This document shows, piece by piece, positions 1 to 47,416 of a DNA stretch of 47,416 nt. Position 1 is the stretch's first letter. Each line of letters begins with the position of its first letter. This DNA comes from Bacteroidales bacterium (lineage in GTDB: Bacteria; Bacteroidota; Bacteroidia; Bacteroidales; P3), in contig JAISUE010000020.1 in the NCBI GenBank assembly GCA_031272245.1, forward strand, positions 1 through 47,416, read 5' to 3'. The notes under the pieces are model-generated. The model was not told the DNA's origin and made no database searches. It worked only from the letters and a program-made list of their open reading frames with translations. The translations under genes were made by a program, and so were the position numbers.

Positions 1-277
1 AAATGAATTGGTAGTTGTTATTTTATTACATATAATAAAAAAGACGAATTACTTAATGTATTATATTTAGAAGAATATAATCTTAAATTTACGTTATATG
101 TTGAATATGATATTTAATCAAAAACCAATTAAAATGAGAAAAATAACATTATTATTGAAATGAGGTTATTATTTTTTTAACAAATAACTTTGAAAACAAA
201 AAAATATATGAATTTATCTATTACATAACAATCTGTTGTTTAGTGGATAAAAGAAGTAAAACAAAGAAAGGAGAAAT

Positions 278-328
278 AAAAAAAGAGAAAAATTTTGTCA
301 GTTAAAAAAAAAGTTGTACTTTTGCAAC
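278..328 (+). promoter_or_regulatory. Promoter of tRNA-Asp (-33 TTTG at 294-297, 19-nt spacer, -7 TACTTTTG at 317-324)
   Basis: Matches the Bacteroidota sigma-A consensus TTTG-N19..21-TAnnTTTG; tRNA begins 27 nt after the -7 box; 51 bp identical to the minus-strand copy at 1834-1884. Confidence 0.8.
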
Positions 329-351
329 TTCAAAACAAGTGAATATAATAC

Positions 352-426
352 GGTCTGGTAGTTCAGCTTGGTTAGAATACATGCCTGTCACGCATGGGGT
401 CGCGAGTTCGAGTCTCGTCCAGACCG
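352..426 (+). tRNA. tRNA-Asp (GTC)
   Basis: Acceptor ggtctgg/ccagacc, anticodon loop ctGTCac, T-loop gttcgagtc; CCA not encoded. Confidence 0.93.
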
Positions 427-460
427 CAACGATTTTATAGATTAATACTTTATTTACATT

Positions 461-486
461 GGCTATCATTTTGATAGCCTTTTTTA
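461..486 (+). terminator. Rho-independent terminator after tRNA-Asp
   Basis: Hairpin ggctatca-ttt-tgatagcc followed by a T tract. Confidence 0.75.
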
Positions 487-612
487 TTGTTAATAATTGA
501 TGGAAATAAAAGATTGTTAAACAAATGTATTTTTTTAATTGGTTATTATTGTTTGCACGCAATAATTATCATTTTTAAATTTAGCAGGAAAGGTTATTCT
601 AAATTTTGAGTA

Positions 613-1389
613 TTATGCCAAATTTAACAATTCTAATGCTGTATTAGTAGTTATTTCAGCCACTTCTTCAATGGAAATACTTTTTATTTCGGCTATTTTT
701 TGTGCAATTAATGGAATATAGCTGCTTTCATTTCTTTTTCCTCTAAAAGGAACAGGGGCAAGATAAGGGCAATCGGTTTCTAAAACAAGCTTATTTAGAG
801 GTATTTTTGCTATAATATTCTGTAAATTACTATTATTCTTAAACGTTATAATTCCACCTATTCCAAGAACAAAACCCATTTCAATGACTTTTTCAGCAAT
901 ATCAATATCACCGGAAAAACAATGAAAAATGCCATGATATGTTTGTTTATTCAATTTTTTCAAACTTAATAAAATTTCATCACAAGCATTACGATTATGA
1001 ATAACAACAGGAAGATTATATTCAAAACTCCAAAGCATTTGTTGTTCAAAAGCAAAAATTTGTTGTTCTATTAGTTTTTTACTCCAATATAAGTCAATAC
1101 CTATTTCTCCAATAGCAATGAAACTATTAGATTTTGTAATATGAGATTTTAAAAAGTTTAGTTGTTTTTCAATGTTTAATGTTACACTTGTAGGATGCAA
1201 ACCAAGCATTGGGTAAAAATAATTTGTATCTGTTGCTGCCAAATTTAGCATTGCAGCAAGACTTTTCTCATCTATATTTGGGAGAAATATTTTATAAATA
1301 CCATTATCTTTTGATCTTTTGACTATTTCGTCTAAATCATTCTCAAAAATTTCATCGTAAAGATGTGCGTGAGTATCTATAAAATTCAT
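613..1389 (-). CDS. tatD: TatD family hydrolase
   Basis: N-term FIDTHAHLYDE, IGEIGIDLYW, HNRNACDE, FHCFSGD, LETDCPYLAP motifs. Confidence 0.93.
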   Translation of the reverse strand: MNFIDTHAHLYDEIFENDLDEIVKRSKDNGIYKIFLPNIDEKSLAAMLNLAATDTNYFYPMLGLHPTSVTLNIEKQLNFLKSHITKSNSFIAIGEIGIDLYWSKKLIEQQIFAFEQQMLWSFEYNLPVVIHNRNACDEILLSLKKLNKQTYHGIFHCFSGDIDIAEKVIEMGFVLGIGGIITFKNNSNLQNIIAKIPLNKLVLETDCPYLAPVPFRGKRNESSYIPLIAQKIAEIKSISIEEVAEITTNTALELLNLA

Positions 1390-1404
1390 AATTAGTGTTA
1401 TAAT

Positions 1405-1437
1405 AAAAAAGCCTCTCCATGTGTTTTATGGAGAAGC
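1405..1437 (-). terminator. Terminator-like hairpin downstream of rpsT
   Basis: gcctctccat...atggagaagct stem followed, on the minus strand, by a T tract (aaaaaa at 1405-1410). Confidence 0.6.
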
Positions 1438-1460
1438 TAATGTAACTAAACTATCTTGTT

Positions 1461-1712
1461 TTATAATGTAGCAACTTTGTGCATACATTTTGATTTAAGA
1501 TTAGCTGCTTTATTTTTATGAATAACTGTCCTTTTTGCTAATCTGTCAATATTAGATACAAGCTTAGGTAAAAGTTTTTCAGCTTCACTTTTATCAGTTA
1601 ATGCTCTAAAATCCCTGAGCATGTGTCTCATTGTCTTTGCATAATAGCGATTAGCTATTCTCTTTTTTTCGTTTGCACGAATTCTTTTGATTGCACTTTT
1701 ATGGTTTGCCAT
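1461..1712 (-). CDS. rpsT: 30S ribosomal protein S20
   Basis: [24 protein letters not shown]..., 83 aa, typical S20 sequence. Confidence 0.95.
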
Positions 1713-1734
1713 TTTTCAAATTTTTTTAAATCAG

Positions 1735-1810
1735 TACCCCGTAGGGGATTTGAACCCCTGATTTCAAGAATGAAAATCTTGCGTCCTAGGCCAGACTAGA
1801 CGAACGGGGC
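1735..1810 (-). tRNA. tRNA-Glu (TTC)
   Basis: Reverse complement gccccgttcgtctag...caaga-ttTTCat-tcttg...ggttcaaatcccctacggggta; CCA not encoded. Confidence 0.92.
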
Positions 1811-1833
1811 AAACTATTTTTCCGTTTTTTGAG

Positions 1834-1884
1834 GTTGCAAAAGTACAACTTTTTTTTTAACTGACAAAATTTTTCTCTTTTTTT
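1834..1884 (-). promoter_or_regulatory. Promoter of tRNA-Glu (same 51-bp module as tRNA-Asp)
   Basis: Reverse complement is identical over 51 bp to 278-328; -7 box TACTTTTG lies 28 nt upstream of the tRNA 5' end. Confidence 0.8.
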
Positions 1885-1906
1885 TTGATTTTTTATTGTA
1901 AAATTA

Positions 1907-1936
1907 TTGTTTTCTTGGCTTTTTATTGTACTTTTG
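1907..1936 (+). promoter_or_regulatory. Promoter of tmRNA gene (TTG ... TACTTTTG)
   Basis: TACTTTTG at 1929-1936 with TTG at 1907-1909; tmRNA 5' end at 1961. Confidence 0.65.
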
Positions 1937-1960
1937 CAAAATAAAACACTACAAAAACAT

Positions 1961-2350
1961 GGGGGTGGGTTGGTTTTGACAGCAAGGTAAATGATTTTGT
2001 AAGCACGCAGGCACAGGTAACAAATGCCTTAAATAAGGTTGCAAACAATTAATTGGCGAAAATAATTACGCTTTTGCAGCTTAACCGAAATAGAGTAGGT
2101 TAGCGTATGGACACAAAGTTGTCCAGCAAGACATCTCTCCAAAGCCTTCGCTCTGCGGCTAAGGATTAAGAGGTGCTCGGATAGCAGAGATAGTTATTTA
2201 AGAGTTTCGATTGAATAACAAAATTTTAGAAACTAAGCTTTGAATAGGGTGTTTGTCCTCAGTTCATTGACGAAAACTAATGACAAAATAAGCGTGTAGA
2301 AAGCAAAGTTGTTTCTTGTTTGGACCAGGGTTCGAATCCCTGCACCTCCA
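1961..2350 (+). ncRNA. ssrA: tmRNA (transfer-messenger RNA), tag GENNYAFAA
   Basis: 5' gggggtg pairs with 3' cacctcc; T-arm ggttcgaatccc; tag ORF ggc gaa aat aat tac gct ttt gca gct taa at 2055-2084. Confidence 0.95.
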
Positions 2351-2408
2351 CATCAACATAACATAGATAATGTACAAAAGCTATTCCATCTAAAAGAGTA
2401 AGAGAAGA

Positions 2409-3854
2409 TTAAAGCAAATATTTTTTATTTACGTTATAAATAAAGAACAATACAGCAAAAACAATACTTACTCCTATTCCGCAAAACACAGAAAGTAAAT
2501 ATGGCAAACTAAAACCTTCAGGGGCAAATAATATATATGTTATGCAAACAGCTGTCATAAACATTGCAGGAATTAGAGTTATAATATAAGCATAATGCAT
2601 AGCTTTTGTTTTGACTTTTCTACGTGCGAACCATAATGTTAATGCCCAAAGTGTGAATACTGATAGAGTTTGATTAGACCATGCAAAATAACGCCAAAGT
2701 ATATCAAAATTTATTTGCAACAAAATAAAACAGGCTATAAATAATGGTAAAGCTATTGCTATTCGTTTCCATAAAGATTTTTGTTCTATATGAAGAAAAT
2801 CGGCTATTATCAGACGTGCAGAACGCAAAGCCGTATCACCGGAAGTGATAGGTGCAGCAACAACTCCAAGCATTGCTAATGCTCCTCCAATAATTCCGAG
2901 CCATGAATGAGAAATAAGATTTACAACTTCTGCAGCTGCATTAGTATTCTTTGGTAATGAAGCAACATATTCCTGCAATCCGCCAATAGAACCAAAAAAA
3001 GAACTTGCTGCCGCAGCCCAAATCAATGCAACAATGCCTTCTGCAACCATTGCTCCATAGAAAACCCTTTTGCCAAGTCTTTCATTTGTAAGACAGCGTG
3101 CCATTAAAGGAGATTGCGTTGCATGAAAACCGGATATTGCTCCACACGCAATAGATACAAACATCATTGGAAATATGGGTAAATGTTGGGGATGTATTGA
3201 TAAACCATCGGAAATTTCAGGTATTGGTGCATTATTCCGGAATAATGCTATTAAAATACCCAATGCCATAAAAAGTAATGCAAACCCAAATACAGGATAA
3301 AGTCGTCCGATAAGTTTATCTATAGGCAACAATGTAGCCATAACATAATACATAAAGACTATTACAACCCACCATACAATAGAAATTTTAGGAACTAATC
3401 CATTTAAAAGTCCGGCAGGTCCGGATATAAATACCGCTCCAACAAGTATTAATAAAACAATAGTAAAAATTCTCATAACCTGCTTAACTCCTATTCCAAG
3501 TTGTTGTCCTACAATTTCAGGTAAAGATTCACCGCCATTGCGGACAGAAAGCATACCACTCACGTAATCGTGAGTTGCACCGGCAAAAATTGTCCCTAAA
3601 ACTATCCAAATAAAAGAGGCTGTCCCATACATTGCTCCCATAATTGCACCAAAAATAGGTCCAAGACCTGCAATATTAAGAAATTGAATGAGAAAAGCCC
3701 GCCACCATTTCATAGGAACATAATCTACTCCATCTGAATGAGTAAATGCAGGAGTTTTTCTTTCTTTGTCTGCTCCAAAAACTTTTTGGACAAAGCTACC
3801 ATAAAATACATAGCCCAAAATAAGGACGAGCAGTGAAATGATAAAACTTAACAT
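2409..3854 (-). CDS. cstA: Carbon starvation protein A family (CstA-like peptide/pyruvate transporter)
   Basis: YVPMKWWRAFLIQFLNIAGLGPIFGAIMGAMYG, GATHDYVSGMLSVRNGG, SGFHATQSPLMARCL motifs. Confidence 0.9.
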   Translation of the reverse strand: MLSFIISLLVLILGYVFYGSFVQKVFGADKERKTPAFTHSDGVDYVPMKWWRAFLIQFLNIAGLGPIFGAIMGAMYGTASFIWIVLGTIFAGATHDYVSGMLSVRNGGESLPEIVGQQLGIGVKQVMRIFTIVLLILVGAVFISGPAGLLNGLVPKISIVWWVVIVFMYYVMATLLPIDKLIGRLYPVFGFALLFMALGILIALFRNNAPIPEISDGLSIHPQHLPIFPMMFVSIACGAISGFHATQSPLMARCLTNERLGKRVFYGAMVAEGIVALIWAAAASSFFGSIGGLQEYVASLPKNTNAAAEVVNLISHSWLGIIGGALAMLGVVAAPITSGDTALRSARLIIADFLHIEQKSLWKRIAIALPLFIACFILLQINFDILWRYFAWSNQTLSVFTLWALTLWFARRKVKTKAMHYAYIITLIPAMFMTAVCITYILFAPEGFSLPYLLSVFCGIGVSIVFAVLFFIYNVNKKYLL

Positions 3855-3869
3855 GTAATATAAGAAATT

Positions 3870-4268
3870 TTATTTATTTTTATCTTTTAATAAATCTCTT
3901 ATCTCCGTGAGCAGTTGTTCTTGTGCAGAAGGGGTTGCAGGTTTGGCATCCTCTTTCTTTTTTAGCTTGCTTATACCTTTAACAAAAAGGAATATAGCAA
4001 ATGCTATAATCAAAAAGTCAACCGCAGCTTGAATAAAATTACCATAATTAAGTGTTACTGCTGCATGTGTAGCTGTTTCGTGTTGAATAGTAATACTTAA
4101 TTGTGTAAAATCCATGCCTCCAAGTAATACGCCAATAGGAGGCATTATTATATCAGCAACTAATGATGAAACAATTTTTCCAAAAGCAGCACCTATAATT
4201 ACTCCGACTGCCATATCAATTACATTGCCTTTAACAGCAAATTCTTTAAATTCTTTAATGAAACTCAT
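3870..4268 (-). CDS. mscL: Large-conductance mechanosensitive channel MscL
   Basis: [49 protein letters not shown] is the MscL signature. Confidence 0.96.
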
Positions 4269-4290
4269 ATTATAAATATTTTTTTAAGAG

Positions 4291-4298
4291 CAAAAGTA
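4291..4298 (-). promoter_or_regulatory. -7 box (TACTTTTG) upstream of mscL-cstA
   Basis: caaaagta on + strand, 23 bp upstream of the mscL start. Confidence 0.5.
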
Positions 4299-4645
4299 TA
4301 AAAAAAAGATTTTTATATATGTAAAATATATTGATATGCAAAAAACTAATCAATTACTGTTAAGGGGAATAAAAATTAGATTTTAATTTATTTTTTCTTT
4401 ATTTTAATTATCAATTTTTCAAGTTTTATAATAGTGAAAACAAGGATATTTTCTAATTAAAAAGTTAATATGATTAATGACGTTATGTCTAAATCTAATT
4501 GAAAAATAAAGTAAATAATTAAAAATAAATAAAGTATTTTTTAATAAAATATGGTTATAAATATGAGAAATAAATATGTCTAATCCTCATATACTTACGT
4601 TTAACAACTATTTAATTATAAAAAATCATATCGCTTTTTATCTTT

Positions 4646-4679
4646 TTTGATTTTAATTTCATTTTTTTTTGTAACTTTG
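4646..4679 (+). promoter_or_regulatory. Promoter of aspS (TTTG at 4646-4649, TAACTTTG at 4672-4679)
   Basis: Bacteroidota-type promoter immediately 5' of the ATG at 4701; it falls inside the upstream-extended ORF, supporting 4701 as the start. Confidence 0.65.
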
Positions 4680-4700
4680 CAGTTTAAAATTTGTAACTAT

Positions 4701-6440
4701 ATGTTAAGAACGCACAACTGCGGTGAATTAAAAATAAAGGATGTAGGATTAAACGTTACACTTTGTGGTTGGCTACACAGATTGCGTAATTTGGGTGGCA
4801 TGACATTTATTGATATTCGTGATAGATATGGAATAACACAGCTTGCATTTGATGAAAAAACTAATAAAACGCTGTGTGATTTTGCACAAACACTCGGACG
4901 GGAATATGTTTTACAAGTGAAAGGAGTTGTAAAAGAACGGAGCAGTAAAAATCCTAAAATGCCTACAGGGGACATAGAGATAGAAGTTAATGAAATAAAA
5001 ATATTAAATAAATCAAAAATTCCTCCTTTTACTATTGAAGACAATACTGATGGTGGTGATGAATTAAGAATGCACTATCGCTATTTGGATTTACGAAGAA
5101 ACATCATAAAATTAAATCTTTCTCTTCGTCATCGTTTATCAATTCTTATAAGGAACTATATGAATGATAATGGGTTTATGGAGATAGAAACACCGTTTTT
5201 AGTTAAATCTACTCCTGAAGGAGCGAGAGATTTTGTTGTCCCTTCAAGGATGAATGTTGGGCAATTTTATGCTTTACCTCAATCTCCACAAACATTCAAA
5301 CAACTTCTTATGGTTGCAGGTTTTGATAAGTATTTTCAGCTTGTAAGATGTTTTCGGGACGAAGATTTACGAGCAGACCGTCAACCGGAATTTACGCAAT
5401 TGGATTGCGAAATGTCGTTTGTTGAACAGGAAGACGTGTTACAGATGTTTGAAGGTTTAATAAAATATCTGTTTGACAAAGAAAAAGGATTACAATTTAA
5501 CAAATTTCCCCGTTTAACGTGGGAAGAGGCAATGCGTTTATATGGTTCCGACAAGCCTGATATTCGTTTTGGAATGAAGTTTGTTGAAATCAATGACGAA
5601 GTTAAAGGTAATGGATTTAGTATTTTTGATAATGCAGAATTAGTTGTTGGTATTTGTGCAAAAGGGTGTGCGAATTATACCCGCAAACAATTAGACGAAT
5701 TAACCGATTTTGTAAAACGTCCGCAAGTAGGAGCAACAGGATTGGTATATATAAAATGTGGTGAAGATGGAATAAAGTCTTCTATTGATAAGTTTTATTC
5801 TGTGGAGAAATTAGAACAAATAGCTCATAAATTTAATGCTGAAAAAGGTGATTTGATTTTAATTCTCGCAGGAGAAAAAGGAAAAACGCGTGCGTCATTA
5901 AGTTGTTTGCGCTTAGAACTTGGAACAAGATTAGGTTTAAGAAATCCTAATACTTTTGCTCCTTTATGGGTTATAGATTTTCCATTATTAGAATGGGATG
6001 AGGAAACACACCGTTTTTATGCTATGCATCATCCGTTTACTGCTCCAAAACCTGAAGATTATGAAAAATTATTTACTCATCCGGCAGAAGTTCGTGCTAA
6101 TGCTTATGACCTTGTAGTTAATGGTGTTGAACTTGGCGGCGGATCTATTCGTATTCACGACAGAAAAATGCAAAATGATATGTTTAAAGCGTTGGGTTTT
6201 TCGGAAGAGGAAGCACAAAATCAATTTGGTTTTCTGTTAGATGCTTTTGAATATGGGGCGCCACCTCATGGAGGAATAGCTTTTGGCTTTGATAGAATTT
6301 GTTCAGTGTTTTCAGGTGTGGAATCTATTAGAGATTTCATTGCTTTTCCCAAAAATAATAATGGAAGAGATGTTATGCTTGATGCTCCTTCTAATATATC
6401 ATTACAACAATTAGATGAATTAAATATAAAATTAAAATAA
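4701..6440 (+). CDS. aspS: Aspartyl-tRNA synthetase
   Basis: [10 protein letters not shown]..., class II aaRS motifs ([44 protein letters not shown]). Confidence 0.96.
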
Positions 6441-6476
6441 ATAATAAAGTAATAAATTAAAAAAACAATTAAGCGT

Positions 6477-7376
6477 ATGACGAAAAGTAGAAATTTATTG
6501 ATGTCTTATGAGGAGCATGCAGTATGTAGTAGCTGGATGTCTGATTACAATGTAGGATTTAAAAAATATATCTTACAACAGGGAGATACATTAAGTACAG
6601 ATTTTGGTAAAGGATATAACAGTATTTGTTTTCTTTTAAAAGGAGATGCAACACTTATGTACAATGAAAGGGAATTTACATTGGAAACAGATACTATGTT
6701 TTTCATTCCTTCTTCCATTCCATGTGATATTATTGCAAATTCCAAAATATTTCTTCTTGTAAACAGTTTCAACAAGCCTGTAAATAATATTGTTGATACT
6801 TGCGAAAGGATGAGTTTGGAAAGTATTGAACCTCCTTTTAATAAAGATACAGATCTGTACAATCCGTTATTACCTATCAGAACAACACTTAAGACTTTCC
6901 TTTTATTGTTAATTCAGATGATAGATGATGGTGTTTATTGTAAACATTTTCATAATGAAGAATTTAATAAATTTTTCTTCATTTTGAGATTTTATTACAC
7001 TAAAGAAGAAATAGGTAATCTATTTGCTCCAATACTTGGACAAAATATGGACTTTAAACATTTGGTTTTGAAATCTTATACTCGTGCAGGAAGTGTTAAA
7101 GAATTGGCAGAAGAATGTGGTTATTCTTTGGCAACATTTAATCGTTTATTTGCTGAAAATTTCCATGATACACCTTATAAATGGATACAAAAAAAGAGAT
7201 TACAACAAGTGATTGCACGTCTTTCAGATAAAGATATTAATATTGCGCAGATTGCAGAGGAATTAGGTTTTTCTTCTCCCGGACATTTAACAGTATTTTG
7301 CAAAGAGTTCCTTCATGTTACACCTTCTCAATTCCGAAAACAGACTGTTAAAGAAAAGTATCACGAACAAGAATAA
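6477..7376 (+). CDS. AraC family transcriptional regulator
   Basis: C-terminal double HTH: VKELAEECGYSLATFNRLFAENFHDTPYKWIQKKRLQQ ... NIAQIAEELGFSSPGHLTVFCKEFLHVTPSQFRK. Confidence 0.92.
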   Translation: MTKSRNLLMSYEEHAVCSSWMSDYNVGFKKYILQQGDTLSTDFGKGYNSICFLLKGDATLMYNEREFTLETDTMFFIPSSIPCDIIANSKIFLLVNSFNKPVNNIVDTCERMSLESIEPPFNKDTDLYNPLLPIRTTLKTFLLLLIQMIDDGVYCKHFHNEEFNKFFFILRFYYTKEEIGNLFAPILGQNMDFKHLVLKSYTRAGSVKELAEECGYSLATFNRLFAENFHDTPYKWIQKKRLQQVIARLSDKDINIAQIAEELGFSSPGHLTVFCKEFLHVTPSQFRKQTVKEKYHEQE

Positions 7377-7395
7377 ATAGAACTTTAAATACGGT

Positions 7396-7430
7396 AAAAG
7401 AGGTTGCCAAAATGGTAGCCTCTTTTTTTT
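7396..7430 (+). terminator. Terminator downstream of the AraC-type gene
   Basis: gaggttgcca/tggtagcctc stem (with G-U pairs) followed by T8. Confidence 0.7.
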
Positions 7431-7599
7431 AATACTTAAAACGGAAAGTGCATTTCTAATTTTATTTTACTTGTTTTTAACGACTTACAAATAGAGTTTC
7501 AAAACGATTTTTGTACATTTTGGCTTAATAGACAAAAGTGAGACTGAAAAATTTTAATAGATATTTAAATTAGGTGCAAAACAATTTAATAGAAAATGC

Positions 7600-7607
7600 T
7601 ACCTTTG
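7600..7607 (+). promoter_or_regulatory. -7 box TACCTTTG upstream of the GLUG/T9SS protein
   Basis: TAnnTTTG match 83 bp upstream of the ATG at 7690. Confidence 0.45.
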
Positions 7608-7689
7608 CATCAATTTAATTATAATAAAGATTATTTTATGTGTATCTGAAAACTTAAAATTTAGAAAATCAAAACATAAAAACTAAAAA

Positions 7690-10146
7690 ATGAATTTTAG
7701 ACATTTACTCTTTTCTCAAAAACGCTTTATATTAGCAGGCATTATGTTTGCCTGTTCTTTTTCCTGTTATGCACAATGGGAGAAAATAGACAGTTGTTAT
7801 ATGATTACTAATGAAAAAGACCTCATTACTTTGACTACAAATGTAGAAAATGGAAATAGTTATCAGGGAAAATGTTTTAAAATACATGATACTGTTACAG
7901 CCATTGTTCTGCATAACTTTACTCCGATAGGATCTTTTAACAAACCTTTTAATGGTTCATTTGACGGTAACAATAAAATAATCAATGGAACAATTAAAAC
8001 AAATAGGGATTGTGCAGGTTTATTTGGTTGTACTGCTCCGGATATTAAAGGAATGGAAATAAAAAATATTATCCTCTCTGATTGTAATATATCGGGGAAT
8101 GATTATGTTGGAGGCATTCTTGGATACCAACAGACAAAAGTTAATAAAAAGACTAAAGATACAAGTTCAACCAAAGTAATAAATTGTATTGTAACAGATT
8201 GTATTATATCAGGCAACAACTATGTTGGAGGTTTGATAGGCAATGCTCTTGGTTTAATAGAAAATTGCGGTAGCAGATATTGTCAGATAACAGCTAAATT
8301 TTATGTTGGCGGTTTATTTGGTAATCTGTCTTCAACAGTTTCTAATAGTTATTCGTCAAAATGTAACATCATTGCAAACAATGCAGCGGGAGGCTTAATA
8401 GGACAGAAAAACAGCAATGCCATTTTTAATTGTTATGCTGCAAATAAAATTGATAGATGTGATACTTCAGATAAAACTAATTTTGGAAGTTTTGTTGGGA
8501 AACGAAATAAAGAGGGTTCAAATAACTGTTTTACTCTTGCAGAAAATGACTGGAGAGGAAATAATTTACCTAATAACATACATATTGATGATACAAGTGT
8601 TGTCGTAAAAACGTTTGAAGAAATGAAATCTGAAATTTTTGTTAATAATCTTAACAACTATACCACAAATTTTTTTGTACATGAAGCATTATGGTTGCAT
8701 AATGACGGCTTACCTGTTCTTTTTTATGAGTTAGTAATGCCTCGTATTATAAGAAATGGAGAAATAATGAATGTCCCTAATGATTATTCTCTATCTGATA
8801 CTTCTGTTTTAACTATAAGAGATGGGGGACAATTTATAAACAAAAGCAAATATAACTTCAATATAATTTTTGAAAGAATTATTGATTATAATAAATGGGA
8901 ATTTTTTGGTTCTCCAACAGGAAATACAACCTTTGGATTCTTTTCAAATGATACATCTTTTCTTAACTCACAAGGTTTATCTGCTTTTCGTAACTCATCA
9001 CATAATTTTATAGTAGCCTATCCTTATAATTATAATGATAATAACTGGTATTCCGAATACGCATATAGAACAGATTCATTAAAAGCAGGTGAAGGTATTT
9101 TTGTTTGGAATGGAGGCATTGACATATCTGAAAATAATGAAGGTAATAATACGGCAACAACCATTTATTTTAACGGAGAAACAATAAATACAAGTCCTTT
9201 TTATTTCTCTGTTCAAAATTATAATGAACCTGAATGGATAGCACTCTCTAATCCATATCCTGCTGCTATTCATTCTTCATCTTTTATTAAAGAAAATGAA
9301 AAAGAATCATTGTTTATTCAAGGGAAAGCTGTTTATATTTGGGATAAAAATCTTAATAATACAGGTGATTGGATTATAAAAGATATGTATGATGATACTT
9401 TAATTTATCCTTCTTATGGTTTTATGATAGCATTCCCTGACAGCATAATGCAACAACAAGTAATGTTCTCAAAAGAAATGTATAACGAACCTAATAAAAC
9501 TTATTCTCTTGAACAAATAACTATTAATGCAACGACAAATAATTTTTCTCAAAAAGCAAACATAGCATTTTTGGAAACGGCTTCAAATGATTTTGATATT
9601 TATGATGCTTATGCTCTCTTTTCGGATAACCATCTTATTGTTTCTCCATATTTTAATATAAAGGGACACTCTATTGTAAAAAATACAATAAAAGAACTTC
9701 CTTATGAAACAGCCATAAATTTTCATTCTTATATTGAGAAAGAAATTTCGTTAAGTTTTTTAGGAATCAGAGAAAATGTACAAATTAATCTTATTGATTT
9801 GAAAAATGGAACAAATACTCAAATATATGAAAATGAAATTTATCCTGTTTATATTTATGAAGGTGAAAATGCTAATAGATTTATACTTAAACTTTCACAC
9901 AATTCAACCATTGACAAATTAACTGATGATAAAACTATAAACATTTGGGTAAATGAGAACAGAATAACCATTGATGGTGATGCTCTTGAAAGCATTGAAA
10001 TATATAATTTAATAGGAAAACGTGTTTTCTTTTCAAAATTATCATGCAATTATTATACAGATATTCTTCCTTTTTTACATGGATATTACATAGCAAAAGT
10101 TCATTCAAAATATGGTTCAAAAACGATTAAATTTGTTTTAGAATAA
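7690..10146 (+). CDS. Secreted GLUG-repeat protein with T9SS type A-like C-terminal sorting domain
   Basis: Signal peptide; repeats ISGNDYVGGILG / ISGNNYVGGLIGN / ITAKFYVGGLFGN / IIANNAAGGLIGQ; C-term IEIYNLIGKRVFFSKL...GYYIAKVHSKYGSKTIKFVLE. Confidence 0.8.
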   Translation: MNFRHLLFSQKRFILAGIMFACSFSCYAQWEKIDSCYMITNEKDLITLTTNVENGNSYQGKCFKIHDTVTAIVLHNFTPIGSFNKPFNGSFDGNNKIINGTIKTNRDCAGLFGCTAPDIKGMEIKNIILSDCNISGNDYVGGILGYQQTKVNKKTKDTSSTKVINCIVTDCIISGNNYVGGLIGNALGLIENCGSRYCQITAKFYVGGLFGNLSSTVSNSYSSKCNIIANNAAGGLIGQKNSNAIFNCYAANKIDRCDTSDKTNFGSFVGKRNKEGSNNCFTLAENDWRGNNLPNNIHIDDTSVVVKTFEEMKSEIFVNNLNNYTTNFFVHEALWLHNDGLPVLFYELVMPRIIRNGEIMNVPNDYSLSDTSVLTIRDGGQFINKSKYNFNIIFERIIDYNKWEFFGSPTGNTTFGFFSNDTSFLNSQGLSAFRNSSHNFIVAYPYNYNDNNWYSEYAYRTDSLKAGEGIFVWNGGIDISENNEGNNTATTIYFNGETINTSPFYFSVQNYNEPEWIALSNPYPAAIHSSSFIKENEKESLFIQGKAVYIWDKNLNNTGDWIIKDMYDDTLIYPSYGFMIAFPDSIMQQQVMFSKEMYNEPNKTYSLEQITINATTNNFSQKANIAFLETASNDFDIYDAYALFSDNHLIVSPYFNIKGHSIVKNTIKELPYETAINFHSYIEKEISLSFLGIRENVQINLIDLKNGTNTQIYENEIYPVYIYEGENANRFILKLSHNSTIDKLTDDKTINIWVNENRITIDGDALESIEIYNLIGKRVFFSKLSCNYYTDILPFLHGYYIAKVHSKYGSKTIKFVLE

Positions 10147-10153
10147 ATGATGG

Positions 10154-10552
10154 TGTTTTAGAAAGTATGCTGCAAAAAACACTGACCGTCAAAAATTATA
10201 TCAAAGTCCTCCAAATCAATATTGCAGACATTAAAAAAACTTTTAATGTTACTATAAATCCTTTTTAAGTCTAATTATTTTTAAGACATGGCAATCTTTT
10301 TAATCGGTTAAAAACTTTGTTTGCAAATAGTAAAAAATATTAATCAGGAATAAATATTTATTAGTCAGGAATAAATATTTATTAATCAAGAATAAATATT
10401 GTTTATACAGCATAAAATCATATTAAAACGTCCCTTATAAACACATTTTAGAAGGTTAAAATGTTATCTTACAAAAATGAAATTTTTTAATCATTATAAG
10501 ACTGTTTGAATTAACATTTTCATCTTAATTATTCGGCATACTTTCTAAAATA
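10154..10552. repeat. Inverted-repeat-bounded non-coding island
   Basis: Left end 10154-10170 tgttttagaaagtatgc; right end 10536-10552 gcatactttctaaaata; 15-bp perfect core in inverted orientation. Confidence 0.45.
10339..10401 (+). repeat. Three tandem 21-bp units (attaatcaggaataaatattt)
   Basis: 10339-10359 attaatcaggaataaatattt; 10360-10380 attagtcaggaataaatattt; 10381-10401 attaatcaagaataaatattg. Confidence 0.9.
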
Positions 10553-10569
10553 CTGTTAAATAAATTTAT

Positions 10570-10577
10570 TACTTTTG
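10570..10577 (+). promoter_or_regulatory. -7 box TACTTTTG upstream of the guanylyltransferase gene
   Basis: TAnnTTTG match 27 bp 5' of the ATG at 10604. Confidence 0.5.
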
Positions 10578-10603
10578 CCTAAAAATAAAATTATACTTTG
10601 TAT

Positions 10604-11689
10604 ATGAATACAAATAATTATTGCGTAATTATGGCTGGGGGAATAGGAACTCGTTTCTGGCCTATGAGCAGACAACGCAAACCAAAACAATTTATAGATG
10701 TACTGGGAGTAAATAAATCATTACTTCAATTAACTTTTGAACGAATGGAACAAATTGTTCCAAAACAAAATATATTTATAGTAACAAATGAAATATATCG
10801 TAATTTAGTTTTGACTCAAATTACATGTATTGACGAAATGCAAGTCTTATGCGAACCAAGCAGACGAAATACTGCTCCCTGCATTGCATATGCCAATTAC
10901 ATAATACGACAAATAAATCCTAACGCAAACATAGTTGTAGCTCCTTCCGATCATGTTATAAATGACGAAGAGTTATTTATACGTACTATAAATCAGGGAT
11001 TGTTAGCTGTAGAACAGGAAAATATACTTATAACATTAGGCATTAAGCCTGCGTATCCAAATACAGGTTATGGATATGTACAATATTTAGAAAAAAAGAC
11101 TTGTAAAACTGATAAAGACATCAAAAAAGTCAAATTATTTGCAGAAAAACCAAATGAAGATATGGCTAAAAAGTTTATTGCGAGTGGAGATTTTTTATGG
11201 AATGCAGGTATATTTATTTGGAATATGCATTCTATAGATGAGGCTATGCGTACATATTGTCCTGATGTATTTAATGCATTTGAATACAATAGCGAAAAAC
11301 AATTAGACGAAAAAGATTTTATTAACGCAGCATACTCTTCTTCACCTGCTATTTCCATTGATTATGCAATTATGGAAAGAGCGGAAAATGTGTATATAAT
11401 TCCTTCTAATTTTGGTTGGAGTGATGTTGGAACATGGAAAGCATTGTATAATGTGGGGAAGAAGGATGAAAATATGAATGCGATAGTTGGTCGTAATGTT
11501 ATGGCTTATGAAACAACAAATTGTTTAGTAAATGTTCCTAAAGATAAATTAGTAGTATTACAGGGCTTAAATGATTATATTGTTGTAGAAAGCGATAATA
11601 TTCTAATGATTTGTCGCAAAGAAGACGAACAACGCATTCGTCAATTTGTAACAGATGTTGAAGTAGAACGTGGCGGACAATTTATTTAA
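10604..11689 (+). CDS. Mannose-1-phosphate guanylyltransferase
   Basis: VIMAGGIGTRFWPMSRQRKPKQFIDVLG, EPSRRNTAPCIAYA, APSDHVI, FAEKPNED, NAGIFIWN, SFGWSDVGTW-like motif (NFGWSDVGTW). Confidence 0.93.
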   Translation: MNTNNYCVIMAGGIGTRFWPMSRQRKPKQFIDVLGVNKSLLQLTFERMEQIVPKQNIFIVTNEIYRNLVLTQITCIDEMQVLCEPSRRNTAPCIAYANYIIRQINPNANIVVAPSDHVINDEELFIRTINQGLLAVEQENILITLGIKPAYPNTGYGYVQYLEKKTCKTDKDIKKVKLFAEKPNEDMAKKFIASGDFLWNAGIFIWNMHSIDEAMRTYCPDVFNAFEYNSEKQLDEKDFINAAYSSSPAISIDYAIMERAENVYIIPSNFGWSDVGTWKALYNVGKKDENMNAIVGRNVMAYETTNCLVNVPKDKLVVLQGLNDYIVVESDNILMICRKEDEQRIRQFVTDVEVERGGQFI

Positions 11690-11760
11690 ATAGTTTATTT
11701 AACTGTGTTTATTAATTTTGTACTATCTAAAAAATATAAACTCATAATAATATCAAATAT

Positions 11761-13026
11761 ATGCAAGTAAATAATAGAAAATTGATGTTTCCAAACATTA
11801 CAGACGAGCAATGGAATGATTGGAAATGGCAGGTAAAAAACCGAATAGAAACTCTTGATGAGTTAAAAAAGTATATAAATTTGACCAAAGAGGAAGAAGA
11901 AGGTGTCGCAAAGTCTTTAACTTCTTTGCGAATGGCAATAACACCTTACTATCTTTCATTAATAGATGTTAATAATCCAAATTGCCCTGTAAGACGACAA
12001 GCTATTCCAACTGCTAACGAATTACATAAAGTTGATGCTGATTTATTAGACCCTTTGCATGAAGATGAAGATTCTCCTGTTCCGGGACTTACTCACAGAT
12101 ACCCGGATAGAGTTTTGTTTCTAATTACTGACATGTGTTCAATGTATTGTCGTCATTGTACAAGGAGACGTTTTGCAGGTCAGCATGATTGCGAAAGTCC
12201 TTCTGTAAAAATTCAGCAAGCAATAGATTATATTGCTGCTACACCTCAAGTGAGAGATGTATTGTTGTCAGGAGGAGATGCACTAATGGTAAGTGATAAA
12301 ATGCTTGAATCAATTATAGAACGGTTAAGATCTATACCTCATGTTGAAATTATTAGAATAGGCAGCCGTGTTCCTGTGGTTTGTCCGCAAAGAATAACTG
12401 ATGATTTATGCAATATGTTAAAAAAATATCATCCTGTTTGGCTTAATACTCATTTTAATCATCCTAATGAATTGACACAAGAAGCAAGGGAAGCATGTGC
12501 AAAACTTGCAAATGCAGGAGTGCCGTTAGGAAATCAAAGTGTATTATTAAGAGGAGTAAATGATGATGTCAGGGTTATGAGAAAGCTTGTTCACGAATTA
12601 GTAAAGGCAAGGGTTAGACCTTATTATATCTATCAATGTGATCTGTCTATGGGACTTGAACATTTTCGTACTCCTGTTTCAAAAGGAATAGAGATAATAG
12701 AAAATTTACGCGGACATACTTCCGGTTACGCTGTGCCAACTTTTGTTGTAGATGCTCCCGGTGGCGGAGGAAAAACACCTGTTATGCCACAATATGTAAT
12801 ATCTCAAAGTCCAGGACGAGTAGTGTTAAGAAATTTTGAAGGAGTTATCACTACTTATACAGAGCCTGTTGATTATACACCCGGCAAATGCGATGTAGAT
12901 TTTCTGAAATATGAAGAAAACAAAGCCGCAAGTTTGGAAAGAGAAGGTGTTGCTTCATTGCTTCATGGTGATAGTTTAGCTTTAGAACCATCACATCTTG
13001 AAAGACATGAAAGAACGAAAAAATAA
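11761..13026 (+). CDS. kamA: Lysine 2,3-aminomutase (radical SAM)
   Basis: Radical SAM CSMYCRHC, FAGQHDCESP, LLSGGDALMVSD, VPTFVVDAPGGGGKTPVMPQYV. Confidence 0.92.
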   Translation: MQVNNRKLMFPNITDEQWNDWKWQVKNRIETLDELKKYINLTKEEEEGVAKSLTSLRMAITPYYLSLIDVNNPNCPVRRQAIPTANELHKVDADLLDPLHEDEDSPVPGLTHRYPDRVLFLITDMCSMYCRHCTRRRFAGQHDCESPSVKIQQAIDYIAATPQVRDVLLSGGDALMVSDKMLESIIERLRSIPHVEIIRIGSRVPVVCPQRITDDLCNMLKKYHPVWLNTHFNHPNELTQEAREACAKLANAGVPLGNQSVLLRGVNDDVRVMRKLVHELVKARVRPYYIYQCDLSMGLEHFRTPVSKGIEIIENLRGHTSGYAVPTFVVDAPGGGGKTPVMPQYVISQSPGRVVLRNFEGVITTYTEPVDYTPGKCDVDFLKYEENKAASLEREGVASLLHGDSLALEPSHLERHERTKK

Positions 13027-13093
13027 AAAAAAGTTTGTTTTAAACATAGCTTTTAATAAAAATGATAAACAATATTTCTACACATAAATTATT

Positions 13094-14101
13094 ATGTCTC
13101 TAATATCAGATATATTGCGTTATCGTAGTATTTCATTTGTTGGAATGGAAAAAAACACAGGGAAGACAGAAACATTAAATTATGTTTTATCTTCCCTTTA
13201 TTGTAAAAATTTGCGAATAGCTTTAACTTCTGTTGGTGTAGATGGAGAAAAACAGGACAGTATTTTTGCAAACTCCAAGCCTGAAATCACAATTTATCCA
13301 CAAACTACTTTTATTACTGCAGAAAAACTTTATCCATTAAAGCAAATAACTGCATCTATTCAAGGTATATCCGACAAACATACAGCATTGGGAAGACTTA
13401 TAAAAGCAAAAGCTATGAATAAAGGAAAAGTTTTATTAGCAGGTCCTTCCGATACAACATGGTTAAAAAAAATTATAGATGAATTATTACAGGATAATGA
13501 TTTATGTTTAATAGATGGAGCATTGTCAAGATTAAGTTTTGGCAGTCCTTCCATCACAGAAGCAATGATACTTTCTACCGGAACAGCTCTTTCAATGAGT
13601 ATAAATCAAATAGTAAAGAAAACAGACTTCGTTTTCAGAATGACTTTATTACAACCTGTTACCAAAAATTTAACATGCAAATTAGTAAATATTAAAAATG
13701 GTATTTATGTTATTGAGAACAATGAAAATATAATTCCTTTGCCTATACCATCTCTTTTAATGTTAGAAAAATATAAGGATATAATCTTTTCTAAAGGAAA
13801 AACATTATTTATAAGTGGTATATTAACCGACAGCCTTATTAAATTCATATTAACTCAACCCGATATTTCAAAAATTGAACTTATAATAAAAGATTTCACA
13901 AAAATATTTTCTTCTCCTGCAAATACTGATTTATTTTTGCAAAATGGAGGGAAAATTAAAGTATTAACTCCTGCAAATCTTATTGCAATAACAATAAACC
14001 CTATTGCTGCAAATGGGTTTAAACTTAATTCAACAAAACTTATAGATGCTCTCTCAAACAAAATAAATATACCTGTTTATAATGTTAAAGAAATGAATTA
14101 G
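13094..14101 (+). CDS. Putative KamB-like protein (lysine 5,6-aminomutase reactivase subunit family), P-loop
   Basis: Walker A-like GMEKNTGKTETLNYV, DNDLCLIDGALSR, position directly after kamA; assignment from memory of family features. Confidence 0.55.
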   Translation: MSLISDILRYRSISFVGMEKNTGKTETLNYVLSSLYCKNLRIALTSVGVDGEKQDSIFANSKPEITIYPQTTFITAEKLYPLKQITASIQGISDKHTALGRLIKAKAMNKGKVLLAGPSDTTWLKKIIDELLQDNDLCLIDGALSRLSFGSPSITEAMILSTGTALSMSINQIVKKTDFVFRMTLLQPVTKNLTCKLVNIKNGIYVIENNENIIPLPIPSLLMLEKYKDIIFSKGKTLFISGILTDSLIKFILTQPDISKIELIIKDFTKIFSSPANTDLFLQNGGKIKVLTPANLIAITINPIAANGFKLNSTKLIDALSNKINIPVYNVKEMN

Positions 14102-14226
14102 TTTTTACTTGCATTGTTTGGTCGGGTTGATAAATTGGAAGGTTTAAATGTTCTTAACTTTTTGAAAACATAATTGAACCTAAATATTTTTATGAGTATT
14201 TTTTGTTTTCCTACTATATATATCAA

Positions 14227-14268
14227 CAAAAAAGCCAAGGAAATAAATATCTCTTTGGCTTTTTTTCT
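14227..14268. terminator. Bidirectional terminator between kamB-like gene and rny
   Basis: aaaaaagccaa...ttggctttttt hairpin with A and T tracts on either side. Confidence 0.7.
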
Positions 14269-14285
14269 ATCAGTTTAAGTATTAA

Positions 14286-15830
14286 CTATTTTGCAAAATT
14301 AACAGATCTTGTTTCGCGAATAACTGTTACTTTTATCATGCCGGGAAACACCATTTCGGTTTGTATCTTTTTTGACAAATCAAATGATAATTGGCTTGCT
14401 TCAGCATCAGTAAGTTTGTCTGCGGCTACAATAACACGCAATTCACGTCCCGCTTGTATGGCATAAGTCTTAAGAACACCATTATACGACATTGCTAATT
14501 CTTCCAATTTATTAAGACGGTTAATATAGGCTTCAACAACTTCGCGTCTTGCTCCTGGTCTTGCTCCGGAAATAGCATCGCAAACCTGAACAATAGGAGC
14601 ATAAAGACTATTCATTTCTGTTTCATCGTGGTGAGAGCCAATAGCATTACATATTTCCGGTTTCTCCTTAAATTTCTCTGCAAGTTTCATCCCTAAAAGT
14701 GCATGTGGTAATTCAGGTTCATTATCTGGTACTTTCCCTATATCATGTAAAAGCCCTGCACGCTTTGCTATTTTAGCGTTAAGACCAAGTTCCGAAGCCA
14801 TAGTCGCACATAAATTGGCAACTTCACGAGAATGTTGTAAAAGATTTTGTCCATAAGAAGAGCGATATTTCATTTTACCAACCATCCTTATCAATTCAGG
14901 GTGAAGATTAACTATACCCAAGTCTATACATGTTTTTTTACCTATTTCAATTACTTCCTGTTCTAACTGTTTCTTTGTTTTTGCAACAACTTCTTCAATA
15001 CGTGCCGGATGGATACGCCCATCTGTTACAAGCTTATGTAATGAAAGACGTGCAACTTCACGACGAACCGGGTCAAAACATGACAATAAAATAGCGTCAG
15101 GGGAATCATCTATTATGATTTCTACACCAGTTAAACTCTCTATTGTTCTGATATTACGACCTTCACGTCCTATAATTCTGCCTTTTATTTCTTCATTTTC
15201 AAGATTAAAAGCTGTTACTGTATTTTCTATTGCAACTTCTGCAGCTGTACGTTGAATAGATTGAACGATTATTTTTTTTGCTTGTTGATTTGCAGTAAGT
15301 TTTGCCTCTTCAACAATATCCATAATTTTGCCTGCAGCTTCTGAACGTGCTTCGTCAACAAGTGTTTCTACTAACTGAGTTTTTGCCTGTTCTGCCGATA
15401 AACCTGCTATTTGCTCTAATCGTTCTACACTTTGACGATAAGTTTTTTCTACTTCCTGTTGACGTGCTGCAAGTCTTTCTTGTTGACGATTAAAATTTTC
15501 TTTTGCAGTTTTAAATTCATTGTCTTTTTTTTGTAGTTCTTCCAATTTTTGACTTGCTGACCGTTGCTGCTCTTTAATTTTATTTTCAATTTGAGCAATT
15601 TTGTTATTACGCTCTTGAATTTGTTTGTCATGCTCAGATTTCATTTGAAAAAATTTTTCCTTCGCCTGCAACATCTTTTCTTTCTTAATGATTTCTGCTT
15701 TATCCTCCGCTTCCTGTAATACTTTCAAGCTACGTTTTTGCAATTTTTTACTGAAAACAGTTGTGGCAACAAGTACTCCTATTCCCAAGCCAACAACCCC
15801 TGTAATGATTCCTATTATTAACTCATTCAT
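14286..15830 (-). CDS. rny: Ribonuclease Y
   Basis: N-term TM segment, long coiled coil, KH region ([48 protein letters not shown]), HD domain (LLHDIGK). Confidence 0.96.
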
Positions 15831-15898
15831 ATTTTATTAAATTAAATTTATTATATATTATAACTTTCGTTATTGTTTTCAACAAAACCAAAAAAGAA

Positions 15899-16084
15899 CT
15901 GCACCAACAGACAAATGGAGTTGGTCAAACTCCGATAAATTACGTTTTGAGAGCCTTGTGTATCAAACTTCTACCGCCAAATTATGGATTCCAAAAAGGA
16001 ATTGAAGCCTGTTTTCCTCACAATGAGCTTACTCGGTTCGTGTTTAGTGTTGAGTTTGCAAACTGTTTTGTCTAATTGATGCAG
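15899..16084 (-). ncRNA. Candidate 6S-like RNA
   Basis: ~186 nt between zapA and rny; ends pair: ctgcatcaa/ttggtgcag, agacaa/ttgtct, caaactc/gagtttg; large central region with smaller hairpin ttcc-ttttt-ggaa; no ORF. Confidence 0.6.
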
Positions 16085-16121
16085 CTATATAAGTCTGTTT
16101 ATTTCAAAGAACTGCTATTTA

Positions 16122-16418
16122 CTACCTTCTTATATCAATTTGTTCGTTTAGAAATCTATCTAATTGTTCAAGTCTTTGAGTTACTTCTTCGTCCTTAAAA
16201 TTACGTTTTTCTTCTATTTTGATATATTGTGTTACATATTCCAATAACACCATCGCTAATAAATCCTGTTTATCCTTATAAGCATACAATCGTGCATAAC
16301 CTTCTAATTTTTCTTTGATAAGATTGGAAGCATTACGAAATACCTCTTCCTCATCTGTCTGAATTTTTACCTTATACTTTCTATCGGCAATCGTTATCGT
16401 TACAGGTAATTCTTCCAT
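16122..16418 (-). CDS. zapA: Cell division protein ZapA
   Basis: MEELPVTITIADRKYKVKIQTDEEEVFRNASNLIKEKLEGYA...KQDLLAMVLLEYVTQYIKIE; ATG at 16416-16418 rather than the TTG used by the ORF track. Confidence 0.85.
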   Translation of the reverse strand: MEELPVTITIADRKYKVKIQTDEEEVFRNASNLIKEKLEGYARLYAYKDKQDLLAMVLLEYVTQYIKIEEKRNFKDEEVTQRLEQLDRFLNEQIDIRR

Positions 16419-16420
16419 AA

Positions 16421-16711
16421 TCAATCGTTATCACTTGTTATCATTGTTATACATTTATTGATCTTACGCACCAACTCATTTATTTTTGTTTTGCTTTCGG
16501 CAATATCCGAATGCGTTATTATTCCTATATTTATTTGCTTTATTTTTTCCTCTAAATGTTTATTTTGTTCTATCGTTTCTAAAATTTGTGATTCCAAAGT
16601 TAAAATACGTTCCTTCAAAACAGAATTTTCAATTTTTAAATAGCCGTTTTGTTCAACAATTTTTCTTGATTTATAGTCTATTGCAGAGACTAATGATTCA
16701 ACCTTGTCCAT
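16421..16711 (-). CDS. Small coiled-coil protein immediately upstream of zapA
   Basis: MDKVESLVSAIDYKSRKIVEQNGYLKIENSVLKERILTLESQILETIEQNKHLEEKIKQ heptad pattern; start 16711 supported by TATTTTTG promoter box at 16736-16743 (minus), which lies inside the longer ORF. Confidence 0.7.
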   Translation of the reverse strand: MDKVESLVSAIDYKSRKIVEQNGYLKIENSVLKERILTLESQILETIEQNKHLEEKIKQINIGIITHSDIAESKTKINELVRKINKCITMITSDND

Positions 16712-16735
16712 CTTAAAATCATAGTTAACGTGTTG

Positions 16736-16743
16736 CAAAAATA
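16736..16743 (-). promoter_or_regulatory. -7 box TATTTTTG for the coiled-coil/zapA transcript
   Basis: caaaaata on + strand, 25 bp upstream of the ATG at 16711. Confidence 0.5.
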
Positions 16744-16995
16744 CAAAAAAATTATCAATAGATAAAATAAACAAACAAATAAATATTAAATAGTTCATTT
16801 TATAAATCTTTATAGTGTTCTACATTTAACGTTATTCTAAATACTTAAAATTATATTATTAAAAAAAATGTGCAAACTCAACAAAAAATATTCAGCTATA
16901 TTTCTAATAAAATTAAAAGATTGTTTTAAAATTTTTTTATCAAATAAAAACTGAAAAAAACAGCGGTTTTTAATTTAAATATTTTAAGTTTTTAG

Positions 16996-17003
16996 TATTT
17001 TTG
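16996..17003 (+). promoter_or_regulatory. -7 box TATTTTTG upstream of the GH92 gene
   Basis: TAnnTTTG match 20 bp 5' of the ATG. Confidence 0.5.
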
Positions 17004-17023
17004 CCGCATAAAAATCATTATTA

Positions 17024-19960
17024 ATGAAAAAATATTTATTATTTTTCCTGCTTTTAGCAGGAAGTGCGAATTATATTTTTGCACAAAAAACTATTTTGGT
17101 AAATCCATTTATTGGTACTGATGCTCACGGACATACTTATCCCGGAGCAGTAGCTCCTTTTGGACAAGTGCAACTTTCTCCTGATACGAGATTAGACGGA
17201 TGGGACGGATGCAGTGGTTATCATTGGACGGATAAAACAATTTATGGCTTTTCTCATACCCATCTTTCCGGTACAGGATGCAGTGATTTTTGTGATATTC
17301 TCTTCATCCCAACAACATCTATTGATTTGAAAGCGGATCATTCTTCTGATTTCAAAAAAGAACATGAAAAGGCTGAAGCAGGCTTGTATAAAGTGCATCT
17401 TGATAAATATAATATTAGTGTGGAACTTACTGCTACACAACGTTGCGGTTGGCATAAATATACTTATCTGTTGAATATGGAAAAAGCTATAATCGTGGAT
17501 TTAAAACACAGAGATGAATTGCTTGATTGTTCGTGGTCTAAAATTGATGAAAATACTATTGTTGGAAAAAGAATTAGTAAAGCTTGGAATGAAGAACAAG
17601 TTGTTTATTTTGCTGCGCATTTTTCAAAACCTTTAAAAAAGGTAAAATATGATAATGAACTTAACAGATTGTTATTAACTTTTGGCAAATCACGTAAAAA
17701 AAATAATACAATAGAAGCTACTGTTGCATTGTCATCAGTGAATGAAGACGGAGCTTTAAAAAACTTAAAGGCTGAAAAATCTCAAACTTTTGAACAGGCA
17801 TTAAAAGAAGCTCATGATTTATGGGAAAATGAATTAAGCAAAATAAAGATAGAAGGTGGTAGTTTCCAAAACAGAGTTAAATTTTACACTGCTCTTTATC
17901 ACAGTACCATTTGCCCAAATCTTTATTCTGATGTAAATGGAAAATATCTTGGAATGGATAAAAAGATACATTCTGCAACAGGTTATAACCGCTATCACGT
18001 ATTTTCTTTATGGGATACTTACAGAACTTTACATCCTTTGCTGGCAATCATAGACACTAAACGTTCAAAAGAATTTGCTTTAACTTTTTTAGATATTTAC
18101 AAACAGTCAGGTTTATTACCTATGTGGGAACTTGGTTCTTGGGAAACATACTGTATGATTGGACAACACGGAGCAAGTGTTTTAGCAGACCTTTACTTGA
18201 AAGGTTTAGTTGGAAATGATAAATATGTCCTTGAAGCACTGATAAACACTCTTGACCCTGAAAAAAGAAAAATAAATTTGACCAAAATGGGACAGAAAAA
18301 CTATCATTATTTTGGTCTTGATATGTTTGACAAGTATGGATTTATCCCTTCTGAAAAGGAACACGAGAGTGTTTCAAAGACTTTGGAATATTCTTACAAT
18401 ATGTATTGTGTTGCACAAGTTGCAAAGGCAATGAAAAAACAGGATATTTATGAACAATATATAGCCAAAGCTCAATACTACAAAAATCTGTTTAATCCAA
18501 AAACTAATTTTATAGAACCCAAAGAAAATAATCGCTTTTTACCTAATTTTGATCCTCGCCAAATAGACCGTAATTATACTGAAGGTAATGGCTGGCATTA
18601 TACTTTTTATGTGCCACAAGATATAGAAACTCTTAAAGAAATGATGGGAGGCGATGAAGCTTTTGTAACTAAACTTGATTCTTGTTTTTTTACTTCTTCT
18701 CAAACAACAGGGAGAAAGCAAGCTGATGTTACAGGTTTAATTGGACAATATGCTCATGGAAACGAACCTTCTCAACATACAGCTTATCTTTATGCTTATG
18801 CAGGAGCAGCATATAAAACACAAAAATTAGTAAGATTGATAATGGACAGTCTTTATACTTATAGTCCAAATGGACTTTGTGGAAATGATGATGCAGGACA
18901 AATGAGTGCATGGTTTGTTATGTCTGCATTGGGTTTTTATCCTGTTAATCCTGTATCGCATGAATATGTTTTAGGATCTCCTTTATTTGACAAAGCTATC
19001 ATTCATCTTGAAAGTGGAAAAACATTCACTATCACAGCAAAAGATGCCGAGAAAAAGAAATATGTACATTCTGTATCTCTTAACGGACATCCTTATAACA
19101 AAGCATTTATAACATATGAACAAATAATGGCAGGGGGAAATCTTACATTTGAAATGAGCGAAGAGCCCAATCCTTATTTTGCTTCTTCAAAAGACGAACA
19201 ACCATCTTCAAAAATAGAAGATAATCTTATTGTTCCTGTACCTTATGTTGAGTATGAAGGTACGTCTTCTTTCAGCAATATATTGGATTTAACAATCAAA
19301 CCTGCCGAAGACAATGATTCAATAGTTGCTGTTAGTAATAAAAACGATGGGGTTTCCGATGTAGCATTTAATTTCAAAGACTACAAAGTAAATTTATTAT
19401 TTGACAGAAGCTGCGAAATATCTGCCGCATCTATTAATGATAATGGTAAAATGAGTAAAATGATTACAAGTAAGTTTGTAAAAATACCAAGTGGCAGGAG
19501 TATTAAGATTTATTCTCATTATGATAATCAGTATTCTGCAGGAGGAGATTTTGCTTTAATTGATAAACAAAAAGGAAGTGATAATTGGCGTTTAGGTTCT
19601 TGGCAAGGCTATCAAGGTGAAGACGTTGTTTGTGTTGTTGATTTGGGAAAAGAAACTTCTGTAAAGAGAGTTGGAGCAAATTTTATTCAAGACGCAGGGG
19701 CATGGATATTTATGCCTGTTCAGGTTAAATATTCTTATTCAATGGATGGAGAAAATTATACAACATCTGAAATAATGGGAAATCCTATAAGTGAAAAAGA
19801 AACAGTTAAAACAATTAACACTTTTTATACATCTCAACCTGTAAAATGTCGCTATCTAAGATTAGAAGCTACTAATAGAAAAACAAATCCCGAATGGCAT
19901 ATTTCAGCAGGTGAGCCTTCATGGTTATTTATAGATGAAATAGAAATAGAAGAAGAATAA
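17024..19960 (+). CDS. GH92 family alpha-1,2-mannosidase, secreted, C-terminal discoidin-like region
   Basis: Signal peptide; VNPFIGTDAHGHTYPGAVAPFGQVQLSPDTR, GCSGYHWTD, FSHTHLSGTGCSDF, GNDDAGQMSAWFVMSALGFYPVNP. Confidence 0.94.
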   Translation: MKKYLLFFLLLAGSANYIFAQKTILVNPFIGTDAHGHTYPGAVAPFGQVQLSPDTRLDGWDGCSGYHWTDKTIYGFSHTHLSGTGCSDFCDILFIPTTSIDLKADHSSDFKKEHEKAEAGLYKVHLDKYNISVELTATQRCGWHKYTYLLNMEKAIIVDLKHRDELLDCSWSKIDENTIVGKRISKAWNEEQVVYFAAHFSKPLKKVKYDNELNRLLLTFGKSRKKNNTIEATVALSSVNEDGALKNLKAEKSQTFEQALKEAHDLWENELSKIKIEGGSFQNRVKFYTALYHSTICPNLYSDVNGKYLGMDKKIHSATGYNRYHVFSLWDTYRTLHPLLAIIDTKRSKEFALTFLDIYKQSGLLPMWELGSWETYCMIGQHGASVLADLYLKGLVGNDKYVLEALINTLDPEKRKINLTKMGQKNYHYFGLDMFDKYGFIPSEKEHESVSKTLEYSYNMYCVAQVAKAMKKQDIYEQYIAKAQYYKNLFNPKTNFIEPKENNRFLPNFDPRQIDRNYTEGNGWHYTFYVPQDIETLKEMMGGDEAFVTKLDSCFFTSSQTTGRKQADVTGLIGQYAHGNEPSQHTAYLYAYAGAAYKTQKLVRLIMDSLYTYSPNGLCGNDDAGQMSAWFVMSALGFYPVNPVSHEYVLGSPLFDKAIIHLESGKTFTITAKDAEKKKYVHSVSLNGHPYNKAFITYEQIMAGGNLTFEMSEEPNPYFASSKDEQPSSKIEDNLIVPVPYVEYEGTSSFSNILDLTIKPAEDNDSIVAVSNKNDGVSDVAFNFKDYKVNLLFDRSCEISAASINDNGKMSKMITSKFVKIPSGRSIKIYSHYDNQYSAGGDFALIDKQKGSDNWRLGSWQGYQGEDVVCVVDLGKETSVKRVGANFIQDAGAWIFMPVQVKYSYSMDGENYTTSEIMGNPISEKETVKTINTFYTSQPVKCRYLRLEATNRKTNPEWHISAGEPSWLFIDEIEIEEE

Positions 19961-19980
19961 CCTATTAAAATAACCTTATT

Positions 19981-21465
19981 GTGAAAAAGTTTCCTCATAC
20001 TTATGTTATTATAGCGTTTTTGTTAATCATCGCAATAATTTCTACATGGATTATCCCATCAGCTAAACCTCTTTCGTGGGAAATATTCTCAAGTTTTTCA
20101 TTTGGTTTTTCACGTACCGCTAATATAATATCTTTTCTTCTTATTATAGGAGGTGCTTTCTGGATTTATAATTCAAGCAAGGCTATAGATATTGGTATAA
20201 TTAAATTTCTGAATACATCTTCCAAATTGGAACACTATCGGTTGTTTAAATTTTTAGGGACAAACAATATTATTATGGTTTGTATCATAATCCTATTTTC
20301 TTCTTTTGGTGCATTATTTGGAATGAGTGAAGAAACAATAGCTTTTGTTCCACTCTTTGTTACGCTATCGTTGAAAATGGGATATGATAAACTAACGGGC
20401 ATTTCTCTTTGTTTTCTTGCAGCAGGTTTGGGTTTTGCCGGTTGTATTCTAAATCCTTTTACTCTTGGAATAGCACAGGACATTGTAGGTTTGAAAATGT
20501 TTTCAGGTATAGAATATAGAGTATGGATTTGGATACTGTTCACATTCATAGGTATTGTTTTTATTTTACGCCACACAAAGAAAGTTAAAACTAATACACT
20601 AAAAAAAAATAATGAATTGAAAATAGAATCAGATAATACATTAAATTCTACACACGATTTACCTTTAAATAATAAAAAAGGCTGTTATCTGTCTTATGTA
20701 TTAGTTTCTGTTTCTCTTATTCTTTTTACAATTTTTCAATCATTTAATGGACTTTGTTTAAGTCTATTGATGATTACAGCGATTTTTCTTAGTATTGGAT
20801 ATACATTGATAAAAAAAAGAGGGCAATCTCAATATATGCTATTTATATTTGCTTTCACAATTGGAACATTGATTGTCGGGGTAATTCAATTTGAATGGTC
20901 TTTATATCAAATAGCAGCTTTATTTTTGGCTTTTGCTATTATAAGTGGAATAACTATGGGCTATAATCCTTCAAAAATAGCAGTGGAATTTCTTGCAGGA
21001 GCAAAAGATATGTTAAGCGCGGCTTTAGTAGTAGGATTAGCATCAGGCATAATAGTTATATTAGAAGACAGCAACGTAATCACAGCTCTGCTTTCAGGTA
21101 TTGAAAGACAGGCATCTCACACATCTCAACTTGGAGCATTAGGTTTAATATACAGCGTACAAACTCTTTTAAATGCATTAATCACTTCCGGGTCTGCAAA
21201 AGCAGCATTACTAATGCCAATTTTTGGACAGATTTCTCAAATAGTAGGTCTTTCATTACAAACCACTGTAACAGCTTTTCACATAGGTGATGGCTTCACA
21301 AATCTTTTAACACCAACATCCGGTGTTTTGATAGCCGTTTTGGGAGTTGCTAAAGTTGAATTTGTGGAATGGTTTCGCTTTATTTGGAAATTCATTCTGT
21401 TAATGTGCATTATAGGTTTTCTTGTTTTACTTCCAACATTATATTTCTCTATAAACGGTTTCTGA
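19981..21465 (+). CDS. YfcC family (UIT3-like) permease, GTG start
   Basis: Multi-TM; FGMSEETIAFVPLFVTLSLKMGYDKLTGISLCFLAAGLGFAGCILNPFTLGIAQDI; GDGFTNLLTPTSG. Confidence 0.8.
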   Translation: MKKFPHTYVIIAFLLIIAIISTWIIPSAKPLSWEIFSSFSFGFSRTANIISFLLIIGGAFWIYNSSKAIDIGIIKFLNTSSKLEHYRLFKFLGTNNIIMVCIIILFSSFGALFGMSEETIAFVPLFVTLSLKMGYDKLTGISLCFLAAGLGFAGCILNPFTLGIAQDIVGLKMFSGIEYRVWIWILFTFIGIVFILRHTKKVKTNTLKKNNELKIESDNTLNSTHDLPLNNKKGCYLSYVLVSVSLILFTIFQSFNGLCLSLLMITAIFLSIGYTLIKKRGQSQYMLFIFAFTIGTLIVGVIQFEWSLYQIAALFLAFAIISGITMGYNPSKIAVEFLAGAKDMLSAALVVGLASGIIVILEDSNVITALLSGIERQASHTSQLGALGLIYSVQTLLNALITSGSAKAALLMPIFGQISQIVGLSLQTTVTAFHIGDGFTNLLTPTSGVLIAVLGVAKVEFVEWFRFIWKFILLMCIIGFLVLLPTLYFSINGF

Positions 21466-21521
21466 TAAGAACAAATCAAATAAAGTTTTTTAACTATAAT
21501 TCTTTTCATAAACTTGTACAT

Positions 21522-21552
21522 AAAAAAGGCTTGGAACAATTTGTTCCAAGCC
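21522..21552 (-). terminator. Terminator of the Omp28-like gene
   Basis: ggcttggaacaa/ttgttccaagcc 12-bp perfect stem with T6 tract on the minus strand. Confidence 0.85.
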
Positions 21553-21584
21553 AAAACCATTTATCTTTTTTACTTTATTTGTTG

Positions 21585-23432
21585 TTATTTCTTTATTGAA
21601 AGTTTTTTCGTAGAAGAGCCTGCAGCAGTTGTAACTTTAACAAAATACATTCCATTGTTTAAAGAAGATGTATTTAATTCTAAACGATTATTACCAGCCT
21701 GCAAAGTTTTATTTCCAAGCGAAACAACTTCTCTTCCTAACATATCTATAATAGATATTTTTGCTATTGCCGTTTCAGTAAGAGAGACTTCAAGAGTTGT
21801 ACTGTTTTGAGCAGGATTAGGATAAACTAATGTTTGATAAATAGAACCACTAACATTTTCCAATCCAACGTATGCTATACTGAAATCTTTCTTTTCTCCA
21901 AAACCAAACTTACCATTTGAAGACACAAGTATTGTTCCTTCGGCATCTACTATTTTATAATTTCCTGAACCATAACCGGCATTGATTCCATCTCCGTATT
22001 CATCAGAAATTTCAAAAACATAACAGCCATTTCCGGTAACACCTGTTAATAATATAGTATCAGGTTTGCTAGGTGCTGTACTTACATCTGAATAAGGGCC
22101 TCCTGATTGCAAAACATTACCCTCTATATCATAAAGCTTCCAACTTGTTTCTGAACCACATCTATCACGTTTAAGCAATAATTTAGGTGTTCCTTCAGAA
22201 CCTACGGTAAGATTAGGTTTATTTATAGTAGCTGATAATTGAAAAGTAACAGGTTGTTCGTTAACTTCTGTAATAGAAAAATCTACTTTTACGCTTTTTC
22301 CTGTTCCAACATAAACAACAGGTAATTCTATTTCTGCATCATCAAATGAATTAATATTTCCTGTCCAATTAAAAGTAGGCTCTGCTATGTTATCTACATC
22401 GTAATTGACAGTAATTGAAGTTATAGGTTCTTGACCATAATTTTTAACTGTCAATACAGGTTTAGCCAAACCATTACATTCATATATGTAATCTACTTTT
22501 GCTCCTTTGGTTACTAATGTTGCAGCCTGAGGAAGAACAAGAGTTGGATAAATTGTTTCTCCTGTATATATTTCTTTATGGTCTTTTGCTATGAAAACAA
22601 CCAAATGCAAGTTTTCATATACCATCAATTCGTTGCTGATAGAGTCAGGTATCACATAAGTATAATCTTTGGAAATAAACGTCCCCATAGGAATATTATT
22701 TACTCCGTCAGCAGTTAATGTATCTCCCCATTGACCTGTAATCATATCTCTCAACATGTGCATGTGAATATATTGTCCATCAGCAGTCATTTGAGTAGGA
22801 TTGTAAGCCGAAGCTCCTGTTTGAGGTCCAATAATGCTGTCCTGTAATACAACAATGTTAAGAAAGTTTTTTGAACTTTCAGCATCTGCAGTGTAATAAA
22901 CCTCAGTATGTATAGTCATAGTTTTAGTTGTAACATCTATCTCTGCAGTTGCTGCTACATTAACAAAAGAAGACATAGGACGAATAATATATTCACCAAA
23001 AGCAGCCCATACTCCTCTATTTAATGCTAATGTATCAATTCCTACGGATAATTCATCTGCAGTATAAAGATGTCCGGTGTTGTCATAAAGAGAATCATTC
23101 GGTAAATCATTATAAAAATAATGTCTATTCACAGTACCAACAGGATACCCCGTAAGATTTATTTGTGCCGCAAGTGCATTACCCCATTGAGTTGTATATC
23201 GTGCTGCATACCCTCCTTGATGTATATTTATCAAAGAAACTTGTCCGGGACGAGCTGCCGCATAAGCTGCTGCTCTTTTATGTCCATCAGGACAGTATTG
23301 ACAATTGACACCTGTATATTCTTCTAAAACTACCTTTCTGTTTTGTGGAGTTGTAGAAACAATAGTCGGTGTTTGAGCTGAAACTCCCAATGCGAGAGCC
23401 AAACTAAATATTGAAAATATAAGTCTTTTCAT
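21585..23432 (-). CDS. Omp28-related thioredoxin-fold secreted protein with T9SS type A-like sorting domain
   Basis: MKRLIFSIFSLALALGVSAQ signal; VVLEEYTGVNCQYCPDGH; C-term VYPNPAQNSTTLEVSL...NGMYFVKVTTAAGSSTKKLSIKK. Confidence 0.85.
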   Translation of the reverse strand: MKRLIFSIFSLALALGVSAQTPTIVSTTPQNRKVVLEEYTGVNCQYCPDGHKRAAAYAAARPGQVSLINIHQGGYAARYTTQWGNALAAQINLTGYPVGTVNRHYFYNDLPNDSLYDNTGHLYTADELSVGIDTLALNRGVWAAFGEYIIRPMSSFVNVAATAEIDVTTKTMTIHTEVYYTADAESSKNFLNIVVLQDSIIGPQTGASAYNPTQMTADGQYIHMHMLRDMITGQWGDTLTADGVNNIPMGTFISKDYTYVIPDSISNELMVYENLHLVVFIAKDHKEIYTGETIYPTLVLPQAATLVTKGAKVDYIYECNGLAKPVLTVKNYGQEPITSITVNYDVDNIAEPTFNWTGNINSFDDAEIELPVVYVGTGKSVKVDFSITEVNEQPVTFQLSATINKPNLTVGSEGTPKLLLKRDRCGSETSWKLYDIEGNVLQSGGPYSDVSTAPSKPDTILLTGVTGNGCYVFEISDEYGDGINAGYGSGNYKIVDAEGTILVSSNGKFGFGEKKDFSIAYVGLENVSGSIYQTLVYPNPAQNSTTLEVSLTETAIAKISIIDMLGREVVSLGNKTLQAGNNRLELNTSSLNNGMYFVKVTTAAGSSTKKLSIKK

Positions 23433-23463
23433 AAAGCGATAAATTTTTAATTTTTTAAGAATG

Positions 23464-23471
23464 CAAATGTA
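23464..23471 (-). promoter_or_regulatory. -7 box TACATTTG upstream of the Omp28-like gene
   Basis: caaatgta on + strand 32 bp upstream of the ATG at 23432. Confidence 0.5.
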
Positions 23472-23764
23472 CATTATTTTTTTTATTTTCAAGCAAATTT
23501 GTTGATTTTTTATTTATAAAGAGAAAAAAAACTGCATTTTTAACTGTAAATTCAAGATAAAAAGTAAATAATTCTTTGTTTTATTTTGAAAAAATAGCAT
23601 TTTTATTTAGAATATCTTGATGAAATTTTCATAACGTATATATCTTTGCGACTTATTTTCACTTTTTGGATAAATTAAAAGTTAATGCAGTAATTTTTAA
23701 CTGTTTTAATGAATTAATAAGATTATTTTTATTGCTTTAAACTTAATAATTTAGAAAAAAAACT

Positions 23765-23772
23765 TATTTTTG
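23765..23772 (+). promoter_or_regulatory. -7 box TATTTTTG upstream of YwqK-like lipoprotein
   Basis: TAnnTTTG match 26 bp 5' of the ATG at 23798. Confidence 0.5.
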
Positions 23773-23797
23773 CAATTAGATTTAATAAATGGAAAAT

Positions 23798-24517
23798 ATG
23801 AAACTCTTAAAAAATACATTATTGGTAATAATTGTTTCCATAATTTTTGTTTCCTGCGGAAAAGGGAAAGAAGAAGTTGTCACAAAATATGATAATGGAA
23901 AACCTAAACTTGTTTATTATACCAAAACTATTGACGGGAAAAAACAGTTGGTTTATCAACGAATGTTCTATCCTAATGGCAAAATTCGTTTTGAAGGTTC
24001 TATTAAAACCGATTCAAAATACGGTGTTTGGAATTACTATTTTGAAAATGGAAAAAAGTTTGCTTCGGTAGATTTTACTAATAATAAGGCTGGCAACAAA
24101 TGGGAAATTGTTACATTAGACAGCAAACCTTTGGTAACTATTAATGATACGCTAATTTCCGCAGGATTAACGGCTGATAATGAAATTGTAAATATAAGTA
24201 TTCGTCAAAATGGATTTGAAAAAAAATATATATTCTATGAGTCCTTTAAATTGAAAGAAGCATGGACATTTAAGGGAAATATCTTAAATGGACAATCAAC
24301 AGCCTATTTTGAAAATGGAAATGTGCAGTCTATACATAATTATGTAGATGGAATGCAGGATAGCATTTATATAGTTTATACTGAAAATGGAACAAAACTT
24401 TACAACGGACAATATAAAAAAGGAATAAAAGTAGGTAAATGGGATTTTTATAACAGTGATGGAACATTTGCTCGCAGTGAAATTTATGATGAAAATGGAA
24501 ATAGAATAACGCAATGA
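23798..24517 (+). CDS. Lipoprotein with MORN/YwqK-like repeats
   Basis: Lipobox IIFVSCGKG; repeats YPNGKIRFEGS, YFENGKKFAS, YFENGNVQSIHNYVDG, YTENGTKLYNGQYKKGIKVGKWDFYNSDG. Confidence 0.75.
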   Translation: MKLLKNTLLVIIVSIIFVSCGKGKEEVVTKYDNGKPKLVYYTKTIDGKKQLVYQRMFYPNGKIRFEGSIKTDSKYGVWNYYFENGKKFASVDFTNNKAGNKWEIVTLDSKPLVTINDTLISAGLTADNEIVNISIRQNGFEKKYIFYESFKLKEAWTFKGNILNGQSTAYFENGNVQSIHNYVDGMQDSIYIVYTENGTKLYNGQYKKGIKVGKWDFYNSDGTFARSEIYDENGNRITQ

Positions 24518-25089
24518 AAAAAAATGTAACTTTTATTTTTTTATTTATTTTGTTTTGTAATAGCATTGTGGCTCAACAACGATATGAACTAATTACCCCA
24601 ATACAGAATAATGACACTATAATTTACACACTTGGAAAAGAAAATTTGAAAATTTGTGTAAAAAAAGACGTTGGCGGATTGTCGGTTGCAGAATTTTTTT
24701 ATAGAAACGATTTGAAATATATTTCGCAGGATGAAGGAACAGAATTTAATTTTGAAATTTTTTATAATAAAAAACAGAATAATGCTTTCCTGTTTGCACA
24801 TAAACAATTAGAATACAGCAGAGGTTGTGAAACATTTTTTATTGAAAAAAACATTATTACTCCGATAGGGCTATTGCCTGTAGCTGCTTATATCAAAAAA
24901 GATAAAACTATGGAATACACTAATATACTACCTTATCTTTCCATAGTTAAAATATCTGATCGTATTTTGATGAGTTTTGAAACTCCATTAGTAGTTCTTT
25001 ATCCGTCAACAAAGCAGGAACAAATAGTGGAAAGTAATAAGATATTTTATATTTTTTCCAATAACAAGTTAGAAAAGCAAGAACATTAG
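24514..25089 (+). CDS. Hypothetical exported protein, ATGA-coupled to the YwqK-like lipoprotein
   Basis: Signal peptide MKKNVTFIFLFILFCNSIVAQ; start overlaps upstream stop (caATGA). Confidence 0.7.
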   Translation: MKKNVTFIFLFILFCNSIVAQQRYELITPIQNNDTIIYTLGKENLKICVKKDVGGLSVAEFFYRNDLKYISQDEGTEFNFEIFYNKKQNNAFLFAHKQLEYSRGCETFFIEKNIITPIGLLPVAAYIKKDKTMEYTNILPYLSIVKISDRILMSFETPLVVLYPSTKQEQIVESNKIFYIFSNNKLEKQEH

Positions 25090-25114
25090 AATAAACAAGT
25101 TTATATTTGTTTGG

Positions 25115-25152
25115 AAAGGCAGCGTAATCAAAAAAAACGCTGCCTTTTTTTG
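25115..25152 (+). terminator. Terminator
   Basis: aaaggcagcg/cgctgccttt stem with T tract. Confidence 0.8.
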
Positions 25153-25327
25153 TTTGTGCATCAAAGATGTATTTGATTTACTTTAGAAATTAAAGCAAAA
25201 AGTCTTATAAATAAAAAAATTTTTTGCAAGTGTAACCTTTTTCAACTTCATTCGTATAGAAAAACAACTTGAAAAGCAAAAAAAAGAAAAAAAAAGTAGA
25301 AAAAAGTATTTTATAAAGAAAAATTAG

Positions 25328-25335
25328 TAATTTTG
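25328..25335 (+). promoter_or_regulatory. -7 box TAATTTTG of the dcw cluster (mraZ)
   Basis: TAnnTTTG match 25 bp 5' of mraZ ATG. Confidence 0.5.
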
Positions 25336-25359
25336 TAATCTTAAAAAATAATAAAACGA

Positions 25360-25833
25360 ATGAACCACTTAATAGGAAACGACTGCTGTAAAGTAGATAT
25401 AAACGGAAGATTTAAACTGCCGGCCAAACTTATGGAGCAGTTAGATTTAGCCGATAATCGTTCGTTTGCTATAAGAAAAAAACTTGATGATCATTGTTTG
25501 GAACTATTTTCTTTTCAGGGATTTCAAGAAGAAATGGGTTGGATTTTAAAACATGTTAACAGATACGGAACAGATGACGATGAAGCTTTATATGATGATT
25601 TAACTGATGTAGATATTATAGAACTTGATAAAAGTAACAGATTGCCTTTACCTAAAAGATTTAGTGAAGAAATAAATATAGTAAGTGATATTGTAATCCG
25701 TGGAGCAGGAAATTGTTTTGAAATTCGTAGCAAACAGGATTACGAAAACAAACGCATTGAAAGAAAGAAAAGAGAAAAAGATTTGAAAGCTTTAAGAGCA
25801 AGTCTTTCAAAACAAATAATAGATAATAATTAA
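25360..25833 (+). CDS. mraZ: Transcriptional regulator MraZ
   Basis: IGNDCCKVDINGRFKLPAKLMEQL; DIIELDKSNRLPLPKRF; first gene of dcw cluster. Confidence 0.9.
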   Translation: MNHLIGNDCCKVDINGRFKLPAKLMEQLDLADNRSFAIRKKLDDHCLELFSFQGFQEEMGWILKHVNRYGTDDDEALYDDLTDVDIIELDKSNRLPLPKRFSEEINIVSDIVIRGAGNCFEIRSKQDYENKRIERKKREKDLKALRASLSKQIIDNN

Positions 25834-25840
25834 TTCAAAT

Positions 25841-26746
25841 ATGAATCTAACATACCATACTCCTGTTATGCTGAAAGAATGCATTGAAGGTTTGAATATC
25901 AAACCTGATGGAGTGTATGTTGATGTTACATTTGGTGGAGGCTCACATTCTGCAGCTATTCTTGCTTTACTAAATGAGCATGGACGGCTTTATGCTTTTG
26001 ATAGAGACAACCAAAGCAGACAGAATATAATATTGGACAATCGTTTTATTCTAATAAATGATAATTATTCTACTCTAAAGAACTATCTTCGTCTTTACAG
26101 AGAAATGAAGGTTAATGGCATTTTAGCTGATTTAGGAATTTCTTCTCATCAGATTGACGAACCTTCACGAGGTTTTTCTACACGTTTTGACGGTAAATTA
26201 GATTTAAGAATGGATAATTCTCAGGGTTTTTCTGCCGGAGATATTGTGAATGAATACGAAAAAGAAGACCTTATAAGGGTATTTCGAGATTATGGAGAGT
26301 TGAAAAATGCTATTAAAATAACTTCACACATTATTAATAGGAGAGAAAAAAAACCAATTGAAACTACTTTTGAATTAAAAGATGCTTTATATGATTTAGC
26401 TCCCGCCAAACAAGAAAACAAATTCTTCGCAATAGTATTCCAAGCTTTAAGAATAGAAGTAAATAATGAACTGGAAAGTTTAAAAGAAATGCTTAAACAA
26501 GCGGAAGAATGTTTGATTTCTGGCGGAAGAATAGTTGTAATGTCTTATCATTCTTTGGAAGATAGATTAGTTAAGAATTTTCTTCGCTATGGAAATTTTG
26601 AAGCAAAAGAAGAAAAAGACTTTTTTGGAAATAAACTATCTCCTTTTAAGCTTATACAACGAAAACCTGTAATGGCAAGTGAAGAAGAAGTTAAACATAA
26701 TCCAAGGGCAAGAAGTGCCAAGTTAAGAATTGGACAAAAAATATAA
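25841..26746 (+). CDS. rsmH: 16S rRNA (cytosine-N4)-methyltransferase RsmH
   Basis: YHTPVMLKECIEGL, DVTFGGGSHSAAIL, GILADLGISSHQID, RGFSTRFDGKLDLRM, SYHSLEDRLVKNF. Confidence 0.96.
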   Translation: MNLTYHTPVMLKECIEGLNIKPDGVYVDVTFGGGSHSAAILALLNEHGRLYAFDRDNQSRQNIILDNRFILINDNYSTLKNYLRLYREMKVNGILADLGISSHQIDEPSRGFSTRFDGKLDLRMDNSQGFSAGDIVNEYEKEDLIRVFRDYGELKNAIKITSHIINRREKKPIETTFELKDALYDLAPAKQENKFFAIVFQALRIEVNNELESLKEMLKQAEECLISGGRIVVMSYHSLEDRLVKNFLRYGNFEAKEEKDFFGNKLSPFKLIQRKPVMASEEEVKHNPRARSAKLRIGQKI

Positions 26747-26750
26747 TGTT

Positions 26751-27098
26751 ATGAAAAAGAATAAAAGAATAAAAGTAAAAAATATATTTGACGGTTCATT
26801 TTTAACTTCAAAAAGCTTTATTAAAAATATACCTATTATTATGGTATTTTCAGTTTTTTATATTGTTTATATAGGAATTCGTTATCAAATAGAGCAGACA
26901 ATACAGGAAAAAAACCGCACTATAGAAGAAATTAAAAAACTACAAGATAAGACAAGTGAGCAGAGAGCTATCTTACAACGCAACAGTTTAATGTTAGAAG
27001 TTAGTAAAAAATTGGAAAATCGAGGTGTAAAAGTGTCAGCAGAACCTATAAAAGAAGAAATAATAATACCAAAGGAGGTAGAAAATGGAGGACAATAA
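26751..27098 (+). CDS. FtsL-like protein
   Basis: Small single-TM coiled-coil protein between rsmH and ftsI. Confidence 0.75.
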   Translation: MKKNKRIKVKNIFDGSFLTSKSFIKNIPIIMVFSVFYIVYIGIRYQIEQTIQEKNRTIEEIKKLQDKTSEQRAILQRNSLMLEVSKKLENRGVKVSAEPIKEEIIIPKEVENGGQ

Positions 27099-28887
27099 AA
27101 AATATCTTTTGCGAAGACGCACTATTATATACTTATTAATGTTTATTCCATGCATTATTATTCTTGGGTGGATACTTTATGTCCAAATACATTATCACGA
27201 TTCAGCAAAACAAGAATATGAAAGAAACTATAATAAAAAGGAAATATTACCAGCAAAAAGAGGTAATATTTATTCGTTAGATAGTGAAAACGATGACTTT
27301 TTAATCTTCGCTACCGATATTTTACGTTATGAAATAAGATTGGATTTAGGAAATAATTTAGATAAAAAGTGGGATAGTATTTTTAGAACTAATGTTGTTG
27401 CATTAAGTGATTCGTTATCTCGTCTTTTACCTGACAAAACAAAAAAACAATATCTCAAAGAATTGCAACAAGCGAGAAAAGAAAAACGATATAACGTTTT
27501 AATAGCAAAAGAAGTTACTCCTGCACAAATAGCAAGAATGAAAACATTTCCATTTTTTAATCGGTGTTGGAATTTACCGTCAATAACAAAAAGAGAATAC
27601 TATAAACGTTTTTATCCTTATAATGATTTGGGGAAAATGGCTCGCAGGACAATAGGTATCTGGCAAAGTGAAATAAGTCTTTATGACGGTATAGCAGGAA
27701 AATATGATTCCTTATTATTACGACCTGCGGAGAGTATATCAACAAAAAAAGTAGCAGCATCTTTAATTGACAGACAAATAATAAATAAAGAACCATGTGA
27801 TATTATTACCACTATAGATGTCAGTTTACAGGAACTTGCAGATTATTCTTTGGAAAAATGCCTTATTGAAAACAATGCTAAATCAGGTTGTGTAATTCTT
27901 ATGGAAGTTTCCACAGGTCATATTAAGGCTATTTCAAATTTGGAATATGACTCTATAACGGGACAATATAGAGAATTAAGAAATATAGCATTAATAGACA
28001 GAATGGAATCAGGTTCTACATTTAAGACTGTTACTTCAATGTTAATGTTAGATAAAGGATTAGCACAAATAACCGATACTGTACCAAAAGGTAGTATGTT
28101 TTTTCCTAAAACAAAAAAAACTATTGAAGATGATAATGCCAAAAATGGACGGTTTACATTTTCTGAAGCATTGGAATACTCTTCAAATGTTGGTATAAGC
28201 TATTTAGTTTATGAAAACTATGTAAAAAAAGGAAAACAAAAACAATTTATAGATGATATAAAACAATATTTTCGTTTTGACAGTATTTTAGGATTAGACT
28301 TTCAATTCATATTTAAAAAAAATAACAAACCATATATTGGAACAGAACCGTTGCCTTCTATTACTGCAAGATCTTCATCGGTTGACGATGTTTTAAGATT
28401 GAGTTATGGTTATGTATCACTTATAACACCTATGCAAATGCTTACTTTTTATAATGCTATTGCAAATAATGGTGTAATGGTTAAACCAATGTTTGTTTCT
28501 CATATTTTAAAAAATAACAATGGGGAAATAGACACTATAAAATTAAAGACAAATATTTTAAGAGAAAAGATTTGTAATGATAAAACAATTGAAACTTTGC
28601 AATCTGTTTTAAAAAGGGTTGTTGAACATGGAACAGCAAAATTATCAAGAACTACTTATGGTGTTGCAGGAAAAACAGGTACCGCCGAAATAAACCGCGA
28701 TAAAAGTCGTAATAGAGCATCTTTTGTTGGTTATTTTCCTGCTGACAAGCCATTATATTCATGTATTGTTATTATTTCTGAAGCTCAATTAGGCAAACAA
28801 CATGGAGGTGAATTAGCGGCTCCTACATTCAAAACATTAGCTGATAGAGCTATGGCAAGAAAGTCAATTAAACTTAAAAATAAATAA
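27085..28887 (+). CDS. ftsI: Penicillin-binding protein / FtsI transpeptidase
   Basis: Active-site SxxK in ESGSTFKT, SxN in YSSNVG, KTG in GKTGTAE. Confidence 0.94.
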   Translation: MEDNKKYLLRRRTIIYLLMFIPCIIILGWILYVQIHYHDSAKQEYERNYNKKEILPAKRGNIYSLDSENDDFLIFATDILRYEIRLDLGNNLDKKWDSIFRTNVVALSDSLSRLLPDKTKKQYLKELQQARKEKRYNVLIAKEVTPAQIARMKTFPFFNRCWNLPSITKREYYKRFYPYNDLGKMARRTIGIWQSEISLYDGIAGKYDSLLLRPAESISTKKVAASLIDRQIINKEPCDIITTIDVSLQELADYSLEKCLIENNAKSGCVILMEVSTGHIKAISNLEYDSITGQYRELRNIALIDRMESGSTFKTVTSMLMLDKGLAQITDTVPKGSMFFPKTKKTIEDDNAKNGRFTFSEALEYSSNVGISYLVYENYVKKGKQKQFIDDIKQYFRFDSILGLDFQFIFKKNNKPYIGTEPLPSITARSSSVDDVLRLSYGYVSLITPMQMLTFYNAIANNGVMVKPMFVSHILKNNNGEIDTIKLKTNILREKICNDKTIETLQSVLKRVVEHGTAKLSRTTYGVAGKTGTAEINRDKSRNRASFVGYFPADKPLYSCIVIISEAQLGKQHGGELAAPTFKTLADRAMARKSIKLKNK

Positions 28888-28890
28888 TAG

Positions 28891-30336
28891 ATGAAAAAAC
28901 TAAAAGATATATTAAAACACGTAAAATACGAAACATCTATAGGCAATATAGAAAGACAGGTAAGTATTATTTGTTTTGATTCTCGTAAAGTTGAAAAGGA
29001 TTGCATATTTGTTGCTCAACACGGCACTATTATTGATGGACATAAATTTATTGAACAAAGTATTAAAAATGGTGCAAGTGTAATTGTCTGTGAAACTTTA
29101 CCTGATGAATTAAATAATGAAGTAACATATATTAAGGTTAAGAGTTCAGATACTGCTCTTGGTTTTATGGCGGCAAACTATTTTGGTAATCCGTCTACAA
29201 AGCTTAAACTAATAGGTGTAACTGGTACTAATGGAAAAACTACAATTGTAACACTTCTCTATAACCTTTTTATTTGGGCAGGTTATAATGCAGGTTTATT
29301 ATCTACTATCGTAAATAAGATAAATGATAAAACTGTAACAGCAACTCATACCACACCTGATGCATTGGAATTAAATTATCTTCTTGCTCAAATGGTTGAT
29401 GAAGGTTGTGAATATGTTTTTATGGAAGTATCTTCTCATTCAATTGTTCAGCAAAGAATCGCAGGATTAAAATTTTTTGGAGCTGTTTTTACTAATATAA
29501 CTCACGATCATCTGGATTATCATCACACATTTGATAATTATATAAAGGCAAAAAAACTTTTCTTTGATAATTTATCCAAAACAGCTTTTGCTTTAGTTAA
29601 TACTGATGACAAGCATAGTTCTGTTATGATTCAAAATACTAAGGCTCAAACTTACACTTATGCCATTACACATATAGCAGATTTTCATGTTACTATTATG
29701 GAAAACAGTTTTGAAGGACTGATACTTAATTTTAATGGAGTAGATGTTTCTACACGGTTAATAGGAAAATTCAATGCTTCTAATTTGTTAGCTATTTATT
29801 CCGTTTCTATTTTATGTGGATTAGAAAAAGAAAAATCTCTTTTGGGAATTTCTCTTTTGCAATCTGCAGAAGGACGTTTTAATCTTGTTCCTTTGAAAAC
29901 AGGTGCAATGGCTATTGTAGATTATGCACATACTCCTGATGCATTACATAATGTTCTTTTTACAATTAATGAAATTGTACATGGAAAGTCAAATATTATC
30001 TGTGTAGTTGGTTGTGGTGGCAACAGAGATAAGACCAAAAGACCTGAAATGGCGGCAATAGCTCAAAAAGAAAGTAATTATTTAATAATAACTTCTGATA
30101 ATCCTCGCAACGAAGATGCTCAAAAAATTATAAATGACATGATTACAGGATTAAAAACTTACGACAATGTTTTAACTATAGTAGATCGTAAGTCTGCTAT
30201 TAAAACTGCATGTATGCTTGCAAAAAAAGGAGATATTGTGCTTGTTGCTGGTAAAGGTCACGAAAAATATCAGGAGATAGATGGTATAAAATATCATTTT
30301 GATGATAAAGAAGAATTGTTAAACTTTAATTTGTAA
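28891..30336 (+). CDS. murE: UDP-N-acetylmuramoyl-L-alanyl-D-glutamate--2,6-diaminopimelate ligase
   Basis: GVTGTNGKTTIVTL, MEVSSHSIVQQRIAGL, DHLDYH, DNPRNE motif. Confidence 0.95.
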   Translation: MKKLKDILKHVKYETSIGNIERQVSIICFDSRKVEKDCIFVAQHGTIIDGHKFIEQSIKNGASVIVCETLPDELNNEVTYIKVKSSDTALGFMAANYFGNPSTKLKLIGVTGTNGKTTIVTLLYNLFIWAGYNAGLLSTIVNKINDKTVTATHTTPDALELNYLLAQMVDEGCEYVFMEVSSHSIVQQRIAGLKFFGAVFTNITHDHLDYHHTFDNYIKAKKLFFDNLSKTAFALVNTDDKHSSVMIQNTKAQTYTYAITHIADFHVTIMENSFEGLILNFNGVDVSTRLIGKFNASNLLAIYSVSILCGLEKEKSLLGISLLQSAEGRFNLVPLKTGAMAIVDYAHTPDALHNVLFTINEIVHGKSNIICVVGCGGNRDKTKRPEMAAIAQKESNYLIITSDNPRNEDAQKIINDMITGLKTYDNVLTIVDRKSAIKTACMLAKKGDIVLVAGKGHEKYQEIDGIKYHFDDKEELLNFNL

Positions 30337-30339
30337 TAT

Positions 30340-31593
30340 ATGTTGTATTATTTATTTGATTGGCTTTATAGAGATTTTGACATACCATTAACAGGTGTAT
30401 TTCAATATATATCTTTTCGCGCTGCAATGGCTGTTATAACATCTTTATTTATTTCAATAGTTTATGGTAAGAGAATTATCTGTTATTTGAAATTAAAACA
30501 AGTTGGAGAAAATGTACGTGAGTTAGGACTTAAAGGACAAAAGGAAAAGGAAGGAACTCCTACAATGGGCGGATTGATAATTCTTGCAGCTATAATAATT
30601 CCAACACTTTTATTCGCAAAAATCCTTAACATCTACATTATAATTATGCTTGTTACTACAGTATGGCTTGGGCTTTTAGGATTTGCAGACGATTATATAA
30701 AGGTGTTTCGTAAAAACAAGCGTGGGCTTTCCGGTAAAGTTAAAATTATTGGACAAGTTATACTTGGAGCAGTAGTAGGGGGGTTAATTTATTTTCATCC
30801 TGCACTAACAATAAAAGAAAAAGTTGATATAGACACGTATGTTCAAGCACACAATATACAAAATCAGACAAAATATGAAAAAGCTAAAATGGATTTTCAA
30901 CAACAATCTAAACGTTCTACCAAAACTACAATCCCATTTATTAAAAATCATGAATTTGATTATACTTCTCTGGTCAAATGGACAGGTAAAAACTATAAAG
31001 ATTGGGCATGGTTAATCTTTATTCCAATAGTTATTTTTATAATTACAGCAATGTCAAATGGTGCAAACCTTACAGATGGCATAGATGGATTAGCTACAGG
31101 TACATCTGCAATCATAGGGAGTACTCTCGCTATTCTTGCATGGGTATCAGGTAATATTATGTTTGCTCATTATTTGAATATAATGTATATCCCAAATGCA
31201 GGAGAACTTACGATATTTATTGCTGCCTTTATTGGGGCTACAACAGGTTTTCTTTGGTATAATGCTTTTCCTGCTCAAATATTCATGGGAGATACGGGTT
31301 CTCTATCAATAGGAGGTATAATTGCTGTAATTGCCATCCTAATAAGAAAAGAATTTTTGTTACCAATCCTTGCCGGTATCTTCTTAATGGAAAATCTTTC
31401 CGTAATAATTCAGACCTCATATTTCAAATATACAAGACGAAAAACAGGTGTAGGAAAACGTGTTTTTTTAATGTCGCCTCTACACCACCACTATCAGAAA
31501 AAGGGTTATGCAGAGCCAAAAATTGTTCAGAGATTTTTTATTGCAAGCATAATCCTTGCAGTATTAACCATTGTAACATTAAAATTAAGATAA
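30340..31593 (+). CDS. mraY: Phospho-N-acetylmuramoyl-pentapeptide-transferase
   Basis: [49 protein letters not shown]. Confidence 0.96.
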
Positions 31594-31636
31594 TAATAAA
31601 GTAAAAATTATAAATGAATAAATTCAAGAAAAAATA

Positions 31637-32185
31637 ATGAAAAACACAACTTTTTATATTGAAAATACGCAAAATAAAACACTCGCATCAAGAAATTATG
31701 CCTCAATAGCAAACGTTAGAAAAAGAGTTCTGCAACAAATGTTTGAATATAATGGGATACAAAATCACAGAATGCGAGAAGTCGCAACTGTGAAAGGAGT
31801 GAAATTTATTGATGATGCAGCAGCTTTGTGTGCAAATTCTACTTGGTTTATGTTGGAAAGTCTTAATCAAAATGCTATTTGGATAATTGGATGTGAACGT
31901 TATTACGAATTAAAGTCTAAAAATTATGAAGAACTTTCTACTCTTATTCCGTCTGCGAGTGAAAAAGTAAGGATTTTAATCAATATTGGCAATGAAGATA
32001 GACTTAAACCTTTTGTTGGCATTGTACCTACAATGATAAATGTAGCTAATGTTGAAGAAGCTGTCAAAATAGCTTATGAATATGCAAGTAATGACGATGT
32101 TGTTGTATTCTCACCTGCCTGTGGAGAAAAAGAAAATGTAAGTATAAATGCTACAAACTATATTAGGGCTATAAACGAACTTTAA
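31637..32185 (+). CDS. Truncated MurD-like protein (Mur ligase C-terminal domain only), probably non-catalytic
   Basis: 182 aa in the murD slot; VKGVKFIDDAAALCANSTWFMLESL...IWIIGC...VANVEEAVKIAYEYASNDDVVVFSPAC aligns to the MurD C-terminus; no P-loop or UDP-binding domain. Confidence 0.8.
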   Translation: MKNTTFYIENTQNKTLASRNYASIANVRKRVLQQMFEYNGIQNHRMREVATVKGVKFIDDAAALCANSTWFMLESLNQNAIWIIGCERYYELKSKNYEELSTLIPSASEKVRILINIGNEDRLKPFVGIVPTMINVANVEEAVKIAYEYASNDDVVVFSPACGEKENVSINATNYIRAINEL

Positions 32186-33396
32186 TGCAAAAAAATATGG
32201 ACAAGCAAATAAAAACAGGTAGAGCTTTTCTCAAAGGAGACATGGGAATATGGATAATTTTCATATTACTTATGCTTATTTCTTTAGTGGAAGTATATAG
32301 TGCTATAGGAAATGAAGCCTACACTATTGATAAAAGTACTTTTGGACTGTTCATAAAACACTTTATTACGATAGCATTTAGTTTTGTTTGTATTTACACT
32401 TGTTCTCAAATATCATACACAAAAATTTCTAAATTTCTTGCTCCGCTACTTTTAATTTCTATAGGTTTACTTATATTTGTTTTGATTATACATAAAAGAT
32501 GGATACCTATACCCGGTTTTGGAGCATTTCAGCCATCAGAAATGGCAAAGTATATACTTGTATTATATATGGCAAGAGAACTTGTTTTATTGAAAGACAG
32601 GTTGAAAACCAAAGAAGCCTTTATTCGCATAATAATTCCTGTCGGAATAGTATGTGGTTTGATAATACCTCAAAGTGCAACTGCAGCAGGAATAACTTTT
32701 CTATCATGTTTTTTACTTATGATTATTGCAGGAATGCGAAAAAAATATCTTATTAATCTTGCTTTAATTGTGGGAATATCTTTAACTATAGCATTCACTC
32801 TTACATCTAAATATCCGGAACAAATGAAAAATATTCCGGGAATGGATAGAATTACTGAAGGATATGAACGAATTTTTCCTCAAGAATTGAACATACAAGT
32901 TAAAAATGCAAGATTAGCTCTTGGTACAGCAGGAGTGATGGGAAAAGGAATAGGAAATTCTCAATTAGCTAACTTTCAACCTGAAGCACATAATGACTAT
33001 ATTTATACTATTATTTTAGAAGAAGGAGGATTTCTTTTTGGCTTCGTTGTAATGCTTCTTTATATGATTTTACTTTATAGATGCTTTATGATTGCTAAAA
33101 AGTCAAAAGGAATGTTTGGGGCTTTCATTGCGATAGGAGTAGGGTTAGTTATTATAATACAGTCTTTGATAAATATGTTTGTAGGTTCTGGATTTAGAAT
33201 AGTTACAGGACAGACTTTGCCATTCATAAGTAAAGGAGGAACTTCATATATGTTTGCATGTATTGCTTTAGGTGTTGTCCTTAACATTTCATCACAAGGA
33301 GAAAAGAAAGAATCTTATGATGAAGATATGGAAGAAGTTAATGAAAATAGTAGTTTAGATAATTTAATTCAAACTAAAGAGGAAGAAAATAGGTAG
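32185..33396 (+). CDS. ftsW: SEDS family cell division protein FtsW
   Basis: Multi-TM; GAFQPSEMAKYILVLYMARELV, GKGIGNSQ, FISKGGTSYM; TAATG overlap with preceding ORF. Confidence 0.93.
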   Translation: MQKNMDKQIKTGRAFLKGDMGIWIIFILLMLISLVEVYSAIGNEAYTIDKSTFGLFIKHFITIAFSFVCIYTCSQISYTKISKFLAPLLLISIGLLIFVLIIHKRWIPIPGFGAFQPSEMAKYILVLYMARELVLLKDRLKTKEAFIRIIIPVGIVCGLIIPQSATAAGITFLSCFLLMIIAGMRKKYLINLALIVGISLTIAFTLTSKYPEQMKNIPGMDRITEGYERIFPQELNIQVKNARLALGTAGVMGKGIGNSQLANFQPEAHNDYIYTIILEEGGFLFGFVVMLLYMILLYRCFMIAKKSKGMFGAFIAIGVGLVIIIQSLINMFVGSGFRIVTGQTLPFISKGGTSYMFACIALGVVLNISSQGEKKESYDEDMEEVNENSSLDNLIQTKEEENR

Positions 33397-33476
33397 AAAG
33401 ATTGATAAGTATATATTGATATTTCAAGTATATAATTTTTGAAAAATGTTTGCATAAAAATAAATGGTAATAAACA

Positions 33477-34577
33477 ATGATAGAAAATAGAATATTAGAC
33501 ATAAAAAAAGTAATTATTAGTGGAGGAGGCACAGGAGGACATATTTTTCCTGCGATTGCTATTGCTAATGAATTAAAAAATAAATATGATTGTGAAATAC
33601 TCTTTATTGGAGCAAATGACAGGATGGAGATGCAAAAAGTACCGGAAGCAGGTTATAAAATAGAAGGGTTAAACATCATAGGTTTTGATAGACATAATAT
33701 TTTGAAAAATATAAAAGTGTTAATTTTATTCATAAGAAGTCTGAGAAAAGCATCCAAAATCATTAAAGAATTTTGTCCTCAAATTGTGATAGGGGTAGGA
33801 GGATATGCTTCTTCTGCAGCTCTTTATGCAGCAACTCGTTTAAACATACCGACTTTAATTCAAGAACAAAATTCATTACCCGGAATAACTAATAGGGTAC
33901 TATCCAAAAAAGTAGATATTATTTGTGTAGCATATCCAAATATGCAAAAATGGTTTCCAAAAAATAAGATTGTTTTATGTGGTAATCCTGTAAGAAATAC
34001 AATTAAAAATCTAACTGATCAAATTGAAAACAACAAATGCGATAGAAAATCGGTATTAGCTGTCGGTGGTTCATTAGGAGCATTAACAATTAATGAGAGT
34101 ATTGCTGAAAATATTGATTATTTCGTACAAAATAATATTTATTTAATATGGCAAACAGGTAAGAATTATTATAACAAAGCTAAAAAATTAGTTGAAGATT
34201 TAGAGGGAAATAACATAAAAGTATATGAATTTATTCGCGATATTGATAAAGCATATAATGAAGCTGACTTTATTATATCACGAGCAGGCGCTTTAGCAAT
34301 AGCAGAATTAGCTATCGTTGGTAAACCATGTTTACTTGTTCCTTCTCCAAATGTAGCAGAAGATCATCAAACAAAAAACGCACTTGCACTTGCCGACAAA
34401 AAAGCAGCTATTTTAGTAAGAGACAACGATGCGAGAACTAAACTTATACCTGAACTTGACCGTATAATTAATGACAAAGAACTTTGCACAACATTGGAAA
34501 AGAACTTAAAAAAAATTGCAATGCCGAATGCTTTAGAAAAAATAGTAAATGAAATAGAAAAAATAGTATTGAAATAA
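33477..34577 (+). CDS. murG: UDP-N-acetylglucosamine--N-acetylmuramyl-(pentapeptide) pyrophosphoryl-undecaprenol GlcNAc transferase
   Basis: ISGGGTGGHIFPAIAIANEL, GVGGYASSAAL, QEQNSLPGITNRVL, EDHQTKNALAL. Confidence 0.96.
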   Translation: MIENRILDIKKVIISGGGTGGHIFPAIAIANELKNKYDCEILFIGANDRMEMQKVPEAGYKIEGLNIIGFDRHNILKNIKVLILFIRSLRKASKIIKEFCPQIVIGVGGYASSAALYAATRLNIPTLIQEQNSLPGITNRVLSKKVDIICVAYPNMQKWFPKNKIVLCGNPVRNTIKNLTDQIENNKCDRKSVLAVGGSLGALTINESIAENIDYFVQNNIYLIWQTGKNYYNKAKKLVEDLEGNNIKVYEFIRDIDKAYNEADFIISRAGALAIAELAIVGKPCLLVPSPNVAEDHQTKNALALADKKAAILVRDNDARTKLIPELDRIINDKELCTTLEKNLKKIAMPNALEKIVNEIEKIVLK

Positions 34578-34588
34578 AAAGTAGAAAT

Positions 34589-35938
34589 ATGAACAAAAAT
34601 ATTTATTTTATTGGCATAGGTGGTATAGGAATGAGTGCATTAGCCAGATATTTTGCTCACAAAGGTTATAATATTTTTGGTTATGATCGCACAAAAACGG
34701 ATTTGACCGAACAACTTTCTTCCGAAGGAATAAAAATAACCTATGAAGATGATATAAATATTTTACCACAGGAACTTGATTTAGCTATTTATACTCCTGC
34801 TATTCACTTTGAAGACAGCCATATTCTCACCGAATTACACAGAAGAAATACTCCAATTTATAAACGTTCACAGATTTTAGGTCTCATTTCTGAAGATAAA
34901 AAGACACTCGCTGTTGCCGGAACACATGGAAAAACTACTATATCAGGTATGATAGCTCATATTTTATTTCAGTCACCTATTAGTTGCACTGCGTTATTAG
35001 GAGGAATTTCAAAAAATTATGATACTAATTTATTATTTAATCATAATGAAAAAAGTAAATATTTAGTTGTGGAAGCTGACGAATATGATCGTTCTTTTCT
35101 TACTCTTCATCCGTTTAATTCTGTTATATCTGCTGTAGATGCAGATCATTTAGATATTTACAACACAAAAGAAAATCTGCTTTCTGCTTTTCAACAATTT
35201 GCTTCTCAGACAAACATGAAAGAGGGAACATTATTCGTAAATGAAAAGATAGCCAATTTATTTGAAGGAAATATAGAAACATATTCATTAAATAACATTG
35301 AAACGGATTATTATGCGTGGAATATCCGTGTTTATAAGGGAAATTATTACTTTGATTTTCATACACCAAATAAAGTTTATTTTGATATGTGCCTCTCTTA
35401 TCCTGGACTGCACAATATAGAAAACGCTATAGTTGCTATGGGCGTATGTCTTAAATGTGGAATAGATGAAGAATCTTTAAGAAAGGGCTTACAGTCATTC
35501 AATGGTATGAAGAGACGTTTTGATGTGAGAGTGAAAAATAATAATACAATATATATAGATGATTATGCTCATCACCCTGCTGAAATAGAAACCTGTATCA
35601 AATCTATTAGACATCTTTACCCTGATAAACGGATAACAGGAATTTTTCAGCCGCATCTTTATTCCCGTACTCGCGATTTAAAAGATGAATTTATTACATC
35701 ATTGGAATTATTGGATGAAATAATATTATTGGACATTTATCCTGCAAGAGAACAGCCAATAGAAGGAATAACATCTCATATACTATTCAGTAATATAAAA
35801 AAAATGAATAAATATTACGTAACGAAAGACCAGTTATTGGAATTAATACCTGCCTTAAAGCCTCAGATATTACTTACCATTGGAGCAGGAGATATAGATA
35901 AATTAGTTAAACCTATAGAGGATATATTGCAACAATGA
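34589..35938 (+). CDS. murC: UDP-N-acetylmuramate--L-alanine ligase
   Basis: FIGIGGIGMSALARYF, VAGTHGKTTISGM, VEADEYDRSFL, DDYAHHPAEI, FQPHLYSRT. Confidence 0.96.
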   Translation: MNKNIYFIGIGGIGMSALARYFAHKGYNIFGYDRTKTDLTEQLSSEGIKITYEDDINILPQELDLAIYTPAIHFEDSHILTELHRRNTPIYKRSQILGLISEDKKTLAVAGTHGKTTISGMIAHILFQSPISCTALLGGISKNYDTNLLFNHNEKSKYLVVEADEYDRSFLTLHPFNSVISAVDADHLDIYNTKENLLSAFQQFASQTNMKEGTLFVNEKIANLFEGNIETYSLNNIETDYYAWNIRVYKGNYYFDFHTPNKVYFDMCLSYPGLHNIENAIVAMGVCLKCGIDEESLRKGLQSFNGMKRRFDVRVKNNNTIYIDDYAHHPAEIETCIKSIRHLYPDKRITGIFQPHLYSRTRDLKDEFITSLELLDEIILLDIYPAREQPIEGITSHILFSNIKKMNKYYVTKDQLLELIPALKPQILLTIGAGDIDKLVKPIEDILQQ

Positions 35939-36711
35939 AAAAATTTCTGATAACAATTTCCATAATAGCAGGAGTAGCAATTCTAATTTTTGCGGCAAAT
36001 GTCACAGCTCAATACATAAAAGTAAAAGAAGTAATACTGACTTTACACTATCAAAGTGATGACAAAATGCTGACAATTGAAGAAATAAATAAAGATTTAA
36101 TTGCACATTTTGGCGATTTTAAAGGGAAAAAACGCAAAGAAATTTCCGTAAAAGAAATAGTTAAATATCTTAATGCTTTAAACTTTGTTTATTCTTCTAA
36201 AGCTGAACTTGGAATATTAGGTAAATTAGAAATTAACGTTGTACAAAGTAAGCCAATAGCTGTATTGATTTCAAAAAATAAAAATCATAAATATCTATCT
36301 TCTGATGCAAAAATTTTGCAACCCGTTGCTAATGTCCATCAGGCAAAGGTTATACAGATAAATATTCCTGAAATTATTAGCAAAACTGTAAAAGATACAA
36401 CAAATAATTCCTTGCTTGTAAGTGTTTATAAGATTGCTTCCCAAATATATAATAATAATAGTCTGAAAGAAAGAATAAATAGTATCAATATTAAATCTAA
36501 TATAATAAAAAAAGAAAAGTTTTTTACTTACACTTTGATACCATATAAAGAAAATTATACTATAAAACTTGGCGACACAACTAATATTATCAATAAGTTA
36601 AAACGACTTGAATATCTTTATAAGGATACAAATATATCTAAAGAACAATGGAATAAATACAGTGAAATAAGTTTAATTTTTCATGGACAGGCAGTATGTA
36701 CAAAAAGATAA
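35935..36711 (+). CDS. ftsQ: Cell division protein FtsQ-like
   Basis: Single N-terminal TM; position between murC and ftsA; ATGA overlap with murC. Confidence 0.8.
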   Translation: MKKFLITISIIAGVAILIFAANVTAQYIKVKEVILTLHYQSDDKMLTIEEINKDLIAHFGDFKGKKRKEISVKEIVKYLNALNFVYSSKAELGILGKLEINVVQSKPIAVLISKNKNHKYLSSDAKILQPVANVHQAKVIQINIPEIISKTVKDTTNNSLLVSVYKIASQIYNNNSLKERINSINIKSNIIKKEKFFTYTLIPYKENYTIKLGDTTNIINKLKRLEYLYKDTNISKEQWNKYSEISLIFHGQAVCTKR

Positions 36712-36737
36712 TAATTAAATAATAAAACAGTAAAAAT

Positions 36738-38027
36738 ATGGAAGAAAAAAAATTTATAGTCGGTTTAGATATCGGAACAACTAAAGTGAAAGTCTTTATT
36801 GGTATCAAAAATAAAGATGGTAAAATAGAAATTATAGGTATGGGTTCTACAGAGTCTGTAGGTGTTGAACGTGGTGAAGTTGTTAATCCGGGTAAAACAG
36901 CCGATTCCATAAAAAAAGCTATAGCTCAAGCAGAAGAAATAGCTAAAGTTAAAGTATCAGAAGTTTATGTTGGTGTTGCAGGCTATCACATTCAAAGTAG
37001 AACTGTTCAGGGTTCTATGACAAGAATGTCGCCAAATGAACTCATAACAGAAGATGAGGTTTATAAACTTCACGAAGACCAAAAATATGCAAATAAACCT
37101 GCTGGTACAGATATTATAGATATAGTCGTGCAATCTTATTCTGTAGATGGTATAGATTGTTTAGACCCTGTTGGTATGATTGGTAATAAGCTTGAAGGAA
37201 CATTCAATATAGTGTTTGGATCACGTGATTGCATCAACAAAATTATTAAGAGTGTTGAAACGGCAGGATATAAATTAAAAGGTTTAATTTTACAGCCTGT
37301 TGCTTCAGCTGATGCTGTTCTTGAAATTCAAGACAAAGAAGACGGAGTTGCTTTGGTTGATATAGGCGGTGGCACAACTGATATAGCAGTATTTAAGCAA
37401 GGATTTATGCGGCATATAATTAGTATTCCAATGGCAGGGAATCATATTACTAATGATATAGAAACTACTTATAAAATAACAAGAAAAAATGCTGAAAATC
37501 TTAAAGTAAAATATGGTACTTGTTTGCCCGAAGCAGTAAAAGAAGATTTAATAGTAACCATTCCTGGTTTTCGTGGGGGACAACCAAAAGAAATACGCGT
37601 TCAACATTTGGCAGGGGTTATTCAATATAGAGTAAAACTAATGCTTGATTTTATTCTCGTAGAACTTAGCAAAGATAAATATCTTGACAAATTACAAGCT
37701 ATTATTCTTACGGGCGGCGGTTCTTTAATAAGACATATAAAGCAATTTACTGAATACCATATTGCGGACTTAGTTACCAATATTGGCTTTATTGAAGAAA
37801 ATAATTTTTCTAAACTTACAGACGAACAAAAAAATCCTATTTATGCCACAGCTCTTGGATTACTTATTGCCGCTTTTAGAAAAGAAGAGGAAGAGGAAAA
37901 AAGAAATCCAAAACCTATAGTTATTGAAGATGTTAAAAAGCAGGAGAAGACAAAAGATAGAAGTTTTAAAATAAGTAATTGGTTGCAATCATTTACAAAA
38001 ACTTTTGACGACGAAGACTCTTTTTAA
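36738..38027 (+). CDS. ftsA: Cell division protein FtsA
   Basis: VGLDIGTTKVKVFIG, ALVDIGGGTTDIAVF, IILTGGGSLIRHI. Confidence 0.95.
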   Translation: MEEKKFIVGLDIGTTKVKVFIGIKNKDGKIEIIGMGSTESVGVERGEVVNPGKTADSIKKAIAQAEEIAKVKVSEVYVGVAGYHIQSRTVQGSMTRMSPNELITEDEVYKLHEDQKYANKPAGTDIIDIVVQSYSVDGIDCLDPVGMIGNKLEGTFNIVFGSRDCINKIIKSVETAGYKLKGLILQPVASADAVLEIQDKEDGVALVDIGGGTTDIAVFKQGFMRHIISIPMAGNHITNDIETTYKITRKNAENLKVKYGTCLPEAVKEDLIVTIPGFRGGQPKEIRVQHLAGVIQYRVKLMLDFILVELSKDKYLDKLQAIILTGGGSLIRHIKQFTEYHIADLVTNIGFIEENNFSKLTDEQKNPIYATALGLLIAAFRKEEEEEKRNPKPIVIEDVKKQEKTKDRSFKISNWLQSFTKTFDDEDSF

Positions 38028-38132
38028 GTATAATTAAGTTATAAACAATAATGTGTTAAAAACTTTTTAAAAATAAAAATATTAAAAAAATAGATAATAG
38101 TAATTTTACTTTTTAAATAGCAGAAGAATATT

Positions 38133-39767
38133 ATGGATAATAATTTAAATAATAATGCTCCTATTTTAAATATGGATGCACCTAAACCACAATCAAATTA
38201 TATAAAGGTTATAGGAGTAGGAGGATGTGGGACAAATATTGCAAACTATCTTTTTAAGATGGATTCTGATAAAGTAGATTTTATAGTTTGTGATACCAAT
38301 GCTAGACATCTTGCTAATAGTCCTATTCCTGTAAAAATTCAATTAGGTGATAGCGGACTTGGAGCTGGATTAGACCCTGATGTTGCTCGCAAAGCCGCAG
38401 AAAACCAAAAAGAAGAAATCAAACAAGCAATAGGTAATAATGTACGTTTACTTTTTATTACTGCTGGACTTGGCAAAGGTACAGGAACAGGTGCTGCACC
38501 TGTTATTGCTAAAATTGCTAAAGAGATGGAACAAGAAATAGGTGAAGATATATTAGTTATAGCTATTGTTACTACACCTCTTAAAGATGAAGGCATAAAA
38601 TATATAGAACGTGCTAATGAAGGACTTGCTGCTTTACGAGATATAGTAAATACATCTATGCCTATTGATAATAATAAACTTGATGAATATAATGATGATG
38701 ATATAGATGAAGACGAAGCTTATGAAAAGGTAGATAATGTACTTGTAACATGGGTTAAGTGTATTTATGATATGATGACATCGGATGCAAGACAAAATAC
38801 AGATTTTAATGATATAAAACGTGTATTAAAAAAAGCTCGCAACGCACAGGTTGGTGTTGGATATGGAAGTGGGGAAGACAGAGCAAGACAAGCCCTTGCA
38901 GAAGCTATTAGTTCAGAATTTATAAATGATTTGGATTATAAGGAAGCAAAAAATGTATTGGTATCTATATCTTCTTCGCAAGAAGCTAAACTTAAAAGAT
39001 CTGAAAGCAGGTATATTCTTGATTACGTAACTAACACTTTAACAAGTTCCGAAGAAACAATCCCAAGTAAAAATACTAACGATAGTACACTTGGTGATAA
39101 ATTAAAGGTGGCGATTATAATAGCTGGATTTAGTGATGAAAAGTTAAATACAAAAAATATCAATATCAACAAAACCGAACCACTGTCTCCTATTATTCCT
39201 TCTGAAATTCATACAATGTCTTTGCCTCCCCTTCCTGTTAAATCTGCAAACGAGATAACAGACCCTGATACACTCTTTGTACCCGAAGAAAAGCTTCAAG
39301 AAAAATTAAACAGTTATGATACTATTAATGAAAACACTAAACCATTATACTCTGATATGGAAACTGTATCTTTTGAAAAAGAAGCATATAATGTTACCTC
39401 TCAAATGGAAATTGCAGATATTGGGCTAAAAGAAAACATAAATACAAATTTACAGGATGAAAATTTTAACGAAATAGTTATTGCTTCACCAAATTTATCC
39501 TCGCTTGATGAAGAATCTAAGGAAGCTTATACTGCAAAAATAGCAGAACGTATAGCCAAAATAAGAGATATATTTAATGATCCTCAAAAAATGAAAGAAT
39601 ATGAACGAAAGTCTCCTGATGAACTTAAAGCATATTTGGGAGAGGATGATTTATCTGATAAAAATAATATGGTTAACGTATCTGAAAAATCAACTATAGC
39701 AAACTGTAATGCAAAAGGTGAAAAAGATATAAATACTACTGCTTTTCTTCATGATATTCCTGATTAA
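38133..39767 (+). CDS. ftsZ: Cell division protein FtsZ, divergent (GKGTGTG tubulin signature)
   Basis: KVIGVGGCGTNIANYLF, FITAGLGKGTGTGAAPVIAKIA, NTDFNDIKRVL, C-terminal AFLHDIPD-like tail; directly after ftsA. Confidence 0.93.
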   Translation: MDNNLNNNAPILNMDAPKPQSNYIKVIGVGGCGTNIANYLFKMDSDKVDFIVCDTNARHLANSPIPVKIQLGDSGLGAGLDPDVARKAAENQKEEIKQAIGNNVRLLFITAGLGKGTGTGAAPVIAKIAKEMEQEIGEDILVIAIVTTPLKDEGIKYIERANEGLAALRDIVNTSMPIDNNKLDEYNDDDIDEDEAYEKVDNVLVTWVKCIYDMMTSDARQNTDFNDIKRVLKKARNAQVGVGYGSGEDRARQALAEAISSEFINDLDYKEAKNVLVSISSSQEAKLKRSESRYILDYVTNTLTSSEETIPSKNTNDSTLGDKLKVAIIIAGFSDEKLNTKNININKTEPLSPIIPSEIHTMSLPPLPVKSANEITDPDTLFVPEEKLQEKLNSYDTINENTKPLYSDMETVSFEKEAYNVTSQMEIADIGLKENINTNLQDENFNEIVIASPNLSSLDEESKEAYTAKIAERIAKIRDIFNDPQKMKEYERKSPDELKAYLGEDDLSDKNNMVNVSEKSTIANCNAKGEKDINTTAFLHDIPD

Positions 39768-39874
39768 AATTATTTTGCAAATTATATAGCAATTCAAATA
39801 ATCACAGAACTATTCAAGAGCATATTTTATGCTATTTAATTGCTCTAAAAATTAAAAACATATTATTGTTACAG

Positions 39875-39929
39875 AAATTACTGTTTTCATCTACAAAAAT
39901 CAAAATTTTATAGATGAAAACAGTAATTT
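39875..39929. terminator. Bidirectional terminator between ftsZ and M3 peptidase
   Basis: 19-bp perfect inverted repeat aaattactgttttcatcta ... tagatgaaaacagtaattt, 17-nt loop, A/T tracts outside. Confidence 0.75.
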
Positions 39930-42046
39930 TATTTTATAAATCCACAACGCTTCAACAAAGCATCTTTTGTTGGCGCCTGCCCTCTAAAAGTTTTATAAAG
40001 TTCCATTGGATCTTTTTTACCACCTTTAGAGAGAATGTTTTTACGAAATGAATCTGCAACTTCACGATTGAAAATGCCTTTTTCTTTAAATAGCGAAAAA
40101 GCATCTGCATCCAACACTTCTGCCCATTTGTATCCATAATATCCGGCTGCATAACCACCTCCAAAAATATGAGAAAACTGTGTAGACATCATACAACCTT
40201 CTATCGGAGAGAATAATTCAGCACGTTTTGATGCCTTATTTTCCATTGTATCAACATTTCCAGTAAATGACGATGAAATAGAATGCCAATTCATATCTAT
40301 TATGCCAAAAAATAACTGGCGAATAGAGAGCCATCCTGCAAGATAACGTTCAGAAGCAATTATTTTGTCTATTAATTTTTGAGGAATCTTTTCTCCTGTT
40401 TTGTAATGTTGGGCAAACATATCCAAAAAATCTTTCTCTGTCGCAAAATTCTCCATTAACTGAGAAGGCAATTCAACAAAATCGTGTTCAACATTAGTAC
40501 CTGAAAGGCTAGCATAATTACATTGAGTTAAAATTCCATGCAAACAATGACCAAATTCATGTAAAAAAGTATTAAACTCTTCAAAAGTTAGCAGTGAAGG
40601 ACTTTTTTTTGTCGGTTTTGTAAAGTTACAAACCATTTGAATTAAAGGTCGTACATCCTCACCGTTTTCTATTCTCTGCCCACGAAAGTCTGTCATCCAC
40701 GCACCGCTTCTTTTAGATTCTCTTGGGAAAAAGTCCATATAAAGTATAGCCATAAACTTCCTTTGTTTCTTATCCCAGACTTCATAAACAATAACATCAT
40801 CGTGATACTTTTCTATTTGTTTATTTTCTTTAAATTCCAAATCATAAAGTTTGTCTGCAAGAGCAAAAATACCATCCTTTACTTTTTCCAACTGAAAATA
40901 AGGTTTTAACAGTTCAGGATTTATATCATATTTTTCATTTTTTAATTTTTCAGACCAGTAAGAAAAGTCCCATCGCTGCATTTTGTCTTTAAATCCTTTT
41001 GTTTTTGCATACTCACAAATCATATCCAAATCCTTTTTAGCAAAAGGTAAAGATGCTGTAAGCAAATCATCAATAAAACCATTAACAATTTCTGAAGACC
41101 CAGCCATTGTATTGTCAAGTCTGTAATCAGCAAATGTTTTATAACCCAAAAGTTGTGCTAAACGCAGACGCAAATTAACAATTTGCACTAAAATATCTTT
41201 ATTGTCATTGGTATCATTGTGATTAGCTTTACTGTTTGAAGCACGCCAAAGCTCTTCTCTCAAAGAACGATTATCAGCAAAAGTTATAAATGGAATATAA
41301 CTTGGAGCATCAAGCGTAAAAACCCATCCTTTCAACTTACGATTTTTAGCAAGTTCAGCAGCAGCTTCAATAGCATAAGAAGGCAAACCATGTAAATCTT
41401 TTTTATCTGTAATATGCAATGAATATGCATTATTGTCTGCCAAAACATTTTGATTAAATTTTAAAGTCAGTAAAGAAAGTTCTTCGCTTACCTTCCTAAA
41501 TTCCGCTTTATCTTGCATATTTTCAATCATAGCTCCGCTTCTAACAAATGCTTTATAAGTATTTTCCAATAATTTTCTTTGCTCTATTGTAAGAGGAATA
41601 TCATCCTGTTGCTCATAAACGGTTTTAATACGTGCAAATAATACCGGATTTAAATGTATATTATTTGAAAATTCTGTAAGCAAAGGAGATATTTCAAGTG
41701 CAACTTTCTGCATAGTATCATTGGTATTTGCTTCATTTAAATTAAAAAACAACGAAGTTATCTGTCCAAGTAACTTTCCCGAATTTTCCAACGCTAAAAT
41801 TGTATTTTCAAATGTTGGCGTGCTTTTATTTTCTGTAATATCTGCTACTTCTTTTTCTGCTACTTTGAGAGCATATTTAATAGCTGGTTCATAATGTTCC
41901 GTCTTTATTTTGCTAAAAGGCGGAGTTTGATAAGGAGTATTCCAAGTCATTATTAAAGGATTTTCCTTAATTGCATGGTTATTTTGTGCCATAATTATTT
42001 GATTTGATAAAAATAATATTGAAATTAAAATTGTTATTTTATTCAT
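39929..42046 (-). CDS. M3 family metallopeptidase (peptidyl-dipeptidase Dcp-like)
   Basis: Zinc motif FLHEFGHCLHG; NPLIMTWNTPYQTPPFSKIKTEHYEPA N-terminus typical of Dcp; signal peptide. Confidence 0.93.
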   Translation of the reverse strand: MNKITILISILFLSNQIIMAQNNHAIKENPLIMTWNTPYQTPPFSKIKTEHYEPAIKYALKVAEKEVADITENKSTPTFENTILALENSGKLLGQITSLFFNLNEANTNDTMQKVALEISPLLTEFSNNIHLNPVLFARIKTVYEQQDDIPLTIEQRKLLENTYKAFVRSGAMIENMQDKAEFRKVSEELSLLTLKFNQNVLADNNAYSLHITDKKDLHGLPSYAIEAAAELAKNRKLKGWVFTLDAPSYIPFITFADNRSLREELWRASNSKANHNDTNDNKDILVQIVNLRLRLAQLLGYKTFADYRLDNTMAGSSEIVNGFIDDLLTASLPFAKKDLDMICEYAKTKGFKDKMQRWDFSYWSEKLKNEKYDINPELLKPYFQLEKVKDGIFALADKLYDLEFKENKQIEKYHDDVIVYEVWDKKQRKFMAILYMDFFPRESKRSGAWMTDFRGQRIENGEDVRPLIQMVCNFTKPTKKSPSLLTFEEFNTFLHEFGHCLHGILTQCNYASLSGTNVEHDFVELPSQLMENFATEKDFLDMFAQHYKTGEKIPQKLIDKIIASERYLAGWLSIRQLFFGIIDMNWHSISSSFTGNVDTMENKASKRAELFSPIEGCMMSTQFSHIFGGGYAAGYYGYKWAEVLDADAFSLFKEKGIFNREVADSFRKNILSKGGKKDPMELYKTFRGQAPTKDALLKRCGFIK

Positions 42047-42069
42047 TTTGTATTTAGTTTATTAGGGGG

Positions 42070-42077
42070 CAAAAATA
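42070..42077 (-). promoter_or_regulatory. -7 box TATTTTTG upstream of the M3 peptidase
   Basis: caaaaata on + strand 24 bp upstream of the start. Confidence 0.5.
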
Positions 42078-42163
42078 ATTATTTCTCTTATTCTATAAAA
42101 TGTATAGCATACAATCAAAATACTTCATAATTATTTTTTGATGTTTTAGTCAATATTAACTGT

Positions 42164-43585
42164 TTATTTTCCTCTGCCTTGAAAAACTATTATAAAGGTA
42201 TAAAGCATAATTTTTATATCAGTTATAAGGCTCATATTTTCTAAATACAATAAATCATATTGTAGTCTCTCTACCATTTCATCAACATTTTCTGCATATC
42301 CAAATTTAACTTGTCCCCAAGATGTAATACCGGGTTTTATATTATGTAGAAGACGGTATTCCGGAGCTTGCAATACAATTTGATCTATAAAGTATTTTCG
42401 TTCAGGTCTTGGTCCAACTAAACTCATTGTGCCACGAAAAACATTATAAAATTGGGGAATTTCATCTAAACGTATTTTTCTCATAAACTTCCCAAAAGGT
42501 GTTATACGGGAATCGTTATCATTAGAAAGCATTGGTACTTCTTTTTCTGCATCAAGATACATAGAACGAAATTTATGCATATAAAAAGGCTTTCCCTTGT
42601 AGCCTATTCGTTCTTGTTTGTAAAATACAGGTCCTTTACTTGTACTCCAAACAATAATAGCAGTAATAAGATAAACTGGCAATAAAATAATCATAGCAAG
42701 TAGAGAAAAAACTATATCGGCAAGACGTTTTAACATCACTTGCCATTGAGGCATAAGATTTTGAGAAATAAGAACTAATGGAGTATGAAAAATAGCTGTC
42801 ATCTTTACTCTTCCCAACAAAATATCTTTTCTATCAGCAGGCATTTTTATTTGAAGATTTGAAATACCCTCCAATGAAGCAATTATTTTGTATAATTTTC
42901 TATCATCCTCACATTCTAAAGCAATGATTAACTCCTCTATTTTGTATGTTTTAATTATTTCTTTCAAATGCTCTAAATTTCCAAGACAGGGAATAGATGT
43001 ATCAAAAACCGATTCATTATTATTTTGACAAGGATATATGTAACCAATTAAAAGATTACCTGAATAAATTTCCTGTTTTTGCAGTTCATTATAAATATTT
43101 AATGCTCTTTGTTTATTTCCAATTATAAGTGTAGGAAATCCTATTTCTCTTTTATGTATTTTATGAACTGTAGATGAAGTTATGATTAAACGTGGTAAAT
43201 AAGTAAGAATAAAATGAGTTACAAGCAAAATAAGAAAAGATATATAATAGTTTTTATATGTTCCGACATAATCATCAAGTAAAATGACAAAAAAGATAAT
43301 AACAATACCTGTTAAAGTTATCCAAAATGTTTGACTTAATTCTCTTAAACGAGACTTTCTATATACATCTTTATAAGACCCCTGAGTATAATAAAGAAAT
43401 AGCCAAAACAAAGGCACAAAAAACATTCCAATATATAAATTACGGTCGCTAAAAACTTGATTTATATCGTCAAAATCACCATTTTCAATACTTATTTTAC
43501 GAAAAAGAAAAAACAATATCCATGATAAAAGAGCGGAAAATAGATCCGAAACAATGTACTTTGTTCTCTGTTTAGTTCTGTTCAT
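42164..43585 (-). CDS. Undecaprenyl-phosphate sugar phosphotransferase / polyprenyl glycosylphosphotransferase
   Basis: Multi-TM N-term; C-term KRLADIVFSLLAMIILLPVYLITAIIVWSTSKGPVFYKQERIGYKGKPFYMHKFRSM, RKIRLDEIPQFYNVFRGTMSLVGPRPER. Confidence 0.94.
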   Translation of the reverse strand: MNRTKQRTKYIVSDLFSALLSWILFFLFRKISIENGDFDDINQVFSDRNLYIGMFFVPLFWLFLYYTQGSYKDVYRKSRLRELSQTFWITLTGIVIIFFVILLDDYVGTYKNYYISFLILLVTHFILTYLPRLIITSSTVHKIHKREIGFPTLIIGNKQRALNIYNELQKQEIYSGNLLIGYIYPCQNNNESVFDTSIPCLGNLEHLKEIIKTYKIEELIIALECEDDRKLYKIIASLEGISNLQIKMPADRKDILLGRVKMTAIFHTPLVLISQNLMPQWQVMLKRLADIVFSLLAMIILLPVYLITAIIVWSTSKGPVFYKQERIGYKGKPFYMHKFRSMYLDAEKEVPMLSNDNDSRITPFGKFMRKIRLDEIPQFYNVFRGTMSLVGPRPERKYFIDQIVLQAPEYRLLHNIKPGITSWGQVKFGYAENVDEMVERLQYDLLYLENMSLITDIKIMLYTFIIVFQGRGK

Positions 43586-43610
43586 TATAAAAATTGTATT
43601 GTATATTGTT

Positions 43611-44546
43611 TTAATCGTGATATGTTACCAACTTAACATTGTCTATATGCACCCAACCGTTTGATATTTTATTTGGATTGGAAGGTTCAAAATAAAAACG
43701 AAAATAAGATGGATAACCTAACTGACTCCAAACTTTTCCTAACACAACATATATTTTTTTCCATTCATTGTTATAATTTTCTACATTGTTAGAAGCATTA
43801 GGATTTAGTCCCATTGCAGAAATATATTTATAAGTTCCTGTTCCATCATAATTACCGTAAATTCCTATTTCAAAAGGAATATTGGCATGATAATCTATTT
43901 CAAGTATTGCTCCGGCAGTATTTGTATAATATATTGAATCTTTGCATATCATTTTATAACTTTCTGTATTTGTATTCATATACATTGCTCCACAATAATT
44001 ACCATACTTAACACTGTCATTGCGTTCGGTTTTTTGCATTACATTGAGAATTGTATCTATTCTCACTTCTTTGAACGCTACGTATGAATCTTCAAACTCT
44101 TCATTCAACCGTATTTTTGTCATTGCCGGATTATACATAATATCAATAACACCCAAATCAATTATAGAATCTTCAACCAAATTCACATTCTTAATTAACG
44201 CTGAATAAAAAGGGTAATAATCACGTGTAGTTTTTATTCCATTTAATTTAACACCTGCTTGAACAATTATTTTTGTATCCCCTGTATGTAGAACAGGAAT
44301 TAAACATCCATCGGTTTTAAGAGGAAAACGTTGCATGGTATCACTTCCAACAGTAACACAAGCATCTATTATTTCATTAGACAAAAAACCTACACTTTGA
44401 TTTTGTTCAGTCCATGATGGATTTTGTATTAAATTAAATCCTCTTATACGAATATATGCAGGAATTTCCTGTTCTCCATCAAAATTATCACAAGCTACAA
44501 ATAACATTATAATACTTGCAAAAATTCCAAAGATGTATCTTTTCAT
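43611..44546 (-). CDS. Hypothetical lipoprotein in apparent operon with the sugar transferase
   Basis: MKRYIFGIFASIIMLFVACDNFDGEQ lipobox; 25-bp gap to the next gene. Confidence 0.75.
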   Translation of the reverse strand: MKRYIFGIFASIIMLFVACDNFDGEQEIPAYIRIRGFNLIQNPSWTEQNQSVGFLSNEIIDACVTVGSDTMQRFPLKTDGCLIPVLHTGDTKIIVQAGVKLNGIKTTRDYYPFYSALIKNVNLVEDSIIDLGVIDIMYNPAMTKIRLNEEFEDSYVAFKEVRIDTILNVMQKTERNDSVKYGNYCGAMYMNTNTESYKMICKDSIYYTNTAGAILEIDYHANIPFEIGIYGNYDGTGTYKYISAMGLNPNASNNVENYNNEWKKIYVVLGKVWSQLGYPSYFRFYFEPSNPNKISNGWVHIDNVKLVTYHD

Positions 44547-44690
44547 TATTATATGGTTATAAATTATCATTATCAAACGCTAAAAATCTTCTTTTATTAT
44601 TATTAAAACAAAGATTTAGAAGATAAAAACACTATTTTATAACAGAAAAACAGTGATATTTTAACCTATTTGCATTTTTTATCTTTTTTT

Positions 44691-44698
44691 TACTTTTG
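44691..44698 (+). promoter_or_regulatory. -7 box TACTTTTG upstream of the dehydrogenase gene
   Basis: With TTTG at 44669-44672 it forms a good -33/-7 pair. Confidence 0.55.
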
Positions 44699-44749
44699 CA
44701 ATCTCTTTTAAGAGTAAAAATTATTTAATAAATACAAAAACAAACAACT

Positions 44750-45670
44750 ATGACAAAAGTTTTAGTAGCAACAGATAAGCCTTTTTCAACTATAGCCGTT
44801 AATGGTATAAGAAAAATAGTAGAAGATGCAGGCTTTGAATTTGCTTTATTGGAAAAATATACAGATGTTAAAGACTTCCTTGAAGCCGTTTCTGATGTTG
44901 ATGCTTTAATTGTACGCAGCGATAAAGTAACAAAGGAAGTAATAGATTCTGCAAAGAATCTGAAAATCGTAGTACGTGCAGGTGCAGGATATGACAACAT
45001 AGATCTTGACGCTTGTTCTGCAAGAGGTATTGTAGCCATGAATACACCCGGGCAAAATTCTAATGCAGTTGCAGAATTAGCTATTGGATTTATGATTTAT
45101 ATGGCTCGCACATGTTTTACTCCTGCAACAGGAAGCGAATTGTATGGTAAACGTTTAGGTATTCACGCTTATGGTAATGTCGGACGTCTTGTTGCACAAA
45201 AAGCAAAAGCCATGGGAATGGAAGTTATGGCATTTGACCCATTTGTTTCTGTCGACATAATAACAAAAGACGGAGTTAAAGTGGCAAATACTGTTGAAGC
45301 ATTATATGAAAACAGTGATTATTTATCTTTGCACATACCTTCAACATCTGAAACAAAACAATCTATAAATTACTCTTTACTTTCCCGTATGCCAAAAGGA
45401 GCTTGTTTAGTAAACACGGCAAGAAAAGAAGTGATAAATGAAGCTGATATGGCAAAATTACTTGCGGAACGCAATGATTTTAAATATATTACCGATATAT
45501 CAGCGGACAATAACACCGAACTTACAACCTTTGCTCCTCGTTATTTTGCTACTCCAAAAAAAATGGGGGCTCAAACAAATGAAGCAAATGTTAATGCAGG
45601 ACTTGCTGCGGCGAAACAAATAGTAGAATTTATTAAAAATGGAGTTACTAAATTTCAAGTAAATAAATAA
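44750..45670 (+). CDS. serA: D-2-hydroxyacid dehydrogenase, probably D-3-phosphoglycerate dehydrogenase
   Basis: VRAGAGYDNIDLDACSARGIVAMNTPGQNSNAVAELAIGFM; LGIHAYGNVGRLVAQKAKAMGMEVMAFDPF; ACLVNTARKEVINEADMA. Confidence 0.8.
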   Translation: MTKVLVATDKPFSTIAVNGIRKIVEDAGFEFALLEKYTDVKDFLEAVSDVDALIVRSDKVTKEVIDSAKNLKIVVRAGAGYDNIDLDACSARGIVAMNTPGQNSNAVAELAIGFMIYMARTCFTPATGSELYGKRLGIHAYGNVGRLVAQKAKAMGMEVMAFDPFVSVDIITKDGVKVANTVEALYENSDYLSLHIPSTSETKQSINYSLLSRMPKGACLVNTARKEVINEADMAKLLAERNDFKYITDISADNNTELTTFAPRYFATPKKMGAQTNEANVNAGLAAAKQIVEFIKNGVTKFQVNK

Positions 45671-45706
45671 TAAAGATACTACATTAAAATTAGAGTATTA
45701 TAACAC

Positions 45707-45740
45707 AAAAGTATATGTAAAAATTTTTACATATACTTTT
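45707..45740. terminator. 34-bp perfect palindrome followed by T tract
   Basis: aaaagtatatgtaaaaatttttacatatactttt, perfect self-reverse-complement, then ttt. Confidence 0.7.
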
Positions 45741-45795
45741 TTTATTGTCCAATCACTAAATAAATTAATCAAGTATTTTATTAAAATAAAAAATG

Positions 45796-45803
45796 TATTT
45801 TTG
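45796..45803 (+). promoter_or_regulatory. -7 box TATTTTTG upstream of the DUF3127-like gene
   Basis: Lies inside the ORF-track start, supporting the downstream ATG at 45844. Confidence 0.5.
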
Positions 45804-45843
45804 CAACTTCAAAGAATTGTTAATTAACATAATAATTAAGAAT

Positions 45844-46299
45844 ATGGAAATTATAGGAAAATTAATCAAGATTTTGCCTGAACAAAGTGGGCAAACAGAC
45901 AGAGGAACTTGGATTAGAGGAGGTTTTGTTATAGAAACCGAAGAACAGTTTCCTCGTCAGGTAGCATTTACTCTTTTCGGAGAAGATAGAGTTAAAGCTA
46001 TTCATTCAATAAATGTTGGAAATCAAATAAGAGTCAGTTTTTCTCCTGAGTCAAGAGAATTTAATGAACGTTGGTATACAGATTTGCGGTGTTTCAAAAT
46101 AGAAACTTTCAATCCTGTAGTAGGAGCTGATTTTTCACAAAACAGCAGCAATGGATCTTTTGTTCAAAATTCTCAATATCCTGTTAACAATGTTGCCGAT
46201 ACTCAGAACAATAACATAGCTCCTGCTCCTTCTACTCCTGTGCAAGAGGCAGGTAATTTTAATCAGCAGGCAACAGAAGATGACGATTTACCTTTTTAA
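45844..46299 (+). CDS. DUF3127-like OB-fold protein with SSB-like acidic C-terminal tip
   Basis: MEIIGKLIKILPEQSGQTDRGTWIRGGFVIETEEQFPRQVAFTLFGEDR...; ends EDDDLPF. Confidence 0.8.
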   Translation: MEIIGKLIKILPEQSGQTDRGTWIRGGFVIETEEQFPRQVAFTLFGEDRVKAIHSINVGNQIRVSFSPESREFNERWYTDLRCFKIETFNPVVGADFSQNSSNGSFVQNSQYPVNNVADTQNNNIAPAPSTPVQEAGNFNQQATEDDDLPF

Positions 46300-46353
46300 T
46301 ATTTAATTTATTTCTCAAGGTTCATTCACAATATCATTACAACTATTTTTTCA

Positions 46354-47346
46354 ATGAAGAATATGAAAAAAACAGTAATAATAATTATAATAGCAAATCT
46401 TTTTTTATCTGTCGGTTGCGTTTCAAAAAAACAATACACTGAACTTGAAAATAAATATAAGAATGCAAAGAAAGATTTGCAAAACTGTCTTACTGAACGA
46501 CAAAATTTTGATAATGAAAACACTAAACTTTTAGATCGTATTGACGGAATAAAACAAAAGTATGTTTTGATACAAAATGAAAAGGAGGATTTGAAAAAAG
46601 ACAATGAACATTTAAATAATGTTAATAAAGACTTGAAAACTCAACTTGCAGATGTTAATAATCGCTTTGAGCAAGCTATTTCTTCAAAAGGTGCTGATAT
46701 GCAACGTTTAAATAATGAGTTAAATTCTGCACGGGAAGCTTTGAATAAAAGAGCAGAGGAATTAAATTCAAAAGAAGCAGAGTTAAGTTTGTTGCAAACG
46801 CAGTTCAAAGACAAGGAAGATGCTTATAATTCTTTACAAAAAGCATTAAATGATAAGGAGGCAGAGTTGGAAATGATTGAAAAAAAAATATCTTCTGCTC
46901 TTTTAGGCTTTACAAATAAAGGATTAAGTGTAGAAACAAAAGATGGGAAAGTTTATGTTTCAATGGAAGAAAAACTTTTATTTTCATCCGGAAGTTGGGA
47001 GATAAACTCTGAAGGTGCTGCTGCATTAAGAGAGATTTCTAATGTTTTGGCTCAAAATCCTGATATTAGTGTAATGGTTGAAGGGCATACGGATAATGTA
47101 CCTCTTAAAGGGAAAAATCAAATCAAAGATAATTGGGATTTATCTGTGATGCGTGCCACTTCTGTTGTAAAAATTTTATTGGAGAACAATAAAGTTTTAC
47201 CTTATCGTGTTATTCCATGTGGTCGTAGCGAATATTCGCCTGTTGCTGAAAATACAACATCTGATAATCGTGCAAAAAATCGGCGTACGGAAATAATACT
47301 GACACCAAAAGTAGATGAACTTTTGAATATAATTAAAAATAAATAG
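46354..47346 (+). CDS. OmpA family lipoprotein with coiled-coil region
   Basis: Lipobox LFLSVGCVSK; long coiled coil; C-term VMVEGHTDNVPLKGKN...LSVMRATSVVKILLEN...GRSEYSPVAEN...NRRTEI. Confidence 0.92.
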   Translation: MKNMKKTVIIIIIANLFLSVGCVSKKQYTELENKYKNAKKDLQNCLTERQNFDNENTKLLDRIDGIKQKYVLIQNEKEDLKKDNEHLNNVNKDLKTQLADVNNRFEQAISSKGADMQRLNNELNSAREALNKRAEELNSKEAELSLLQTQFKDKEDAYNSLQKALNDKEAELEMIEKKISSALLGFTNKGLSVETKDGKVYVSMEEKLLFSSGSWEINSEGAAALREISNVLAQNPDISVMVEGHTDNVPLKGKNQIKDNWDLSVMRATSVVKILLENNKVLPYRVIPCGRSEYSPVAENTTSDNRAKNRRTEIILTPKVDELLNIIKNK

Positions 47347-47388
47347 GCTTAAAAACAATTTTCAGAGCTATAAATTATTTACATACAA

Positions 47389-47416
47389 AAAGGGCGAGAA
47401 TTAAAACTCGCCCTTT
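47389..47416 (+). terminator. Terminator hairpin at window edge
   Basis: aaagggcgag/ctcgcccttt. Confidence 0.7.

Follow-up and report, generated by a model that had tools for sequence, protein, structure and literature searches.

A recurrent, conserved MurD C-terminal domain occupies the murD slot of the dcw cluster in Bacteroidales

Introduction

MurD is an essential cell-wall enzyme and a much-targeted antibiotic target, and its gene normally sits between mraY and ftsW in the dcw cluster. In the contig of a Bacteroidales bacterium analysed here (JAISUE010000020.1, assembly GCA_031272245.1; its full 47,416 nucleotides are referred to as the window), this slot holds only a 182-amino-acid (aa) open reading frame (ORF), hereafter the stub. 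A sequence-only reading had described the stub as an eroded piece of MurD and had placed the active ligase elsewhere in the genome. Two questions follow from this locus: which protein carries out the MurD step, and why has one part of MurD stayed behind?

Results

The murD slot encodes a lone MurD C-terminal domain

The stub and its neighbours are arranged as follows.

28891-30336, + strand: murE, intact (ORF and profile match)
30340-31593, + strand: mraY, intact; used as anchor for synteny and for a species-like tree
31594-31636, + strand: spacer of 43 bp from mraY to the stub, too small for the lost MurD domains; relatives have a like arrangement
31637-32185, + strand: the stub, a stand-alone MurD C-terminal domain of 182 aa without N-terminal or ATPase domain (ORF, profile, PDB and fold matches)
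32185-33396, + strand: ftsW, intact; begins within the stop codon of the stub (TAATG)
33477-34577, + strand: murG, intact by reading
34589-35938, + strand: murC, intact (ORF and profile match)

The layout given in the sequence-only reading was confirmed: the ORF is open, it is the only one between mraY and ftsW, and its TAA (32183-32185) shares one base with the ftsW ATG at 32185. Against the NCBIfam murD profile TIGR01087 the stub aligned to columns 275-419 of 441 (E = 1e-17) with 64.4 bits, below the curated cut-off of 211.95, and its match to Pfam Mur_ligase_C (E = 1.7e-5, 26.1 bits) fell just short of the gathering score of 28.4. All sequence matches in the PDB were C-terminal regions of MurD, a domain that comprises residues 300-437 in E. 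coli (PMC4816537). An AF2 model built from 40 aligned relatives had a mean pLDDT of 83.6 and exceeded 90 at most positions from 40 onward, and solved MurDs were its best Foldseek matches (E 8e-11, TM-score 0.58-0.67 by query length).

The stub shares the dcw slot and the C-terminal fold of MurD, from which it derives by deletion, but it is missing both the N-terminal UDP-binding domain and the central P-loop (GxxGKT) domain, and the catalytic-site residues of its C-terminal domain are relaxed. In the window both MurD family motifs are changed, NDSKATN to DDAAALCAN and SPACASFD to SPACGEKE, as had been noticed from the sequence. Because the N-terminal and P-loop domains are lost, D-Glu ligase activity of the stub appears implausible; a lone MurD C-terminal domain would not be able to ligate. 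Further along the window (38133-39767), FtsZ reads as a 544-aa protein with the GTP-binding signature GLGKGTGTGAAP and a long C-terminal extension.

A MurL-MurD2 fusion is the probable replacement ligase

A profile search of the source genome (G000; 1.80 Mb, 86 contigs, 96% complete) gave seven Mur_ligase_M matches. Besides the MurE and MurC of the window these were FolC, an Mpl-like ligase, two MurF-type ligases and an 848-aa protein. The two MurF-type ligases (L002:1201-2502 and L004:1207-3339, on contigs C24 and C10) comprise one stand-alone protein and one in an ORF that runs on into an alanine racemase-like domain. The 848-aa protein contains a full-length MurD-type ligase.

L003:19-2565 (contig C12, about 4990-7540): MurL-MurD2 fusion, 848 aa

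Residues 3-336 of the fusion matched MurL over columns 68-406 of 447 (E = 3e-66) with 223.7 bits, below that profile's cut-off of 700, which is specific to Xanthomonadales. Residues 394-845 matched TIGR01087 over columns 1-440 of 441 (295.9 bits). The specificity of Xanthomonas oryzae MurD2 for L-Glu is set by Glu197 and Arg358, where E. coli MurD has Asp182 and Lys348 (PMC8788868); the equivalent sites of the fusion read Glu (NIFQEHL) and Arg (GGMDRG). By motif scan this E/R pair was present in 49 of 61 MurD2 locus entries, some places being counted twice as loci overlap, and the D/K pair in 51 of 52 full-length MurDs of the dcw cluster. No match to the glutamate racemase MurI was found in the source genome by profile search; the search for a D-Glu source was confined to MurI.

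The E/R pair together with the lack of a MurI match makes it most likely that the published MurL/MurD2 route replaces MurI and MurD, and with high confidence, judging from sequence, the fusion would carry out the D-Glu step. The proposal that the active step is encoded elsewhere was thus borne out. A relocated canonical murD was not found, as the fusion is the sole other MurD-type ligase in the genome, and a split MurD was rejected as well: there is no orphan N-terminal half, and the other Mur_ligase_M matches are all otherwise assigned. Like X. oryzae (PMC8788868), this genome combines a MurL-like epimerase with a MurD2-like ligase that has the E/R pair, and it lacks MurI; here, however, the two form one fused protein, far from the dcw cluster, in a Bacteroidales host. 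MurL/MurD2 has been described for some Proteobacteria and actinobacteria (including PMC8788868), and Bacteroidota were not named in the MurL/MurD2 literature examined, a search with most of the subscription literature outside it.

The stub is present in all examined members of its family and recurs across Bacteroidales

In all 25 genomes of the same Bacteroidales family the dcw slot holds a short ORF of about 160-182 aa, placed between mraY and ftsW in every genome with both flanks readable. A MurD2-type ligase was found in 25/25 of these genomes and MurL in 24/25, the lone exception being 78% complete, and MurI over cut-off in none of the 25. The fusion occurs in many family members but not all; elsewhere murL and murD2 are adjacent or apart. 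MurL was detected in 2 of 242 genomes of a class-wide sample and in 112 of 343 Bacteroidales genomes sampled (about 50 families); among 80 MurL-positive genomes, MurI over cut-off was found in none.

Slot length across these 80 genomes and the family was bimodal: the ORF was either about 443-461 aa long (typically about 447) or of stub size, at 174-199 aa with a median of 182, and the single in-between length sits at a contig end; four MurL-positive genomes (G285, G339, G389, G420) had no dcw match and were left out of this inspection. Both states are present within six families. A MraY-anchored survey found the same stub arrangement in named Bacteroidales metagenome-assembled genomes (MAGs) from rumen, cecum, faeces and groundwater, and MurL was present in all 13 named stub genomes tested. 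The genomes compared are mostly MAGs, and the recurrence of the stub in dozens of independent ones excludes an assembly deletion. Nothing relevant on a MurD domain remnant or on MurL in Bacteroidales was found in the literature searched, which did not take in most subscription papers.

An independent stub also occurs in a Flavobacteriaceae MAG, CSMAG_274 (L122, 4550-5095), with nearly intact motifs (NDSRAVN, SPACASYD). It clusters with Flavobacteriaceae in both trees described below, and MurL was not found in this MAG, which may be incomplete.

The same truncation apparently arose repeatedly

On a MraY tree of 127 rows, a 'quick' build with weak deep branches, the stub label required 16 state changes, at least nine of them forced by well-supported branches. 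In the C-domain tree several stubs are neighbours of the full-length MurD from the same family (for example f117 and f171), and an AU test on the C-domain rejected a single stub clade (p = 0.0065). Both this test and the MraY topology reject a single origin, and the same truncation apparently arose at least nine separate times. Most of the 16 changes are read as losses, because regain of two domains is unlikely; some transfer of stubs between lineages is possible.

The stub protein is under purifying selection

We estimated dN/dS by the Nei-Gojobori method. For stub pairs at dS 0.4-1.8 it was mostly 0.01-0.07, with exceptions of 0.13 (one pair) and 0.33 (one distant pair), and in close pairs it resembled that of mraY and ftsW. 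Among stubs of the window's genus, evolution is faster (omega 0.15-0.38, with dS close to saturation), and ftsW is fast there as well (0.28 in the one measurable pair). The stub is very probably a functional protein. The term 'eroded' is therefore not upheld: the length and the start of the stub mark a recurrent, selectively maintained form.

Constraint is uneven along the domain. The Asp equivalent to E. coli D317 is present in 53/53 stubs, one Ile is also invariant and one Trp is 98% conserved, and the H301 and R302 equivalents are His in 75% and Arg in 72% (otherwise mostly Lys). The catalytic K, T, K, S and F positions of the C-domain are retained in 43, 49, 26, 58 and 51% of the 53 stubs. 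By comparison, 45 full-length MurDs of MurL-positive genomes show 100% conservation at the P-loop and at K198, K355 and S425. This rejects a dead full-length MurD in such genomes, which apparently keep a working enzyme beside MurD2. An intact-looking D-Glu-type MurD coexists with MurL/MurD2, and without MurI over cut-off, in G561, G595 and G304, for example.

One genome retains the stub with no detectable MurC or MurD-type ligase

Genome G039 (98% complete, 10 contigs) has a stub of 179-190 aa in its mraY-ftsW slot, and MurL, MurI, MurD2, MurC and MurD were all undetectable in it. Its dcw order runs murG, a 252-aa ORF, ftsA and ftsZ, with no murC; its one remaining MurC-like protein resembles the Mpl-like ligase of the window genome and reaches neither the MurC nor the Mpl cut-off. 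If this protein is indeed no MurC, the stub outlasts even the loss of the MurC and MurD steps. The genome (loci L362 and L363) does have MurE, MraY, MurG, FtsW, FtsA, FtsZ and the Mpl-like ligase, and the organism may depend on salvaged L-Ala-D-Glu-DAP tripeptide.

Stubs begin at a conserved internal methionine of MurD

Of 139 full-length Bacteroidia MurDs, 127 have a Met, encoded by ATG in every case, nine residues before the GxHN motif, and counting from this Met to the C-terminus gives exactly 182 aa in most copies. Stubs start at this position, and many open with the same M[TN][LI]E.LA.QG. RNA near the conserved ATG was less structured than near ATGs that lie in frame elsewhere in these genes (paired p = 1e-12; p = 3e-6 after GC correction). 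Synonymous A/T use over the eight codons from the conserved ATG was the maximum of the blocks tested (+0.15), compared with +0.08 before it and +0.06 at the true start; one neighbouring block had -0.15, so regional effects are large. These signals are suggestive only: they fit a pre-existing internal start, and the Met could also have a structural reason. An internal translation start in full-length murD genes is possible, if somewhat doubtful.

Discussion

We consider it reasonably likely that the murD gene of the dcw cluster lost its UDP-binding and ATPase domains by a clean deletion that left the C-terminal domain in place, and that a like deletion occurred many times, each product starting at the position of the conserved Met. 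Repeated deletion to the same product, together with purifying selection, argues for a function of the C-domain that is separable from ligation; this second, non-catalytic function would have been kept once the ligase was replaced or lost. Most likely the C-domain would act as a docking or scaffold element in a cytoplasmic assembly of Mur enzymes, MraY, MurG and FtsW. The position of the stub beside MraY, FtsW and MurG, its relaxed ligand residues and its retained fold fit a protein-protein role. In Thermotoga, MurG binds MurD, MurE and MurF and has been proposed as a Mur scaffold (PMC6420597). In the MurG-centred complexes of Thermotoga and Bordetella the Mur ligases that bind MurG, MurD included, are full enzymes, whereas here a lone domain would have the putative docking role. 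From synteny, the lost ligase motifs and this literature on Mur complexes, we put docking forward tentatively, as a plausible candidate for the role of the stub.

The main rival is that the stub senses a ligand, binding a nucleotide or UDP-MurNAc-peptide/glutamate and regulating precursor flow or FtsW/MraY. D317 and H301 of E. coli MurD presumably contact ADP, and the equivalent Asp is invariant in stubs and the His mostly retained. Most stubs also keep the equivalent of Arg302, which in E. coli MurD lies near the sulfate or alpha-phosphate (PMC4816537), and no more than about half of all stubs have lost ligand-site residues. However, stubs lack the part of the nucleotide site that the central domain supplies, and on the glutamate/phosphate side the Lys, Thr, Ser and Phe vary. 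We regard a sensor as unlikely.

The stub, being a Mur ligase C-domain, might instead work in trans, completing or regulating MurD2, MurC or MurE by domain complementation; the C-domain moves relative to the rest of the enzyme during catalysis (PMC4816537). Yet the MurD2, MurC, MurE, MurF and Mpl-like ligase of this genome have C-domains of their own, G039 keeps its stub with neither MurD2 nor MurC detectable, and about half of the stubs, or more, no longer have the K348/S415-type residues. We judge such a subunit to be quite improbable.

For the retention of the stub, the sequence-only reading had offered either a repurposed non-catalytic protein, which is the likeliest role, or a translational-coupling leader for ftsW, which is not supported as the sole reason. 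An ORF kept only to bring ribosomes to ftsW, its protein being irrelevant, would account for the TAATG overlap in the window and for the short gaps in many relatives. It would leave unexplained an amino-acid constraint equal to that on mraY and ftsW, the conserved fold and the invariant Asp; moreover, the spacing to the ftsW match varies between an overlap and hundreds of bases, and several genomes have gaps of 50 to 300 bases. A mere leader is very unlikely. A recent, functionless pseudogene on its way to loss, to which the two changed motifs of the window genome and its 38-50% identity to same-genus stubs might point, is highly improbable given an open ORF in every family member, at least nine independent events with the same product and dN/dS far below 1.

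Returning to the reading that we favour, a function of the C-domain apart from ligation, the shared start point suggests how the short protein could have come about. Bacteroidota murD may encode both the ligase and, from the conserved internal ATG, a stand-alone C-terminal domain; wherever the ligase was replaced or lost, only the short product would then have been kept. This is a speculative possibility that we hold with some doubt; if true, the short product has a role of its own in wall synthesis or division. More broadly, the MurL/MurD2 route is extended to a large share of Bacteroidales, including its one-protein form, and the C-terminal domain of MurD possibly has a job besides ligation, in a natural experiment that these bacteria have repeated at least nine times.
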